From: Arenicella chitinivorans
Lineage (GTDB): Bacteria > Pseudomonadota > Gammaproteobacteria > Arenicellales > Arenicellaceae
Assembly: GCF_014651515.1 (NCBI RefSeq)
Contig: NZ_BMXA01000002.1
Coordinates: forward strand, 965,501-1,029,500
Direction: 5' to 3'
DNA: 64,000 bases
Positions 1 through 64,000 of this stretch are shown here, in pieces. Each line of letters opens with the position of its first letter. Positions within the stretch are counted from its first letter, which is position 1. A program made the position numbers and the translations under genes. The notes under the pieces were generated by a model. That model saw nothing but the letters and a program-made list of their open reading frames with translations. It searched no databases and had not been told where the DNA came from.

Positions 1-992
1 CTAAGGTTGGTGACACAATAACGTTGGCCAAACACGGCATCGACAAACCATTGGCGGGTTTTAAAGAGGTACAGCCTCGGGTGTTTGCGGGTCTGTATCC
101 GATCAATTCAGCGGACTATGATTCGTTCCGCGATGCGTTGGGTAAGTTGCGTTTGAATGATGCGTCCTTGGTCTATGATCCGGAAGTATCCGACGCGCTG
201 GGTCTGGGGTTCCGTTGCGGCTTTCTCGGTATGCTGCATATGGAAATTATCCAGGAGCGCCTAGAGCGGGAATACGATATGGATCTGATCACCACGGCCC
301 CCACCGTGGTGTATCGAGTGTTACTCAAGAGCGGCGAATTAATAGAGGTAGATAACCCGTCAGCTCTGCCAGATTTGTCGAAAATCGAAGAAATCCAAGA
401 GCCCGTCATCGACGCTAATATGCTCATGCCCGAGGAGTATATCGGTGCTGTGATGACGCTGTGTATTGAAAAGCGTGGAATTCAGAAGAATATTCAGTAC
501 CTTGGTCGGCAGGTCATGCTGCATTTCGAACTGCCGTTGAACGAGGTCGTGATGGACTTTTTCGATCGTTTGAAATCCGTGAGTCGCGGTTACGCATCAC
601 TCGACTATCAGATTAAAGAGTACCGCGCGAGTGATATGGTTAAAGTCGATATTCTGATTAACGGTGACCAGGTTGATCCACTGGCGATTCTGGTGCATCG
701 CGAGCAATCGATTTATCGTGGTCGGGAACTGGTCAAACGTATGCGTGAATTGATACCTCGACAAATGTTCGATGTGGCGATTCAGGCCGCGATTGGTTCC
801 AAAGTGATTGCGCGTGAAACAGTGAAAGCGCTGCGTAAAAACGTGACTGCCAAATGTTACGGTGGTGATTTATCACGTAAACGTAAGTTGCTCGAAAAGC
901 AGAAAGAAGGTAAGAAACGGATGAAACAAATTGGATCGGTTGAAATTCCGCAGGAAGCATTCCTGGCAGTACTCAAGACCAGTGGGGATTAA
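1..992 (+). CDS. lepA: Elongation factor 4 (LepA), C-terminal part
   Basis: Partial gene: the frame is open from the left edge of the window, so the GTPase domain lies outside it. The visible ~330 residues cover the EF-G-like domains III and V and the LepA-specific C-terminal domain, ending in a basic segment with [19 protein letters not shown]. LepA is a ribosome-associated translational GTPase that helps stalled or mis-translocated ribosomes and 30S biogenesis. It is followed two bases after its stop by lepB, the common gammaproteobacterial order, so the two are almost certainly co-transcribed. Identification rests on strong similarity to the family as I know it. Confidence 0.97.
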
Positions 993-994
993 TT

Positions 995-1822
995 GTGTTT
1001 GAGAAAGTATTATTTGGCCTCATCGTCCTGTGTGGTGTGGTGATTTTAGCGTGTCGTTATGTGTTTCCGCAGCTGGCAAAACGCGAACCCGAGCCGTGGT
1101 ACTTGGACTACGCCCGGTCGTTTTTTCCCGTTTTGGTGCTGGTGTTCATGCTGCGTGGCTTTGTTGCAGAACCGTTCCGAATTCCGTCAGGTTCTATGTA
1201 CCCGACGTTGGAGATTGGTGACTTTATCCTAGTGAATAAATACGCTTACGGGATTAAGTTGCCCATCCTGCACACCCAAATATTGGAGGTTGGAGAGCCA
1301 AAACGCGGTGATATTGTGGTCTTTCGTTATCCCCAAGACCCGAGCCAAAACTACATTAAGCGTTTGATAGGTTTGCCGGGTGACACAGTTGAGTATTACC
1401 AAGGCACGGTGTTCGTGAATGGCCAGAAGATCAGCCCAGTCAAATTGGGTGAATATGAGTATGTAGATCAAAAAGGGCAACGTATTCGTGGCACCGAGTA
1501 TGAGCAGACCATCGCAGTTGATAACTCAGCGTCTGCCAGTGAGGTTAGATTCAAGACACTTGCACTATTTAGTAACCATCGTTCAAGTGCTCAGCGTGCC
1601 TGGAAAGTGCCCGAAGGTCAGTATTTTATGATGGGGGATAATCGTGACAGCAGTGCAGATTCCAGGACTTGGGGATTTTTACCGCAAGAAAACATTGTTG
1701 GCAAAGCCTTCTTTGTTTGGATGAGTTGGGGCAATGAAGACAACCCGAATGGTGGCGGTATCGACTTTGAACGAATAGGGACGCGTATCCAAGCTGAGAC
1801 GCTTAGTACTGGTGCTGAGTAA
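995..1822 (+). CDS. lepB: Signal peptidase I
   Basis: Membrane-anchored serine protease that removes signal peptides from exported preproteins. The 275-residue product has two N-terminal hydrophobic segments (about 3-25 and 42-57). The catalytic serine lies in SGSM (Ser67) and the general-base lysine in YIKRLIGLPGD (Lys122); the GDNRDSSADSR box is also present. The start is a GTG two bases after the lepA stop, implying translational coupling. The size is slightly under the E. coli enzyme. Downstream come a DUF4845 gene, rnc and era, as usual. Confidence 0.97.
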   Translation: MFEKVLFGLIVLCGVVILACRYVFPQLAKREPEPWYLDYARSFFPVLVLVFMLRGFVAEPFRIPSGSMYPTLEIGDFILVNKYAYGIKLPILHTQILEVGEPKRGDIVVFRYPQDPSQNYIKRLIGLPGDTVEYYQGTVFVNGQKISPVKLGEYEYVDQKGQRIRGTEYEQTIAVDNSASASEVRFKTLALFSNHRSSAQRAWKVPEGQYFMMGDNRDSSADSRTWGFLPQENIVGKAFFVWMSWGNEDNPNGGGIDFERIGTRIQAETLSTGAE

Positions 1823-1869
1823 ACGCTTGAGATACCCTGTATACAATCAACTCGATGAGGATTAATAGA

Positions 1870-2301
1870 ATGAGACCAATGCAAACAATGACTCGACAAA
1901 AGCCAATGGTTCGTTTCTCGCGTCAGGCCGGCTGGACGTTCTGGAGTCTCGCCTTTACGATGGGTGTGATTCTGTTCTTTGCCTACGTGGGAATGCAACT
2001 TGTGCCAGTTTATTCCACCAATCAGAATATTAGAAACGCAATGATCGTCGCGGTTGAAGGGTCTGATCTAAGAACAGTATCACGTGGGCAAATTATTGAA
2101 CGTATGAAACGCCAGTTGTATATGGATAGTTCGCACGAAGCGCTCGATTACAAAAACGATTTGAAAGTAAAGCGTAGCCGAAACCGATTTACTGTTGAAG
2201 CGGACTACGAAGCCAAGGTCCCATTGTTCTCAAATCTAAGTGTGACCGTCGACTTTAACCCCATCGTCGATTGTGACTTAAATGGTCGATGCGAGAAATA
2301 G
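1870..2301 (+). CDS. DUF4845 family membrane protein
   Basis: Small protein of about 143 residues with one N-terminal membrane segment (roughly residues 20-45, WTFWSLAFTMGVILFFAYVG) followed by a soluble domain facing the periplasm. It has the position (between lepB and rnc) and pattern of the DUF4845 family, whose function is unknown. An ATG at 1855 is also in frame, but the ATG at 1870 is preceded by GAGGA at a suitable distance, so I prefer it. Probably in the same transcript as lepB and rnc. Confidence 0.8.
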   Translation: MRPMQTMTRQKPMVRFSRQAGWTFWSLAFTMGVILFFAYVGMQLVPVYSTNQNIRNAMIVAVEGSDLRTVSRGQIIERMKRQLYMDSSHEALDYKNDLKVKRSRNRFTVEADYEAKVPLFSNLSVTVDFNPIVDCDLNGRCEK

Positions 2302-2330
2302 TCACGTTCAATCAATGAGTCCAGCTGTCC

Positions 2331-3026
2331 ATGGCGCAGAATAAGCTTGCCGCATTGATGCGAAAGATTGGCTACCAGTTCAAGGACGAAAAGCTGTTGT
2401 CTTTGGCGATGACGCATCGTAGCAAGGGAGCCAAAAATTACGAACGTCTGGAGTTTCTGGGCGACAGCATTTTAGGCTTTGTGGTGGCGGACTTCTTGTT
2501 CCATAAATTTCCGCATTTGGCTGAAGGTAAGCTCAGCCGAATGCGTTCCAGCCTAGTGCGTAAAGAGACTTTGGCCACGGTGGCGCGCGAGTTAGATATG
2601 TCGAGCTACCTTATTCTAGGAGAGGGAGAGTTAAAGAGCGGTGGTTTTAACCGTGATTCCATTTTAGCGGATACGGTTGAAAGTCTGATCGGCGCGCTGT
2701 ATCTAGACGCCGACTTCTCGGTTGCCAGTGAGTTTATTCATACGCACTTCAGTGCTCAATTTGAGAATATCTCGGACGAATCCACGTTTAAAGATGCAAA
2801 GAGCCGATTGCAGGAAGCGATGCAAAAGCGCGGTATGAGTCTTCCGACCTACACCATTGTCGAGACCATGGGCGAACAGCACAATCAACGATTTACCGTG
2901 GAGTGCGTGTTGGACGATATGCCAATACGTTCCGAGGCCACCGCGCGATCACGACGCCTGGCTGAACAAAAGGCTGCAGCCGATGTGCTGCGACAAGTTA
3001 AACAAGTTAACGAGCAGTCAAAATAA
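2331..3026 (+). CDS. rnc: Ribonuclease III
   Basis: Double-strand-specific endoribonuclease for rRNA and mRNA processing. The 231-residue protein has the signature ERLEFLGDS with metal ligands Glu41 and Asp45, and the second acidic pair in DTVESLIGALYLD (Asp114, Glu117). A C-terminal double-stranded RNA-binding domain follows (about 155-225, ending ARSRRLAEQKAAADVL). The era start codon lies 4 bases after the stop, the conserved rnc-era coupling. Confidence 0.98.
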   Translation: MAQNKLAALMRKIGYQFKDEKLLSLAMTHRSKGAKNYERLEFLGDSILGFVVADFLFHKFPHLAEGKLSRMRSSLVRKETLATVARELDMSSYLILGEGELKSGGFNRDSILADTVESLIGALYLDADFSVASEFIHTHFSAQFENISDESTFKDAKSRLQEAMQKRGMSLPTYTIVETMGEQHNQRFTVECVLDDMPIRSEATARSRRLAEQKAAADVLRQVKQVNEQSK

Positions 3027-3030
3027 GGTC

Positions 3031-3951
3031 ATGAAATCCGAGTACAAGTTTGGCTATGTCACCATTATTGGCAAACCGAATGTGGGCAAGTCGACACTGA
3101 TGAACCGGATTATCGGTCAGAAGATCAGTATTACCTCGCATCGACCTCAGACCACGCGTCATCGAATTCTGGGGATTCACACTGATGATCAAAAACAGAT
3201 CGTGTTTGTTGATACTCCCGGCATTCATTCGGTGGCTAAAAAGTCAAATCGACGCACCATCAATCGTGTGATCAACAAGACAGCGATCACCAGTATCGAT
3301 GGTGTCGACGTGGTTTGTCTGATGATTCCCGCTAGCGGATGGACTGATGCCGATCGCCACGTGCTAACCGCATTAAAAGGCTATAAAACGCCAGTGGTTT
3401 TAGTCATCAATAAGCTCGATAAACTGAAGTCGGTTAATGACCTGTTGCCCCTGATTTCCCAATCTAATGAGCTGTATCCCTTTGCCGCCATCGTACCGAT
3501 TAGCGCCTTGGGACGCGGTAGTAATGACAATGTCGATCATTTGCTGGACGTGCTCACTACTCACCTCCCTGACGCACCGCCGGGTTTCGATGAGGATCAG
3601 ATTACGGATCGAAGTTATCGTTTCTTAGTCTCAGAGTTGGTGCGTGAACAGTTATTCCGCCGCCTCGGAGATGAGTTACCGTATGCCACTGCGGTGGAGG
3701 TGACGGAATTCCAGTTAGAGGATAAGCGCGCGCTGATTAACTGCGATATTTGGGTTGAAAAGGATTCGCATAAGGCCATGGTGATTGGCAAAAAAGGGGA
3801 GGCGCTGAAGCAAATTGGTACTGCTGCACGTTTGAATTGTGAACGCTTGTTGGAACGAAAGGTCTTCTTGGAGTTATTCGTAAAGGTTCGCTCAGGCTGG
3901 TCAGATAATGCCCGTGATCTGTACAGCTTGGGTTATGATGAGGGCGTTTAG
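3031..3951 (+). CDS. era: GTPase Era
   Basis: Essential GTPase that binds 16S rRNA and helps 30S maturation. The G1 loop GKPNVGKS is at residues 14-21, switch II/G3 DTPG and G4 NKLD follow, and the C-terminal KH domain shows VIGKKGEALKQIG. The frame is open further upstream inside rnc, but the ATG at 3031 gives MKSEYKFGYVTIIG, matching the normal Era N-terminus (306 residues), and follows AAGGTC. Co-transcribed with rnc and recO. Confidence 0.98.
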   Translation: MKSEYKFGYVTIIGKPNVGKSTLMNRIIGQKISITSHRPQTTRHRILGIHTDDQKQIVFVDTPGIHSVAKKSNRRTINRVINKTAITSIDGVDVVCLMIPASGWTDADRHVLTALKGYKTPVVLVINKLDKLKSVNDLLPLISQSNELYPFAAIVPISALGRGSNDNVDHLLDVLTTHLPDAPPGFDEDQITDRSYRFLVSELVREQLFRRLGDELPYATAVEVTEFQLEDKRALINCDIWVEKDSHKAMVIGKKGEALKQIGTAARLNCERLLERKVFLELFVKVRSGWSDNARDLYSLGYDEGV

Positions 3952-3992
3952 CCGGTCTCTATCCATCGAGTCAATCCGTTTTCGGGTCTTGT

Positions 3993-4739
3993 ATGCGTAC
4001 CCATCAACAACCGTCCTATATTTTACTTAATCGTCCCTACAGTGAGACATCCTGGATTGTTGAGGTGTTTTCCAGGGAGTACGGGCGAATCGCATTGATG
4101 GCTAAGGGTGCGCGTCGAATTAAATCCAAGCTCAAAAGTGTGTTAATGCCGTTTCAGCCGACCTTGTTAAGCTGGACTGGTAAAGGCGAAGTGCCTACAC
4201 TGACCGCAGCGGAAATTGATTTAAGTGACTTTAATGTCTACGTTCAGGAAATGACCGGAGATGCGTTGGTTTGCGGTTTTTACTGCAACGAGTTGCTGAC
4301 ACGACTGCTACACCGGCACGATCCGCATCACGACTTGTTTGATCGTTATCACCAGACAATAAAGTCCTTGTCGGACCCAGAAAACGCGAGCCGCTTGTCT
4401 TCGGTGCTGCGCGGTTTTGAGCGCACGATCATCAAGGAAACTGGATACGAAGTTAATTTTGTTCACGAAAGTGATGGTAAAACACCTTTGCGGGACGACG
4501 GCCATTATCAGTTTCATGCCGGGCAAGGGTTCATTCGCATGCCACATCCACACAATAATACGGTGTCAGGCAGTACAATCCGAGCAATGTCTGTTGGTAT
4601 GGATGAAAACACACCACCTCACCAGCAAGCACAAGGGAAACGTATAATGCGTGACATTTTGCGCCATAGCCTTGGCCACAAAGAGATCGTGAGTCGTGCA
4701 TTGTTCTACCCGAAAGCAAAGCCGCAACCACCCAAATAG
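3993..4739 (+). CDS. recO: DNA repair protein RecO
   Basis: Recombination mediator that, with RecR, loads RecA on SSB-coated DNA and anneals strands. The 248-residue product starts with the typical OB fold (YILLNRPYSETSWIVEVFSREYGRIALMAKGAR). The rest is the helical C-terminal domain. The zinc-binding cysteines seen in some RecO proteins are not evident. It lies between era and pdxJ as in many gammaproteobacteria; recR is elsewhere in this window (29.9 kb). Confidence 0.95.
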   Translation: MRTHQQPSYILLNRPYSETSWIVEVFSREYGRIALMAKGARRIKSKLKSVLMPFQPTLLSWTGKGEVPTLTAAEIDLSDFNVYVQEMTGDALVCGFYCNELLTRLLHRHDPHHDLFDRYHQTIKSLSDPENASRLSSVLRGFERTIIKETGYEVNFVHESDGKTPLRDDGHYQFHAGQGFIRMPHPHNNTVSGSTIRAMSVGMDENTPPHQQAQGKRIMRDILRHSLGHKEIVSRALFYPKAKPQPPK

Positions 4740-4786
4740 TTGAGTCAGTGTTGCTGACCGGAAACACAACCTAAGAAAGCAGAGTT

Positions 4787-5557
4787 ATGAGTCAACCTCA
4801 CACAGAGCATCACGTCATTGAATTAGGCGTTAATGTGGATCATATCGCAACCTTAAGACAGGCTCGAGGCACCACGTATCCCTGTCCGGTTCAGGCCGCT
4901 GATATAGCGCGCCAGGCTGGGGCGGATGGTGTCACTGTGCACCTGCGTGAAGATCGACGTCACATCCAGGATCAGGATGTGTATCGAATTCGACGTGAAG
5001 TGGCGCTGCCAATGAACCTAGAGATGGCGACCACGAAGGAAATGCTCGAAATTGCGTTGCAAGTGCTGCCGAAAGAGTGTTGTTTGGTACCCGAGAAGCG
5101 TTCTGAATTGACGACCGAAGGTGGTCTGGATGTGTTGTCACAGGTTGCTGCGCTGACGGATTACGTTGGTGAGCTTAGTGCTGCGGGAATTATGGTGTCG
5201 TTATTCATTGACCCTGAGCCGGCGCAGATTGAAGCCAGTAAGCATGTCGGTGCGGCGATTGTCGAACTGCACACTGGGCAATACGCCGACGCCCAAGGTG
5301 ACGGCGCCGCGGCCGAACTAATCCGTATTCGAGATGCGGCCAAGATCGCGCATGCGCTTGGTATGCAGGTTAATGCGGGGCATGGCTTGCACTACCAAAA
5401 CGTTGTACCAATCGCACAAATCCCCGAAGTTGTGTGCTTGAATATTGGTCACGCCATCGTCTCGAGAGCGGCGATCACTGGCTTTTATGAAGCGGTGTTC
5501 GCGATGAAGCAAATCATGAATGGTGCGCGTCTCGATGGTGAAGGCGCTGGGCTTTAA
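4787..5557 (+). CDS. pdxJ: Pyridoxine 5'-phosphate synthase PdxJ
   Basis: Condenses 1-deoxyxylulose 5-phosphate with 3-amino-2-oxopropyl phosphate to form pyridoxine 5'-phosphate, in vitamin B6 biosynthesis. The TIM-barrel protein (256 residues) shows the family blocks [17 protein letters not shown] near the N-terminus, [15 protein letters not shown], and [11 protein letters not shown] and [12 protein letters not shown] near the C-terminus. It is preceded by AAGAAAGCAGAG as a ribosome-binding region. The usual downstream acpS is absent: a convergent lytic transglycosylase gene begins 2 bases after the stop. Confidence 0.97.
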
Positions 5558-5558
5558 C

Positions 5559-6197
5559 TTAGATTTGTTTCTTGTATAGCTTGTAGAGACGCAATACTTT
5601 GCTTACATAGTCCTGTGTTTCAGGGTAGGGCGGAATGCCATTGTACTTGCTGACTGCGCCTTCTCCCGCATTGTAAGCCGCCAGAGAAAGTTCTTTGTTG
5701 CTGTTATAGCGTTCCATCAAGTCTTTGAGGTGTTGTACCCCAGCTTCAACATTTCGATTGGGGTTGAAGTGGTCTTGGTTTAGTTGGTAGCTTGACGCGG
5801 TTGCGGGCATTAACTGCATCAGTCCCATTGCCCCAGCATGCGAAATAGCCGCTGGGTCGAACGCAGACTCAACATGAATGACGGCTTTAACAAACGATGG
5901 TTCTAAATCGTATTTGAGCGCCACATTCACGATCAGTGCATCGTATTGCGATTTGATTGGTTTGTGCATATACGGCGCATTACGGCGTGTTGCACCGTAG
6001 GGCTTGGTTGCATAACTGCGCACTAGTTTGTACCCAGGTTTACGAACCTTTTTATCGGTGATGAGTCTGCTACCATCGGGCGTCAGGTAAACGAACACCG
6101 TCGCCTGCGCCGCCGACAAGGTGCAGGTCATCACAACTAGCGATAGCAGCAACACGGTTTTAAGGCGTATAATGCTGGCGAAAAATGATTCACGCAT
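5559..6197 (-). CDS. Lytic murein transglycosylase, SLT domain with DUF4124-like N-terminus
   Basis: Probably exported: an N-terminal hydrophobic signal (about residues 10-32, ending in ATLSAAQA-like sequence) precedes a short DUF4124-like segment (VFVYLTPDGSRLITDKK). The SLT (LT family 1) domain covers about 90-205. The catalytic Glu is in HVESAFDP, and GAMGLMQLMP, LAAYNAGEGAV and YPETQDYVSKV are classic family motifs. It cleaves peptidoglycan glycan strands to 1,6-anhydro products. It is a single gene convergent with pdxJ, and its mRNA would begin with the structured leader at 6198-6275. Confidence 0.92.
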   Translation of the reverse strand: MRESFFASIIRLKTVLLLSLVVMTCTLSAAQATVFVYLTPDGSRLITDKKVRKPGYKLVRSYATKPYGATRRNAPYMHKPIKSQYDALIVNVALKYDLEPSFVKAVIHVESAFDPAAISHAGAMGLMQLMPATASSYQLNQDHFNPNRNVEAGVQHLKDLMERYNSNKELSLAAYNAGEGAVSKYNGIPPYPETQDYVSKVLRLYKLYKKQI

Positions 6198-6275
6198 GAT
6201 TAAAGTTAGCTACTCTTGTTGGGGAGGATCAAGGCAGATAGGCACTGGGCCTGCACCGACCTCCCGAGACTTGAT
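6198..6275 (-). promoter_or_regulatory. Structured 5' leader of the lytic transglycosylase gene (possible pseudoknot)
   Basis: Read on the minus strand, ATCAAG (6275-6270) can pair with CTTGAT (6233-6228). GGGAGG lying inside that loop can pair with CCTCCC just outside it (6226-6221). A small GCAG/CTGC hairpin sits between them. Interleaved pairings of this kind form an H-type pseudoknot. A plausible minus-strand promoter (TTGCAC, ~17 bases, then TAAAAT) lies just upstream. No known riboswitch class is recognised; the structure is seen by eye only. Confidence 0.35.
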
Positions 6276-6441
6276 GCACATTTATTTTATCTTTATGTAA
6301 GTTAATGTGGTGCAACAAGGTCCTAATCAAAGTCTTTGTTATTCTAGGTGAATATTAGTATTAACTTGCGCTGTGGTACAGTCCGAATTAGACAATAGTT
6401 CAGCTTGATTCGATATTGCCACACAAACCTCGGTGATCTGT

Positions 6442-6927
6442 ATGCCTTCTTTTGATGTTGTGTCTGAAATAAACAAGCCTGAGCTAGCGAACGCGCTGCA
6501 TCAGGCAAATAAAGAACTCAGTACTCGGTTCGATTTTAAGGGTACTGATGCACGGGTCGAGTCTAACGAACAAAGTTTGACCGTCTTTGCCGACAATGAG
6601 TTTCAGGTTAAGCAGGCAGTTGATGTCTTGTGCTTGAAGCTCGCGGCACGTGGTATTGATTTGGCCTGCCTGGAATATCGCCCGATAGAGGAAATTGGTG
6701 GCGGTAAAGCTCGGCAGATCCTTTTGCTACGTGAGGGCATCAACTCAGATCTTGGTCGCAAACTGGTGAAACAAATTAAAGATCAGAAACTAAAAGTGCA
6801 AACCGCAATACAAGGTGATCAACTCCGTGTCACGGGGAAGAAGCGCGACGACTTGCAAGCTGTGATCGCTTTTTTAAAGCAAGCGGATGCGGGTATTCCG
6901 CTGCAATTTAATAATTTTCGAGACTAA
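6442..6927 (+). CDS. yajQ: YajQ family cyclic di-GMP/nucleotide-binding protein
   Basis: UPF0234/YajQ family, about 161 residues with two RRM-like folds. Blocks include MPSFDVVSEINKPELANA, STRFDFKGTDA and the C-terminal QVTGKKRDDLQAVI-type segment (here RVTGKKRDDLQAVIAFLK). Characterised homologues bind nucleic acid or tRNA, and in Xanthomonas bind cyclic di-GMP. A GTG three codons upstream (6433) is in frame, but the family N-terminus matches the ATG at 6442. Likely the first gene of a short unit with dsbC. Confidence 0.93.
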   Translation: MPSFDVVSEINKPELANALHQANKELSTRFDFKGTDARVESNEQSLTVFADNEFQVKQAVDVLCLKLAARGIDLACLEYRPIEEIGGGKARQILLLREGINSDLGRKLVKQIKDQKLKVQTAIQGDQLRVTGKKRDDLQAVIAFLKQADAGIPLQFNNFRD

Positions 6928-6955
6928 TCGATTCTGGCTGGATCGTACTATATTA

Positions 6956-7720
6956 ATGGAAAAAATTATGCAACATATGTTAAAAAATATGACATCAATA
7001 TTGGCTATCTGTCTTTTCGTTGGCTTAGGTCTAACGGCGGCGCAAGCAGGCCCGCTAGAGGATGTCGACAAGGTGCGTGCAGAACTGGTAAAGATGGTGC
7101 CGCCAGCGAGTGATGCGCCGATTTTGGAGACGCCAGTCAATGGTGTGTATCGTCTTGAGCTCGATAACGGCTTTTATTACGCTTACGTGGATGGGGATCA
7201 CATCTTGTTTGGTGATTTGGTCAACACCAAAGATCAGATTAATTTAGGTGAGGTGGCGAAAGCTGAGCGCACATCAGCGTTGATCGAGGGCACACCTTTG
7301 AACAAAATGATTGTGTACGGTCCAAAAGATGCGAAACGTCATGTCACGGTGTTTACCGACATTGACTGCGGCTATTGTCGTAAACTTCATTTGGAAGTGC
7401 CAAACCTTAATGAGGCTGGCGTGCAAGTCCGTTATCTGGCTTTCCCGCGTGCCGGCGTGGGCTCAGAGAGTCACAAGAAGTACGTGTCCGTATGGTGTAA
7501 TGCCGATCAACAAGCAGCGTTAACCGATGCAAAAGCCGGTAAGAACGTGCCGCCAGCAAGTTGTGAAAACCCGGTTGCCGAGACCTACGAACTGGGCCGT
7601 AAAGCCGGTGTGTCGGGTACGCCAACTATTATTCTGGATGATGGTACCGTCACGCCGGGTTATGTGCCCTACACGGTTATATTAGAGCGTTTGGGTATCG
7701 CAGAGCAGGCCGGAGAGTAA
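6956..7720 (+). CDS. dsbC: Thiol:disulfide interchange protein DsbC
   Basis: Periplasmic disulfide isomerase. A signal peptide (hydrophobic MTSILAICLFVGLGLTAAQA) is followed by a dimerisation domain and a thioredoxin-fold domain with the active site CGYC (about residues 138-141 counting from 6956). The cis-proline motif is in GVSGTPTIIL. A second cysteine pair (WCN...SCEN) matches the structural disulfide of DsbC. Several in-frame ATGs (6956, 6968, 6977, 6989) leave the exact start uncertain; all keep the signal peptide. The gene ends at a bidirectional terminator shared with fdxA. Confidence 0.95.
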   Translation: MEKIMQHMLKNMTSILAICLFVGLGLTAAQAGPLEDVDKVRAELVKMVPPASDAPILETPVNGVYRLELDNGFYYAYVDGDHILFGDLVNTKDQINLGEVAKAERTSALIEGTPLNKMIVYGPKDAKRHVTVFTDIDCGYCRKLHLEVPNLNEAGVQVRYLAFPRAGVGSESHKKYVSVWCNADQQAALTDAKAGKNVPPASCENPVAETYELGRKAGVSGTPTIILDDGTVTPGYVPYTVILERLGIAEQAGE

Positions 7721-7787
7721 GGCGGGTTACCGTAAACGTAGGCGAGGTTGATCGATTACGTTTTGATTTGCCGCCGATCAAGACCAT

Positions 7788-7817
7788 AAAAAAGGAGCCA
7801 ATCGGCTCCTTTTTTTT
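7788..7817. terminator. Bidirectional intrinsic terminator between dsbC and fdxA
   Basis: A GGAGCC / GGCTCC stem with a 4-base loop is flanked by a run of A on the left and 8 T on the right. It can terminate both dsbC (plus) and fdxA (minus). Confidence 0.93.
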
Positions 7818-7839
7818 GATTCTATGTTCGAGCGTATTA

Positions 7840-8163
7840 TCAGCGCTCAAGCAACTCCAGTTTGCCTTCTTTTTCTGCCCACTGGTCAGCGTCCTCTAGC
7901 GCTGGCTTTTTCTCGGTGATGACTGGCCAAATTGCCGACAGTTCTTCGTTCAACGCTAAGTAGTGTTGATCCTTGTCTTCCAGGTCGTCGTCTGCCACGA
8001 TCGCGTTTACTGGGCACTCGGGTTCACATAGGCTGCAGTCAATGCATTCTTCCGGATCAATCACTAGAAAATTCGGCCCTTCATGAAAACAATCCACCGG
8101 GCAGACTTCAACACAATCCGTGTATTTGCACTTGATGCATTCTTCTTTTACTACATAGGTCAT
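7840..8163 (-). CDS. fdxA: 7Fe ferredoxin FdxA
   Basis: Small electron-transfer protein (107 residues) with one [3Fe-4S] and one [4Fe-4S] cluster. The cysteine pattern [17 protein letters not shown] followed by [16 protein letters not shown] is that of the Azotobacter/Pseudomonas FdxA type, with the long C-terminal tail. It lies downstream of mutS on the same strand, an arrangement also found in pseudomonads; the 109-base gap leaves room for its own promoter. Confidence 0.95.
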
Positions 8164-8272
8164 CGGTTATTTCTCCGCTACGTGTGCGAATCTGAATATA
8201 GTGGCACCTCACGGTGCGCCCAAAGATCGCGTATTTTATGTGCTGCCGGTGCGTAAATCAATGCGCTGTGTG

Positions 8273-10828
8273 CTATTGCAGTTTGCGCTTAAGTTGATAC
8301 AACAGCTCGAGAGCTTGTTTGGGTGTGACATCATCAACTTCTGTGTTGCGTAAACACTGTTCAATTTCAGATTCCCGTGCCGGCGCCTGGAAATCCAGTG
8401 TGTGCTGAATTTGGGGGGCTTGTGTCTGACTCTGTTCAAGTTCAGTGAGCTTGTGCGATGCCGTGTTTAATACCTGTGAGGGTAAACCTGCTAGGCGTGC
8501 CACCTGAATACCGTAGCTTTGGTTAGCCGGTCCATGCTTCACGTGGTACATGAAGACGATGCTATTTCCATGCTCAACCGCGTCCAAGTGAACATTCGAC
8601 ACGGTGGACAGCTGATCGGCCAGCGCAGTAATCTCAAAATAGTGCGTTGCAAACAAGGAAAATGCGTGTAGCCGCTCCGCCAGATCCAGTGCACATGCCC
8701 AAGCCAATGACAAGCCGTCGTAAGTACTGGTGCCACGACCGATTTCGTCTACCAACACCAAACTATTGGGCGAGGCGTTGCGTAAAATATTGGCCATTTC
8801 AGTCATCTCGACCATAAACGTCGAGCGTCCGCCCGCGAGGTCGTCGGCAGCACCAATGCGCGTAAATATTCGGTCGATTGGTCCAATTGTGGCCTGGGTC
8901 GCTGGCACATAGCTGCCGGTGTACGCCAACAGGGTAATCAGCGCATTTTGTCGCATATAGGTGCTTTTACCACCCATATTCGGTCCGGTAATCACATTCA
9001 TGCGCGTGGTGTCATTGAGCACCAAGTCGTTGGCGATAAATGGGCTGCTTTGATTGGCTTCCACGACCGGATGGCGACCGTCGCGGATGTCGATGCCTGG
9101 TTGATCGGTCAGTGTTGGGCGGCAAAAATTGAGCGACACCGCGCGTTCGGCAAAGTTGGCCAACACGTCTAATTGCGCCAGCGCTGAGGCCATGTGCTGC
9201 ATGGCGCGAACGTCGGGTTGCAGTCGGTCTATTACGTCTTGGTAAAGCCGTTTCTCGCGCGCCAGAGCATTTTCTCTGGCACTCAGGACCTTGTCTTCGT
9301 AGTCCTTGAGTTCCTCGGTGATATATCGCTCGGCATTTTTGAGCGTTTGACGTCGAATATAGTGATTCGGCGCCGAACTCGCTTGTGCCTTGCTGACCTC
9401 TATGTAGAACCCGTGCACGCGATTGTATTTGACTTTGAGTGTGGCGATCCCGGTTTGCTCACGCTCACGCTGTTCGAGTTCCAATAAAAACTCGCCGGAA
9501 TTCTTACTCAATCGGTGCAGCTCATTAAATTCTGCATCGAACGCTGGTCGAATCACGCCACCATCTCGAATTACCGCAGCAGGTTCCTCTAAAATTGCTG
9601 CTTCAAGCAGTTGTTGACTGTCGGTAAATGGCCCCAGTCGAGTACTCAACGATCGAAGTAAGTCACTCTCAGCGTTGGCGATGGCATGGTGGATCGCGGG
9701 TAAGCATTGTAACGCTGTCCGCAGACGAGTCAGATCGCGCGGGCGCGCGTTGCCGAGCGCGATGCGGGTCAAAATTCGTTCGACGTCCCCACATTGACGT
9801 AGTAAACGATGCACCTCTGCCTGATCCAGGCGGTCGATAAACTCGCCGACTGCCAGCTGGCGGTGTGCCAGTTCAACCTGATTGGTGATTGGGCCGTGCA
9901 GCCAACGTCGCAGTAATCGGCCGCCCATTGGGTTGGCACATTGGTCCATCAATGCCACTAGGGTGAATTTATTGCCACCGGATAAATTGGTCTCTATTTC
10001 CAAGTTTTGCCGACTCGCCGCGTCGATGACTAAAAAATCACTTTTTTGCGTGATTGAAAAATCAGCAATATGCGGCACAGCATCGTATTGCATGTCTTTG
10101 GTGTACTGCAGTAACGCGCCCGCCGCACTGACTGCCAGTGGATAATCCTGGCAACCGTAAGCCACTAGATTCGTTGTGTTGAACTGGCGACATAGCAGGT
10201 CGGTGGCAACATCATGATCGAAATACCAGCTTGGCACGGCATGGCAGTTACGTTCACCTAATGTCGGTTTCAGTGTTTCATCCGTATCGGCATAGAGCGT
10301 TTCGGCAGGATTTAGTCGCTCTAGCTCAGCATGCAGCTGGTCTAGGGTATCAAGTTGCTGTGCTTTGAACTGACCGATCGAGAGCTCCAAGGTGGCAATC
10401 GCAAACTGGCCATCCCTTGCGTACAGTGCCGCCAGAATGTTATCTCGGCGTTCGTCCAGCAAGCTATCCTCAGTCAGCGTACCGGGGGTCACCACGCGAA
10501 CCACTTTGCGTTCCACCGGTCCTTTTGAGGTGGCTGGATCGCCAATCTGTTCAGCGATGGCGACCGACCGGCCAAGTTTTACCAATTTGGCGAGGTACTG
10601 GTCCACGCTGTGAAACGGCACGCCCGCCATCGGGATTGGTTCGCCATTAGACTTGCCACGCTGTGTCAGGGTGATATCCAGCAACTTTGCGGCCAGCTCG
10701 GCGTCCTGATAGAACACCTCATAGAAGTCACCCATGCGATACAGCACCAAGGTGTCTGGATAGTCAGCTTTGATGCGCAGATACTGCTGCATCATCGGGG
10801 TATGTTGCGAATTACTGCTATTTGCCAC
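8273..10828 (-). CDS. mutS: DNA mismatch repair protein MutS
   Basis: ATPase that recognises mismatches and starts methyl-directed repair. The 851-residue length is usual. The mismatch-binding domain I has [12 protein letters not shown] (near residue 32-43, including the conserved Phe-X-Glu wedge FYE). The connector, lever and clamp domains follow, then Walker [14 protein letters not shown] near residue 612, Walker [17 protein letters not shown] and the helix-turn-helix segment. The C-terminal dimerisation tail is present ([19 protein letters not shown]). No sign of inactivation. Confidence 0.98.
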
Positions 10829-10860
10829 GATTAGGGTAAAGCCTTGGTAGAGAAAAAGTG

Positions 10861-11670
10861 TTACGTAATATTGGAAATAATGTGCTGGAGCTTTTCATGC
10901 ACGCGCGGCGTGCCAGCAACGACATTGCCAGATTTGAATATGTCAGTACTACCCGAGTAGTCGGTTACCAAGCCACCTGCCTCTTTTACCAAGAGAGCTC
11001 CAGCGGCAATATCCCAGTCTTGTAATCCAAATTCCCAAAAGCCGTCGTAGCGACCGCAGGCCAAATAGGCTAGGTCGAGGACTGACGAGCCGGTGCGATG
11101 TACGCTTTGTGCGCGTGGCATTAAAGCGGCAAATGTCTTTAGCCATAATTTGGTTGTGTTGCCTTCACGGTACGGAAATCCCGTACACAGTAGGCTGTCT
11201 GAAAACCGGCTGATATCGGACACGCGGATTCGACGCCCATCGAGTTGCGCGCCGCCACCTTTGCGTGCCGTGAACAGCTCATTGCGCAGCGGATCGTAAA
11301 CCACGGCAGCGACGATGTCGTTTTTGTGTTTTAGTGCAATCGACACACAGCAGTGTGGATGACCATGTAGGAAGTTGTGTGTGCCGTCCAGTGGATCGAT
11401 GATCCAGCAGAACTCGCTTTCGCGGCCCAAGTCACCGGCTTCTTCGCTAACAATATTGTAGTTGGGGTAGGCCGCATCCAAATGATGAATCACGGTGCGT
11501 TCCGCCATAAGATCTATTTCCGAAACCAGTTCTGTGCGGCTTTTAGTGTCTGTCTTGCGATTGACCTTGACGCGATCCAGTTGTGTGATGTTTTGTGCAA
11601 TAAGTTTGCCGGCTTCACGCGCAGCCGTCGTGGCGACGTTGAGTGCGCCCGTAATTAGATTGGATTCCAT
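10861..11670 (-). CDS. suhB: Inositol-1-monophosphatase family protein SuhB
   Basis: Mg-dependent phosphatase. In E. coli SuhB also joins rRNA transcription antitermination complexes. Metal-binding motifs are visible: SEEAGD (about residues 75-80), [12 protein letters not shown] (Asp92, Asp95) and [17 protein letters not shown] near the C-terminus. 269 residues, the usual length. Divergent from trmJ, as in many gammaproteobacteria. Confidence 0.95.
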
Positions 11671-11967
11671 ACAGAAGTTCCGAACAATAGATTGTAAAAA
11701 AGCAGTGTCGGATTGTACGCGTGTGGTGCTTTGAATAAAAGCCGTGAGGGTCGGTCAAAACGATATTTTTGTCGCAGTTAATTTACGGCTCCGCAGATAA
11801 AGACATTGTTGCTAGGGAACTTGATCGCGTGGTATTACTCGTAATCGACGCGCTTTGTCCCGCGCTGAGCAAAAATAGCGCTTGGCCGACGCGTTCCGTG
11901 GTGTTTACAGCGTCGAGCTGCGTTAGAATGCATAGCCCAAACTAAACCAGATATGTAAATCAGCTCG
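11671..11967. promoter_or_regulatory. Divergent suhB/trmJ intergenic region
   Basis: 297 bases without a gene that must hold the suhB and trmJ promoters. For trmJ a plausible -10 (TTAGAAT, about 11923-11929) lies about 40 bases before the GTG start. I see no RNA gene or clear operator. Confidence 0.4.
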
Positions 11968-12732
11968 GTGGAACAGTCAACCCGCATCAAGATCGTGCTC
12001 GTAGAGCCAACGCATCCTGGCAATATCGGATCAGTTGCCAGAGCCATGAAGACCATGGGGCTTAGCCGCCTAGTGTTGGTCAATCCGAAGAAGTTTCCGC
12101 ACTACGAGGCAAGCAAGCTGGCTGCCGGTGCTGAAAGCGTGTTGGATCAAGCTGAGGTGGTTACGTCATTGTCCGCGGCAATCAGTGACTGTACCTTGGT
12201 TTTAGGTACATCGGTGCGCGATCGTGAAGTCAGTTGGCCAACCCGGGATCCCCGCGCGGCAGCGGAGTCGATTATCCAGCATGTTGCGTCACCGACACAC
12301 CAGGCGGCAATCTTATTCGGGCGCGAAAGCAGCGGCTTAAGTAATGCTGAGCTGGATCAGTGTCAGTTTCAAATACGCATTCCAGCCAACCCTGAATACA
12401 GCTCGTTGAATCTCGCCAGCGCCGTACAATTGATTAATTACGAAATCCGAATGCAAGCGATCAATCAGTCTACCGGTCTCGATGATCAGGCTGAGCCGGC
12501 AGCGACTAGTATGGCGGCCCGCCAACGCCCGGCCACTAAAGCCGAACGTGAGGGTTTCCTGGAGCACTTGCAAAACACACTTGTGGCCCTAGACTTTGTT
12601 AAAGTAAATCCCCCAACAGTGTTAATGCGAAAATTAACACGGCTGTACAATAAGGCGGACCTGACGGTGGAGGAGATTCAAATCCTGCGCGGTATTTTAG
12701 CTTCTGTTGATCAGAAGTTGACGCCTTCCTAA
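11968..12732 (+). CDS. trmJ: tRNA (cytidine/uridine-2'-O-)-methyltransferase TrmJ
   Basis: SPOUT-class methyltransferase that 2'-O-methylates position 32 of several tRNAs. The N-terminal block [20 protein letters not shown], the SAM-binding [15 protein letters not shown] and the knot-forming [17 protein letters not shown] are clear. The C-terminal ~90 residues form the TrmJ extension. The start is taken as a GTG because the family N-terminus begins there. cysE follows 38 bases later. Confidence 0.95.
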
Positions 12733-12770
12733 CCTTAGCTGTTGCGAAATGCGCGACCGAAGAAGTGATT

Positions 12771-13511
12771 ATGTTTGAGCGAATTCGAGAAGATATTCAA
12801 ACCGTTTTTCAGCGCGATCCAGCGGCGCGGCATACGTTGGAAATACTGACCACCTATCCAGGTATTCATGCGGTGTTACTGCATCGACTTGCACATGCGT
12901 GTTGGCGCGTTGGTTTGAAGTGGTTGGGTCGTTTTATTGCGCATATATCACGATGGTTGACCGGCATTGAAATTCACCCAGGTGCCACCCTTGGAAGACG
13001 ACTGTTTATTGACCACGGCATGGGGGTTGTTATTGGCGAAACCGCCGAAGTCGGCGATGACGTCACGCTCTATCACGGTGTCACCTTGGGCGGCACGTCA
13101 TGGAATAAGGGTAAGCGTCATCCCACCATCGGTAATAATGTGGTCATTGGTGCAGGGGCCAAGGTGTTAGGGCCAATCACGGTTGGTGAAAATGCCCGAA
13201 TTGGCTCGAATTCGGTGGTGGTAAAAAATGTCGAAACAGGCTCGACGATGGTGGGCTTACCAGCGCATGCGGTCGGTTCCGATGAGTACGATCGGGCCAA
13301 TGGCAAGTTTGCAGCCTATGGTCATAAGCCGTCTGCGGATGATCCGGTGGCTTTGGCTATCCATGGTTTGTGTCAGCAATTGCAGGTCATGAATAAGTAC
13401 AATCACGAACTCATGGCAAAATTACGCGATGCCGGCGTGTCGGTGGCGGATATCGAGCCACCGGAGATAAAAACCGACTGCATCGAGCTGGAGCCGATGG
13501 ATAAAGACTGA
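12771..13511 (+). CDS. cysE: Serine O-acetyltransferase CysE
   Basis: Transfers acetyl from acetyl-CoA to L-serine, the first step of cysteine synthesis. The N-terminal helical domain is followed by a left-handed beta-helix of hexapeptide repeats ([22 protein letters not shown] onward), with the catalytic region [17 protein letters not shown]. At 246 residues it is the shorter CysE type found next to isc genes. A GTG at 12765 is in frame two codons upstream; the ATG at 12771 after AGAAG fits best. It precedes iscA and probably supplies cysteine for Fe-S assembly. Confidence 0.95.
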
Positions 13512-13654
13512 TACGGCCTACTTGGCTTGTTTTTTTACTCTGATGCCTTATATTAGTTGTAGTTGTCTCGGCATTCGTAAGAGCGCTGTTGCCACACCGT
13601 TTTAGTCTGTCAACTTTTAACCGTACTTGTATCGCAAGCACTTTCGATTATTTA

Positions 13655-13972
13655 ATGATTACGCTCACAGAATCAGCGGCAAAACGTATTGCCAATCAAA
13701 TCGCGAAAAATGACGCCATCGCCTTGCGTTTTGGGGCCAAGGAGTCTGGGTGTTCCGGTTTTGCCTATGTGATGGACTTCGCACGCGACATTGAGCCTGA
13801 AGATGCCGTGTTTGAACAGTATGGTGTGCGTGTTGCAGTGGATGCCAAGAGTCTGCCGATCGTTTCTGGTACGCAGATTGACTATGTGTCTGAAGGCTTA
13901 AATCAAACATTTAAATTCTCTAACCCAAAAGCAACCGATGAATGTGGTTGCGGAGAGAGTTTTGCCGTATAG
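13655..13972 (+). CDS. iscA: A-type iron-sulfur carrier IscA
   Basis: HesB/IscA family Fe-S carrier, about 105 residues. The three conserved cysteines lie in SGCSGFAY and in ECGCGESF at the C-terminus; MITLTESAAKRI is the usual N-terminus. It aligns closely with E. coli IscA, including SEGLNQTFKFSNPKA. The open frame continues upstream, but the ATG at 13655 matches the family. iscR, iscS and iscU, usual partners, are not between cysE and this gene, so the isc locus is split. Confidence 0.92.
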   Translation: MITLTESAAKRIANQIAKNDAIALRFGAKESGCSGFAYVMDFARDIEPEDAVFEQYGVRVAVDAKSLPIVSGTQIDYVSEGLNQTFKFSNPKATDECGCGESFAV

Positions 13973-14023
13973 ATTGCACTATCTACACGAGCGCTGTTGA
14001 ATGACGGTGTGATGAGCCGCGCA

Positions 14024-14059
14024 ATGGTTAACATAAAATTAACCATAATTATCTATAAT
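14024..14059 (+). promoter_or_regulatory. Palindromic operator-like site and -10 upstream of the outer-membrane protein gene
   Basis: ATGGTTAA (14024-14031) and TTAACCAT (14039-14046) form a perfect inverted repeat with a 7-base spacer. It sits directly before a consensus TATAAT (14054-14059), about 115 bases ahead of the outer-membrane protein start. The position suits a transcription-factor operator. The -35 is unclear. Confidence 0.4.
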
Positions 14060-14175
14060 TTTGTTTGATTATTGACGAAAACGCATAGAATAGCGCCTCA
14101 GAAGGCGTGGAACAGAATGGGTCTGTGTTACGCTTTCATTTCCAACCACAAAACTAAAGAAGAGGGCAATTTGCC

Positions 14176-15207
14176 GTGAAAATTACTCGCATGATCCAAG
14201 TATTAACCACCAGCTTCGGCTTGGTGTTGGCGCTTTCGAGCCCGGTGGTATCGGCTCAAGAGTACAAGAAATTAACGCGATTAGGGACGTCCGAAGCGGT
14301 GTGTTCAACTGGTGTGCAAACACTGGCAGAGCTGCAGGCCTTTTTCGCCGACAATCCAAACGTGGTACGCAAAATTTTAGCAGATTCTGGCTGGAGTGGC
14401 AGTGCTGATGATTTGATGGCTGCTGTTGCCGCTGGTGAAGTGACTGAGACGACTTACCCAGTTGGATCCAAGTTTGCTTGGATGGGCGCCAAAGTGAAAG
14501 GCGACTATGTCGCCAAGCCTTACCGTGAGTGGGCTGGTTCGCAATCGTTTCCAGCATTTCAAATAGACGTGTCTACGGATTGTCAGGTTTACCAAGTCGC
14601 CGTACCAAAAGAGTGCTGTAACATTTCTCTGGTATCGGTTCAGCCAGACACCTCTACTGAATGTGTGGCGCCACCAGTCGTGGCGGAGCCAGTACAAGAA
14701 GTTGCTCCAGTCGCTGAGAAAGAGCCTACCGCTGACCTATTGGCATTAATTCCATTTGTTGGTTTGTTTATCGGCACAGAAACGCGTGCTCGTTATGAGC
14801 CCGCTTGGGACATGGACATGAAAGATTCGTCTGGCGTGGTTGGTTTTCGTGCTGGTTTGATCAAGCCGTTGTCTATGAAAACAGCCATTATGGCGCAATT
14901 GTCTTATGTTGACCGCGACGGTATTAACCAAGGCAACGTTTACCCGGAAGAAACTTTCTTCCTAGACGTTGGTGTTGAGCGCAAGTTGAGCGAACGTGCA
15001 TTCATTGGCGGTGGTATCGGTGCTGCAAATATTGATGAAAGCGACTACCGTGACGCGTCTTTGTTTGGCATCGTTGGTGGTGATATTGGCAAAAGTGACC
15101 TGCAATGGTTCCTTGAAGGTCGCGTCTTCGACAGTGATTCGCCAAACCATGGTTCAATTTCTGACAATAAAATGTTCAGTGCCGGTGTTCGCTATTTAAT
15201 TAAATAG
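14176..15207 (+). CDS. Outer-membrane beta-barrel protein with cysteine-containing N-terminal domain
   Basis: No named family recognised. A signal peptide is clear (MIQVLTTSFGLVLALSSPVVSA). Residues ~30-165 form a domain with Cys at CSTG, DCQ, ECC and EC, possibly disulfide-bonded. A Pro/Ala/Glu/Val-rich linker follows, then ~150 residues of alternating hydrophobic strands (GFRAGLIKPL, AIMAQLSYVDR, TFFLDVGVERKL, AFIGGGIGAANI, QWFLEGRVFDS, FSAGVRYLIK) typical of a small OmpA/OmpW-like barrel. The start is GTG after AAGAAGAGGGCAA. Monocistronic, with a terminator just downstream. Confidence 0.75.
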   Translation: MKITRMIQVLTTSFGLVLALSSPVVSAQEYKKLTRLGTSEAVCSTGVQTLAELQAFFADNPNVVRKILADSGWSGSADDLMAAVAAGEVTETTYPVGSKFAWMGAKVKGDYVAKPYREWAGSQSFPAFQIDVSTDCQVYQVAVPKECCNISLVSVQPDTSTECVAPPVVAEPVQEVAPVAEKEPTADLLALIPFVGLFIGTETRARYEPAWDMDMKDSSGVVGFRAGLIKPLSMKTAIMAQLSYVDRDGINQGNVYPEETFFLDVGVERKLSERAFIGGGIGAANIDESDYRDASLFGIVGGDIGKSDLQWFLEGRVFDSDSPNHGSISDNKMFSAGVRYLIK

Positions 15208-15228
15208 GCGTACAATCCGCGCAACCGG

Positions 15229-15256
15229 AAAAAGCGGCCTCGTGCCGCTTTTTCTG
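15229..15256 (+). terminator. Intrinsic terminator after the outer-membrane protein gene
   Basis: An AAAAAGCGGC / GCCGCTTTTT stem with a 5-base loop (CTCGT) continues into T-rich sequence, 22 bases after the stop codon. Confidence 0.9.
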
Positions 15257-15306
15257 TTTGTAGTGAGTGCCAAGCGTGCACTGATCTCCATGCCAGGTAA
15301 CGTACT

Positions 15307-16719
15307 ATGTCCAGTGTTGAAATAAAACTTGAGCAAATTGGCCGCAGCCGCCCCGCAACGGAAGAGGCAACTCCAGCCATTGATGCAAACTCCAAACGCG
15401 TTGGTATCACCACGCTTGGGTGCAAGGTCAATACCTACGAGTCGGAGCTCATCGCCGAAACGCTCAAAACACAGGAGTGGGCAGTAGTCCCAAATACTGA
15501 GTCTGCCGATCTCTACTTGATCAACACCTGCACGGTCACGCGTGAAGCAGACCGTCAGGCTCGGCAGGAAGTGCGTAAAGCGATCAAGCGGAACCCGGAC
15601 GCGTTGGTCGTTGTGACTGGCTGTTATGCGCAGATGGATCCCGATGCTTGTGCGTCGATTCCTGGCGTGGACTTGGTGCTCGGCAACGATCGAAAGCTCG
15701 ATGTGCATGCTCTCTTGCCGCAGCTGGAGCAAGGTGGTCTGCCGCAAGTGTTGGTTGGTGACTTGGATCAGCATATAAGCTTACCAGATAGTATTTTGAC
15801 CGGTTTTGAGGCGCACACTCGTGCCTTTGTGCAAATTCAGCAAGGCTGTGACCAAGGCTGCACATTTTGCATTATTCATGTCGCGCGTGGCCCTAGCCGT
15901 TCATTGCCACCAAGCTTGATCAAGCGTCAAGTGCAGCGATTAGTTTTGAATGGGTACCCTGAAGTGGTTATTTGTGGCGTGGATCTGGGGTCCTACGGCG
16001 ATGATCTGGCGACCACAGATTCCAGGTTTGATCTTGTTGACTTGCTGCGAGAACTTTTGGCCTTGGAGTGCGATCCAGAAAACCCGTTTCGAATCCGATT
16101 GAGTTCGATCGACCCGCATCACATTACCGATCGTCTCGTCGCGTTGTGGTCGAGTGAACCGAGAATCTGTCCGCACATGCATTTATCACTGCAAAGCGGT
16201 AATGATTTGATCCTGAAGCGCATGAAGCGGCGCTACAATGCGCAACATGTTCGTGAGCGTATCGCTAAGCTGCGTGCTGCTATGCCAGAGCTTGTTATCA
16301 GCGCCGATGTTATGGTCGGCTTTCCAACCGAAACGGACCAACACTATATGGATACTGAGAACTTGGTGCGTGAGATTGAGGTGGCATTCCCGCATACATT
16401 TTCTTACTCTGAACGCGAAGGTACACCGGCGGCAAGAATTCCTGCTGACCGTCAAGTACCGGTGCCAGAACGGAAAGCGCGCAATAAACGATTGCGCGCA
16501 GCGGCCGCACCAATACAAGCCGCATTGCGGGCAGGCAGACTAGGTCAGTCGGCATGGGTTTTGCCTGAGAAAAAAGCGCAAAAAGCGGGTTTTATGGTGT
16601 GTCGAGCCGAAGATTACCTCGCTGTGTTAGTCCCAGAAGCGCAGGTTGAACAAGGTAAATGGGTGAAAGTGGTATATCAAGCCCTGGAGAATGAGTTTTT
16701 GGTGGCAAATATCCACTAA
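15307..16719 (+). CDS. mtaB: tRNA t6A37 methylthiotransferase MtaB
   Basis: Radical-SAM enzyme that adds a 2-methylthio group to t6A37 of tRNA. The N-terminal UPF0004 domain has cluster cysteines in TLGCKVN, NTCTVT and TGCYAQ. The radical-SAM CxxxCxxC is CDQGCTFC (Cys181, 185, 188), and a TRAM-like C-terminal segment follows. TLGCKVNTYESE is the MtaB form rather than MiaB or RimO. RimO is encoded separately at 40.3 kb, so at least two methylthiotransferases are present. A ~30-residue N-terminal extension precedes the domain. Confidence 0.9.
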   Translation: MSSVEIKLEQIGRSRPATEEATPAIDANSKRVGITTLGCKVNTYESELIAETLKTQEWAVVPNTESADLYLINTCTVTREADRQARQEVRKAIKRNPDALVVVTGCYAQMDPDACASIPGVDLVLGNDRKLDVHALLPQLEQGGLPQVLVGDLDQHISLPDSILTGFEAHTRAFVQIQQGCDQGCTFCIIHVARGPSRSLPPSLIKRQVQRLVLNGYPEVVICGVDLGSYGDDLATTDSRFDLVDLLRELLALECDPENPFRIRLSSIDPHHITDRLVALWSSEPRICPHMHLSLQSGNDLILKRMKRRYNAQHVRERIAKLRAAMPELVISADVMVGFPTETDQHYMDTENLVREIEVAFPHTFSYSEREGTPAARIPADRQVPVPERKARNKRLRAAAAPIQAALRAGRLGQSAWVLPEKKAQKAGFMVCRAEDYLAVLVPEAQVEQGKWVKVVYQALENEFLVANIH

Positions 16720-16844
16720 CTTTGCGCATGGCGGTTAGTATTTCGCCGGACTAGGCGTTAGAATATGCGCCGCTTGAGGCCTGCCCGTAGGCAGTGCTGA
16801 GAATTACTTAACTGAATTATATCTACTTCTACTGGAGTCTTAAA

Positions 16845-17276
16845 ATGGCTGTTGAACGCACCCTTTCTATTATCAAGCCTGATGCTGTTGCTAAAAACGT
16901 GATTGGTAAAATTTACGCACGTTTCGAAGAAGCTGGTTTGCAAATCGTTGCTGCACGCATGATGCACTTGTCTGAAGAACAAGCAGGTGAGTTTTATGCC
17001 GTTCACAAAGAGCGTCCATTCTATGGGGATTTGGTGTCTTTCATGACATCGGGACCTGTGATCGTTCAAGTGCTGGAAGGTGAGAATGCAATTGCCGCAC
17101 ACCGTGATGTGATGGGCGCAACTAATCCTGCGGAAGCAGCACCAGGCACGATTCGTGCAGACTTTGCGACCAGCATCGATGAAAATGCCTGCCACGGTTC
17201 AGATGCACCAGAGACTGCGGCACAGGAAATCGAGTTTTTCTTCGGCAAAGACGGTGTTTGCCCACGCACTCGCTAA
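16845..17276 (+). CDS. ndk: Nucleoside diphosphate kinase
   Basis: Transfers gamma-phosphate between nucleoside triphosphates and diphosphates through a phosphohistidine. The 143-residue protein has the active site [12 protein letters not shown] with His117, and the [12 protein letters not shown] start. First gene of the ndk-rlmN-pilW-rodZ-hisS cluster. A possible -10 (TAGAAT, near 16759) and a small CTGCC-CGTA-GGCAG hairpin (16781-16794) lie in its 125-base upstream region. Confidence 0.98.
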
Positions 17277-17295
17277 GCCTTGACGTGATCTGACT

Positions 17296-18408
17296 ATGAC
17301 ACCGACCGAACAACCAATTAACCTGATGGGCCTAGATCGCAGTGCGATGGAAGCGTATTTTGCTTCCATCGGCGAAAAGCCGTTTCGTGCCTCCCAGGTT
17401 ATGAAATGGATTCACCAGGTTGGTGTCAGTGACTTTGCTGAGATGACAAACCTCAGCAAAGCACTGCGTGCATCTTTGGCCGAAAATGCTGAGATTCGTG
17501 TTCCGACTATCATCTCGGACAATTTATCGCAGGACGGGACTCGGAAGTGGCTGTTGAGTGTGCCGGGCAAAAGCGCGATCGAAATGGTGTTTATTCCGGA
17601 GGATTCGCGTGGCACCTTATGTGTCTCATCGCAAGTTGGTTGTACCTTGAATTGTTCGTTTTGCGCCACCGGCAAGCAAGGCTATAACCGCGATTTGACC
17701 ACTGCAGAGATTATTGGGCAGGTTTGGATCGCCAAGCATTTATTGGCTGAGCAATACCAAACCGAAGATCGCATCGTCAGCAACGTGGTGATGATGGGTA
17801 TGGGCGAGCCGTTGATGAACTTTGATAATGTGGTCTCGGCCATGAATATCATGCAGGACGACTTTTGTTTCGGTTTATCCAAACGTCGAATCACCCTGAG
17901 CACTGCTGGCGTGGTACCTAAAATTGACGAATTGAAACAAGCCTGCCCGGTTAGCCTAGCGGTGTCGTTACACGCGCCGAACGATGAGCTGCGAAATGAA
18001 CTCGTGCCGCTCAATCGAAAATACCCAATCAAAGAATTAATGGCTGCATGCAATCGGTATGTGGCCGACTCGCAGCGGGCGCGTATCACCTTTGAGTATG
18101 TGATGTTGTCCGGCGTGAACGACGAGCCCGAGCATGCTCGTCAACTGGCGAACTTGATGAAAACGGTGCCAGGTAAAGTTAACCTGATTCCGTTTAACAC
18201 CTTTGAAGGCATCGACTATGAGCGCTCGTCAAATAACCGAATTCACCGCTTTCGCGATATTTTGCACAAAGCGGGCGTGATCGTGACGATACGTAAAACC
18301 CGCGGTGATGATATTGAAGCGGCATGCGGCCAATTGGCTGGCGACGTGATGGATAGGACGCGTCGCTCCGAAAAATTTAGACAAACCCAGGCCAAAAAAA
18401 TACAATGA
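17296..18408 (+). CDS. rlmN: Dual-specificity 23S rRNA/tRNA adenine C2-methyltransferase RlmN
   Basis: Radical-SAM methyltransferase that modifies A2503 of 23S rRNA and A37 of some tRNAs. The cluster motif is CTLNCSFC (Cys116, 120, 123). The C-terminal methyl-carrying cysteine is in [10 protein letters not shown] (about Cys344). [15 protein letters not shown] and the [15 protein letters not shown] region are diagnostic. 370 residues. Its stop overlaps the next start (ATGA), so pilW is translationally coupled. Confidence 0.97.
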
Positions 18409-19205
18409 GGTCTATGCCTAAAAATACCTATTCATTTTCAGCACTTATCCGCGCTTTTTTAAGCGTATTCCTAATTGTATTTTTGACTGCGTGTGTGAGC
18501 TCCGGCGGTGGCTCAAAACAAATTACCAAGGCTAAGAAGTCGCGCGCTGACCGTGCCATGGTGCACACTAAATTGGCCCAAGGGTATTTAAAGCAAGAGC
18601 AGTACGCCACAGCCAAACAGCAACTTGAACGGGCATTGAGCATCGACCCGGACCATTCCGATTCAAACTATGTTATGGCTTTACTAATGCTCAAGCTAGA
18701 GCAAAACCGCCAGGCCGAACGTTATTTTGCACGAGCAGTTAAAACTGACCCAGAGAACTCCGCAGCGGCCCATGATTTTGGGGTGTTTTTGTGTCAAATT
18801 GGTAAAGAGCGTGAGTCGGTAGAGTATTTCGAGATAGCCGTGTCCAATCCCTTGTTCGATAAGGCGCAGCTAAGCTACATGCGCGCAGGCGAATGCTTGC
18901 TCAAGGTCAAGGAGGTGGCGGCAGAACAATATCTGAAAAAAGCCTTATCCTTAAATCCTCGTCTACGACCTGCTTTGTATCAGCTGGCTAAACTGAAATT
19001 TGAAGAGCAGTCGTACATGTCCGCGCGCGCGTACATCGAGCGCTACTTTGCCATTACTAATCCGCAACCTGGGTCGCTTTTACTCGCGTATAAAATAGAA
19101 TCCGCACTTGACGCTCGTGATGTTGCTGAGAGTTATCGCAGCAAGTTATTGACTGAATTCCCTGGCTCAAAAGAAGCCTCGACGGTACGTCAGAGCAGAG
19201 ACTAA
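18405..19205 (+). CDS. pilW: Type IV pilus biogenesis/stability lipoprotein PilW (PilF), TPR
   Basis: Probably an outer-membrane lipoprotein: the signal segment ends in the lipobox FLTAC. Five to six TPR-like repeats cover about residues 45-250 (for example [23 protein letters not shown]). The family helps PilQ secretin assembly. The gene sits between rlmN and rodZ, its normal place. ATG at 18405 overlaps the rlmN stop; an alternative ATG at 18414 is three codons in. Confidence 0.92.
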
Positions 19206-19289
19206 GAAAATTTCCTAAAATTAGGTTTGATACTGAGAATATGCTCTCAGCGTCGAGTCGTTCTGGGTTTGGGTTGGTTTGAGGTTGTA

Positions 19290-20183
19290 ATGGAAGAGAA
19301 AAATAAACTTACTGATGATGTGCGCACTATGCCGCAAGAAGGCAGCGGCAGTTTGTTGGCTGCGGCGCGTAAACAACAAAACCGCACGATTGAAGAAATC
19401 GCTGACGAATTGAATTTGTCGGTGACACAGATACGGACCATCGAGCTTGATCAGAGCGAAGGTTTGCCGGAACCGACGTATGTACGCGGTTATATTCGTT
19501 CCTATGCGAGTCTACTGGGCCTCGATCCAGAGCAAGTTCTGGAGCACTACCTGAACCCAAATTGGCAGAAGGGCGCGCGTTTAGATGACCTGCCGCGTGG
19601 TATCGGCTCGGCATCCGACTCAGAACGTAGCAGCGTGTTTAGCTTTGGTAAATTGGTCATGGTAGCCATTGTCGCCGGCGTGTTTGCCTTATGGTACACG
19701 GGAAAATTTGATGGATTGCTTGGCGATCAAACCGCGCCAGTTGCGCAAAGCGTGACCGCGGGTCCGACAGCAACTCAGCCGGCTGAATCAAATACGTCCA
19801 CTGAGATACCTGACACGACCGTGGTTGAAACGTCCAGCGAACTGAGTGAACAAGCGCAAACCACATCGCCATTGAATCAGACTGCTGACGAAGTCATAGC
19901 GGCCAACGAATCCTTAGAAGACGAGTCCTTGCAACAACGTGTTGGCCAGGTGTTGGTCCTGGATTTCAATGATACCTGCTGGGTCGATATTCGAGATAGC
20001 GATGGAAAACGCCTGGCCTACAAGAGTTACGCCGGTGGTGAACAGCTGGAAGTGCAGTCTGAGTTGCCCATCACGGTCTTTCTGGGCAAAGCCGCAGCGG
20101 TGACGGCTAAAGTGAACGGCGACGATTTTGACTTAACACCTCATCGTGAAGGTGTGTTCGCTCGATTCTCGATCGGCGAATGA
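19290..20183 (+). CDS. rodZ: Cytoskeletal protein RodZ
   Basis: Membrane protein linking MreB to the elongation machinery. The N-terminal Xre-like helix-turn-helix (about residues 15-90, LLAAARKQQNRTIEEIADEL, YVRGYIRSYASLLGLD) is followed by one membrane segment (about 120-140). A Thr/Ser/Glu-rich periplasmic linker and a C-terminal DUF4115 domain (DTCWVDIRDSDGKRLAYKS) complete it. A TTG at 19227 would extend it, but the ATG at 19290 after GGTTGAGG fits the family start. ispG, often between rodZ and hisS, is absent here. Confidence 0.93.
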   Translation: MEEKNKLTDDVRTMPQEGSGSLLAAARKQQNRTIEEIADELNLSVTQIRTIELDQSEGLPEPTYVRGYIRSYASLLGLDPEQVLEHYLNPNWQKGARLDDLPRGIGSASDSERSSVFSFGKLVMVAIVAGVFALWYTGKFDGLLGDQTAPVAQSVTAGPTATQPAESNTSTEIPDTTVVETSSELSEQAQTTSPLNQTADEVIAANESLEDESLQQRVGQVLVLDFNDTCWVDIRDSDGKRLAYKSYAGGEQLEVQSELPITVFLGKAAAVTAKVNGDDFDLTPHREGVFARFSIGE

Positions 20184-20242
20184 CCGGTTCAGATACGCAA
20201 CGCCAGTTCTGAAAAAAACATTATTCCCCGACCCGCTTCATC

Positions 20243-21547
20243 ATGAATAAGCAATCTCAAATTAAAGCCATTCGTGGCATGAACGATATTTTGCCGCTGG
20301 ATTCCGCGCTGTGGCAGCATGTTGAGACGGTATGTGCCGACGTGTTTCGGCAGTTTGGCTATCAGCAAATTCGCACACCACTGGTGGAGAGCACCCAGTT
20401 ATTTGCGCGCTCGATTGGGGCTGAGACAGACATTGTTTCCAAAGAGATGTACACCTTTGAAGATCGCAATGGTGATTCACTGACTCTGCGCCCAGAGGGG
20501 ACGGCGAGCACCGTTCGAGCTGGGATCGAGAACGGTTTGTTTTACAATCAGCAACAGCGCCTATGGTATCAGGGGCCCATGTTTCGTCATGAACGACCTC
20601 AGAAAGGGCGTTATCGTCAGTTTCATCAGGTCGGGCTGGAGTGTTACGGCTGGAATACGCCTGATATTGAAGCGGAAGTATTGTCACTGGTTGCACAATT
20701 ATTCGATCGCTTGGGATTGAAAGATACAGAATTGCAGATTAACAGTCTTGGTGACGACACCGCCCGAGCTAATTATCGCGATGCTTTGGTTGCGTATCTT
20801 TCCCAGCACCGAGATGCCTTGGATGAAGACAGTGTTCGAAGACTGACCACAAATCCGTTGCGAATTTTGGACAGTAAGAATGCTGAGGTGCAAGCGTTGT
20901 TGGGTGATGCGCCCAATATCTTGACGTTCTTGAGTGATTCGTCGGCACAGCACTTTGAAACCTTGCAGACGTATCTGACTGACCTCGGCATCGCGTTCCG
21001 TATTAATTCGCGATTGGTGCGTGGTCTTGATTACTATAATGACACCGTGTTCGAATGGGTGAATAAAGATTTTGGCGCGCAATCGACCGTGTGCGGCGGC
21101 GGTCGCTATGACGGCTTAGTAGCGCAGCTTGGTGGGCAGTCAACACCGGCTTTCGGTTTTGGTATGGGGCTCGAGCGTCTGATTCAGATTTTGCAGGAGC
21201 AAGGTGCTGAGTCGGCCAATCAAACTGGGTTCACAGATGTGTTCATCGTATCGGTTGGAGAGGCTGCTCGCCGCCAGGCGTTGATCTTGCAGCGCGATCT
21301 GATTCAGGCTGGCCTGGCGGTAAACTGTCATCAAGGCGCTGGTAGTATGAAAAACCAATTTAAACGTGCAGATAAAAGTGGTGCGACGCTTGCTTTGGTG
21401 ATTGGTGAGCAGGAAGCGCAGGACGTCACCGCAAGCGTCAAGCCGTTGCGACGACCTAAGTCCACGTCACAGGCACCGTTGGAACAACAAACAATTGCAC
21501 AAAACGATGTCGTGAACGTCGTGACTAATCTATTAGAATCGCTATAA
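20243..21547 (+). CDS. hisS: Histidine--tRNA ligase
   Basis: Class II aminoacyl-tRNA synthetase. Motif 1 lies in FGYQQIRTPLVE, motif 2 in PMFRHERPQKGRYRQFHQ, the histidine A box in LVRGLDYYNDTVFE, and motif 3 in GFGMGLERL. The C-terminal anticodon-binding domain is complete (434 residues). yfgM, bamB and der follow, the conserved order. Confidence 0.98.
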   Translation: MNKQSQIKAIRGMNDILPLDSALWQHVETVCADVFRQFGYQQIRTPLVESTQLFARSIGAETDIVSKEMYTFEDRNGDSLTLRPEGTASTVRAGIENGLFYNQQQRLWYQGPMFRHERPQKGRYRQFHQVGLECYGWNTPDIEAEVLSLVAQLFDRLGLKDTELQINSLGDDTARANYRDALVAYLSQHRDALDEDSVRRLTTNPLRILDSKNAEVQALLGDAPNILTFLSDSSAQHFETLQTYLTDLGIAFRINSRLVRGLDYYNDTVFEWVNKDFGAQSTVCGGGRYDGLVAQLGGQSTPAFGFGMGLERLIQILQEQGAESANQTGFTDVFIVSVGEAARRQALILQRDLIQAGLAVNCHQGAGSMKNQFKRADKSGATLALVIGEQEAQDVTASVKPLRRPKSTSQAPLEQQTIAQNDVVNVVTNLLESL

Positions 21548-21606
21548 TGCACAGTCCCCTTGTGGGGACCTGGGTGGCGCCAATGGGTAAGTGCGCGCAA
21601 CCCCAG
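21543..21606 (+). promoter_or_regulatory. Internal promoter and double hairpin between hisS and yfgM
   Basis: A consensus TATAAT (21543-21548) overlaps the end of hisS. It is followed by GTCCCC-TTGT-GGGGAC (21554-21569), and immediately by a second stem, CTGGGT (21570-21575) with ACCCCAG (21600-21606). No run of T follows, so this is more like a structured leader for yfgM-bamB-der than a terminator. The -35 (around 21519-21524) is weak. Confidence 0.4.
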
Positions 21607-21642
21607 ATTAACTTTTGACAGAACACAACGAGATAAAGTCAC

Positions 21643-22317
21643 ATGGCAGACGATATTTTTCTGACCCCGGAAGAACAAGATGAGCGAGCACGGCAGTGGC
21701 TCAAGGATAACGGTCCCGCATTGATCGTTGGCGTGGTATTGGGGCTCGGCGCTATTTTTGGCTGGGACTACTACAAAACATCACAGCTTGAAAAAGCCCA
21801 AGCCGCCTCGACAATCTATGCCGCGACGGTTGCGCAAGTAACGAGTTCTGAGCTGGCGGATGTCAGCACTAAGGTTGATCAGCTGAAATCAGATTATGCA
21901 GCAACGCCATACGCTGCTAAGGCAGTGCTTATCAAGGCACGCCAGTTGGCGCAGAGTGATTTGGATGCGGCGTTTACAGAACTACAATGGGTGATCGACA
22001 ACGCGAAGGAATCTGGGCTGGTCCACACCGCGCGTGTAAGACAGGCTAAAATTCGATTGGAGCAAGGTGATTTGGATGCGGCCAAACAGCTTGCATCACA
22101 TCAGCCATCCGAGGCATTTACGTCGCATTATTCAGAAGTACTGGGTGATATTGCGGTTGAGCAAGGTGAGTACACAGCCGCACGAGCTTATTATCAAGCC
22201 GCGGTCGATGGTTTGGTCGAGGGCCAGTCTGCGTACGCTCAAGTATTGAGCCTGAAACTAGAGCGTTTGCCTGAAGCGGAATCAGTGAGCGCCGACGACC
22301 AGTCTGCCTCAGAGTAA
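21643..22317 (+). CDS. yfgM: YfgM family ancillary Sec-translocon/periplasmic TPR protein
   Basis: UPF0070 family: a short cytoplasmic N-terminus (FLTPEEQDERARQWLKDNG), one membrane segment (about residues 26-44, ALIVGVVLGLGAIFGWDYY) and periplasmic TPR-like helices. In E. coli YfgM associates with SecYEG and PpiD and aids periplasmic chaperoning. 224 residues. It lies before bamB as usual. Confidence 0.93.
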   Translation: MADDIFLTPEEQDERARQWLKDNGPALIVGVVLGLGAIFGWDYYKTSQLEKAQAASTIYAATVAQVTSSELADVSTKVDQLKSDYAATPYAAKAVLIKARQLAQSDLDAAFTELQWVIDNAKESGLVHTARVRQAKIRLEQGDLDAAKQLASHQPSEAFTSHYSEVLGDIAVEQGEYTAARAYYQAAVDGLVEGQSAYAQVLSLKLERLPEAESVSADDQSASE

Positions 22318-22367
22318 GTTAGTTGGCATTTCCGCCTGTATAAGTACACGAATTAAGTTGGGTAACT

Positions 22368-23537
22368 ATGAATAAATTTCGAACAATCGCAGTGTGTTTA
22401 TTGCTTGTATTTGTTGCAGCTTGTGGCGGAAAATCTAAAAAGACGGACTTTTTTGGTCCGGATGAGAAGCCCAAAAAACCCAAGGTCGAAACCTCGACCT
22501 CGTTGCAGCGAAATTGGTCGCGCACCGTTGGTCATCGCATCAAGCCTGGCGATGCAGTTTTATCGCCAGCATCGCTGGGTGCCTATGTTTATGCCGCAGC
22601 TACTAACGGTCGAGTCGAAAAAATCGATATCGAGTCTGGCAAAGTAGCCTGGGCATATTATGACAAGAAAGAAACCATCACGGCAGGTGTTGGAGTTGGT
22701 GGTGGATTGGTGTTATTCGGTACCAGTGAGGGCTTTGTTTACGCATTGAATCAAAGCGACGGCGCACTGGCTTGGAAAACGCAGTTAGACAGCGAAGTAC
22801 TCTCCAGTCCGGTGATCGACGGCAGTTTGGTGGTCGCTCGTACCGGTGATGGCAAAGTCTATGGTTTGTCGGCATTTGACGGGTCGCGTAAATGGACCAT
22901 CAGTCGCCAGTTACCCAAGCTGACTTTGCGCGGTGATTCCCGCCCAGTGGTTACACAAGGGGTTGTATTTGCTGGGTTCTCTGATGGGCTGCTGGCCGCG
23001 TTACAAGCGGAAACAGGACGTGCGCTTTGGGATTTTCCAATCTCATTTCCTCGTGGCACCAACGATATCGAGCGTTTGTCAGACATTGACACCAATCCAT
23101 TGCACGTTGGCAATTTTATTTATGTGTCGTCCTATCAAGAGGTCACACATGCATTGAACATTCAGGAAAAGCGTATTGAATGGAGTGCGGACGTTTCGTC
23201 ATACCATTCGATGGCCTACGATGCGGCTTATTTGTATATCGTTGATAAGAGCGGTGTCGTGCATCAAATTGATCGTACATCTGGCAATAAAGTCTGGTCA
23301 CAGTCGGCTTTGCGTCTTTTTCCTGTCACTGCGCCAGTTTCAGTTGGCCCGTACGTGGTCGTGAGCGAAGGCGATGGTGGCCTGTATATTCTAAGCAAAC
23401 AGGATGGTCGCCTGCTTGGCAAACACGCGTTGGGTGCCAAGACGATTATCGGTGAGCCAGTGGTCGATTCAGACACCTTTTTTGTGCTCGACAGCGATGG
23501 CAAGTTGCAGTCGCTCAGCATTCTGAATCGTAAATAA
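22368..23537 (+). CDS. bamB: Outer-membrane assembly lipoprotein BamB
   Basis: Lipoprotein of the BAM complex that inserts beta-barrels into the outer membrane. The signal peptide ends in lipobox FVAAC (Cys about residue 18). The body is an eight-bladed PQQ-like beta-propeller with repeated motifs such as GKVAWAYYDKK, GALAWKTQLDSEVLSSPV and GRALWDFPIS. 389 residues. Preceded by the conserved yfgM and followed by der. Confidence 0.96.
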   Translation: MNKFRTIAVCLLLVFVAACGGKSKKTDFFGPDEKPKKPKVETSTSLQRNWSRTVGHRIKPGDAVLSPASLGAYVYAAATNGRVEKIDIESGKVAWAYYDKKETITAGVGVGGGLVLFGTSEGFVYALNQSDGALAWKTQLDSEVLSSPVIDGSLVVARTGDGKVYGLSAFDGSRKWTISRQLPKLTLRGDSRPVVTQGVVFAGFSDGLLAALQAETGRALWDFPISFPRGTNDIERLSDIDTNPLHVGNFIYVSSYQEVTHALNIQEKRIEWSADVSSYHSMAYDAAYLYIVDKSGVVHQIDRTSGNKVWSQSALRLFPVTAPVSVGPYVVVSEGDGGLYILSKQDGRLLGKHALGAKTIIGEPVVDSDTFFVLDSDGKLQSLSILNRK

Positions 23538-23613
23538 GATAGTTAATCACGCGCGGAAGAGGGTCGTGATACGAAGCTAGTTTCTTCCCGCACAAGCACT
23601 CAGGTACCCAATC

Positions 23614-25068
23614 GTGGACGAGCAATATTACACTGAACAACCCCCCACGATTGAGGCTGCGAAACCGATTATCTCCATCGTCGGTCGGCCGAATGTCGGT
23701 AAATCCACACTTTACAATCGCTTAACGCGTAGCCGTGATGCCATTGTTGACGATCGCCCTGGCGTGACGCGCGACCGCATGGTTGGTGTCGGCCGTGTTG
23801 GCGCGAACCCCTACTGGATTGTGGATACTGGTGGGATCGAATCGGACAATGAAGAGATCCACAGTCTGATGCGTGATCAGGTAGAGTTCGCATTACAGGA
23901 TAGCGATGCGGTGATTTTCATCGTTGATGGACGCGATGGCGCAACAGCGGTGGATATTGAAATCGCGAAGCAGCTACGGCAAAAGCCTCAAATCACCGTC
24001 TACCTTGCGGTCAATAAAGCCGAAGGGTTGGACCGTGCATTAGTGGCGTCTGATTTCTACCAGCTTGGACTTGATCAACCCAGCATTATCTCAGGTAAAA
24101 ATGGTGATGGTGTTGTTCGTTTACTTAACCGCGTTCTGTCTGAAACCGAAGGGCGTCGGCAAGCAGAAAACGACGGCTACGCGATTCCGGAAGGCGTGGC
24201 CAAACTAGCCATTGTGGGGCGACCTAACGTTGGAAAATCGACGTTATTGAACACCTTAGTTGGCGAAGAGCGTGTGGTAGTTTATGACATGCCCGGGACC
24301 ACGCGGGACAGCATTCATGTCCCATTTAAATTTGGCGAAAAAGAGTATGTCTTAATTGACACCGCGGGAATGCGTAAGAAATCACGCATTGATGATCGCG
24401 TTGAACGATTCTCGGTAATGAAAACCCTCCGTGCGGTGGAACTTGCGCAAGTGGTGGCCATCGTCCTTGACGCACGAGATGGAATTGTCGACCAGGATAA
24501 TCGACTCATAAACCTAGTGTTTGAAAGTGGCCGTTCTTTGATGATTTTGGTCAATAAATGGGATGGTATGTCCGGCTATGAGCGTGACCAGGTTCGCACC
24601 CAGATTGACCGTAAGTTCGGGCATATGGGCAATATTCCGATCGAGTTTATTTCGGCCAAACTGGCAAAAGGTGTTGATGTGATCATGCCGTTGGTTGACC
24701 GCCTCTATGAGAGCGCGATGACCAACATGGGCACCGGACGAATCAACCGCATTCTGAAACACGCGGAAGAAAAGCGAAATCCACCAATGGTGGGGAATTT
24801 TCGAATCAAGATGAAGTTTGGACATCAGGGCGGCATGAACCCGCCGCATGTGGTGATACATGGTAACCAGCTCGATAAGTTACCACAGACCTACCAGCGC
24901 TATCTGTCTAACACCTTCGAACGAGAATTTGATCTCATCGGAACCAAGGTTCGACTGTCGTTCAAGACCTCAGAAAACCCGTACAAACCAGCGGCAAAGG
25001 TCTCTCGTAAAAGCAAAGACCATGTTAAATATCGCGGTGGTCGACGCAGTAATAGTAGTAAAAAGTAA
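23614..25068 (+). CDS. der: GTPase Der (EngA)
   Basis: Essential tandem-GTPase for 50S subunit assembly. Two G domains are visible, each with GRPNVGKST (near residues 24-32 and 201-209), followed by a KH-like C-terminal domain (KMKFGHQGGMNPPHVVIHGN) and a basic tail. The start is GTG. About 15 extra residues precede the first G domain. The gene converges with the M23-like gene, leaving only 9 bases between them. Confidence 0.97.
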   Translation: MDEQYYTEQPPTIEAAKPIISIVGRPNVGKSTLYNRLTRSRDAIVDDRPGVTRDRMVGVGRVGANPYWIVDTGGIESDNEEIHSLMRDQVEFALQDSDAVIFIVDGRDGATAVDIEIAKQLRQKPQITVYLAVNKAEGLDRALVASDFYQLGLDQPSIISGKNGDGVVRLLNRVLSETEGRRQAENDGYAIPEGVAKLAIVGRPNVGKSTLLNTLVGEERVVVYDMPGTTRDSIHVPFKFGEKEYVLIDTAGMRKKSRIDDRVERFSVMKTLRAVELAQVVAIVLDARDGIVDQDNRLINLVFESGRSLMILVNKWDGMSGYERDQVRTQIDRKFGHMGNIPIEFISAKLAKGVDVIMPLVDRLYESAMTNMGTGRINRILKHAEEKRNPPMVGNFRIKMKFGHQGGMNPPHVVIHGNQLDKLPQTYQRYLSNTFEREFDLIGTKVRLSFKTSENPYKPAAKVSRKSKDHVKYRGGRRSNSSKK

Positions 25069-25077
25069 GGCGTGGTT

Positions 25078-25893
25078 CTAATTTGGTGAGAGCTGCATGA
25101 GAATCGCAGGGTCGACTAAGGTATGATTCATTCTGGTTTGCCAGTATAAGGTCACGGGTTCCGAGCGATCGCTGGGTGACCCAGTGTTGCCGAGCATGGC
25201 GCCGGCGATGACACCGTTACCCGGCTCGACCGTCACATCAAATACGCCATCAATCAAACTGAATAGTCCGCGTCCGTGATCTAGGTAAATCTGTGAGCGC
25301 CCCGTTTCAGTGTCGGTGGATACGCGAGACACGATCGCGTTTTGCGGGGCAATCACGTTAGTCAACTCAGTGGTGGTCATCGATACTGAATTGATCGTCA
25401 GGATCTTGCCGCTGTTCTCGTCAGCGACTTTGTCACCGAAACGCATGAGCCAGTCACCTTCTGCGGGGCGTCTCAGTGGTAAACTTGGTTGTTGCGTATT
25501 GGTAAACTCAATCTCGCTCCATTTCGACGGTTCGCGTACTAAGTTACGCGCGTAATCTGTGCTTAGCGGGTCCGTCGTTTGATTAGTGATGGGTTGATGG
25601 ATGATCTCGATACTGCGGAAGTTATCCAACGTTTGCTGATGGTCGTCGATGTATACGACGTATTCACCCGGTAATGTATCGAGGTCGATGCCGATCAATA
25701 CACGCCAGGCTTCGGGCTTCTCAAGCACGACCGCTTCATACAAGCCATAGCGCACTTCCGGCACATGGTCTGATTTTTTCTCGATCTCTAACTCAACCAC
25801 ACCACCAGGGTAATTAGTTTGTCCGTATACAGGTGTGGCGCTGAGTAGTTGGCTTGCCAGTAACCATGCTGCCAAGATGCGTACTTTAATCAT
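25078..25893 (-). CDS. Degenerate M23/LytM-like exported protein
   Basis: A signal peptide (VRILAAWLLASQLLSATPVYG) is followed by a domain resembling the one in M23 (LytM) peptidases. The C-terminal part keeps the scaffold IAPQNAIVSRV, LDHGRGLFSLIDGV and GVIAGAMLGNTGS. The catalytic HxH is replaced (TLYWQTR) and the first zinc His motif is missing, so peptidase activity is unlikely. Such inactive LytM proteins often act as amidase activators, as EnvC and NlpD do (family knowledge; role here inferred). The ATG at 25893 overlaps the xseA stop by 8 bases, so the two are coupled; an in-frame ATG lies at 25908. Confidence 0.75.
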   Translation of the reverse strand: MIKVRILAAWLLASQLLSATPVYGQTNYPGGVVELEIEKKSDHVPEVRYGLYEAVVLEKPEAWRVLIGIDLDTLPGEYVVYIDDHQQTLDNFRSIEIIHQPITNQTTDPLSTDYARNLVREPSKWSEIEFTNTQQPSLPLRRPAEGDWLMRFGDKVADENSGKILTINSVSMTTTELTNVIAPQNAIVSRVSTDTETGRSQIYLDHGRGLFSLIDGVFDVTVEPGNGVIAGAMLGNTGSPSDRSEPVTLYWQTRMNHTLVDPAILMQLSPN

Positions 25894-27223
25894 TCGGGGT
25901 AATCTCATCCACGGTGCATCCTAACTGTGCGTCCGACACACGCACCCGAATAGTGGCACCGACCGAGGTTTGAGCGCCGTGCTTAAGAACGGCGTTGTTT
26001 TCGGTATGGGCGATCGCAAAGCCGCGATCGAGTGTCGCCAGTGGGCTGACAAGATGCAATTGATTGCCCATGGCACGCAATCGCTCCTGAGCGTGGTTCA
26101 AGAGTCGTTGTTCGGCACCTCGCAGTCGTTTTGTCACGTCATTTTGCTGCGCCTGGTGTTGTCGAATTTGTTTGATCGGGTTATTGCGAGTGAGGCGTTG
26201 ACCTTGCGCGTTGAGACGGTCTCGCCGGTATTGACGTTGTCGCTGCTGACCGCTGACCAAGGCTGCACTGAGTTTCCCGAGTCGCTCAAATTTATTGCTT
26301 AACTGTTGCCGAGGATGCACGAGCTGTCGGCCAGTCATGTCCACATTTTGTGCTCGTCGTTGGAACTGACGCTTTATGCTCAGTGGTAAGCGCTGCCCAA
26401 GTGCGTTCAGCTGAGTCTGCAATTGAGTGGTATCTGGGCTTAGCAGTTCGGCAGCCGCGGTCGGTGTTGGCGCGCGCAAATCCGCGACCAAGTCCGCGAT
26501 GGTGACATCGACTTCATGACCGACACCGCTCACCACCGGAATGGGGCAGTTGTAGATAGCACGTGCAACTTGCTCATCATTAAAGCTCCACAAGTCTTCG
26601 AGTGAACCACCGCCGCGACTCACAATGAGAACATCACAATGCTGATGCGCAACTGCCGCGTTGATGGCAGCCACGATGGATGCGGCTGCCGTATCGCCCT
26701 GGACCAAGCTCGGATAAATGATAACCGGAATGCCTGGGCAGCGGCGTTGCAGCGTGGTCAAAATATCGCGCACGGCGGCCCCCGAACTCGAGGTAACCAA
26801 ACCAATGCACTGGGCAAACTTCGGCACCGCTTGTTTATGTGCTTGACTGAACAAGCCTTCAGCATTCAATTTTTGTTTAAGCTCTTCATAGCGCCGTTGC
26901 AGTATTCCTTCGCCGGCTTCTTCGATGTATTGCACAATGCATTGCAGGTCACCACGCGCAGTATAGACCGAAATTTTTGCCCGCACTCGCACCAGGTCGC
27001 CCACTTTGGGGCGGTAACGGTTTACGCTGGCCCGCCCCTTAAACATGGCGCAGCGCAACTGTGAGCGCTCATCTTTCAAGCTAAAGTAAAGGTGCCCAGA
27101 CGCGGGAGAGCTCAACGACGACAATTCGCCTTCGATCCAGATTTCGGGGTAACTCGCTTCCATTAAGCGACGCATTTCATCAGCCAGTTCGCTGACCTTA
27201 AAAATGGTGGGGTTCTGGTTCAT
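25886..27223 (-). CDS. xseA: Exodeoxyribonuclease VII large subunit
   Basis: Large subunit of the single-strand DNA exonuclease. N-terminal OB fold: WIEGELSSLSSPASGHLYFSLKDE. Catalytic-domain motifs: LVTSSSGAAVRDI, IVSRGGGSLEDLWSFN and SGVGHEVDVTIADLVADLRAPTP. A long coiled-coil and a small C-terminal domain follow. I take the ATG at 27223 (MNQNPTIFKVSEL) because it matches the family N-terminus; an upstream in-frame ATG at 27271 would add 16 residues. xseB is not adjacent. Confidence 0.95.
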   Translation of the reverse strand: MNQNPTIFKVSELADEMRRLMEASYPEIWIEGELSSLSSPASGHLYFSLKDERSQLRCAMFKGRASVNRYRPKVGDLVRVRAKISVYTARGDLQCIVQYIEEAGEGILQRRYEELKQKLNAEGLFSQAHKQAVPKFAQCIGLVTSSSGAAVRDILTTLQRRCPGIPVIIYPSLVQGDTAAASIVAAINAAVAHQHCDVLIVSRGGGSLEDLWSFNDEQVARAIYNCPIPVVSGVGHEVDVTIADLVADLRAPTPTAAAELLSPDTTQLQTQLNALGQRLPLSIKRQFQRRAQNVDMTGRQLVHPRQQLSNKFERLGKLSAALVSGQQRQRQYRRDRLNAQGQRLTRNNPIKQIRQHQAQQNDVTKRLRGAEQRLLNHAQERLRAMGNQLHLVSPLATLDRGFAIAHTENNAVLKHGAQTSVGATIRVRVSDAQLGCTVDEITPND

Positions 27224-27358
27224 GCTGCGCGGGAAACTATTGGGTTTACGGATTTGGCCATTGATGTGCATTCTAGACTAAATGCATGGTCGTGAAAAAA
27301 AAATTGGATTTTTATCGATAAGTTGGACGCGCCGGTAGGCGAGACCGAAATGGTTCGT

Positions 27359-27364
27359 TATAAT
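27359..27364 (+). promoter_or_regulatory. -10 box of the 4.5S RNA gene
   Basis: Perfect TATAAT ending 6 bases before the predicted RNA 5' end, followed by a GC-rich discriminator as in stringently controlled stable-RNA promoters. The -35 is not clear. Confidence 0.6.
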
Positions 27365-27369
27365 CCGCT

Positions 27370-27479
27370 GGCGGTGGTGGTTAGTCTCCACAGTGGCGAT
27401 AGATGGTGAACCCGGTCAGGCCCGGAAGGGAGCAGCCGTAGCGATCGATTCGGGTGCTGTGATCAGGTTAGCCGCCGCC
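27370..27479 (+). ncRNA. ffs: Signal recognition particle 4.5S RNA
   Basis: The conserved domain IV core GGTCAGGCCCGGAAGGGAGC is present (27415-27434), the binding site for Ffh. The 5' end GGCGGTGGTGGTTAG pairs with the 3' end TTAGCCGCCGCC to close the long hairpin of a small bacterial SRP RNA (~110 nt). T-rich sequence follows. It stands between xseA (divergent) and dnaX. Confidence 0.93.
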
Positions 27480-27673
27480 GTCTTTAATATAATTTTGCCT
27501 CACTGAACTGCACAAAGCAGGTTGCCACTGAATGTGCGCCGGTGTGTGGCAAAACGCGAAAATTTGCAGCCTTGTCATCCATCGTGTTGCTCGAATACAA
27601 TGCGATAATTCGTTCTCGGTTACAGAGAACGCCTAACTGACAACCCCAAACACCTCCTCAGAATTGGCAGTTT

Positions 27674-29542
27674 ATGGCATACCTTGCACTGGCCAGAAAA
27701 TGGCGCCCTAAATCCTTCGCCGAAGTTGTCGGTCAAGGGCATGTTGTGCAGGCTCTGTCGAATGCCCTGGATTCGGGGCGCGTGCATCATGCTTTTCTTT
27801 TTACCGGTACGCGTGGCGTCGGTAAGACGACCCTGGCGCGTATCTTTGCCAAATCACTGAATTGTGAATCGGGTACGAGTGCCGAGCCGTGTCAGCAGTG
27901 CAATACCTGCGTCGCGATTGATGAAGGGCGATACGTTGACTTGATTGAGGTCGATGCGGCGTCGCGAACCAAGGTCGACGACACGCGTGAACTGCTCGAA
28001 AACGTGCAATACGCACCAACTTCAGGCAAGTTCAAAGTGTACCTGATCGACGAGGTGCACATGCTCTCTGGGCACAGTTTTAACGCGTTGCTGAAAACGC
28101 TCGAAGAGCCGCCAGAACACGTCAAATTTCTGTTTGCAACCACCGACCCGCAAAAATTACCAGTCACGGTACTGTCACGTTGTCTTCAGTTCAATCTGCG
28201 TGCGATGCGTCCTGAGCAGGTGGAAAATCAGCTGGTCAAAATTCTTGGCAATGAAGGCATTGGCTTCGATCAGTCGGCGCTGCAAGCGTTGGCAAAGGCG
28301 GCTGACGGCAGTATGCGCGATGGCTTAAGTCTGCTGGATCAAGCGATCGCTCAAGGTGATGGTGAGGTTCGTTTGGCCGAGGTCGAGAGTATGCTTGGCA
28401 CCATCAAAGCCGAACACATCGCAGGCCTGTTGCGTGCACTTGCCTCACAAGATATTGACGCCGCTTTGGATTTGGTGCGTGATATGGCGGATCACGCAGT
28501 GGATTTCTCGGCCGCACTCGATGATGTGATGATGCACCTTTATTACGTCAGCCTGGCGCAAGTTGCACCAGCCAGCGCCAATGTTGCAGACTGCGATCAG
28601 GCTCTGATTCAGGAGTTATCCGCCAGCCTGCCGGCTGAACAAGTTCAATTGTATTACCAGATCGGACTCTTAAGTAAGCGTGATCTCGCATTGGCACCGA
28701 GTTTGAGGGTTGGGTTTGAGATGGCCGTTATGCGAATGTTGGCATTTGAGCCGGCACCGTCGTCTGGCAATCAAGTTCATCAATCGGCATCCAGTGGTAC
28801 GACTGCGATAGCTCCGACCGAGTCCACACCCGTGGCTCAGGCCGAGTCCACACCCGTGGCTCAGGCCGCGTCGACACCAAGTCCGACACCAAGTCCGACA
28901 CCAAGTCCGACACCAAGTCCGACACCAAGTCCGACACCAAGTCCGACACCAAGTCCGACACCAAGTCCGACACCAAGTCCGACACCAAGTCCGACACCAA
29001 GTCCGGCGCCAAGTCCGGCGCCAAGTCCGGCGCCAAGTCCGGCGCCAAGTCCGGCGCCAAGTCCGGCGCCAAGTCCGGCGCCAAGTCCGGCGCCACAAGC
29101 CGCGCCACAAGCCGCGCCACAAGCGCCACAGCCGACGTCTGCTGCAGTCGTGCTGGCGGGACATAACGAGTGGGGCGAACTGGTGGAACAAAGTAATTTA
29201 ATCGGTCTGCCCAAAGAATTGGCCATGAATTGCGCGTGCGAGCGTTTAGCTGAGGACCGCATTCAACTGTCTTTGACGCCGAGTCTTGGACACTTATTAA
29301 AACCCGAACGTCTGGAAAAGATTCGCGCGGCGATGCGTGATGTGGTGAACGCGTCGGTGCAGCTGGACATCGACGTGGAAGACTCCGACAAAGAAACACC
29401 GGCGGAATGCCTAGCCCGATTGGGGCATGAGGAGTTGGAACGCACTAAGCAAAGTTTTCAAGAAGACCCAGGGGTACAGGCGCTGATGAGTGAATTTGGC
29501 GCCACCCTGAACGAAGATTCGATAAAGCCGCATTCACGCTAA
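27674..29542 (+). CDS. dnaX: DNA polymerase III subunits gamma/tau
   Basis: Clamp-loader ATPase. Walker [10 protein letters not shown] (about residues 43-51), a zinc-binding set ([16 protein letters not shown]), [22 protein letters not shown] and the sensor region are intact. The region corresponding to domain IV is a very long low-complexity linker: TPSP repeated 11 times then APSP 7 times (residues 401-472), preceded by a doubled STPVAQAE unit and followed by Ala/Pro/Gln repeats. A tau-type C-terminal domain follows. I found no A6G slippery site like that of E. coli, so a separate gamma form is not predicted. Confidence 0.96.
28874..29089 (+). repeat. 18-unit 12-bp minisatellite inside dnaX
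   Basis: Eleven perfect copies of ACACCAAGTCCG (28874-29005) are followed by seven copies of the variant GCGCCAAGTCCG (29006-29089), with no other change. A 24-bp unit is doubled just before (28820-28867), and GCGCCACAAGCC copies follow (29090-29125). All units are multiples of 3 bases, so copy changes keep the reading frame. Confidence 0.98.
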
Positions 29543-29585
29543 CTTGAATCGCGGTCAACGTAACCCAATAAGAGGATTAACCTAA

Positions 29586-29912
29586 ATGAAAGGTGGATTA
29601 GGTAATTTAATGAAGCAAGCTCAGGCGATGCAGGAAAACATGCAAAAAGCCCAAGCTGAGCTCGCCAATATTGAAGTAACTGGAGAGTCTGGTGGTGGCA
29701 TGGTAAAGCTAACCATGACCTGTCGCCATGATGTCAAGAGTGTCACCATTGACCCCGAACTGTTGAGTGACCCTGATGACAAAGAAGTGCTCGAAGACCT
29801 GATCGCCGCCGCCATGAACGACGCCGTGCGCAAGGTCGAAAAAACGTCGCAGGATAAAATGTCAGGCCTGACCAGCGGTTTGAATATTCCCGGCATGAAA
29901 ATGCCGTTCTAA
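29586..29912 (+). CDS. ybaB: YbaB/EbfC family nucleoid-associated protein
   Basis: Small DNA-binding protein (108 residues) forming a tweezer-like dimer. [23 protein letters not shown], the GGGMVKLTM strand and VTIDPELL are family-typical. It sits between dnaX and recR as in most gammaproteobacteria and is preceded by AAGAGGATTAA. Confidence 0.96.
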
Positions 29913-29933
29913 TCGCACGATACACGCTCCCCA

Positions 29934-30536
29934 ATGGTTCTATCATCGGCAATTGAAGCACTGAAAGAGGCGCTCAAAGCGCTTCCAGGTGTGGGCCCGA
30001 AGAATGCGCAACGAATGGCGTTTCACTTATTGGAACGTGATCGAGAGGGCGCGAAAAAAATCGCGGACGCATTAAATAATGCCTTGGAGAAAATCACCTC
30101 CTGTGAACGCTGCAATACATTTTGCGAAAGCACGCTTTGCGATATCTGCGCTTCTGAGAAGCGTGATAAATCGTTGTTGTGTGTGGTGGAAACACCGGCC
30201 GATTTGCAGGCGATAGAACAAGTTGGCGCGTACCAAGGGCTTTATTTCGTACTCATGGGCAAGCTTTCACCATTGGAGGGTATCGGCCCGGACCAGCTTG
30301 GTTTCAAGCGTTTGAATCAAATTGTTGCCGAGAATGAGATTCACGAGGTCATCATTGCCACTAATATCACTGCCGAAGGTGAAACCACCGCCGACTATAC
30401 ACAGCAAATGCTGATGCCATACGACGTAAAGATCACACGTTTGGCACGCGGAGTACCGGTTGGTGGCGAACTCGAATATATGGACCAACGTACTCTGGCT
30501 GCGGCGTTTAAGGATAGGCGCGCTACCAGTCAATAA
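29934..30536 (+). CDS. recR: Recombination protein RecR
   Basis: RecFOR-pathway mediator that forms a ring clamp with RecO. N-terminal helix-hairpin-helix (LKALPGVGPKNAQRMAFHLL), a Cys4 zinc finger (CERCNTFCESTLCDIC), and a TOPRIM domain (LCVVETPADLQAIEQ) complete the 200-residue protein. Co-transcribed with dnaX and ybaB. Confidence 0.97.
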   Translation: MVLSSAIEALKEALKALPGVGPKNAQRMAFHLLERDREGAKKIADALNNALEKITSCERCNTFCESTLCDICASEKRDKSLLCVVETPADLQAIEQVGAYQGLYFVLMGKLSPLEGIGPDQLGFKRLNQIVAENEIHEVIIATNITAEGETTADYTQQMLMPYDVKITRLARGVPVGGELEYMDQRTLAAAFKDRRATSQ

Positions 30537-30639
30537 AAGAAGAACCACTGCGTGCCGAATCACGCAACTAACCCATTATAAGAATATCTTATTGAGCCGA
30601 ATTCAATCGGCCATCTCATTTTAACTATTAAGCTACATT

Positions 30640-32967
30640 ATGAAGTCTATTGAATCTCGAATTGCGGATGAGCTCCGTGTTGCGCAGGGCCAGGTAATCG
30701 CGGCCATCGGTTTATTGGATGAAGGTGCTACTGTGCCGTTTATTTCTCGCTACCGAAAAGAAGTCACTGGCGGACTGGACGATTCTCAATTACGCGAGTT
30801 GGAAGATCGACTTAAATATTTGCGCGAATTGGAAGATCGTCGAGCGACCATTTTATCGAGTATCGAAGAACAAGGTAAACTCAATGATGATCTTAAAAAA
30901 TCGATTCTGACAGCGGAAACGAAAAATTCGCTGGAAGATTTGTACCTGCCGTATAAGCCAAAACGCCGCACCAAAGGTCAAATTGCGCGCGAAGCGGGTC
31001 TGGAGCCTTTGGCTGACGCGCTGTTGGGCGATCCCATGCTGGATCCAGAGACTGAGGCGGCGGGATACCTAAATGACAGTGACGAAACACCGGTCCCTGA
31101 TACCAAAGCCGCGCTCGATGGTGCGCGCGCCATTCTGATGGAGCGCTTCGCCGAAGACGCAGCACTATTAGCACGCCTACGCGATTACTTGCAGGCTAAT
31201 GCGGTGGTAACGGTTAACGTGGCGAAGGATAAAGAACAAGAGGGGAGCAAGTTTCGCGACTACTTTGATTATCAAGAACCGTTCAATGCGATTCCGCCGC
31301 ATCGGGCACTCGCTATCTTTCGTGGACGTAATGAAGGCATTTTAAATTCCACGCTGGATATCGCGGCACCGGAAGGTGGTTGGGAGTCTGAGTTGGCACA
31401 CCCTTGTGCGCAAATGGTAGCGGAACATTGGGGAATTCAAAGCCAAGAGCGGCCTGCGGATAAATGGCTGACACAAGTGGTAAGTTGGACCTGGAAAATC
31501 AAGGTCTTATTGCATCTCTCAGGTGACTTGATGTTCGATCTGCGAGAGCGAGCCGAAGCCGAAGCGATTCGTGTCTTTTCATTGAATTTGAAAGATTTGC
31601 TGTTAGCTGCGCCAGCCGGTGCCAAGGCTACACTGGGGTTGGACCCCGGGTTACGGACCGGTGTTAAGGTTGCGGTAGTAGACAAAACTGGTCAATACCT
31701 AGATCAGGCCACGATTTATCCGCATGCACCGAAAAACCAGTGGGATCAGTCCATAGCAGTGATCGCTGCTCTGGCAGCCAAACACGGTGTGGAGTTGATT
31801 GCGATAGGCAATGGCACCGCATCTCGTGAGACCGACAAACTGGCCGGAGACCTGATTAAGCGGCACCCTGAACTGCGACTGACCAAAGTGATGGTGAACG
31901 AAGCCGGCGCGTCTGTGTATTCGGCATCTGAATTTGCAGCACGCGAATTTCCAGATCTTGATGTAACGATCCGTGGCGCAGTATCGATCGCACGTCGTTT
32001 GCAAGACCCGCTGGCGGAACTGGTTAAAATCGAACCCAAATCGATTGGTGTGGGCCAGTATCAACATGATGTGAACCAGTTTCAGCTGGGTCGTTCATTG
32101 GATGCGGTGATCGAGGACTGCGTGAACGACGTTGGCGTGGATTTGAATATGGCGTCCATGCCATTGCTACGCCGGGTGTCCGGTTTGAACGAAACCATTG
32201 CGAATAATATCGTGATGTACCGCAACCAACACGGTGAATTCAATAGCCGTGAACAGCTTAAAGAAGTGCCACGCCTGGGTGATAAAACATTTGAGCAAGC
32301 GGCGGGCTTTTTGCGTATCGTGTCAACTAATGCTAATCCGTTGGATTCGTCGGGTGTGCACCCAGAGGCATACTCGGTAGTGGAAGCGATTGCGCGTAAA
32401 AACGGTCGTGAAATCAATTCGATTATTGGTGATACACAGTTCCTAAAGAGCCTGAAACCGGAGGACTACACCACGGAACAATTTGGTGTACCAACCGTCA
32501 CCGACATTATCAACGAGCTGAATAAGCCGGGTCGAGATCCGCGTCCTGAGTTCAAGACTGCTGCCCTGCGTGATGGGGTTGAAACCATTAAAGATTTAGT
32601 CGAAGACATGGTGCTCGAAGGTACGGTTACCAACGTAACGAACTTTGGTGCCTTCGTTGATATTGGTGTGCATCAAGATGGTTTGGTACATATCTCTTGC
32701 CTAGCGGATAAATTTGTCGACGATCCGCACAAAGTGGTGAAGGCGGGCCAGATTGTTAAAGTCAAAGTGTTAGAGGTCGACGTGCAGCGTAAACGGATTG
32801 CACTGACCATGCGCTTGCAGGAAACCAGCGCTGAACGGCGTGATCGTGGTCAAGGTGCCGGTAAGCCCAAACCACGAAACACCAAACCAGCACGCGCCAA
32901 CAAACAACGCACTATGCCGGCGAATAACGCGATGGCGGAAAAACTGGCCGCCGCATTTAAGAAATAG
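30640..32967 (+). CDS. tex: Tex family transcription accessory/RNA-binding protein
   Basis: Large nucleic acid-binding protein (775 residues): N-terminal helical Tex region, YqgF/RNase H-like domain ([20 protein letters not shown]), helix-hairpin-helix repeats ([13 protein letters not shown]-type, [17 protein letters not shown]), and a C-terminal S1 domain ([27 protein letters not shown]). A basic tail rich in Lys/Pro/Arg ends the protein. Tex affects transcription and gene expression in several pathogens; its exact activity is unsettled. Confidence 0.96.
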
Positions 32968-33153
32968 GCAGGCCGTCGACGGCGTTGACAGGGTGGTTGA
33001 CGCCGCGAAAAAAATTGCAGAAAGTTGAATCCGAATCCTGCAGGCGCGCATCTAAGTTTCAACGTGCGCGTCTGTGACTCGAGATAACATGCCGGGAAAA
33101 CGTCACAGCGTGGTTTAATAACCCCAAAATGATCATTCAAGGAGCCCCCGACC

Positions 33154-34029
33154 ATGCTCAAAATCGACAATGTTTCCAAGACTTATCCAAATGGCGTGGC
33201 TGCGCTGAAATCCGTCAACCTGCAAATCGATAAAGGCCTGTTCGGATTACTGGGGCCGAACGGTGCTGGTAAATCCACCTTGATGCGTACGCTGGCAACC
33301 TTGCAACCGACAGATCAAGGCCAAATTGACTTTAATGGCATCAACGTACTGACTCAACCCAACGAGTTGCGTCAACGTCTTGGCTATTTGCCGCAGGATT
33401 TTGGTGTGTATCCCCGCGTTAGCGCACTCGACCTTCTAACACATCTGGCAATCCTGAAAGGCATTCACAACAAAGCAGAGCGCAAAGAGGTGGTGGACGG
33501 CTTGCTCGCGCAAACTAATTTGTATCAACATCGTAAGAAAGCCGTGAGCGGTTACTCGGGCGGCATGCGCCAACGATTCGGCATCGCACAAGCATTGTTG
33601 GGAGACCCGGACTTACTGATCGTGGATGAGCCAACCGCGGGGTTAGACCCAGAAGAACGCAACCGGTTTCATAATTTGCTGGTGAGTTTGGGCGCCGAAA
33701 AAGTCATTATTCTGTCGACACACATCGTGGAAGACGTGTCTGAATTGTGTGCCAAGATGGCGGTGCTCGGCGACGGACAAATTCTGCTCGAAGGCAATCC
33801 GTTAGAGGTTACCAGTCAATTAGATGGCCGTATCTGGCGCAGGACGGTGGCACCGGAGGATGTCGCCGCCATTGAGTCTGATATGACCGTGATCTCGAAA
33901 CGCCTGCACGCAGGACAATCGGTGTTGCATGTGCTCGCCGATGCGGCGCCCGCAGGGTTTGAGAGCACGCCAGCAAACCTGGAAGACGTGTATTTCTCTA
34001 CCTTGATTCAAGCGCGCAACGCGGCGTAA
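33154..34029 (+). CDS. ABC transporter ATP-binding protein
   Basis: Walker A GPNGAGKST (residues about 33-41), Q-loop YLPQDFGVYP, signature SGGMRQR, Walker B LLIVDEPTAGLDPEE and the switch His in LSTHIVEDV are all intact, so it is a working ATPase. The ~75-residue C-terminal extension is like those of ABC-2/NatA exporters. It is followed 9 bases later by its permease, which carries a peptidase domain, so the pair is one transporter. Substrate unknown. Confidence 0.92.
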   Translation: MLKIDNVSKTYPNGVAALKSVNLQIDKGLFGLLGPNGAGKSTLMRTLATLQPTDQGQIDFNGINVLTQPNELRQRLGYLPQDFGVYPRVSALDLLTHLAILKGIHNKAERKEVVDGLLAQTNLYQHRKKAVSGYSGGMRQRFGIAQALLGDPDLLIVDEPTAGLDPEERNRFHNLLVSLGAEKVIILSTHIVEDVSELCAKMAVLGDGQILLEGNPLEVTSQLDGRIWRRTVAPEDVAAIESDMTVISKRLHAGQSVLHVLADAAPAGFESTPANLEDVYFSTLIQARNAA

Positions 34030-34038
34030 GGAGGCATC

Positions 34039-37000
34039 ATGTTCCTAAAAATGCTCGCCTTTGAATGGCGTTATTTCGTACGTCAGCCATCGTTTATCGT
34101 GACGTGTCTGGTGTTTTTCTTACTGCCTTTCTTGGCCATGGTCGTGCCTCAGGTACAGATTGGCTCTGGTGGCAACGTCTTATTTAACAGTCCCTACGCC
34201 ATCGCACAGGTGTTGTTGATTCTAAGTATTTTCAGCATGTTCATGGTGGTGAATTTTGTTGGTGACACCGCCTTGCGCAATGAGACCAGCCAGATGGCTG
34301 AGATCATCTATACCAAGCCGATTCGCCCGCTCGGGTATCAGTTAGGTCGATTTGTTGGCGCCTACCTGATCTGTGTGACGGTGTTTGCGATGGTGCCATT
34401 GGGTACTTTGGTGGGCACTTGGATGCCCTCGGTGGATTCGGAACGATTGGGACCACTAAATTTGGCCGCGTATCTGCAACCATTTGTCATCTTCTCGATC
34501 ACGACGCTGTTTATCTTAGCGGCGGTTTTTTACGCGGTCGCTCAACGATCCCGCAGCTTAATGCTGGTTTACATGTTTGCGCTCGGGCTGTTCGTGGCTT
34601 ATACCCTGGCAGGCCAAGTGTTCGATGAACCGCATCAACGTTTTATGCGCGCTATTACCGACCCATTTGGTTTGAATGCTTACCGTGACTTCACGCGTTA
34701 CTGGACGCCGTTCGAACGGAACGGAGCGCTAGCTGGGATGACTGGCGTTATTTTGCAGAACCGTTTGTTGTGGCTCGGTATCGGGGTAGCGGCATTGTTG
34801 CTCGGCGGTCGTCTGTTTCGACCCTTAACCGTGTTCAATCGAGCAGTTAAACCGGCTAAGCAACAAGCCGACCATGCGCCGGCACCAACGCTGACATTTC
34901 ACCGTACCAAAGGTAGTGCTGGAAAGTGGTGGCCACAGTTTATAACGCGCACAAAATTTGAGATGCGTCAGGTATTTTTAAGTCCTGCATTTTTGTTGTT
35001 GAGCGCTTTTTCTGCAATGCAGCTGATTGCTCAGATGTTACTGGGCGGCGGTTCCTTTGGGACTGAAAACTGGCCGTTAACCAAAAACATGGTCGACATG
35101 GTGGTCGGGGGCTTCGCGTTGCTAACCATTATTGTGGTGGCCTATTACACCGCAGAGGTCGTGTGGCGTGAACACACGGTTGGTATGCACGAATTGGTTG
35201 ATAGCACGCCCGCCTCAAACAGCGTATTTTGGGCGTCCAAGGTGGTGGCGGTGGTGGCCGTGTTGGTGGCCATTCACTTGTTTGCGATGGCGATCACTAT
35301 CGTCTACCAATTGCTGTCTGGGTACACAAACCTTGATCTTGTTCAGTACGGCGTCAGCGTATTTTATTTTTACCTGCTGCCCATTACGATGCTGGTGATA
35401 CTCGCCTTTTTTATTCAGACCTTAAGCCCGGGCAAATACATCGGTTTGCTGATTTTCTTTGCCTACGCGATGATGGAGTTGGTGCTGCCACAGCTTGGCA
35501 TCGAGCACAATATGGCGAACTACGGCGGCTCTCCTGATCTGGTTTACTCCGATATGAACGGCTACGGATTGTTCCTTGCGCCACATAACTGGTACATGCT
35601 GTATTGGTCTGGTTTGGCGGTGGTATTCGCCGTACTGAGTTATGGTTTGTGGCGACGCGGCACATTAACGTCGCTGAAATCGCGATGGCGCTTGCTCGGG
35701 TATCAGCTGGGTCGCGGCGGCTTCGCGACCATCGCGGTAGCGCTAATGGTGTTCGTTGCTGCTGGAAGCTACATTTTCTATAACACGCGGGTTCTGAATA
35801 CCTTTGTCGGCGCCGAACAGTTTAAGGACAGGCAGGCTAAGTATGAAAAGAACTATAGCCAGTATCGAGATGACCCGTTGCCGATCACCAAACGCGTGGA
35901 CGTTGAGGTGGCTATCTATCCGGCGGATCGCCGAGTGGTTGCTACGGCAAACATTGACGTCGTGAACACAGGACAGGAGCCAATCGAGCGCTTCTTAGTG
36001 TCCTTGCCACAACACCTCAAAACTGGCACTGTGGCGATCCACGGCGGCAAATTCGAGCTAAGTGACCCTGAATTGCGTGCCGGCTGGTTCGTGTTTAATA
36101 CGCCAATGCAACCAGGCGAGCGTCGCGCTGGGGTACTCACAGCCGAGATAGATCACCAAGGTTTTAAGGACCGAGGCCATGATTTTACCGTGGTCGAGAA
36201 CGGCACGTTTATCAATAACGCACAACTGTTGCCGCAATTCGGCTATCAATCACGTTTTCAACTCGTCGATCAACATGACCGTCGAAAACGTGATCTCGAA
36301 CCTGTTCAGCGCGCGTACCTTCTGGAAGATGAAAGCCGATACACCGAGAGCTTTTTTGATCGTTCTATCGACTTTATTGAATTCAGCGCGACCATTTCGA
36401 CCGACGCAGACCAAATTGCGATGGCACCCGGGTATCTTGAGAAAGAATGGCAGAAAGACGGTCGACGGTATTTCCGGTATGTGATGGACCAACCCATGGT
36501 GAATTTTTTCAGCATCACTTCGGGGCGTTACGCCGTGCTCAACGAGTCTCACGACGGCGTCGCCATCGAAGTGTATTACCACCCTGAGCACAACTGGAAT
36601 TTGCAAACCATGGTGGATTCCACTAAAGATTCTCTGAACTACTTTCAGGCTGCGTTTGGGCCGTATCAGCACAAGCAATTCCGCATCATCGAGTTTCCGG
36701 GCTACCGCAGTTTTGCCCAGAGTTTTGCGAATACCATTCCCTACTCGGAAGAGATCGGTTTTACTGCAGACCTGCGCGACGAAGACAACATCGATTATGT
36801 CTACTATGTGACAGCACATGAAATGGCCCACCAATGGTGGGGGCACCAACTGGGTGCCGCTAATGTGCAAGGCTCAGCGATTTTATCGGAAACGCTCTCT
36901 CAGTACAGCGCACTGGTGGTCATGCAGCAACGCTACGGCGAAACAGCTTTGCGTAAATTTCTGACCTACGAGTTGGATCGCTACCTCACCGGGCGCACCA

Positions 37001-37596
37001 GCGAATTGATTGAAGAAATGCCGCTGTTGCGGGCTGAAGACCAGTCGTACATTCATTATCGCAAAGGGTCGGTGGTGATGATGGCATTACGGCACCACCT
37101 GGGCGAAACACGTATCAACGCTGCCCTTAAAGCGCTACTCGAAGAGTACCGTTATCAGAGTGACCCGTATCCAACGACACTGGACTTGGTGCGGCACCTG
37201 AAAACCGGCACTAGCGACACCGAACAAGACTTGATCGATGCCTTGTTTAATCAGATAACCTTGTACGATCTGCGGGCAGAAGAGGTGGCACAACAAGCGT
37301 TGGAAGACGGGCGATACGAGCTCAGCTTCACCGTGCACGCGCAGCAATTCAGCGCCGACGGCACGGGTAAGGAAACCGAGCAGCCATTTTCAGAGTCGGT
37401 GGAGATCGTGACCTTCGATGGCGATCCTAATGACTTTGCGGCCGGATCTAAGGTGCTGGATCAGAAACGCGTTACTCTGGTGTCGGGTAGCAATACCGTC
37501 AAGCTTGTGGTGGACTCATTACCCAAGTACATCGGTGTCGATCCCTTCGTGCGGTTTATTGATCGCGACACGGGTAACAACATTCTCAAGTTGTAA
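34039..37596 (+). CDS. ABC-2 type permease fused to an M1-family aminopeptidase
   Basis: 1185-residue protein. The first ~600 residues contain about a dozen membrane segments in two blocks, each like an ABC-2 permease subunit (one near 15-270, one near 310-590). The remainder is an exoplasmic M1 peptidase-like region with HEMAH (His927, Glu928, His931) and a Glu 20 residues after the last His, plus YRKGSVVMM further on, so zinc binding looks intact. Fused permease/M1 proteins are a known family, but their substrate is not established. TAAGGAGG precedes the start. Peptide export with trimming or an envelope stress role are possibilities (inference). Confidence 0.88.
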   Translation: MFLKMLAFEWRYFVRQPSFIVTCLVFFLLPFLAMVVPQVQIGSGGNVLFNSPYAIAQVLLILSIFSMFMVVNFVGDTALRNETSQMAEIIYTKPIRPLGYQLGRFVGAYLICVTVFAMVPLGTLVGTWMPSVDSERLGPLNLAAYLQPFVIFSITTLFILAAVFYAVAQRSRSLMLVYMFALGLFVAYTLAGQVFDEPHQRFMRAITDPFGLNAYRDFTRYWTPFERNGALAGMTGVILQNRLLWLGIGVAALLLGGRLFRPLTVFNRAVKPAKQQADHAPAPTLTFHRTKGSAGKWWPQFITRTKFEMRQVFLSPAFLLLSAFSAMQLIAQMLLGGGSFGTENWPLTKNMVDMVVGGFALLTIIVVAYYTAEVVWREHTVGMHELVDSTPASNSVFWASKVVAVVAVLVAIHLFAMAITIVYQLLSGYTNLDLVQYGVSVFYFYLLPITMLVILAFFIQTLSPGKYIGLLIFFAYAMMELVLPQLGIEHNMANYGGSPDLVYSDMNGYGLFLAPHNWYMLYWSGLAVVFAVLSYGLWRRGTLTSLKSRWRLLGYQLGRGGFATIAVALMVFVAAGSYIFYNTRVLNTFVGAEQFKDRQAKYEKNYSQYRDDPLPITKRVDVEVAIYPADRRVVATANIDVVNTGQEPIERFLVSLPQHLKTGTVAIHGGKFELSDPELRAGWFVFNTPMQPGERRAGVLTAEIDHQGFKDRGHDFTVVENGTFINNAQLLPQFGYQSRFQLVDQHDRRKRDLEPVQRAYLLEDESRYTESFFDRSIDFIEFSATISTDADQIAMAPGYLEKEWQKDGRRYFRYVMDQPMVNFFSITSGRYAVLNESHDGVAIEVYYHPEHNWNLQTMVDSTKDSLNYFQAAFGPYQHKQFRIIEFPGYRSFAQSFANTIPYSEEIGFTADLRDEDNIDYVYYVTAHEMAHQWWGHQLGAANVQGSAILSETLSQYSALVVMQQRYGETALRKFLTYELDRYLTGRTSELIEEMPLLRAEDQSYIHYRKGSVVMMALRHHLGETRINAALKALLEEYRYQSDPYPTTLDLVRHLKTGTSDTEQDLIDALFNQITLYDLRAEEVAQQALEDGRYELSFTVHAQQFSADGTGKETEQPFSESVEIVTFDGDPNDFAAGSKVLDQKRVTLVSGSNTVKLVVDSLPKYIGVDPFVRFIDRDTGNNILKL

Positions 37597-37608
37597 TCGC
37601 CCTGTATC

Positions 37609-37643
37609 TCCTCTGGCGAACCGGTAAAATGGGCGCCAGAGGA
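37609..37643 (+). promoter_or_regulatory. Hairpin sequestering the ribosome-binding site of the IMPACT-family gene
   Basis: TCCTCTGGCG (37609-37618) is perfectly complementary to CGCCAGAGGA (37634-37643) with a 15-base loop. The right arm contains the Shine-Dalgarno AGAGGA for the ATG at 37654. Without a T run it is poor as a terminator, and it may limit or regulate translation. Confidence 0.5.
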
Positions 37644-37653
37644 AGCTGCATTG

Positions 37654-38016
37654 ATGAAAATCCAACAAATAGCCAACGTGCTGACCGACAAAGGGTCTAA
37701 ATACGCGGTCAGTGGCGCTCAGGTAGCGTCTCGAGATGACGTTCAGAAAGTTCTGAAAAAGCTCTGTCAGAAGAAGAAATTCGCCAAAGCCACGCACAAC
37801 ACCTGGGCCGTGATTTTCGCCGATGGCGAACAAGTCAAAGACGACGATGGCGAGAGTGGGGCAGGCAATATCATGCTAAAAATACTCGATCAGGCACAAC
37901 TTCATAATCGCCTCATTATCGTCACACGCTGGTACGGCGGCGTGCACTTAGGCGCGGATCGTTTTCGTCATGTCCGGACGTGTGTGACGGAGTTCATGCA
38001 AGAGTTTTGTCGCTAA
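37654..38016 (+). CDS. Short IMPACT/YigZ-family (UPF0029) protein
   Basis: About 120 residues, matching only the N-terminal domain of YigZ/IMPACT proteins: KATHNTWAV, DDDGESGAGNIMLKIL and IIVTRWYGGVHLGADRFRHV correspond to the family blocks AtHn, DDGEPsGTAG and VVTRYFGGvkLG. The C-terminal YigZ domain is absent. Stand-alone domains like this exist in eukaryotic IMPACT-like and some bacterial proteins; the function is not established. An in-frame TTG at 37651 precedes the ATG. Confidence 0.8.
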   Translation: MKIQQIANVLTDKGSKYAVSGAQVASRDDVQKVLKKLCQKKKFAKATHNTWAVIFADGEQVKDDDGESGAGNIMLKILDQAQLHNRLIIVTRWYGGVHLGADRFRHVRTCVTEFMQEFCR

Positions 38017-38046
38017 AGACAGTGACAGCCACGCGCCTGAGTAGGA

Positions 38047-39138
38047 TCAAATAAACCCTAACTTTGGTGCCGTTTGATTTGTCGAAAAACCATCACGAAT
38101 TTGTGGCGTCAGCTCAGTGATACAGACCTCTGGCCAAGGAAGGGTGCGCATTGGCCACCTGCAATTTTTATTGTAATTCTGCCAGCGCTCCAACTTTTCA
38201 CGGGCAGTTTCAAAATCATTTGACCAGAAAGCGTTCCCCAGTCGGTAGTTGTTGTAAAAGTCTTCATAGCTGTCAAAGATGGCGTGTGAATAATTGGCAG
38301 CCTTGAGAATATCTGACCACGCTTCTTCCTCGCTGATATAACCTGCCATATAGGCTGAACGAGCAATAGCAATGATTCGGTAGAGATCGAAGCCCCACAA
38401 TAACTTTGCGGGCGCTTCTGAGCTGTGGTCGAGACAGCCCTCAATGTAGGATTCAGGTAGTTGTACCAACCCTGCGAGTCGTTCCACCATCGCGGTCTTT
38501 TGGTCGCTCTGTGCGTCCTCAAAAAAGAGTTTGGAATGTAGGCCTTCAAGCAGATTCGTTACCATATCGTGGTACTGCTTTGCATTGACGATACCCCACC
38601 ACTGTTCCAGCAGCCCGCGTTGCTCGTTATTAGTAGTTAGCGCTAAAAACTTGAAGCGCTTTAACTCCGGCAGGCGAGCCTCACACGGCCAATACTCGAG
38701 CGTTTGAGTCCAGGCGCCGTCATTGTACCCGTCAACAATGGTTAGCCTTAATGCGGATTCTTGCTCGCTATTTAGTTCGGGCACACTTCCTTTTACATAG
38801 TAGGCACGCTGTTCACGTAGATTGATGCCCTTAACCCGACGCGTGAATGCGAGTGCCAGCGCCAAGGTTAATGGCCATGCGACAAGTGCAAGCATCACCG
38901 ACGGCGTCGATAACACCTCCACATTGACTAAGTCCGATAATGTTTTTCCATCTAAAACACCAGCGATTATTACTCCGGCAGTGGGTATGACGACGACGCT
39001 AAATCCACAAAAAAGTACCCAACACAATGGAATAAAAAGTTTATAGGCGAGATTGGAATACTCAATGGCGAGCCCGTACCGGGCGCGCTTAGGGGGAATG
39101 TCAGAATAACCGGGACTGTTTTGTAAGCTGCTCTTCAT
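38047..39138 (-). CDS. Membrane protein with DUF1266-like C-terminal domain
   Basis: 363 residues. Two N-terminal membrane segments (about 30-60 and 78-98) are followed by a soluble part. The C-terminal ~200 residues resemble DUF1266 (LLWGFDLYRIIAIARSAYMAGYISEEEAW, FDSYEDFYNNYRLGNAFW). DUF1266 proteins are often found near toxins or in accessory loci, but no function is established. It stands alone and convergent to the IMPACT-family gene. Confidence 0.65.
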   Translation of the reverse strand: MKSSLQNSPGYSDIPPKRARYGLAIEYSNLAYKLFIPLCWVLFCGFSVVVIPTAGVIIAGVLDGKTLSDLVNVEVLSTPSVMLALVAWPLTLALALAFTRRVKGINLREQRAYYVKGSVPELNSEQESALRLTIVDGYNDGAWTQTLEYWPCEARLPELKRFKFLALTTNNEQRGLLEQWWGIVNAKQYHDMVTNLLEGLHSKLFFEDAQSDQKTAMVERLAGLVQLPESYIEGCLDHSSEAPAKLLWGFDLYRIIAIARSAYMAGYISEEEAWSDILKAANYSHAIFDSYEDFYNNYRLGNAFWSNDFETAREKLERWQNYNKNCRWPMRTLPWPEVCITELTPQIRDGFSTNQTAPKLGFI

Positions 39139-39194
39139 CGTTGATCACCACTAAGACACTCAGAGAGGCTGAGTATTATTTGCTTATGAATAAA

Positions 39195-39219
39195 AATACA
39201 ACTACGCGATCTCGTAGTT
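39195..39219 (-). terminator. Terminator-like hairpin downstream of phhB
   Basis: On the minus strand an AACTACG / CGTAGTT stem with a 6-base loop is followed by a T-rich stretch (GTATTTTTATT). It lies ~85 bases after the phhB stop codon. Confidence 0.6.
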
Positions 39220-39302
39220 TTTCGTAAGCCTTAATTTTTAAAGTTTTGTTTTCTCGTTAAAACCCGCCTTGCAAATCAACTTCAGATTGAAATCAAGGTT
39301 GT

Positions 39303-39659
39303 TTACGCCGTCACATGTTCAGTCTTGTGATCAATCTTAGCGGCGCAGATAAAGTCTTTTAGGGTCACGCCGCGTACGGTGTGTGTGTAGAACGTGACTT
39401 TGCAGCGTTTGAAGCTGACTTCCATTTCTGGGTGATGGTCTTCGTGTTCGGCGACGTCGGCAACGATGTTGACGAATTTGATGGTGTCGGCGTAGTTGGC
39501 GAAACGAAAAGTCTGGCTGAGTTCATTTTCGGTCGCGCAATACTGCCATTCGGGGGTTTGACGACGGTACTCCTCGATCTGCGAGAGGTTCAGCGGCGGT
39601 GGCTGATCAGAATAGTCTCGGCAGTTTAAATTGAGAAGTTTATTGATTGCGTCGTTCAT
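39303..39659 (-). CDS. phhB: 4a-hydroxytetrahydrobiopterin dehydratase PhhB
   Basis: Pterin-4-alpha-carbinolamine dehydratase, which regenerates the pterin cofactor of aromatic amino acid hydroxylases. The active-site region EHEDHHPEM is intact, with the family's WQYC, FRFANYADTIKFVN and YTHTVRGVTLKDFICAAKID. 118 residues. No phenylalanine hydroxylase gene is in the window. Confidence 0.93.
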   Translation of the reverse strand: MNDAINKLLNLNCRDYSDQPPPLNLSQIEEYRRQTPEWQYCATENELSQTFRFANYADTIKFVNIVADVAEHEDHHPEMEVSFKRCKVTFYTHTVRGVTLKDFICAAKIDHKTEHVTA

Positions 39660-39724
39660 AGTATTCTTGCCAGCTGATTTTTTGAAACTATACCACTAAT
39701 TTAAACGTAGTAAGGAGATGGCCT

Positions 39725-40279
39725 GTGCCACAAAACCCTAATGCCTTGGTCTGGATGGACCTCGAAATGACCGGCTTAGACCCAGAGAAAGACCGAATTA
39801 TTGAGATGGCGACCATCATCACCGACGGCGACCTTCGCACCATTGCGGAAGGGCCGGTGATCGTGATTCACCAACCACAAGAATTGTTAGATGGCATGGA
39901 TGAATGGAATACTCGTACGCACAATAAAACCGGACTGGTCACCAAGGTGAAGACGTCCCGGGTTACGGAGCGTCAGGCAGAGATTGAAACGCTGGATTTT
40001 ATTCAACGGCACACAATCAAAAACCGCGCACCACTGTGCGGCAACAGTATTTGTCAGGACCGCCGTTTTCTCTACAAGTACATGCCAGAGTTGAGCGAGT
40101 GGCTACATTACCGCAATGTGGATGTCAGCTCATTCAAAGAGGTGGCGCGTCACTGGGCGCCGAGTATTCTGGGTGGTTTTGAAAAACGTGCTAGCCATCA
40201 GGCCTTGGATGACATCAAGGAATCCATTGAGGAACTGCGCTACTACCGTAACAATTTGATTCTGCTGGATGCGAATTAA
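39725..40279 (+). CDS. orn: Oligoribonuclease
   Basis: DEDDh-family 3'-5' exoribonuclease that degrades 2-5 nt RNAs including pGpG. Catalytic acidic residues lie in WMDLEMTGLDPEKDRIIE and in the ASHQALDDIKESIEEL block (His and Asp); CGNSICQDRRFLYKYMP is also typical. 184 residues. The GTG start follows a strong AAGGAGATG. Confidence 0.97.
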   Translation: MPQNPNALVWMDLEMTGLDPEKDRIIEMATIITDGDLRTIAEGPVIVIHQPQELLDGMDEWNTRTHNKTGLVTKVKTSRVTERQAEIETLDFIQRHTIKNRAPLCGNSICQDRRFLYKYMPELSEWLHYRNVDVSSFKEVARHWAPSILGGFEKRASHQALDDIKESIEELRYYRNNLILLDAN

Positions 40280-40298
40280 GCCGGATCACACTGCTTAA

Positions 40299-40327
40299 AA
40301 CCGAGCGCACGATCCTGGCGCTCGGTT
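40299..40327. terminator. Hairpin between convergent orn and rimO
   Basis: Perfect 10-bp stem AACCGAGCGC / GCGCTCGGTT with a 9-base loop in the short gap between convergent genes. There is no long T run, so its strength as an intrinsic terminator is uncertain. Confidence 0.6.
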
Positions 40328-40346
40328 GGCATCACATAATCCGCTG

Positions 40347-41687
40347 TTAGTCGTGTTTGGCAACGCTGTTGGCCCATAGGTCATGCGCGTCGCTGGCGTG
40401 TACCGTTACGCGTACGATGTCGCCTGGCTGGTGCTGCGTTTCATCGTTCAGGTACACCAGACCATCAATCTCCGGCGCATCGGCGGCACTGCGGGCAACG
40501 GCACCTTGCTCATCAATCTCGTCGATGAGCACATCCATGGTTTTACCGACTTTTTTCGCCAGCTTGGCGGTGCTGATCTCAGCTTGCAACTCCATAAACT
40601 GCGCAAGACGTGCTTCTTTGATTTCTTCCGGCACATGACCGTCCAATGCATTGGCTGGTGCGCCTTCGACCGGTGAGTAAGTGAACGCGCCAACGCGGTC
40701 GAGCTGGGCCTGATCGATAAAATCCAGTAGCTGCTTGAAGTCATCTTCGGTCTCACCCGGAAAACCAACAATAAACGTGCTGCGGATGGTGATGTCTGGG
40801 CAAACGTCGCGCCATGCCTTAATTCGGTTCAGGGTATTATCAATCGCACCTGGGCGTTTCATGGCCTTCAATACTTTAGGCGACCCGTGCTGAAACGGAA
40901 TATCCAGATACGGCAGGATTTTGCCTTCCGCCATCAGCGGAATAATGTCGTCCACGTGCGGGTAGGGGTACACATAATGCAGTCGTACCCAAGGTTTGTT
41001 GTCGCCGCCAATATCCGCCAATGCATGGCACAGATCCAGCATTTTGGTCTTCACTGGTTTGCCTTGGTGAAAAGTGGTGCGGTAACGCGTATCAACCCCA
41101 TACGCAGAGGTGTCTTGCGAGATCACCAGCAATTCTTTAACCCCAGAACGCACCAGTCCCTCGGCTTCGGCCACCACCTCGTTCGCTGGTCGGCTAACCA
41201 AGTCACCGCGCATTGACGGAATAATGCAGAAGCTGCATCGGTGGTTGCAGCCTTCGGAAATCTTGAGATACGCGTAGTGGCGTGGGGTTAATTTGATGCC
41301 TTGTGGCGGAACCAGGTCCAGATGTGGGTTGTACTCGCGTGTGTAGGGCAGGTGTGTTTTGACCGCGCCGACCACTTGTTCATACGCATGCGGGCCAGAC
41401 ACATCCAGCACACTCGGGTGCACATCGGTAATGTCCGACTGGTTGGCGCCCATGCAGCCGGTGACAATCACTTTGCCATTCTCGGCCAGCGCTTCACCGA
41501 TGGTGTCCAGCGATTCCTTTTTGGCCGCGTCGATAAAGCCACAGGTATTGACCACCACCATGTCGGCATCGTTGTAAGTCGGCACAATGTCGTAGCCGTC
41601 CACACGGAGCTGAGTCAGAATTCGTTCAGAATCGACTAACGCTTTGGGGCATCCCAAGCTGATAAAACCAATTTTTGGTGCTGTCAT
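40347..41687 (-). CDS. rimO: Ribosomal protein S12 methylthiotransferase RimO
   Basis: Radical-SAM enzyme that methylthiolates an Asp of ribosomal protein S12. [31 protein letters not shown] and the radical-SAM motif [16 protein letters not shown] are diagnostic of RimO, distinct from the MtaB at 15.3 kb. A TRAM-type C-terminal domain follows (446 residues). Divergent from the glucosylglycerate operon. Confidence 0.97.
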
Positions 41688-41865
41688 ACAAACCTCGCCT
41701 TGCTAGGGGGCGGATTATAGCCGAAGCCTGAGAAACGGTGCTACGTTTCACAATGCAGTTTGCTGGCTCACACGCAGCTTTTGCCACTGATTTCGGCCTG
41801 ATGATATGAATGTGACGCCGAGTGCAGTAAAGTAAAACGCAAATTGAATCAGTTTGCTAACTTTC

Positions 41866-42771
41866 ATGGCTTCTCTCAGTGACCCCATCCGACAGGCTGT
41901 CAGACAACATATTGCTCAACACCAGCTGCCACCCGAATTCTTTGCCACCGTCGAAACGTTTTACCTACCGCTCGCTGAAGGGCTTGCCAACAGCACGGTG
42001 GATGGCAAATGTTTTTTACTCGGAGTGCAAGGTTCGCAAGGCAGTGGCAAGAGTACCTGCGCAGATTTTCTCAAACTGCTGCTAACTGAGGTGTTTGGCA
42101 AGCGTGTGCTGGTCGCCTCGATTGATGATTTTTATCTTACCCGCGCTGAACGCCAGGTGTTGAGTGACACGGTGCATCCGTTGTTTATTACCCGAGGCGT
42201 GCCCGGAACCCATGCGGTAACGATGATCCAGCAGATGTTCGACAACGCTGCTGGGGATCAGGCATTTCGGGTGCCTGTGTTCGATAAATCCATTGATGAT
42301 CGCGCACCGCAAGACCAGTGGCAACAAGTCCAAGGCCCGTTCGATGTGGTCATTCTGGAAGGCTGGTGCGTGGGCATTGGGCCGCAAACGCCCGAGGCTT
42401 TGCAAGAACCCATTAATGAACTGGAGCGGCAGGATGACCCCGATGGCGTCTGGCGCGCCTACGTCAACAATGCATCCGCGAGTGATTACGCCGATCTGTA
42501 TGCGCGTCTGGATGCGCTGGTCGCATTGCAAGCGCCGAGCTTTGATTGCGTGTATGGCTGGCGATTATTACAGGAGCAAAAGATGATTGCGCGTCTGGTG
42601 CTTGAAGGGCGCGATGCGTCGCAAGCGCAAACCCCAGCCCAGATCGAACGTTTTATTTCACATTATCAACGGCTTACCGAACACGCGCTCGCCACCATGC
42701 CGGCCCAAGCTGATTGGTTGCTGGAATTGAATGCCCAACATGGCTTTAAGTCGCTACGGGGGCCACAATGA
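41866..42771 (+). CDS. D-glycerate kinase (GLYK/Tda10-type P-loop kinase)
   Basis: P-loop kinase of about 301 residues with Walker A GVQGSQGSGKST, ASIDDFYLT and GTHAVTMIQQMF, the pattern of plant-type D-glycerate 3-kinase and Tda10 proteins. Expected reaction: glycerate + ATP to 3-phosphoglycerate. First gene of a four-gene operon; it overlaps the next start (ATGA). In this setting it would rephosphorylate the glycerate released by the phosphorylase encoded at the operon's end (inference). The ATG at 41866 is chosen over an in-frame TTG at 41854. Confidence 0.85.
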   Translation: MASLSDPIRQAVRQHIAQHQLPPEFFATVETFYLPLAEGLANSTVDGKCFLLGVQGSQGSGKSTCADFLKLLLTEVFGKRVLVASIDDFYLTRAERQVLSDTVHPLFITRGVPGTHAVTMIQQMFDNAAGDQAFRVPVFDKSIDDRAPQDQWQQVQGPFDVVILEGWCVGIGPQTPEALQEPINELERQDDPDGVWRAYVNNASASDYADLYARLDALVALQAPSFDCVYGWRLLQEQKMIARLVLEGRDASQAQTPAQIERFISHYQRLTEHALATMPAQADWLLELNAQHGFKSLRGPQ

Positions 42772-43613
42772 GTACGCGCTTGATAGTCTCCACCGATCTG
42801 GACGGTACTTTACTCGATCACCACACTTACAGCTTCGACGCCGCGCTCCCTGCGTTAGCACTGTGCGCGCAGCAAGATGTACCGGTACTGTTGAATACCA
42901 GCAAAACCTTGGCCGAGGTCATCACACTACAGCAGGCAATCGGTCTGTCGACCCCATTGATCACAGAAAACGGCAGTGCGTTGACGGTGATGGGTGAGGC
43001 AAATATCGCCATCGAGGCAGACTCGAACGGACCCAAAGTGGTGACCAAAAATGGCATGACCTCGTATGTTTTCGGTGTCACGCGAGAGCGAATTTTGTCC
43101 TTCATCAATGCTGTACGCCGCGATACCGACTGGCAATTCGTCGGCTTCAACGACTGGAGCGTGGCCGAGATCGCTGAGCACACCGGCTTGTCCCTAGAAG
43201 CTGCGGAGCAAGCCGCACAAAAACAGTATTCCGAGCCGATTGTGTGGCAGGGGAGTGACGAGGAACTCGTGCAATTTGAAGCACAGGTGCAAGCCGCTGG
43301 CTTTTCGTTGTTAAAGGGCGGTCGCTTCTACCATATTCAGGGGCAAACCGACAAAGCCAAACCGCTGTTGTGGTTAAAAACCGTGCCGCAGTTGCTGTGG
43401 CCCGATAGCGATGGAAATTCAACGCCGAAGTTGATATGTTTAGGTGATAACCACAACGACGTGGCTATGCTCAACGTTGCTGATTTTCCCGTTTGCGTGC
43501 GCTCGCCGGTCGCAGACTTCCCGCCGTTATCCTCCGACCATCCCGTGCTGTATACCCAAGGCCTGGGTCCCATCGGCTGGAACGAAGCAATGCACCAACT
43601 ACTAACCACTTAA
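42768..43613 (+). CDS. Glucosyl-3-phosphoglycerate / mannosyl-3-phosphoglycerate phosphatase
   Basis: HAD-superfamily (Cof/MPGP) phosphatase of 281 residues. Motif I is DLDGTLLD (residues 10-17, Asp10 and Asp12 catalytic), and the motif IV acidic set is LGDNHNDVAML. It best fits the mannosyl-3-phosphoglycerate phosphatase family. Because the neighbouring gene encodes a glucosyl-3-phosphoglycerate synthase, the substrate is probably glucosyl-3-phosphoglycerate, releasing glucosylglycerate. Coupled to the kinase by a 4-base overlap. Confidence 0.85.
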   Translation: MSTRLIVSTDLDGTLLDHHTYSFDAALPALALCAQQDVPVLLNTSKTLAEVITLQQAIGLSTPLITENGSALTVMGEANIAIEADSNGPKVVTKNGMTSYVFGVTRERILSFINAVRRDTDWQFVGFNDWSVAEIAEHTGLSLEAAEQAAQKQYSEPIVWQGSDEELVQFEAQVQAAGFSLLKGGRFYHIQGQTDKAKPLLWLKTVPQLLWPDSDGNSTPKLICLGDNHNDVAMLNVADFPVCVRSPVADFPPLSSDHPVLYTQGLGPIGWNEAMHQLLTT

Positions 43614-43630
43614 TCCCGTTCGAGAATTTC

Positions 43631-44851
43631 ATGGCTGATTTCTATCAAAATGGCATCATCACAACCCTGCACAATCTGCATCAGCGTAGTTTAGACGAGC
43701 TTGAAGACGAACTGCGCTCGTTTCAGCGCAAGCGGCCCATGAGCCTGGTGCTGCCATCGCTGTATTCCGAATTGGAAGGCGAAGCCTTGCCGAACATAGT
43801 GCAGGAGTTGAGCAAAGTCGATTATCTGGACGAAATCGTGATCGGGCTGGATCGTGCTACCGAAGAGCAATATCGCCACGCGCTGGAGTTCTTTAAACCA
43901 CTCAATCAAAACTTCAAAGTGTTGTGGAATGACGGGCCACGACTGCAAGCGATCGACGCCAAATTACAAGCCAAGAATCTCGCACCCAAAGAACTGGGTA
44001 AGGGCCGCAATGTGTGGTTTTGCTTCGGCTACGTTTTGGCCGCGGATCGTGCACAATCGGTGGCACTGCATGATTGCGACATTGTGACCTACGACCGCAG
44101 CTTATTAGCGCGACTGTTGTATCCAGTCGCTAACCCCAACTTTAATTACAAGTTCTGTAAAGGGTTTTACGCCCGCGTGGCCAGCGGCAAAATGCATGGC
44201 CGTGTAACCCGTTTGCTGGTGACGCCCTTAGTGCGCGCACTTAAAAAAGTCTACGGTCAAAACGATTATCTGGATTACATCGACAGCTTTCGTTATCCGC
44301 TGGCAGGCGAGTTTTCGTTTCGCACCGACGTGATCAACGATCTGCGCATTCCGAGTGACTGGGGACTGGAGATCGGCGTGTTGTCAGAACTAAACCGCAA
44401 CTACGCCAACAACCGCATTTGTCAGGCCGACATTGCCGACACCTACGACCACAAGCATCAGGACTTATCGCCAGACGACGCCGCTCGTGGCCTGTCAAAA
44501 ATGTCGATCGACATCTGCAAAGCCCTGTTCCGTAAATTGGCCACCAATGGCGTGGTGTTCAATGCCGAAACCTTCCGCGCGATCAAAGCCACGTACTACC
44601 GAATTGCGCTCGACTTTGTGGAAACTTATTACAACGACGCACAGATGAACGGCCTGACCTTGGACATCCACCGTGAAGAAGCCGCCATCGAAATGTTCGC
44701 CGAAAACGTGTTAAACGCAGGGCATGACTTTCTCGAAAACCCGATGGAGACGCCGTTTATTCCAAGCTGGAACCGCGCCATCAGTGCGATTCCAGACATT
44801 CAGGAGCAGTTGTTAGCGGCGGTGGCCGAAGACATGGCAGAGTATCAATAA
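43631..44851 (+). CDS. gpgS: Glucosyl-3-phosphoglycerate synthase
   Basis: GT81-type glycosyltransferase that joins NDP-glucose to 3-phosphoglycerate. The metal-binding DxD is Asp148-Cys149-Asp150 in LHDCDIVTYD. PSLYSELEGEALPNIVQEL and GKGRNVWFCFGYVLA are family-like nucleotide-sugar and acceptor regions. 406 residues. The frame is open upstream inside the phosphatase gene, but the ATG at 43631, 17 bases after that gene's stop, starts with MADFYQNGIITTLH, as expected. Confidence 0.88.
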   Translation: MADFYQNGIITTLHNLHQRSLDELEDELRSFQRKRPMSLVLPSLYSELEGEALPNIVQELSKVDYLDEIVIGLDRATEEQYRHALEFFKPLNQNFKVLWNDGPRLQAIDAKLQAKNLAPKELGKGRNVWFCFGYVLAADRAQSVALHDCDIVTYDRSLLARLLYPVANPNFNYKFCKGFYARVASGKMHGRVTRLLVTPLVRALKKVYGQNDYLDYIDSFRYPLAGEFSFRTDVINDLRIPSDWGLEIGVLSELNRNYANNRICQADIADTYDHKHQDLSPDDAARGLSKMSIDICKALFRKLATNGVVFNAETFRAIKATYYRIALDFVETYYNDAQMNGLTLDIHREEAAIEMFAENVLNAGHDFLENPMETPFIPSWNRAISAIPDIQEQLLAAVAEDMAEYQ

Positions 44852-44879
44852 CGCGAACGGGTAAACGGGGTCAGCAGCG

Positions 44880-46619
44880 ATGAGTTTTTCAGTATCTCGG
44901 CCATTATTACCGGTGGTCATCGATCATTTGTGTCGGATTTATCCTGACGAAGACAACAACACGCTGGCCAGCCGCATTCTCGAGGCCATGCACCTGGAGC
45001 AGGGCGCCTTCACTGCTGAACTGCATCAAAACAAATGGAGTGAGTCCGACCTCTGGGTGATTACCTATGGCGATTCCATCCTGCATCCTGACGAAGCGCC
45101 ACTCAAAACACTGAAGCGCTTTAGTGACCAGTACCTCAAACCCGAAGTCTCTGGCCTGCATATTCTGCCGTTCTTTCCGTACAGCTCTGACGACGGCTTT
45201 GCGGTGATTAATTACGCACAGGTAAACGAGAGCCTAGGCGACTGGCCCGACATCGAAGCGATTGGCGCGGACTACGACCTGATGGCCGATCTAGTCATCA
45301 ACCACTGCTCACAACGCAGCCAATGGTTTGAGAATTTCAAACAACGCAAAGACCCCGGCAAAGATTATTTTGTGGAGGCAGACCCAGAAACCGATCTGTC
45401 AGAAGTCGTGCGGCCCCGCACCTCGCCGTTATTGTGTGAGACGCAAACTCTGGATGGCATTCGCCATGTGTGGTGCACCTTCAGTCACGACCAAGTGGAC
45501 CTCGACTTTGCCAATCCCGAACTGCTGATCGAAATGGTGCGCATCATCCGACGCTATCTGGAGCAGGGCGTGCGCATCTTTCGGTTAGACGCCGTGGCCT
45601 TTGTGTGGAAAGAAATCGGCACCAACTGCGTACACCTGCCGCAAACGCACGAACTCGTGCGCTTGCTGCGCACCTTGATCGAAGCGCACACCGAAGCGGC
45701 CATTGTGATTACCGAAACCAATGTGCCGAACCATGAGAACCTCTCCTACTTTGGTAACGCCAACGAAGCCCACGCAATCTACAATTTCTCCTTACCGCCG
45801 TTGTTATTGCACGCCCTGGTCACTGGCACCAGCGCGCATTTGAAACGCTGGCAAATGAGCATGCCACCTGCGCAAACCGGCACCTTCTATTTTAATTTTA
45901 TCGCCAGTCACGACGGCATCGGTCTGCGCCCGGCAAATGGTTTGTTGAGTCAGGAAGATCTCGACGAGTTGGTTAACACCATGCAAAGCTTCGGTGCGCG
46001 CATCTCCTGGCGTGCCGTCTCCGGTGGCACCAATGAGCCATACGAAATCAACGTCGCACTATACGATGCCCTACAAGGCACCAGCAAAGGCCCAGACAAA
46101 TGGCAGCAACAACGCTTCCTCTGCGCACACGCGGTCATGCTGGCCCTTGAAGGCGTGCCCGGCATCTACATTCACAGCCTGCTGGCAACGCAAAACGACT
46201 ACGACAAACTCGAACTCACCGGCCACAATCGCAGCATCAACCGCCACCGCTGGGACTACGACGCGCTCACCGCCAAACTGCTCGATCAAGCCAGCCACCA
46301 TTCGCAGTGCTTCACTGCTATGAAAAACCTGCTCAAGATTCGCAGCCAACAACCCGCATTCCATCCCAACGCCTTTCAGGCCGTACTGCACCTAGGTGAC
46401 GAGATCTTCGCCTTCTGGCGCCAAAGCCTGAATCGCAACCAAAGCATCTTCTGCCTGCACAATATGACCGACGAAATCGTCGAAGTCCCAATCAACTCCA
46501 TCAACCTCACCAGCCTCGACGTCTGGCAAGACCTAATCTCCGGTGACACCTACTCATTCGAAGACGAATCACTGCATATCCCGCCATATGGGTTTGTTTG
46601 GTTGACGAATCGGGGTTGA
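44880..46619 (+). CDS. Glucosylglycerate phosphorylase (GH13_18, sucrose phosphorylase-like)
   Basis: GH13 subfamily 18 protein of 579 residues. The predicted nucleophile is Asp237 (FRLDAVAFVWKEIG), the acid/base Glu279 (ITETNVPNHENLSYFG) and the stabiliser Asp345 (ASHDGIGLRP). Subfamily members related to sucrose phosphorylase include glucosylglycerate phosphorylases, such as E. coli YcjM. Adjacent glucosylglycerate synthesis genes support this specificity over sucrose. It would split glucosylglycerate with phosphate to glucose 1-phosphate and glycerate. Its last ~44 bases are repeated 363 bases downstream. Confidence 0.85.
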   Translation: MSFSVSRPLLPVVIDHLCRIYPDEDNNTLASRILEAMHLEQGAFTAELHQNKWSESDLWVITYGDSILHPDEAPLKTLKRFSDQYLKPEVSGLHILPFFPYSSDDGFAVINYAQVNESLGDWPDIEAIGADYDLMADLVINHCSQRSQWFENFKQRKDPGKDYFVEADPETDLSEVVRPRTSPLLCETQTLDGIRHVWCTFSHDQVDLDFANPELLIEMVRIIRRYLEQGVRIFRLDAVAFVWKEIGTNCVHLPQTHELVRLLRTLIEAHTEAAIVITETNVPNHENLSYFGNANEAHAIYNFSLPPLLLHALVTGTSAHLKRWQMSMPPAQTGTFYFNFIASHDGIGLRPANGLLSQEDLDELVNTMQSFGARISWRAVSGGTNEPYEINVALYDALQGTSKGPDKWQQQRFLCAHAVMLALEGVPGIYIHSLLATQNDYDKLELTGHNRSINRHRWDYDALTAKLLDQASHHSQCFTAMKNLLKIRSQQPAFHPNAFQAVLHLGDEIFAFWRQSLNRNQSIFCLHNMTDEIVEVPINSINLTSLDVWQDLISGDTYSFEDESLHIPPYGFVWLTNRG

Positions 46620-46973
46620 GTTGGTCAAACAAACGTAAGATCGCCACGCTGCGCTAGCAATGACGCTCTACGGCAGAGCTTAGGCCTCGTCATACCTCAA
46701 GCGCGGGCCTCGTCGTACCTCAAGGCCGAATCTCGTCATTCTGAGCGCAGCGAAGAATCTCAAATCCGAGTTGCTAAAGACCAGCTATTGTCATGCTAGA
46801 AACTCCACGGCGACCTCCTGCGCGATAAAGAGGATCAGCACAGATTCGATGCCATTCCGAGCAGACCTGTGGATCAGAAGCTCAGATTCGGTTGAATTTG
46901 GCTACTAATTCGGCTCTGACCTCAATAATTATACCGACCCCTATAACTATATGGGTTTGTTTGGTTGACGAAT
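46586..46973 (+). repeat. Duplication of the phosphorylase gene's 3' end
   Basis: A 25-bp sequence starting ATATGGGTTTGTTTGG at 46586-46610 recurs exactly at 46949-46973. After five differing bases both copies continue with TTGAGTTGGTCAAA. The left copy encodes the phosphorylase C-terminus (YGFVWLTNRG); the right copy has no gene. The copies are 363 bases apart and in the same orientation. Confidence 0.9.
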
Positions 46974-47225
46974 AGATTTTGAGTTGGTCAAATGGTAAAG
47001 AGGAGTATTATAGGTTGGTCGATACAGTTCGACCTTCGAAAAATAAGCATACCGGTCTGATGAGATTTAAATGTTGATGATTGACTGTGGATCAGAAATC
47101 TGGATTCAATTGGAATTCTGTCAATCGATGTAGGAAACTCATATGATTCAGTTTGAATTAGGCGGAAAATCACATTGATTCTGATGTGAAGTTATACGTT
47201 TAAGTCAAAATAATGGGGAACTAAG
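46620..47225. other. Non-coding left edge of the accessory island
   Basis: About 600 bases with no credible gene. It holds a ~120-bp edge motif (46638-46760), with an imperfect direct repeat beginning GGCCTCGTC (46683 and 46706). It also has a minus-strand copy of the GGTCAGAGCCGA repeat (46907-46923) and the second copy of the phosphorylase 3' end (46949). From about 47.0 kb the sequence becomes visibly A+T-richer, leading into the next gene. Confidence 0.6.
46638..46760 (+). repeat. Left island-edge motif
   Basis: Contains GCTGCGCTAGCAATGACG and, about 90 bases on, GAGCGCAGCGAAGAATCT. A diverged motif in the same orientation lies at 55673-55770 (GCTGCGCTCGCAATTACG ... GAACGCAGCTAAGAATCT). 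Motifs of this type are common dispersed repeats in bacterial genomes. Confidence 0.55.
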
Positions 47226-47633
47226 ATGGATGGAGATCGGTTGTACGGAGCCTGGAAGCGTTTTATAAAGCTTATACAGAACGAGTTAGGTCAGCACGAT
47301 TCAAACAAATTTGAAGTTGGGATCAATATTGCAAAAAAGCTCGAAAATTACCCTCAAGAAAAGTTCGATGAAGTTCTGAGAGATTTCTCAAATGCTCATG
47401 AACGAGACTTTGGACAGCTTGATTCACCTGAAGACGTCGTTGTCTCAAGTAATGAAATCTTGGGTGGGTTGGAAGCAGAGCTTGACGGTATATCTGAGGA
47501 AGAGGATATACCAGGTGCGGTGGTGATAGCCATTGACAGCATAAAGGATCTTTTAACAAGTCTTCCGCCATGGATATCTAACAGCCTAGTTTTTTTAAAG
47601 GAACTATTTCAGTTGTTAGGAATTCGAAAATAA
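47226..47633 (+). CDS. Hypothetical protein, 135 residues
   Basis: Not recognised. The protein is acidic and mostly helical. The first ~70 residues look like a helical bundle (LYGAWKRFIKLIQNELGQ, QEKFDEVLRDFSNAHERDFG), an acidic stretch EAELDGISEEED follows, and the C-terminus is an amphipathic or hydrophobic helix (LPPWISNSLVFLKELFQLLG). It has no signal peptide. A GGGGAACTAAG sequence just before the ATG can serve as a ribosome-binding site. Base composition is more A+T-rich than the core genes. First gene of the island; it may be a partner of the HNH protein, but a repeat-filled 633-base gap separates them. Confidence 0.6.
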   Translation: MDGDRLYGAWKRFIKLIQNELGQHDSNKFEVGINIAKKLENYPQEKFDEVLRDFSNAHERDFGQLDSPEDVVVSSNEILGGLEAELDGISEEEDIPGAVVIAIDSIKDLLTSLPPWISNSLVFLKELFQLLGIRK

Positions 47634-48266
47634 CTTTAAAAATTAGTTAGTAAAATGTCTGGAAATGGCAACTTTCAGCTTTTTGTCTAATTGATGAAAT
47701 GCAAAAGTCGGCTCCATACTAGTAGCGGGCATTCTGTTTAGCTTGATTCTAACTTCTCGCAAAAAGCGAATAAGGTGCTAGTAAATATGGACAGCCACTG
47801 CCAAAGAGAAATTTATGCACCGATTCTCGCTAATTTGGGCAGTTTCTGGCGAAGCAATGGCGATCTAAGTGATTTTTAGAGAGGTGAATTGGCCTCTAAG
47901 TCAATTAAGGTCAAGCCTTACTCAAAAGATTGGAGTGGGTGCCCGAAATCAACGGATAGAACTTGGCGAAATACAATATTAATTTGGCTCTGATCCCCAA
48001 AAACTGCTATTCCGGCCCAAGTCGAGGAACAGTATACGTGCCTATCAGAGACTTTTATGGTATTCGTAAAAGTAAACTAAGACACTGGATTTTTGCTGGG
48101 GACATAATATTTGTAAGCACTAGAATTCTACTTTTGCACACGAGTCGGTGTCCTGGAACTATTTTGTTCCTAGCTAGATTAGGATTAAGGCACTATGCCC
48201 AGTTGAATGGTTACTGAATACAGGAGATACAGAATTTGATCTTAAATTTGGAGTTACTGAGAACAT
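47634..48266. other. Intergenic region with a solo repeat element
   Basis: 633 bases. It contains one solo ~150-bp RAYT-associated repeat (47781-47928) and a minus-strand copy of the short GGTCAGAGCCGA-type repeat (47981-47998). An 84-codon open frame at 47963-48217 has no recognisable features and begins next to the repeat; I do not call it a gene. The promoter of the HNH gene must lie near the right end. Confidence 0.6.
47781..47928 (+). repeat. Solo RAYT-associated repeat element (copy 1)
   Basis: Begins GTAAATATGGACAGCCACTG, continues through CACCGATTCTCGCTAATTTG, GATCTAAGTGATTTTTAGAG and ends near AAGCCTTACTCAAAAG. It matches the ~150-bp body seen next to the RAYT gene and its remnants but has no transposase remnant, so it resembles a non-autonomous (MITE-like) derivative. 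Confidence 0.85.
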
Positions 48267-49802
48267 ATGGCGAGGGATGATTTCACACAAAAAATCAAGG
48301 ATGAATTGGCCAAGCAGGTAGCTCACCGATGCTCTAATCCTGAGCACAGGATAATCACCATCGGACCTTCGGAAGAAGGAAAGTCTAGCAGTATTGGTGA
48401 AGCGGCACATATTTGTGCAGCATCTAAGGGTGGGCCAAGGTATGACCGATCCATGACAAGAGAAGAACGTAGGTCAATTGAGAATGGAATCTGGTTGTGC
48501 GCGAATTGCGCAAAGGATATAGATAGAGATGTACGGCGTTTTACTGTCGAGGTACTTAAGGAGTGGAAGGGGTTGGCGATTGAAACTGCGCGAGCTGAAA
48601 AGGGCAAAAGGTTACCCAGTGACACTGAGACAATTAATACCCTGACGACAGCTTTAAGCGGAAAGGCCACTGATTTACCCGTCAGAGCAGTTACCAATAT
48701 TCATAACGCAGTTGAGCAAGCTTTACAAAACTTAGACCCTCGATTTAATGTGAATAGCTCTCGGGTAAATGGGGAAACTCATTTCGGAATCACAACTAAT
48801 GAAAAAGTGCCATTGACGCTCGAAATAGGCGGAATATCCAAAGATGATTTTCTCGATCGCTATCAGTCGGTAATTGATCATGGAGATGAGATCAAAATAC
48901 GTTCTGATCATGTTAGGGTAACTGGTTCTGGTCTCTTTGAAGCGATCTCTCAAGACGCCGCTGGTGCGATCACCATTTCAGGTAATAAAATCGCGGCCAA
49001 GCAAAAGCTCCTATTTGTAAGCCCCAGTAAATCACACCAAGAAGCATTCGACGACATCGATGGAGTTATTGTAGTTGGTACTAAGTCATTCTCGTTTTCG
49101 GGGTCGAACTGCGCTGGCCTTTTGTCATTCGCTTATAAAGTTGAACACGGCTTAGAGAGTGACACACAATTTGAGATGAATTTGAAACTTGATCAATGGG
49201 ATGGGGTTATGATTTTAGATCTGCCCTACTTTGAAAAAGTGTTTAGTTTTTTCAAGCGTCTGTCGGAGGGTTGGAGCTTGTTCGCTACGTTGGAGGTCGA
49301 CGGCAATGTAGTTTTAAGAAGCGAAGGGAGTCCAATAGCTCAAACGCCAGAAACAAAAAATCTAGCAGATCTACTCTACTATACTAATTGCGCAAGGGTT
49401 GTCGCGAGAGCATTGAATATCGATGTCTTGTTTAATAGTAATGTGGCCTTCAATCAGCAGCAATACCGTGACCTTGACGATGCCGCGCAACTCCTTGATA
49501 TTCCCTTTGTCACTGAAGACAAGAAAGCAAAATTTTCATCTACTATACGGGCGGACAAGAATGCTCAAAATATTCGGCGATTTTTGGAAGCGGACCCGCA
49601 ACAGAGCGTTTTGAAACTGCCAGAAAACTCAACTGTACATGTATTCGGTGAAGTAATTGAACTTCCAACGAAGATTATTGTGGTTGAGAAGGTTCAAGCA
49701 TTGGTGAAAACTGATCTAGAAAATATTTGTGAAGGTGACCTTGTAACGATTGACTGGCTACCAGTGGATGGGTTTCGGGTTACGATATGTTTCGAGCGAT
49801 AG
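48267..49802 (+). CDS. HNH-type nuclease-like protein of unknown system
   Basis: 511 residues. Residues ~15-110 form an HNH/treble-clef-like domain: Cys22, EAAHI with His48, GGPR (55-58), ENGIWLCANCAKDIDRD with Asn73, Cys78, Cys81 and Asp86, then VLKEWKGLAIE. Where canonical HNH proteins have LCxxCH, this one has Ala-Lys after Cys81, a form I recall from proteins in prokaryotic conflict loci. Residues ~110-511 match no family I recognise. They look like a mixed alpha/beta region with two similar-sized parts; no ATPase or membrane motif is seen. It is alone between repeat clusters, A+T-rich, and possibly a defence effector with its own sensor (inference). Confidence 0.7.
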   Translation: MARDDFTQKIKDELAKQVAHRCSNPEHRIITIGPSEEGKSSSIGEAAHICAASKGGPRYDRSMTREERRSIENGIWLCANCAKDIDRDVRRFTVEVLKEWKGLAIETARAEKGKRLPSDTETINTLTTALSGKATDLPVRAVTNIHNAVEQALQNLDPRFNVNSSRVNGETHFGITTNEKVPLTLEIGGISKDDFLDRYQSVIDHGDEIKIRSDHVRVTGSGLFEAISQDAAGAITISGNKIAAKQKLLFVSPSKSHQEAFDDIDGVIVVGTKSFSFSGSNCAGLLSFAYKVEHGLESDTQFEMNLKLDQWDGVMILDLPYFEKVFSFFKRLSEGWSLFATLEVDGNVVLRSEGSPIAQTPETKNLADLLYYTNCARVVARALNIDVLFNSNVAFNQQQYRDLDDAAQLLDIPFVTEDKKAKFSSTIRADKNAQNIRRFLEADPQQSVLKLPENSTVHVFGEVIELPTKIIVVEKVQALVKTDLENICEGDLVTIDWLPVDGFRVTICFER

Positions 49803-49829
49803 CCAGTAATAGCCTGTACAATATCGAGA

Positions 49830-50138
49830 GTAAATATGGACAGCCACTGCCCAAAGAGAAATCAGTCGTGGCAAGAGCTAAATATGGACAGCCACTGTCC
49901 AAAGAGAAATCTATGCACCAGCTAAATATGGACAGCCACTGTCCAAAGAGAAATCTATGCACCGATTCTCGCTAATTTGGGCTGTTTCTGAGTTAGCCAT
50001 TGCGATCTAAGTGATTTTTAGAGAGGTGAATTGGCCTAACTAAGTCAATTAAGGTCCAGCCTTAATCAAAAGCGAATTCAAGGCGAGCGACGTACTCACT
50101 AACGTGATCGTGTTAGGACTGTGAGTCGCTGGCTTTTA
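49830..50138 (+). repeat. RAYT-associated repeat, triple core plus body and hairpin (copy 2)
   Basis: Three tandem copies of the core beginning AATATGGACAGCCACTG (hairpins at 49838, 49886 and 49930) are followed by the ~150-bp body and the terminal AGCGA...TCGCT hairpin (50086-50130). It leads straight into a truncated RAYT gene. The first core starts ~30 bases after the stop codon of the HNH gene. Confidence 0.85.
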
Positions 50139-50516
50139 TCAGGGCGGACTAGGAGAACGCGGTTGGGTGTTGCTTGTATTAAGCCGACACACACGCCGGT
50201 CGATATGCTCACTTCCTACCCAACTTTGAAATCGTTTCTCAAATTCGGTAGTGAGAATCAACCAGGATGCGGCATCGAGGTCGAGACGTTTTAGAATGGG
50301 GGGTAGCTTTTCTGATATTCCACCGCGTTTGTCTCGCCGGACACTGCGCCCAGTCCAGTCGACCAGCGCCAGATAGTCTTTGAGCCTGTACGGAATACCG
50401 GTGGCGTTCTCTGAAATACCAACGAAGTCCTCCATACCCGTGCTCACCAAAATGCACTCTCTCAATGCATCAATTCGGTACTTTATCGATGTGTGGTCGG
50501 ATGTTTCGGGCATGGT
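50139..50516 (-). pseudogene. Truncated RAYT transposase, C-terminal third only
   Basis: Matches nearly residue for residue the last ~125 residues of the intact RAYT at 51093-52052, from ATMPETSDHTSIKYRI through SWVGSEHIDRRVCRLNT to the stop. The catalytic HuH and Tyr regions are missing. The break falls just before MPETSD, where the sequence switches to repeat core (TAAACATGGAC). It is therefore an inactive copy, probably the product of an incomplete or recombined transposition. Confidence 0.9.
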
Positions 50517-50538
50517 TGCGTAAACATGGACGGGCGTA

Positions 50539-51039
50539 AACATGGACAGCCACTGCCCAAAGAGAAATCTATGAAAGGTAAATATGGACAGCCACTGCCC
50601 AAAGAGAAATCTATGCACCGATTCTCGCTAATTTGGGCTGTTTCTGACGTAGCAATGGCGATCTAAGTGATTTTTAGAGAGGTGAATTGGCCTAACTAAG
50701 TCAATCAAGGTCCAGCCTTAAACAAAAGCGAATTCAAAGCAGTAAATATGGACAGCCACTGTCCAAAGAGAAATCTATGCACCGATTCTCACTAATTTGG
50801 GCTGTTTCTGAGTTAGCCATCGCGATCTAAGCGATTTATAGAGAGGAAAATTGGTCTAGCTGGGTCAATTAGTGCGTATACATGGACAGCCACTGCCCAA
50901 AGAGAAATCTATGCACCGATTCTCGCTGATTTGGGCTGCTTTTGACGTAGCAATGGCGATCTAAGTGATTTTTAGAGAGGTGAATTGGCCTAACTAAGTC
51001 AATCAAGGTCCAGCCTTAAACAAAAGCGAATTCAAGGCG
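50539..51039 (+). repeat. Array of three RAYT-associated repeats
   Basis: Successive units start at about 50539/50580, 50742 and 50876, with hairpin cores at 50544, 50586, 50750 and 50884. Units 1 and 3 have nearly identical bodies (CGATCTAAGTGATTTTTAGA, GGCCTAACTAAGTCAATCAA); unit 2 is more diverged and lacks the 3' part. The last unit is joined to the intact RAYT gene. Confidence 0.85.
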
Positions 51040-51084
51040 AGCGACGTACTCACTAACGTGATCGTCTTAGGACTGTGAGTCGCT
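51040..51084. repeat. Bulged REP-like hairpin at the RAYT 3' end
   Basis: AGCGA (51040) pairs with TCGCT (51084), then CTCAC with GTGAG and TAAC with GTTA-like bases, separated by bulges, with a GTGATCGT-type loop. The same structure occurs at 50086-50130, and in altered form near 55353-55398. Imperfect hairpins next to the gene are what RAYT enzymes recognise in known REP systems. Confidence 0.6.
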
Positions 51085-51092
51085 GGCTTTTA

Positions 51093-52052
51093 TCAGGGCG
51101 GACTAGGAGAACGCGGTTGGGTGTTGCATGTATTAAGCCGACACACACGCCGGTCGATATGCTCACTTCCTACCCAACTTTGAAATCGTTTCTCAAATTC
51201 GGTAGTGAGAATCAACCAGGATGCGGCATCAAGGTCGAGACGTTCTAGAATGGGGGGTAACTTTTCTGAAATTGCACCGCGTTTGTCTCGCCGGACACTG
51301 CGCCCAGTCCAGTCGACCAGCGCCAAATAGTCTTTGAGCCTGTACGGAATGCCGATGGCGTTCTCTGAAATACCAACGAAGTCCTCCATTCCCGTGCTCA
51401 CCGAAATGCACTCTCTCAATGCATCAATTCGGTACTTTATCGATGTGTGGTCGGATGTTTCGGGCATGGTCGCCACGTTGGCACGAATCGGGTTTAAGTC
51501 AACATAGGCCATGCACGACAATAAGGCACGTTCGTCCAATAGTGCCTGACTCTTAAAACGACCCTCCCAAAATCGTCCAGTACAACGATCCTCTTTGTTG
51601 GCTTGCCGCGCAATGGACTCATTCACAATTCGCATAAACCACGAGATATCCATCAACCGTTTTCGCCAGCGCTTGATATCGCGTCGCAGCACCACCCATT
51701 GTTGTTCACTCAAACCCTCGCCGGCCAAAAACCGTTGAGAGAACAGCGTGCCACAGAACAACTGACTCCATCGCTCAACGACTTCACGCTCAGACCAAGC
51801 GTCAGCGATATCCGGTCGAACATGCAGCACCACATGGTAATGATTACTCATCACTGCGTAGGAACAGAGTTTGATAGCAAACAATTCAGCGGTTCTCTGA
51901 AGTTTTAGTTCGAGCCAACCACGACGGTGTTCATAACTTTTTGCAGTAACTCGATCATAGCCACACAAGTACGCTCGTCGAACACAACGAGAAACACAGT
52001 GATAGAAAGGGGTGTCGCTGAGTGACACTAATTGTTTTCGAGGGAGCGCCAT
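51093..52052 (-). CDS. REP-associated tyrosine transposase (RAYT, IS200/IS605-like Y1 HuH)
   Basis: 319 residues from the ATG at 52052, which follows GGAGACAGG; a TTG at 52112 could extend it by 20 residues. The HuH motif is in SNHYHVVLHV and the nucleophile Tyr in AYVDLNPIRA, both intact. FYHCVSRCVRRAYLCG at the N-terminus and GRFWEGRFKSQALLDE are typical RAYT blocks. These enzymes nick and join single-stranded DNA at REP hairpins. It is surrounded by its own repeat family and two broken copies, so this enzyme may have generated the local repeats. Confidence 0.93.
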   Translation of the reverse strand: MALPRKQLVSLSDTPFYHCVSRCVRRAYLCGYDRVTAKSYEHRRGWLELKLQRTAELFAIKLCSYAVMSNHYHVVLHVRPDIADAWSEREVVERWSQLFCGTLFSQRFLAGEGLSEQQWVVLRRDIKRWRKRLMDISWFMRIVNESIARQANKEDRCTGRFWEGRFKSQALLDERALLSCMAYVDLNPIRANVATMPETSDHTSIKYRIDALRECISVSTGMEDFVGISENAIGIPYRLKDYLALVDWTGRSVRRDKRGAISEKLPPILERLDLDAASWLILTTEFEKRFQSWVGSEHIDRRVCRLNTCNTQPRSPSPP

Positions 52053-52114
52053 CCTGTCTCCGAAATCAGTCCTTTGAAATATTAAGGTCTCATAGAGTCG
52101 TGTAGAATTCAAGA

Positions 52115-52804
52115 GTGGAGTGGGTGTCCATCCAAACCATCCAAAATCAATTCCATCCGCTGTGCTCCCGAATTGCCGCAGAGCTCGGCGTTAGACATAA
52201 ACAAGTTTCGAGCATGATTGAGGAAATTAAAAAAATATTAGCGGACTTTACGGAAGAGCACTACTGCATGGATGTTGCGGAAGGGGTCCCTATCGACATG
52301 AGAAACGGCGATGTAAATGAAGAAGGCTGGGTTGAGTGGAAATTGGTTCCTAGCACAGTTATAGAGTCTGATTTAATGGAGTTGGAGACTAGATATTCTT
52401 TCAGGATGCCGCCAACTCTAAAATGCTATCTCATGTCGTATTGCCATCTTTTAGATCAAGTGCATAGCAACAAACACGATGGTCAGCTCATTTTTATGTG
52501 TGCATGCCCATCCTCTAATCCGCTAAAAGAGCTGACCGAATTAATAGATGCTTGGTATCCAATTACAAAAGCTGGTTATATGCCTTTCGCTCAGTGGGGC
52601 GACGGTTGGGGCCCAATGTGCCTTGATTTGCAGTCAAAATCGAGTGAGCCTAGAGATTATAATATCGTATGGTTTGATCATGAGGAACTTATTCCATTGG
52701 GTCAAGAAACCTGTACAAGTCGTCAAAGCATTGTAAGTTTAGCTAAGCCACTGTATCAGTCATTCAGTGAGTTCTTTTATGACGTCTACGCAAAAAATGC
52801 CTAA
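52115..52804 (+). CDS. SMI1/KNR4 (SUKH)-like protein
   Basis: 229 residues, no signal peptide. The middle and C-terminal parts resemble the SUKH superfamily: LETRYSFRMPPTLKCYLMSYC, YMPFAQWGDGWGPMCLDL, DYNIVWFDHEELIPL and a final SFSEFFYDVY. SUKH proteins are frequent immunity proteins against nuclease toxins, though others have cellular roles. No toxin lies next to it, so it is either an orphan immunity gene or unrelated. It is divergent from the RAYT gene with a 62-base gap; the GTG start has no obvious ribosome-binding site and is uncertain. Confidence 0.6.
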   Translation: MEWVSIQTIQNQFHPLCSRIAAELGVRHKQVSSMIEEIKKILADFTEEHYCMDVAEGVPIDMRNGDVNEEGWVEWKLVPSTVIESDLMELETRYSFRMPPTLKCYLMSYCHLLDQVHSNKHDGQLIFMCACPSSNPLKELTELIDAWYPITKAGYMPFAQWGDGWGPMCLDLQSKSSEPRDYNIVWFDHEELIPLGQETCTSRQSIVSLAKPLYQSFSEFFYDVYAKNA

Positions 52805-52817
52805 TAAACACAACAAG

Positions 52818-52841
52818 AAATGGGGTCAGAGCCGATTTAAT
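52818..52841 (+). repeat. GGTCAGAGCCGATTTAAT repeat, left copy
   Basis: A 24-bp sequence ending GGTCAGAGCCGATTTAAT is found here and, with one mismatch, at 55575-55598 in the same orientation. The two copies flank the amidohydrolase gene. Related copies in the opposite orientation are at 46907-46923 and 47981-47998. Similar sequences are scattered in many gammaproteobacteria, possibly as REPs of another RAYT type (recollection). Confidence 0.8.
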
Positions 52842-52846
52842 TCCAG

Positions 52847-55123
52847 CTATTTTTCAATATTAAACCAACTGGGTGTATCAAATTGGGGCTTGGCATTGAT
52901 GTTCATTTCTGAATATTCGCCTTTAAATACCACTTCTTTTTTATCCATTAAACGAAACTTATGCGGCCACTGAATGCCGTTTTCCAAAGGGCGATAATCC
53001 GATTCAAGAATATAACGCCCATCATCAAAAAGCACTTTGCGAATGTGACCAGTGTCGCGATCTAAACCAATTGCAGGCGATAACAGGTCACCTGTATTCA
53101 TGATCCACCAGCTTTGATCTCTGTGTTCTGGTATATCCAATGGACCTAACAACCTGAGCTCATCACTGCGCAAAAAACTTAAGAAGTTTAAATCCATATT
53201 ATTCAAAAGTTGGTTTTGCTTGTTCTTTTTTAATGCTGAAATCTCTCCCTTCTTATGTTGCTCTGAACGTTCAGGAGTTCTTAAATACAATTCTTCTAAT
53301 TCTGGAAGAGATTGGGCAACATGCTTCTTAGAAAAATCAAAATATGAGCGAGAAACTTTAACTTTCTGTTGGCTATTTATCGTGGTGAGTGTGGTTGAGA
53401 ATCTATCGATACTGGTGAGTAGTTCTTTCCCACCAAAGGCATTTCTCAACATCTCAAGCATATGTTTTTCTGTCGGTTCTTGTTCTGCGAGATGTTGATG
53501 GCGAATAAGAGGTTTACCTGCAAGGATGGTTGTTGCTTTGCCTTTCTCTAAAGCTATTTGGCCGTTGATCAATACATACTCTAATCCCTCTGAATATTGC
53601 TGAGAGTTTTCATAAGTGGCTTTATCTTTGAGCTTCGCTAAGTTGAAAATATTAATATCTGCGTAGTGGCCGACAGTTAACCTGCCTCTATCGGCTATGC
53701 CGAGAAATTGCGACGGCAGCGATGTCATACCTCGTATTGCAAATGGCAGGCTTATTAATTTTTCATCGACCACAAATTTACGTATTTTTTTAGTAAAGGC
53801 CGCAAAATCGCGCGGATGTCCCTGTCTATCCCCGGCTGGCTCAGAGCCGCCATCGGTACTTGTCATCATCCATTCTTGTGTAGCCAACAAACGAATATTG
53901 TTCATATCGTATAGGCCAATGTTCATCACACTCGCATCGTTTTGGGCGCGTACAATTTTGATAACCGTCTCGAACACAGAAAGGTTGTAGGTCTCTGCGA
54001 CTTCTTTTAAAGTTTTGCCATTGAGTTCAGGGTTGGCGTCGGCAAACATTAGCTTTTCGGCGCCGCCTCTAATATTTAACATACGTTTGCTGTCTTCTCG
54101 TATGCGTGCGTTTGTTTTAGGCTCTGTTAACCTGTTGAATAATTGTTCAATGCCACCGGCTAAGGCCCAGTCGGGAAGAGTGTAAGCAAGCAGCGAGCTT
54201 CGCGTGGCGATATATGGGTGCTGAGCGGCGACAACGTCAACACCTCGAAGGCGCGCATTATTGATTAGTTTTACACCGATATCTGCGCGACCGTAGTTGT
54301 GCCTTCCCTGCGGAGTAAAATGGCTAAAGATAACTCTATTGCCACTTTTCTCTCCGATATCGATGGCCTCAGCAACGGATGCATCATAGCCAATGCCGTC
54401 GAGAACAGACCCCATATCTCTATCGTGTGTGTCGTAAACCCCATTGTATTTACGTGCAATAGACGCAACCGAGATAACCTCTTCGGTAGAGGCGTAGGTA
54501 GCGGGTCTATAGAATAGACCTGATGATATTCCAAACGCACCTTCTTGCATCCCGCGTTCAATAAACTGTTGCATTGCTTTCAATTGCGCCGGCGTTGGGG
54601 CGTCAGCACTCATTCCCAGTACTTTCTGGCGCGCTGCATTAAAACCCACGTAAGAGGCCACATTGGCGCCAATGCCGTGTGCTATGTACTCAGCATATTG
54701 TTGTGCAACGACATTGTTACCTTGGCCATCAACACCCAAGACAACAGTTGTTACTCCCTGGTATAACTGCGGCAGCATTTTTCTCGCCTCAGGATGCCCT
54801 GGCTCAGCGTGACTGTGCATATCAATAAATCCCGGTGTCACATAAAGTCCGTTGGCTTTGATAACCCGCTTTGCGTTAACTTGGTGGCTATCCGCATCGC
54901 CAATAAAAGTAATTCTTTCACCGGAGATGCCAATGTCCTGATATGCCCATGGATTGCCACTGCCATCTAAAACTTTACCACCGACTATCAAGGTATCAAC
55001 GGTTGTTAAAGGGGCAGCATTGGGCTTGGATGCTGAGATCTCATTAGTGTTAGCCGACAGAGTTTGGGGCACGAAAAGACAGACTACCAATGACGACTGT
55101 AAAAACTTTAGCCATATATTCAT
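52847..55123 (-). CDS. Exported amidohydrolase, N-acyl-D-amino-acid deacylase family, with long C-terminal extension
   Basis: 758 residues. A signal peptide (LQSSLVVCLFVPQTLSA) indicates export. Residues ~40-520 are an amidohydrolase family 3 / D-aminoacylase type domain with GGKVLDGSGNPWAYQDIGI, the metal site GFIDMHSHAEPGHPEA, HFTPQGRHNYG and TSTDGGSEPAGD. The last ~230 residues (from about LTSIDRFSTTL) are not part of usual D-aminoacylases and are not recognised. AAGAAGGAAACAAC precedes the ATG. It is bracketed by a 24-bp direct repeat, suggesting acquisition or mobilisation. Confidence 0.82.
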   Translation of the reverse strand: MNIWLKFLQSSLVVCLFVPQTLSANTNEISASKPNAAPLTTVDTLIVGGKVLDGSGNPWAYQDIGISGERITFIGDADSHQVNAKRVIKANGLYVTPGFIDMHSHAEPGHPEARKMLPQLYQGVTTVVLGVDGQGNNVVAQQYAEYIAHGIGANVASYVGFNAARQKVLGMSADAPTPAQLKAMQQFIERGMQEGAFGISSGLFYRPATYASTEEVISVASIARKYNGVYDTHDRDMGSVLDGIGYDASVAEAIDIGEKSGNRVIFSHFTPQGRHNYGRADIGVKLINNARLRGVDVVAAQHPYIATRSSLLAYTLPDWALAGGIEQLFNRLTEPKTNARIREDSKRMLNIRGGAEKLMFADANPELNGKTLKEVAETYNLSVFETVIKIVRAQNDASVMNIGLYDMNNIRLLATQEWMMTSTDGGSEPAGDRQGHPRDFAAFTKKIRKFVVDEKLISLPFAIRGMTSLPSQFLGIADRGRLTVGHYADINIFNLAKLKDKATYENSQQYSEGLEYVLINGQIALEKGKATTILAGKPLIRHQHLAEQEPTEKHMLEMLRNAFGGKELLTSIDRFSTTLTTINSQQKVKVSRSYFDFSKKHVAQSLPELEELYLRTPERSEQHKKGEISALKKNKQNQLLNNMDLNFLSFLRSDELRLLGPLDIPEHRDQSWWIMNTGDLLSPAIGLDRDTGHIRKVLFDDGRYILESDYRPLENGIQWPHKFRLMDKKEVVFKGEYSEMNINAKPQFDTPSWFNIEK

Positions 55124-55187
55124 TGTTGTTTCCTTCTTCTTTGCATAAAAACGAATTCATCCCGGCACGTCGTCGGTATTGTAACCC

Positions 55188-55399
55188 AGTAAACATAGAC
55201 AGCCACTGCCCAAAGAGAAATCTATGCACCGATTCTCGCTAATTTGGGCTGTTTCTGATGTAGCAATGGCGATCAAAGTGATTTTTAGAGAGGTGAATTG
55301 GCCTAACTAAGTCAATTAAGGCCAAGCCTTAATCAAAAGTGAACTCAAGGCGAACGACGTACTCACTAACGTGATCATGTTAGGACTGTGAGTGCGCTG
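55188..55399 (+). repeat. RAYT-associated repeat, right copy with hairpin
   Basis: Core with the variant AGACAGCCACTGCCC (55197), then the standard body and the terminal hairpin, altered by substitutions (AACGA...GTGCGCT). It leads directly into the third RAYT remnant. Sequence is more diverged than the copies at 50-51 kb, so this is an older insertion. Confidence 0.8.
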
Positions 55400-55416
55400 G
55401 CTTTTATTTGGGCGGA

Positions 55417-55570
55417 CTAGGAGAACGCGGTTGGCTGTTGCTTGTATTAAGCCGACACACACGCCGGTCGATATGCCCGCTCCCAACCCAACTTTGAAAT
55501 CGTTTCTCAAATTAGGTAGTGAGAATCAACCAAGATGCGGCATCGAGGTCGAGACGTTCTAGAATGGGGG
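55417..55570 (-). pseudogene. RAYT remnant, last ~50 codons
   Basis: Corresponds to the final part of the intact RAYT gene (the stretch around GGATGCGGCATCGAGGTCGA), with several substitutions. It breaks off after TAGAATGGGGG, where the GGTCAGAGCCGA repeat begins. Not functional. Confidence 0.85.
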
Positions 55571-55574
55571 TGAA

Positions 55575-55598
55575 AAATGCGGTCAGAGCCGATTTAAT
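55575..55598 (+). repeat. GGTCAGAGCCGATTTAAT repeat, right copy
   Basis: Same 24-bp repeat as at 52818-52841, with one mismatch (GCGGTC in place of GGGGTC). It abuts the broken end of the third RAYT remnant and, with the left copy, flanks the amidohydrolase gene. Confidence 0.8.
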
Positions 55599-55672
55599 GT
55601 TTAGTGTCAACTGCTTGGGTGATTCTATCTAAAGCTCACCATGGTTGATGAAGGAAGCTTGAGCTAAAAACA

Positions 55673-55770
55673 AGATTGTCTCGGCTGCGCTCGCAATTAC
55701 GCGCTACGGCTGACCCAGACCTTTATACCCAAAGGGCGCGCTACGCGCTTTTGAACGCAGCTAAGAATCT
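55673..55770 (+). repeat. Right island-edge motif
   Basis: Diverged counterpart of 46638-46760 in the same orientation: GGCTGCGCTCGCAATTACG near the start and GAACGCAGCTAAGAATCT at the end, separated by about 60 bases. It lies between the accessory island and the ordinary genes that follow. Confidence 0.5.
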
Positions 55771-55829
55771 AGAGTTTCAAACTTTCGTTGACCAATGTTT
55801 AGTCAACGAAAGCCTGTGACAAGCAACTG

Positions 55830-56237
55830 CTAAGCCTCTTCTTTCTTCCATCCGATCGCCAGCAAAATAATCAAGATGGCTGTGGCGATTTCGAACAAGC
55901 TAAAAAACTTGTAGTAAAGCGTGCCGCCCATAATTACGGTGGCGGTTTGTACTCCGCCGGAGAGGGTTGCTGCGACGATGTTAGTAATGCGGTTTATTTT
56001 GTGTGTTAGGTAGCGAGAGAGCACGATCATAAGCATCGGGATTTGCATGATCACGGCAAAGTAGAGCAGGAAGTTCTCAGTGATCTGCATGCCGCCAACG
56101 TTGCCGCTTAGGAATGCTTGCAGCATTTTGGCGTCGTGCAGGCTGAATACATCACAGTAGATGTAGTTAACGGTTAGGAATATCCACAGAGTAGAGAGCA
56201 GTTGCTTTCTGTCGCCGTTCCAGTTGAATAAAGCCAT
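55830..56237 (-). CDS. Small membrane protein, DUF6326-like
   Basis: 135 residues with four predicted membrane segments (about 13-30, 55-78, 85-105 and 112-129). STLWIFLTVNYIYCDVFSL near the N-terminus is the pattern I associate with DUF6326 proteins, whose function is unknown. It lies 101 bases downstream of the membrane AraC regulator on the same strand and may be its target or partner. Confidence 0.65.
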   Translation of the reverse strand: MALFNWNGDRKQLLSTLWIFLTVNYIYCDVFSLHDAKMLQAFLSGNVGGMQITENFLLYFAVIMQIPMLMIVLSRYLTHKINRITNIVAATLSGGVQTATVIMGGTLYYKFFSLFEIATAILIILLAIGWKKEEA

Positions 56238-56338
56238 GTTTACCTCGGTTTGTTGTGTTGTTTGAGGTACTCAGAATCGGCTAAGTTGGGCGCGGTGTCG
56301 TCGGAATGGGCCTAGTCGAACCTTTTAATGGCTATTTT

Positions 56339-57493
56339 TTAGGTTGTTTGCAGCTGGGCTTGTTTGCGAAATCCGGAAGGTGTCATGCCAGACGCTTTTT
56401 TGAAGGCGGTATTGAAGGTTGATTTGGAATTAAAGCCGACATCGTAAGAAATAACTGACACCGAGTCGGTACTGTTTTGTAAGCGTGTTTTGGTCGCTTC
56501 AATGCGAAAACCATTCACAAAATGATAAAAGTTCGTATTCAGGTGTTGTGACAGGGTTTCAGAAATATGGTTCTCGCTCACAGAGACCGCTTGCGACAAC
56601 TTATTTAACGAGAGGTTCTCGTCCATGAATAATTCGTCCTTGGTCATCACCGTGTTTAGCTTTTCTGCGATGAACGCCATGCGTTCGTGGCTCAGTGCAG
56701 CGACGCGCGGTGTTGCAGCTTGCGGCACACCGCGGTCGGAATCTGTTAACACTGATTGATTTAGTGCGAGGTAGGCGAAGGCCAGTAATACCACGGCTTC
56801 AAACAGCGGTAAGACCACGCCCGAGCCGAACCAGCGCAGTTCGAGAAACACCGTGATGTATTCGAGCGCAAACAAAAACCAGGTACAGCCCCACAGCAAC
56901 AAGACAACGCGAAACCAGTCGAGTGACTGAGCCTCGATGGCGGCAAAGCGGTCCATTAACTGTGCGCGGTGTTGTTGGTGCAGCTTGAGGGCGGCAATGA
57001 GATACCCAAAGGTGAATAACACGAAGATCACCATAGCGCTGGTGCACGCCAAGACGGCGAGTTTGAAGTGCTCGGGATTGCGCGTTAACGGGTCGGCCAG
57101 CGCGAGTTTTTCGGCTGAACTTAAACCAACTATAAATGGTGCCATGGCAATCAGCACCAGTACCGGCCCAAGTGCAGCAATGAGGTACGCGCGTGTTGGT
57201 AGGCGGCGGTCGACCGACATAGTCGCATGCGCGTAAAAATACAATGCGGGCCCGAGGAGGACTCTGAGCGGCAACTGCATTCCCGCCAACGCGGGCAGGT
57301 AGCGATACGCGCCGGTGTAAATCAATAGCTCACCAAGAATGTGGATTAACAGCAACACCAGCAAGCCAATCAAAAACACGGTTTGCTGGTGTTTGGGTTT
57401 GCACACAGCGTCGACCAGCGCAAAGATGGTGACGCCCAGCATACTGGCGTAAATGACGGTCGGGACCACCACCACGACAGGCGCTATCTCCAA
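56339..57493 (-). CDS. AraC-family regulator with N-terminal membrane sensor
   Basis: 384 residues. The first ~240 contain seven hydrophobic segments (VYASMLGVTIFALV, TVFLIGLLVLLLIHILGELLI, and so on). The C-terminal ~100 residues carry the two helix-turn-helix motifs of AraC proteins (LNKLSQAVSVSENHISETL and VSVISYDVGFNSKSTFNTAFKKASGMTPSGFRKQ). Membrane-bound AraC proteins of this build are common in marine gammaproteobacteria; the signal is unknown. Probably regulates neighbouring genes. Confidence 0.87.
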   Translation of the reverse strand: MEIAPVVVVVPTVIYASMLGVTIFALVDAVCKPKHQQTVFLIGLLVLLLIHILGELLIYTGAYRYLPALAGMQLPLRVLLGPALYFYAHATMSVDRRLPTRAYLIAALGPVLVLIAMAPFIVGLSSAEKLALADPLTRNPEHFKLAVLACTSAMVIFVLFTFGYLIAALKLHQQHRAQLMDRFAAIEAQSLDWFRVVLLLWGCTWFLFALEYITVFLELRWFGSGVVLPLFEAVVLLAFAYLALNQSVLTDSDRGVPQAATPRVAALSHERMAFIAEKLNTVMTKDELFMDENLSLNKLSQAVSVSENHISETLSQHLNTNFYHFVNGFRIEATKTRLQNSTDSVSVISYDVGFNSKSTFNTAFKKASGMTPSGFRKQAQLQTT

Positions 57494-57543
57494 AGTCCCG
57501 CTCCTTGCAGCGCGTTTTTCATGCTGGACTTTTTAAACCTCAA

Positions 57544-57691
57544 CTAGAAGTTGAACTTAGTGTCGTAGTCACGCAAGGAGTACAGCGCATAGCACGCGGC
57601 TAACATTGGCCAGGCGGTGAAGAACAGAATGTTTGCGCCGTCGTAGGGGGCCAGGTAGTTGGCGTAGGGCGTTGGCGAGCTTGTTGGTCAT
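57544..57691 (-). pseudogene. Frame-disrupted small membrane protein
   Basis: An ATG at 57691 after a strong GGGAGGAATC starts MTNKLANA. One base later the sequence reads cleanly in the next frame as YANYLAPYDGANILFF, TAWPMLAACYALYSL and RDYDTKFNF, then a stop. The second frame has a coding-like pattern and a plausible single membrane segment but no start of its own. The 148-base span is one base over 49 codons. Either a single-base insertion, an assembly error, or frameshifted translation. The family is not recognised. Confidence 0.5.
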
Positions 57692-57714
57692 GATTCCTCC
57701 CGGAATAGCGGTGT

Positions 57715-58971
57715 TTAGGGGCTCGGATACAGTGACCGGAGTAGCTCGGCCAGTACTGCAAAACCGCGCCGCATTTGCGCTTCGGGCTGTCCGTAGTTGA
57801 TACGCAGGCATTCCTGCGTGTGTTTCCAGCTGGGGTCAATGTCGATAAAAAAGTCTTCGCCAGGGATCACGTACACATGGCGCTGTTTGAGTTGGCTGTA
57901 CAGCGCGCGCGCGGTGATCGGTAAGTCCTGACACCAGAACCATAAAAAGAACGCGCCCTCTGGCTTGTGCATAAACACCGGCAGGTCGCTGAAATACTCT
58001 TTGAACAGCGCTTGCGCGACATCCAGTTTGTGGCGGTAAAACGGTTTGATAATCTCAGTGGTCAGGTGATCCATTTCGCCGTCTTGAATCAGACGCGTCA
58101 TCAAGGCCGCACCAACGCTGTTCGGTGCCAGGGTGATAATGCCGCTCAGCGCACTTAGTGTGTTGGTAATCTCGGGGTTGGCGATCACAATGCCAGTGCG
58201 CGCGCCGGGTAGACCGAGTTTGGACAGCGACATACACATAATGGTGTTGTGGTCCCAATTTAAGTTGGTGTCGGCGTAGATCACATTGGGGAACGGCTGC
58301 CCGTAGGCGTTGTCGATAATCAGTGGAATGCCGCGTTGTTTGGCGATGTCAGATAAACGCGCCAGTTCGTTATCGCTGACCACGTTGCCGGTCGGGTTGG
58401 TAGGCCTCGACAGGCAAATGGCAGCAATGTCTGGCCCAACTTCAAGAGCGTCAAAATCCACTCGGTATTTGAATTGTTGGTCGTCCAGCATTTCGATTTT
58501 AGGCGGCACCGAAACGAACATATCGTCACTCAGGCCAGCATCCGCGTAGCCGACGTATTCGGGGGACAGGGGGAACAGGATTTTGCGAAACTCCCCATTG
58601 GGCATTTCACCAGCCAGCGCGTTAAACAAATAGAAAAAGCTGTTTTGACTGCCGTTGGTGAGCGAAATATGTTCCGCTCCGATCTGCCAGCCGAATTTCT
58701 CTCGCAGATAACCGGCCAGAACCTGTCGAAAACTTACCTCACCTTGAGGCCCGTCGTAGATGCCAATCATGCGCTCGAACAGTTTGTTCTCGATCAGCTT
58801 TTGCATCTCGTGCCCGAATAATGCTTGTGCTTCGGGAATAAAGGCCGGGTTGCCGCCACCGAGCATGCACAGGTCAGGATGGTTGCTGTTATACGCTTCT
58901 CCGAGGTCGGTCATTAACTGATGAATGCCAGATTGACGGGTGAACTTGGTGCCGAATTTGGATAACTGCAT
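57715..58971 (-). CDS. avtA: Valine--pyruvate aminotransferase AvtA
   Basis: PLP-dependent class I aminotransferase, 418 residues, interconverting valine or alanine with the corresponding 2-oxo acids. LCMLGGGNPAFIPEAQ, TNGSQNSFFYLFN, SRPTNPTGNVVSD, IDNAYGQPFPNV and the PLP-lysine region SLSKLGLPGARTG match AvtA closely. The frame is open further upstream, but the ATG at 58971 (MQLSKFGTKF) is the family start. Confidence 0.94.
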   Translation of the reverse strand: MQLSKFGTKFTRQSGIHQLMTDLGEAYNSNHPDLCMLGGGNPAFIPEAQALFGHEMQKLIENKLFERMIGIYDGPQGEVSFRQVLAGYLREKFGWQIGAEHISLTNGSQNSFFYLFNALAGEMPNGEFRKILFPLSPEYVGYADAGLSDDMFVSVPPKIEMLDDQQFKYRVDFDALEVGPDIAAICLSRPTNPTGNVVSDNELARLSDIAKQRGIPLIIDNAYGQPFPNVIYADTNLNWDHNTIMCMSLSKLGLPGARTGIVIANPEITNTLSALSGIITLAPNSVGAALMTRLIQDGEMDHLTTEIIKPFYRHKLDVAQALFKEYFSDLPVFMHKPEGAFFLWFWCQDLPITARALYSQLKQRHVYVIPGEDFFIDIDPSWKHTQECLRINYGQPEAQMRRGFAVLAELLRSLYPSP

Positions 58972-58993
58972 GGTGTTTGGGTCGAAGTAAAGG

Positions 58994-59989
58994 TTAGTTC
59001 TTGATTGGGTGTGACACGAGATTCTGCGGACTGCCACGCAAATAGGCATCCACATTATCGGACACGATGTTGGCCAGTGTTTGCATGGCCTCATCGCTGG
59101 CCCAAGCGATGTGCGGCGTGATGATTACATTGCTTCGATCCGCGATCTCGAGCAGTGGCGAGTGCTGTGGCGGCTCCTGCACGAGCACGTCAAACGCCAA
59201 GCCGCCTAGGGTGGCACTTTTAATTGCGCTGGCCGCCGCCGCTTCATTGACGATGCCGCCGCGTGCGGTGTTAATTAGAATGGCGTGGTCTGGCATCTGG
59301 GCCAGCTCGGGTGCATCGAGTAAATTGTGTGTGTCGTCATTCAATGCGCAATGCACGCTGACCACATCGCTGCGCTGTAATAAGTCGTTCAGGGTCACGT
59401 GTTGCGCAAAGTCGACGTCGTAGTTTTGCCGCGAGGTGTACTCCACGTTCATGCCCATGGCGGCAGCCATTTGCGCGGTGGCGCGACCGATTTCACCAAA
59501 GCCGATGACGCCGAGCGTGGCACCGGCCAGCATATTAATTGGTTTGTCGAAGACACAGAATGTGTCGCTTTGCTGCCATGCGCCGTCAATCACGCGCTGG
59601 CGATACTGAATGATTTGGCGTCGCAAACTGAGCGTGCAGGCCAGAACGTGTTCGGCGACTGTGGTTGCTGCGTAGCTCGGTATATTGCTGACCGACACGC
59701 CGTGCTTTGCGCAGGCATCGAGGTCAATGATGTTATAGCCAGTGGCAGTGACCGCAATGTGACCAATGCTGGGGCAGGCGTCGAGCACCGTTGCATCAAT
59801 CGGCACTTTATTGGTAACCACCACCGTGGCGTTTTGACAATGCGCAATGATCTGGTCGGCTACCGTGCGTGCAAAGTCGTGCCATGCATGCGGTGCGCTG
59901 GGTTTCGGGATGTTGATTCGTGCCGGCAGGCTCTCACGATCCAGGTAAACGACCTTCGGTGTTTGGCTCGGCGAACGATGGCTGGTCAT
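58994..59989 (-). CDS. hprA: D-2-hydroxyacid dehydrogenase (hydroxypyruvate/glycerate dehydrogenase type)
   Basis: NAD-dependent dehydrogenase of 331 residues. The Rossmann loop GVIGFGEIGRATAQMA is clear, and the catalytic triad appears in NTARGGIVNE (Arg), VQEPPQHSPL (Glu) and ITPHIAWAS (His). It is closest to hydroxypyruvate reductases that reduce hydroxypyruvate to D-glycerate, but related specificities cannot be excluded. The start at 59989 (MTSHRSPSQ) is chosen over 60073. Divergent from the sterol desaturase gene. It could feed glycerate to the kinase at 41.9 kb (speculative). Confidence 0.82.
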   Translation of the reverse strand: MTSHRSPSQTPKVVYLDRESLPARINIPKPSAPHAWHDFARTVADQIIAHCQNATVVVTNKVPIDATVLDACPSIGHIAVTATGYNIIDLDACAKHGVSVSNIPSYAATTVAEHVLACTLSLRRQIIQYRQRVIDGAWQQSDTFCVFDKPINMLAGATLGVIGFGEIGRATAQMAAAMGMNVEYTSRQNYDVDFAQHVTLNDLLQRSDVVSVHCALNDDTHNLLDAPELAQMPDHAILINTARGGIVNEAAAASAIKSATLGGLAFDVLVQEPPQHSPLLEIADRSNVIITPHIAWASDEAMQTLANIVSDNVDAYLRGSPQNLVSHPIKN

Positions 59990-60105
59990 TGTCGACGTTT
60001 TCGGTTTAGTTGGTTTAGGTCGCAAAACCGGATAAAATCTCGATCTTCGCGAAACCCCATTGTGATATTGCAATAGTACCGAATTTTTACAGCCGGAGGC
60101 GCTAA

Positions 60106-61233
60106 ATGAACGGTGAATATCAGTACCGCGAACGAGAGGTCATTGCCAAGCCAAACAAGGAATTTGATATTGGCTCAGGTAGAACCAGCGGTTACATCTC
60201 GTTTTTTCTCGGATTCTTAAGTTTGCTCGGCGTGCTGGCCTTCTTGTATCCCTCGTATTTGACCACCACCGAGTTACGGGCGGCTTACGACGCGTATTTC
60301 TTGCAGGACGTGTTGAAGTACGGCATGTGGTTTTCTTTGTTTTTTGGACTGATAACGTTCTTTATTGGAAAACGACGGCGTATGGGAGCGACTGGTATAT
60401 TGCTGACCTGCATTGGCTTTGCCTTGGGTGGTTATACGATTCCCATTGGGCCTGTGGAACCCAAGCCGTTGGCACTCGGTGTTGATTGGTTGATTCTGGC
60501 GTTTTTGGGGTCCACGGTGGTGTTCACTACGTTGGAGAAGCTGTTCCCGAAATACCGCGATCAGGTGATATTGCGGGATGAGTGGCAACTGGATTTTTTG
60601 TATTTCTGTATTAACCACCTGTTGATTTCGATCATCATCCTGTTCAGCAATTATTGGGTCAGCGTGTTTGATTTTGCCGCCAATGCGACAGTGCAAGCCT
60701 GGGTTCAGAGTCTGCCGATTGTGGTGCAGTTTGTGCTGATTTTGATTATTGCGGATTTTATTCTGTACTGGGAACATCGCATGTTCCATGAGCGACGCAA
60801 AATGTGGAAGTTTCATGCCGTGCATCATTCGGTGGAGACCATGGACTGGCTGGCGGGTTCACGTTCGCATATCGTGGCAACGTTTATTGAACGCACTTTG
60901 GTGGTGGTGCCGCTGTATTTGATTGGTCCCGATAAAGCCGCGCTCGATATCTACGTGGTATTCGCCGCGTTGCAGGCGATTGTGATTCACAGCAACGTGC
61001 GATTCTCATTTGGTCCGTTGAAGTACATTTTTGTGACGCCGCAGTTCCATCACTGGCACCACAGCTCTGAGAAACCCGCGATTGATACCAACTATGCGGC
61101 GCATCTGGTATTGTTTGACCGTCTGTTCGGAACCTATCATTTTCCCAAACAGCACTGGCCAGCTGACTATGGAACGACCGTTCGATTACCGCGCAGCTAT
61201 ATCAGCCAGCTCAAATACCCATTTACTGATTAA
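60106..61233 (+). CDS. Sterol desaturase / fatty acid hydroxylase superfamily protein
   Basis: 375 residues with about six membrane segments. The di-iron histidine motifs are EHRMFHER, FHAVHHSVE and HHWHHSSE near the end, as in membrane-bound fatty acid hydroxylases and sterol desaturases. Substrate unknown: membrane-lipid or carotenoid hydroxylation are possible. GGAGG precedes the ATG. It stands just upstream of glpK on the same strand, with a 27-base gap. Confidence 0.88.
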   Translation: MNGEYQYREREVIAKPNKEFDIGSGRTSGYISFFLGFLSLLGVLAFLYPSYLTTTELRAAYDAYFLQDVLKYGMWFSLFFGLITFFIGKRRRMGATGILLTCIGFALGGYTIPIGPVEPKPLALGVDWLILAFLGSTVVFTTLEKLFPKYRDQVILRDEWQLDFLYFCINHLLISIIILFSNYWVSVFDFAANATVQAWVQSLPIVVQFVLILIIADFILYWEHRMFHERRKMWKFHAVHHSVETMDWLAGSRSHIVATFIERTLVVVPLYLIGPDKAALDIYVVFAALQAIVIHSNVRFSFGPLKYIFVTPQFHHWHHSSEKPAIDTNYAAHLVLFDRLFGTYHFPKQHWPADYGTTVRLPRSYISQLKYPFTD

Positions 61234-61260
61234 AATAATAATTCTCAACGGAGGCGTGGC

Positions 61261-62754
61261 GTGAGCGACAAAATGATTATTGCACTGGACCAAGGAACCA
61301 CCAGCTCGCGGGCAATCTTGTTTAATCATGCCGCTGAGATCGTCGGTGTTGCACAACAGGAGTTCACGCAGCATTACCCCGGCGATGCTTGGGTCGAGCA
61401 CGATGCGCAGGAAATCTGGGACACGCAATCGAGTGTATTGGCTTCGTTAATCGCGGAGCATAAATTAACCCCAGACCAGATCGCAGCAATCGGTATCACC
61501 AACCAGCGCGAAACCACGGTGGTGTGGGACAAAGCAACTGGCGAGCCAGTGTACAACGCCATCGTATGGCAAGACCGTCGCACGGCAGCGCGCTGTGATG
61601 AATTGGTTAAGTCGGGTTGGGATACGAAGATTCGCGAGAAAACCGGCTTGATTGTGGATTCGTATTTCTCGGCCACCAAGCTGGAATGGATCTTAAATAA
61701 TGTCGATGGTGCCAGAGCGCGTGCTGAGCGCGGCGAGTTGTTGTTCGGCACCATTGATACCTGGGTGATCTGGAATTTGACTGGCGGCAAAGTACATGCC
61801 ACGGATGCCAGTAACGCAGCGCGTACTATGTTGCTCAATATTGACGATGGCGATTGGGACCAGGAATTGCTCGAGTTGTTCGGTATTCCGGCGCAAATGT
61901 TGCCCGAAGTGTGCAGTAGTTCCGATGATTTTGGCAGCTATTCGCTGGAAGGTGCCGAGATCCCAATCACCGGTGTGGCTGGTGATCAGCAAGCAGCACT
62001 GTTCGGTCAAACTTGTTTTGAGCAGGGCATGGCTAAAAACACCTACGGTACTGGCTGCTTTATGCTGATGAATACCGGTGCAGAGCGAGTAGACAGTCAG
62101 CACGGTTTGTTGACGACCATCGCTTGGTCGTTGGATGGCAAAATTACCTACGCGCTGGAAGGCAGTGTGTTTATCGCCGGGGCGGCGGTGCAGTGGTTGC
62201 GTGACGAACTGCAATTCATTGAATCTGCCGAAGATTCCGAAGCCTTGGCCGAACAAGCGAACCCAGAAAGCCAGGTAGTGGTCGTTCCGGCGTTTGCTGG
62301 TTTGGGGGCACCGCATTGGGACATGTACGCCCGGGGCGCAATTTTTGGTCTGACGCGTGATTCTGGTCGAGCTGAAATTGCCAAAGCCACATTGCAATCG
62401 CTGGCGTATCAGATCTACGACGTGCTGAATGCCATGCAGCAAGACAGCGGTATTGAGCTCAGTCAGTTGAATGTCGATGGCGGCGCGATTGCCAATGATT
62501 TTTTGGCGCAATTTCAGGCCGACGTCCTGCAAAAACCGGTCATCCGGCCGAAGGTGTTGGAGTCGACAGCGCTCGGGGCTGCGTATCTCGCGGGTTTAAA
62601 GGTGGGTTACTGGACTTTCGATGATCTAAGTAAAGTCCGTGATATCGAGCGGACCTTTGACCCAAAATTAAGTAACGAAACAATTACGCGATTACTGAAA
62701 CGCTGGAACAAAGCGGTTGAGCGCGCCAAACACTGGGTTGATATCGATGAGTGA
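61261..62754 (+). CDS. glpK: Glycerol kinase
   Basis: FGGY-family kinase, 497 residues, converting glycerol to glycerol 3-phosphate. [17 protein letters not shown] at the start, [25 protein letters not shown], and [18 protein letters not shown] near the C-terminus are family-typical. The GTG start follows GGAGGCG. Neither glpF nor glpD is adjacent. The stop overlaps the slyX start. Confidence 0.97.
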
Positions 62755-62956
62755 TCAAGCTGTTCAGGACCTACAGGTTAAGGTCGCCTTTCTCGAAGAC
62801 GCACTCACTAAATTGAGTGATGAGTTTTATGCTCAGCAAAAAGAGCTGGCGGATCTAAAGTTGAAATACGCCAAAATGCTATCACGCTTGAGAGACCAGC
62901 CCGCCGAGGACGAAGGCATTGGATCAATGCCGCACGAGCGACCGCCTCACTACTAG
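62747..62956 (+). CDS. slyX: SlyX family protein
   Basis: 69-residue coiled-coil protein of unknown function. [20 protein letters not shown] and the ending RPPHY are SlyX hallmarks. It overlaps the end of glpK by 8 bases (ATGAGTGA), indicating coupled translation. Confidence 0.93.
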
Positions 62957-63094
62957 TTTCTACTGACCGCACGGTGTAAAAAACGACCACAATATGCAGT
63001 GATTGTTCATGTAAAACACACTGTTTTTTGCCTCAGATCAACTACAATTGCACCCTTAAAAGCGAGCGGATTGACGTGGCTCAAGAACTACTGG

Positions 63095-63128
63095 TTGACA
63101 TCCAGCAATATACTGTATAAATTAACAG
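63095..63128 (+). promoter_or_regulatory. recA promoter with LexA (SOS) box
   Basis: TTGACA (63095-63100), a 16-base spacer and TATAAA (63117-63122) form a strong promoter. The LexA box CTGTATAAATTAACAG (63113-63128, CTGT-N8-ACAG) covers the -10, so the repressor would block RNA polymerase. The ATG lies 46 bases further on. Confidence 0.9.
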
Positions 63129-63173
63129 CACATTAGCGATGTGCTCGATACACTACCATTTTTGGAGAAAATA

Positions 63174-64000
63174 ATGGACGACAATAAACAAAAGGCGCTG
63201 GCGGCAGCGCTGACGCAAATTGAACGGCAATATGGAAAAGGTTCCGTCATGCGTATGGGAGATTCTGGTATCGGTAAAGGGATTGAAGCAATCCCAACTG
63301 GTTCCCTAGGGTTGGATATCGCCTTAGGAATCGGTGGATTGCCCAAAGGCCGAATCGTCGAAATTTACGGCCCTGAGTCTTCGGGTAAGACGACGCTAAC
63401 TTTACAAGTGATTGCAGAAGCTCAGAAAAAAGGTGGCACCGCGGCATTTGTGGATGCAGAACATGCGTTAGACCCGCAGTACGCCGAAAAGCTTGGCGTC
63501 AATATCGAAGAATTACTGGTTTCGCAACCAGACACCGGTGAGCAAGCGCTGGAAATTACGGATATGTTGGTGCGTTCAGCTGCGGTGGATGTCATTGTTA
63601 TTGACTCGGTAGCGGCACTAACGCCAAAAGCTGAGATTGAAGGTGACATGGGTGACTCGCATATGGGATTACAGGCCCGATTGATGTCACAGGCGTTACG
63701 TAAGTTGACGGCCAATATCCAAAAAGCCAATACGTTGGTTATTTTTATTCGGTAATGCATTGAAATTCTACTCCTCAGTGCGTCTCGATATCCGCCGTAT
63801 CGGTGCCATTAAGAAAGGTGACGAAGTCTATGGTAACCAGACGCGAGTCAAGGTGGTTAAAAACAAAGTGGCACCACCATTTAAACAGACTGAGTTCGAT
63901 ATTTTGTATAACGAAGGCATTTCCAGAGAGAGTGAGCTAATCACATTGGGCGTTGAACACAATATCGTTGATAAGTCCGGTGCGTGGTATAGCTACGACG
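63174..64000 (+). pseudogene. recA: recA with internal deletion and frameshift (runs off window)
   Basis: RecA, the recombinase and SOS co-protease. Residues 1-192 are normal (Walker [10 protein letters not shown] at 66-74, [25 protein letters not shown]). The frame then ends as VIFIR-stop at 63755. In the +1 frame from 63751 the protein resumes with [16 protein letters not shown] and continues to the window edge ([10 protein letters not shown]). Compared with normal RecA, the stretch from NQIRMKIG to the TTTG before GNALK is missing: about 19 codons, 56 bases net, most of DNA-binding loop L2. As written the gene cannot make active RecA. Either a true mutation or an assembly or sequencing error; everything else in the gene looks under normal constraint. 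Confidence 0.88.

Follow-up and report, generated by a model that had tools for sequence, protein, structure and literature searches.

Mycobacterium bovis BCG Russia, a passaged strain, is a natural recA mutant in which RecA protein is reported to be absent and recombination to be exclusively illegitimate (PMC2483709). It resembles the locus examined here in that a single chromosomal recA carries a small indel with a frameshift, loop L2 is not made and the remaining gene is present. The lesion in BCG Russia, however, is a single-base insertion in the 5′ portion of the gene, verified by sequencing, whereas here 56 nt are missing and the loss is known from the assembly alone. In Calyptogena clam symbionts, recA is likewise inactivated by small indels, in some of them with most of the gene recognisable, according to the available parts of two reports (PMC3202245, PMC5310779); those symbionts have reduced intracellular genomes, whereas the present genome measures 4.03 Mb, keeps other SOS genes and shows no decay. 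Vibrio parahaemolyticus 090-96 also has a fragmented resident recA (PMC4334540), but there a second, complete recA arrived with an insert of ~30 kb, and here neither insert nor second recA was found. As a kind of event, a broken recA is already known; ours is a single assembly with no evolutionary depth. Among the matches listed from the open-licence literature, none described a free-living, non-passaged bacterium that had lost recA.

The host genome comprises 4,031,349 bases in 17 contigs (99.62% complete, 0.14% contaminated), and the window, the whole stretch of 64,000 nucleotides analysed here, corresponds to C2:965501-1029500. Within it, recA is divided into two pieces on the forward strand. 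The 5′ piece (63174..63755) matches PF00154 positions 1-185 (E 5.5e-99); it runs from an ATG at 63174 through 192 RecA codons, ending in ...NTLVIFI at 63749, and its frame closes two codons past the junction, with CGG followed by the stop TAA at 63753-63755. Walker A, Walker B and L1 presumably all lie in this piece. The 3′ piece, in the +1 frame (63751..64000, continuing to L114:1468), matches PF00154 positions 205-262 together with RecA_C (PF21096), and stays open for 139 codons from 63751, with its stop beyond the window end. PF00154 positions 186-204 are absent between the two pieces, and no single frame encodes a full-length RecA domain, the family being split over two frames. The same break is present in the whole contig, which extends 10,328 bases past the window. 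Judged by these very strong family matches, two adjoining RecA pieces in different frames are not a chance resemblance.

Comparison with relatives and alignment to E. coli RecA place the junction at 63749..63750 (+), where 56 nt of loop L2 are absent. The gap is filled by the same 19-residue stretch, NQ(I/L)RMKIGVMFGNPETTTG, in 14 of 15 recA sequences from the genus and family, the fifteenth being the divergent second RecA of one genus member (G004), which did not fit the L2 motif; a motif search for the stretch recovered it in 13 of 14 relatives' recA. Nineteen residues make 57 nt, of which one base is retained, hence the 56 nt missing. In the alignment to the solved E. coli RecA, the lost residues correspond to 193-211, with the numbering anchored on Met197 and Met202 as named in the accessible part of PMC7943192. 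Published boundaries, as given in the portions of the sources at hand, set L2 at residues 195-210 (PMC2483709) or 198-206, with models in which F203 and M202 of L2 contact DNA (PMC4666392). The loss covers these ranges, so the entire loop is gone, and the L2 DNA-binding loop expected of a RecA is lacking from the locus. The preliminary description had already proposed, from the letters of this stretch, a recA broken between 63740 and 63756, with RecA sequence in different frames on either side and about 56 bases encoding most of L2 removed. The 14 intact relatives' recA and the Pfam pieces bear out the loss and the frame change, the junction falls inside that interval, and both frames carry PF00154 matches; the size of the gap holds as well, but "most" of the loop falls short, since all of L2 is missing (193-211 against 195-210).

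Two readings of this break are nearly even, slightly favouring artefact. We put at just under an even chance that recA was ordinary until very recently: the organism would have, or would until very recently have had, an intact gene, and the 56-nt loss would be an assembly or consensus error at this spot, or a minority variant taken up by the assembly, rather than a property of the species. We infer that the break lies in the data, not in the chromosome. Somewhat short of that chance stands the reading in which the deletion is real and very recent: the clone or culture that was sequenced would have lost 56 nt by an illegitimate, RecA-independent event, and a colony bottleneck or passage would have fixed the loss. 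The result would be a recA-null cell with neither recombination nor SOS induction and the rest of the regulon still standing. Precedents for such a deletion are BCG Russia (PMC2483709) and the clam symbionts (PMC3202245), both as described in the available parts of those sources; against it stands that the loss comes from a single assembly. The alternatives posed at the outset, a genuine loss or an assembly error confined to one precise site, are the correct ones; taken overall, that earlier interpretation is partly supported.

A search of the remaining genome for another recA, which the preliminary description had called for, returned only the broken locus and one weak match. No second RecA was found in this genome with PF00154 or with the 192-residue N-half protein as query, the sole other RecA-family match being the weak one on contig C1, in a 461-aa frame that we take to be RadA-like. 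The L2-core DNA pattern, allowing up to 2 mismatches, had no match elsewhere in the genome. With the family, protein and DNA-pattern searches all negative apart from that weak match, a further recA or an L2 fragment at another place was rejected, and the absence of both favours a recent deletion. The locus has two marks of a pseudogene: a disrupted frame in a recognisable recA, and no functional second recA in the genome.

The surroundings of the gene are in order. A LexA-box-like SOS operator, CTGTATAAATTAACAG (63113..63128, +), was found by pattern match, and the recA start at 63174 lies 45 nt past its end. The pattern alone does not stand out from chance (1 match in the window against 0.67 expected); the site is, however, kept upstream of relatives' recA, with the identical 16-mer in 9 of 13 genus and family relatives and a close variant in 3 of 13, and no operator at that threshold upstream of the remaining one (G018). 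Among the genus members scanned, 9 of 10 have the identical operator. The LexA box beside recA, said in the preliminary description to be intact, is indeed so. Further upstream lie SlyX (62747..62956, +) and an FGGY-family carbohydrate kinase (61261..62754, +), the latter matching the whole family and presumably glycerol-kinase-like. On the 3′ side, recX and alaS look intact, and an aspartate-kinase-like gene is also found downstream. Elsewhere, lexA, on C6 with an operator-like site upstream, and recN, on C5, look intact too. A standalone S24 peptidase with a basic, glycine-rich N-terminus is encoded on C2 near 603 kb (L139:8251-8859, -); we take it to be UmuD-like. By eye, no UmuC-like protein adjoins it among the ORFs listed there, and the 20-kb stretch around it holds no operator-like site at the threshold used. 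The recB search gave matches below the cut-off only; the best of them, in a 1153-aa frame, scored 128 bits where 696 are required. That lexA, recN, recX, the S24 peptidase and the LexA operator are all in place speaks for an artefact. Loss of recA is also costly to a cell, which we count on the same side, a strong fitness cost being expected of a recent deletion.

Constraint on the two halves bears most directly on the age of the break. With G005, whose recA is the closest among the 14 relatives, as reference, amino-acid identity is 95.3% over the 192 codons of the N half and 95.0% over 119 aligned codons of the C half (6 differences), in keeping with conserved RecA sequence on both sides. In the C half, codon positions 1 and 2 differ by 4.6% and position 3 by 54.6%; synonymous divergence comes to 1.9 for the N half and lies beyond what can be estimated for the C half. 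Outside the variable tail there is no sign of the relaxed constraint that would follow inactivation, the C half being as conserved as the N half. Rough arithmetic, with roughly one neutral substitution assumed at each site along the branch, indicates that leaving 5% of the branch unconstrained would produce ~13 extra amino-acid changes per 119 codons, against the 6 differences seen. Over all 139 C-half residues there are 25 differences from G005, of which 14 fall on the G000 side (this genome), 8 on the G005 side and 3 were left unassigned; the N half has 9, divided into 2, 6 and 1. The excess on the G000 side of the C half (14 against 8) tells against an artefact, though the last 34 alignment columns (from column 348) account for 21 of the 25 differences; this tail is variable in all relatives, and polarisation is unreliable there because the relatives differ widely among themselves. 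Before column 348 the C half shows only 4 differences, 3 of them on the G000 side and all conservative. Since the C half is constrained like the N half, the break would be either very young or absent from the organism; from these comparisons its age would be at most a few per cent of that of the split from G005, and possibly zero. Conservation of a C half that would be untranslated if the break were real argues for an artefact, and the lack of decay outside the variable tail counts against a recent deletion.

The relatives survey covered 61 genomes including this one, with a RecA match in 56 and a match over the cut-off in 52. Of the other 17 members of the genus, 11 possess a recA covering L2, 10 of these over the whole profile; the eleventh (G017) starts at a contig start. 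In two more (G001, G016), recA is cut at a contig end before L2, one (G006) gave a weak RecA match only and three (G009, G010, G011) gave none; these six genomes are 78-88% complete. L2 is whole in all 11 genus members whose recA covers it. In a class survey of 281 genomes at least 95% complete (match threshold 1e-15), 273 matched and 8 did not. The best match by E-value was near full-length in 267 of the 273, a genome-table count in which breaks near gene ends may be missed, leaving this genome (G000), G219, G070, G074, G261 and G327. On a second look at the five weak others, recA in the last four proved to be split between contig ends, so that by best E-value and second look a frame break inside one contig was seen in this genome alone among the 273. 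A loss not common to the 11 genus members covering L2 sits poorly with a recent deletion, and their retention of the loop, together with the uniqueness of this genome in the class survey, supports an artefact. L2 as a recurrent break site was set aside, the other weak cases being contig ends or the intein-like insert of G219, with no second frame break seen. A 26-mer across the junction had no match in viral_contigs, a collection from which entries close to this genome may have been excluded.

Some observations from these surveys stand on their own. The 8 genomes of 281 without a RecA-family match at 1e-15 (G061, G182, G194, G212, G222, G243, G247, G250) include one of 0.3 Mb and several that are 97-100% complete with 20-60 contigs. 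In an order-level relative (G036), recA lies on two contig ends with an overlap of ~200 bases (G036:C12:16152 and G036:C74:2), one of the ends falling in L2. The RecA of G219 carries an in-frame intein-like insert in L2, FG|C...HN|SPETTTGG (L165:1456-3597; G219:C37:48040-49905), with a LAGLIDADG_2 domain over the cut-off and matches to splicing-domain models below their cut-offs. This insert resembles our case in that it too interrupts L2, at a point inside the missing stretch; it differs as an in-frame insertion, presumably spliced out, whereas this genome shows a loss without insertion.

The assembly itself appears sound. The 471,629 bases read, a figure that includes overlaps, contain no non-ACGT letters. 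A frame scan covering 454,328 bases (the window, 19 stretches of 20 kb and 10.3 kb past the window), to which in-frame losses are invisible, found 78 same-strand frame switches. In 69 of these an ATG, or a GTG accompanied by a ribosome-site-like stretch, lies close to the upstream stop, and they were accepted unchecked as ordinary tight gene pairs; 9, recA included, have no such start. In Pfam searches, 5 of the other 8 pairs matched different families over the cut-off on each side, and in 3 of 8 the upstream protein matched no family over its cut-off; one family split across a frame switch was seen in none of the 8. A generally poor assembly was dismissed, since recA is the one convincing frame break across the 454,328 bases scanned. 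This cleanness, around the junction and in the scanned stretches, favours a recent deletion and weighs against an artefact, as does the seamlessness of the loss, 56 nt without a seam being untypical of base-calling errors. With the L2 sequences from 14 relatives standing in for the lost bases, which are unseen, the junction shows no microhomology, and window 63600-63900 as assembled contains no direct repeat of at least 8 nt within 120 nt. Deletion by slippage was rejected on these grounds. The same result counts on both sides: it gives an assembler nothing to make it slip, and it denies a recent deletion a slippage route. When folded as a single strand, 63700-63800 is somewhat more stable than its shuffled versions (z -2.0; 5 of 200 as good), a difference to which we attach no weight.

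If the deletion were real, the mRNA would yield a 193-aa protein with the ATPase core and without L2 and the C-terminus. A RecA without L2 or the C-terminus neither carries out strand exchange nor activates LexA cleavage, which would leave the cell deficient in both recombination and the SOS response. A bolder extension, which we consider improbable, is that a natural, very recent recA-null state in a large genome with an otherwise standing SOS regulon represents the first step of loss before decay, perhaps transiently favoured by blocking SOS-driven processes, for example prophage induction; this last point is conjecture. A real deletion would offer a genome just past recA loss with its SOS genes in place, informative about what follows loss outside symbionts. 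If the break is an artefact, a near-complete, contiguous public assembly can miss the active loop of a core gene, and surveys that infer recA loss from assemblies call for caution.

A working RecA obtained by recoding (frameshift or bypass) or from two pieces is very improbable, even though the C piece reads open from the junction onward and a TTG lies 10 nt past it: the 19 L2 codons are missing from the DNA, with no L2-core match elsewhere in the genome, so translation cannot supply them and a change of frame would give at best a RecA without L2. The ATT-CGG-TAA site also seems to have no evident slippery property. Programmed bypass, raised in the preliminary description as a way out, fails for want of those 19 codons.

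An equally slight chance attaches to an old pseudogene in a lineage long without recA, of the kind met with in endosymbionts. The only copy found is indeed disrupted, but both halves look constrained, which leaves such a state unsupported; the six differences, of whatever origin, compare poorly with the ~13 extra expected, and the genome is one of 4.03 Mb with lexA, recN and recX.

The scar of an aborted intein homing, in which a LAGLIDADG endonuclease would have cut a homing site in L2 and the ends been rejoined minus 56 nt, is conjecture and scarcely credible: G219, of the same class, does have a LAGLIDADG_2 intein-like insert within the stretch lost here, but the genome has no LAGLIDADG_2 or Intein_splicing match (a weak test for Intein_splicing, the G219 insert itself being below the cut-off), and none of the 11 genus recA genes covering L2 contains such an insert. 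No inserted element, intein or intron, is present at the break, where the sequence is shorter rather than longer, and the part of PMC8529194 at hand gave no RecA intein insertion site. A separate observation concerns the genus member G004, which has, besides its normal RecA, the second divergent full-length one (L122; G004:C28:18811-19596), with 69% and 60% identity to the N and C pieces of the window, respectively.
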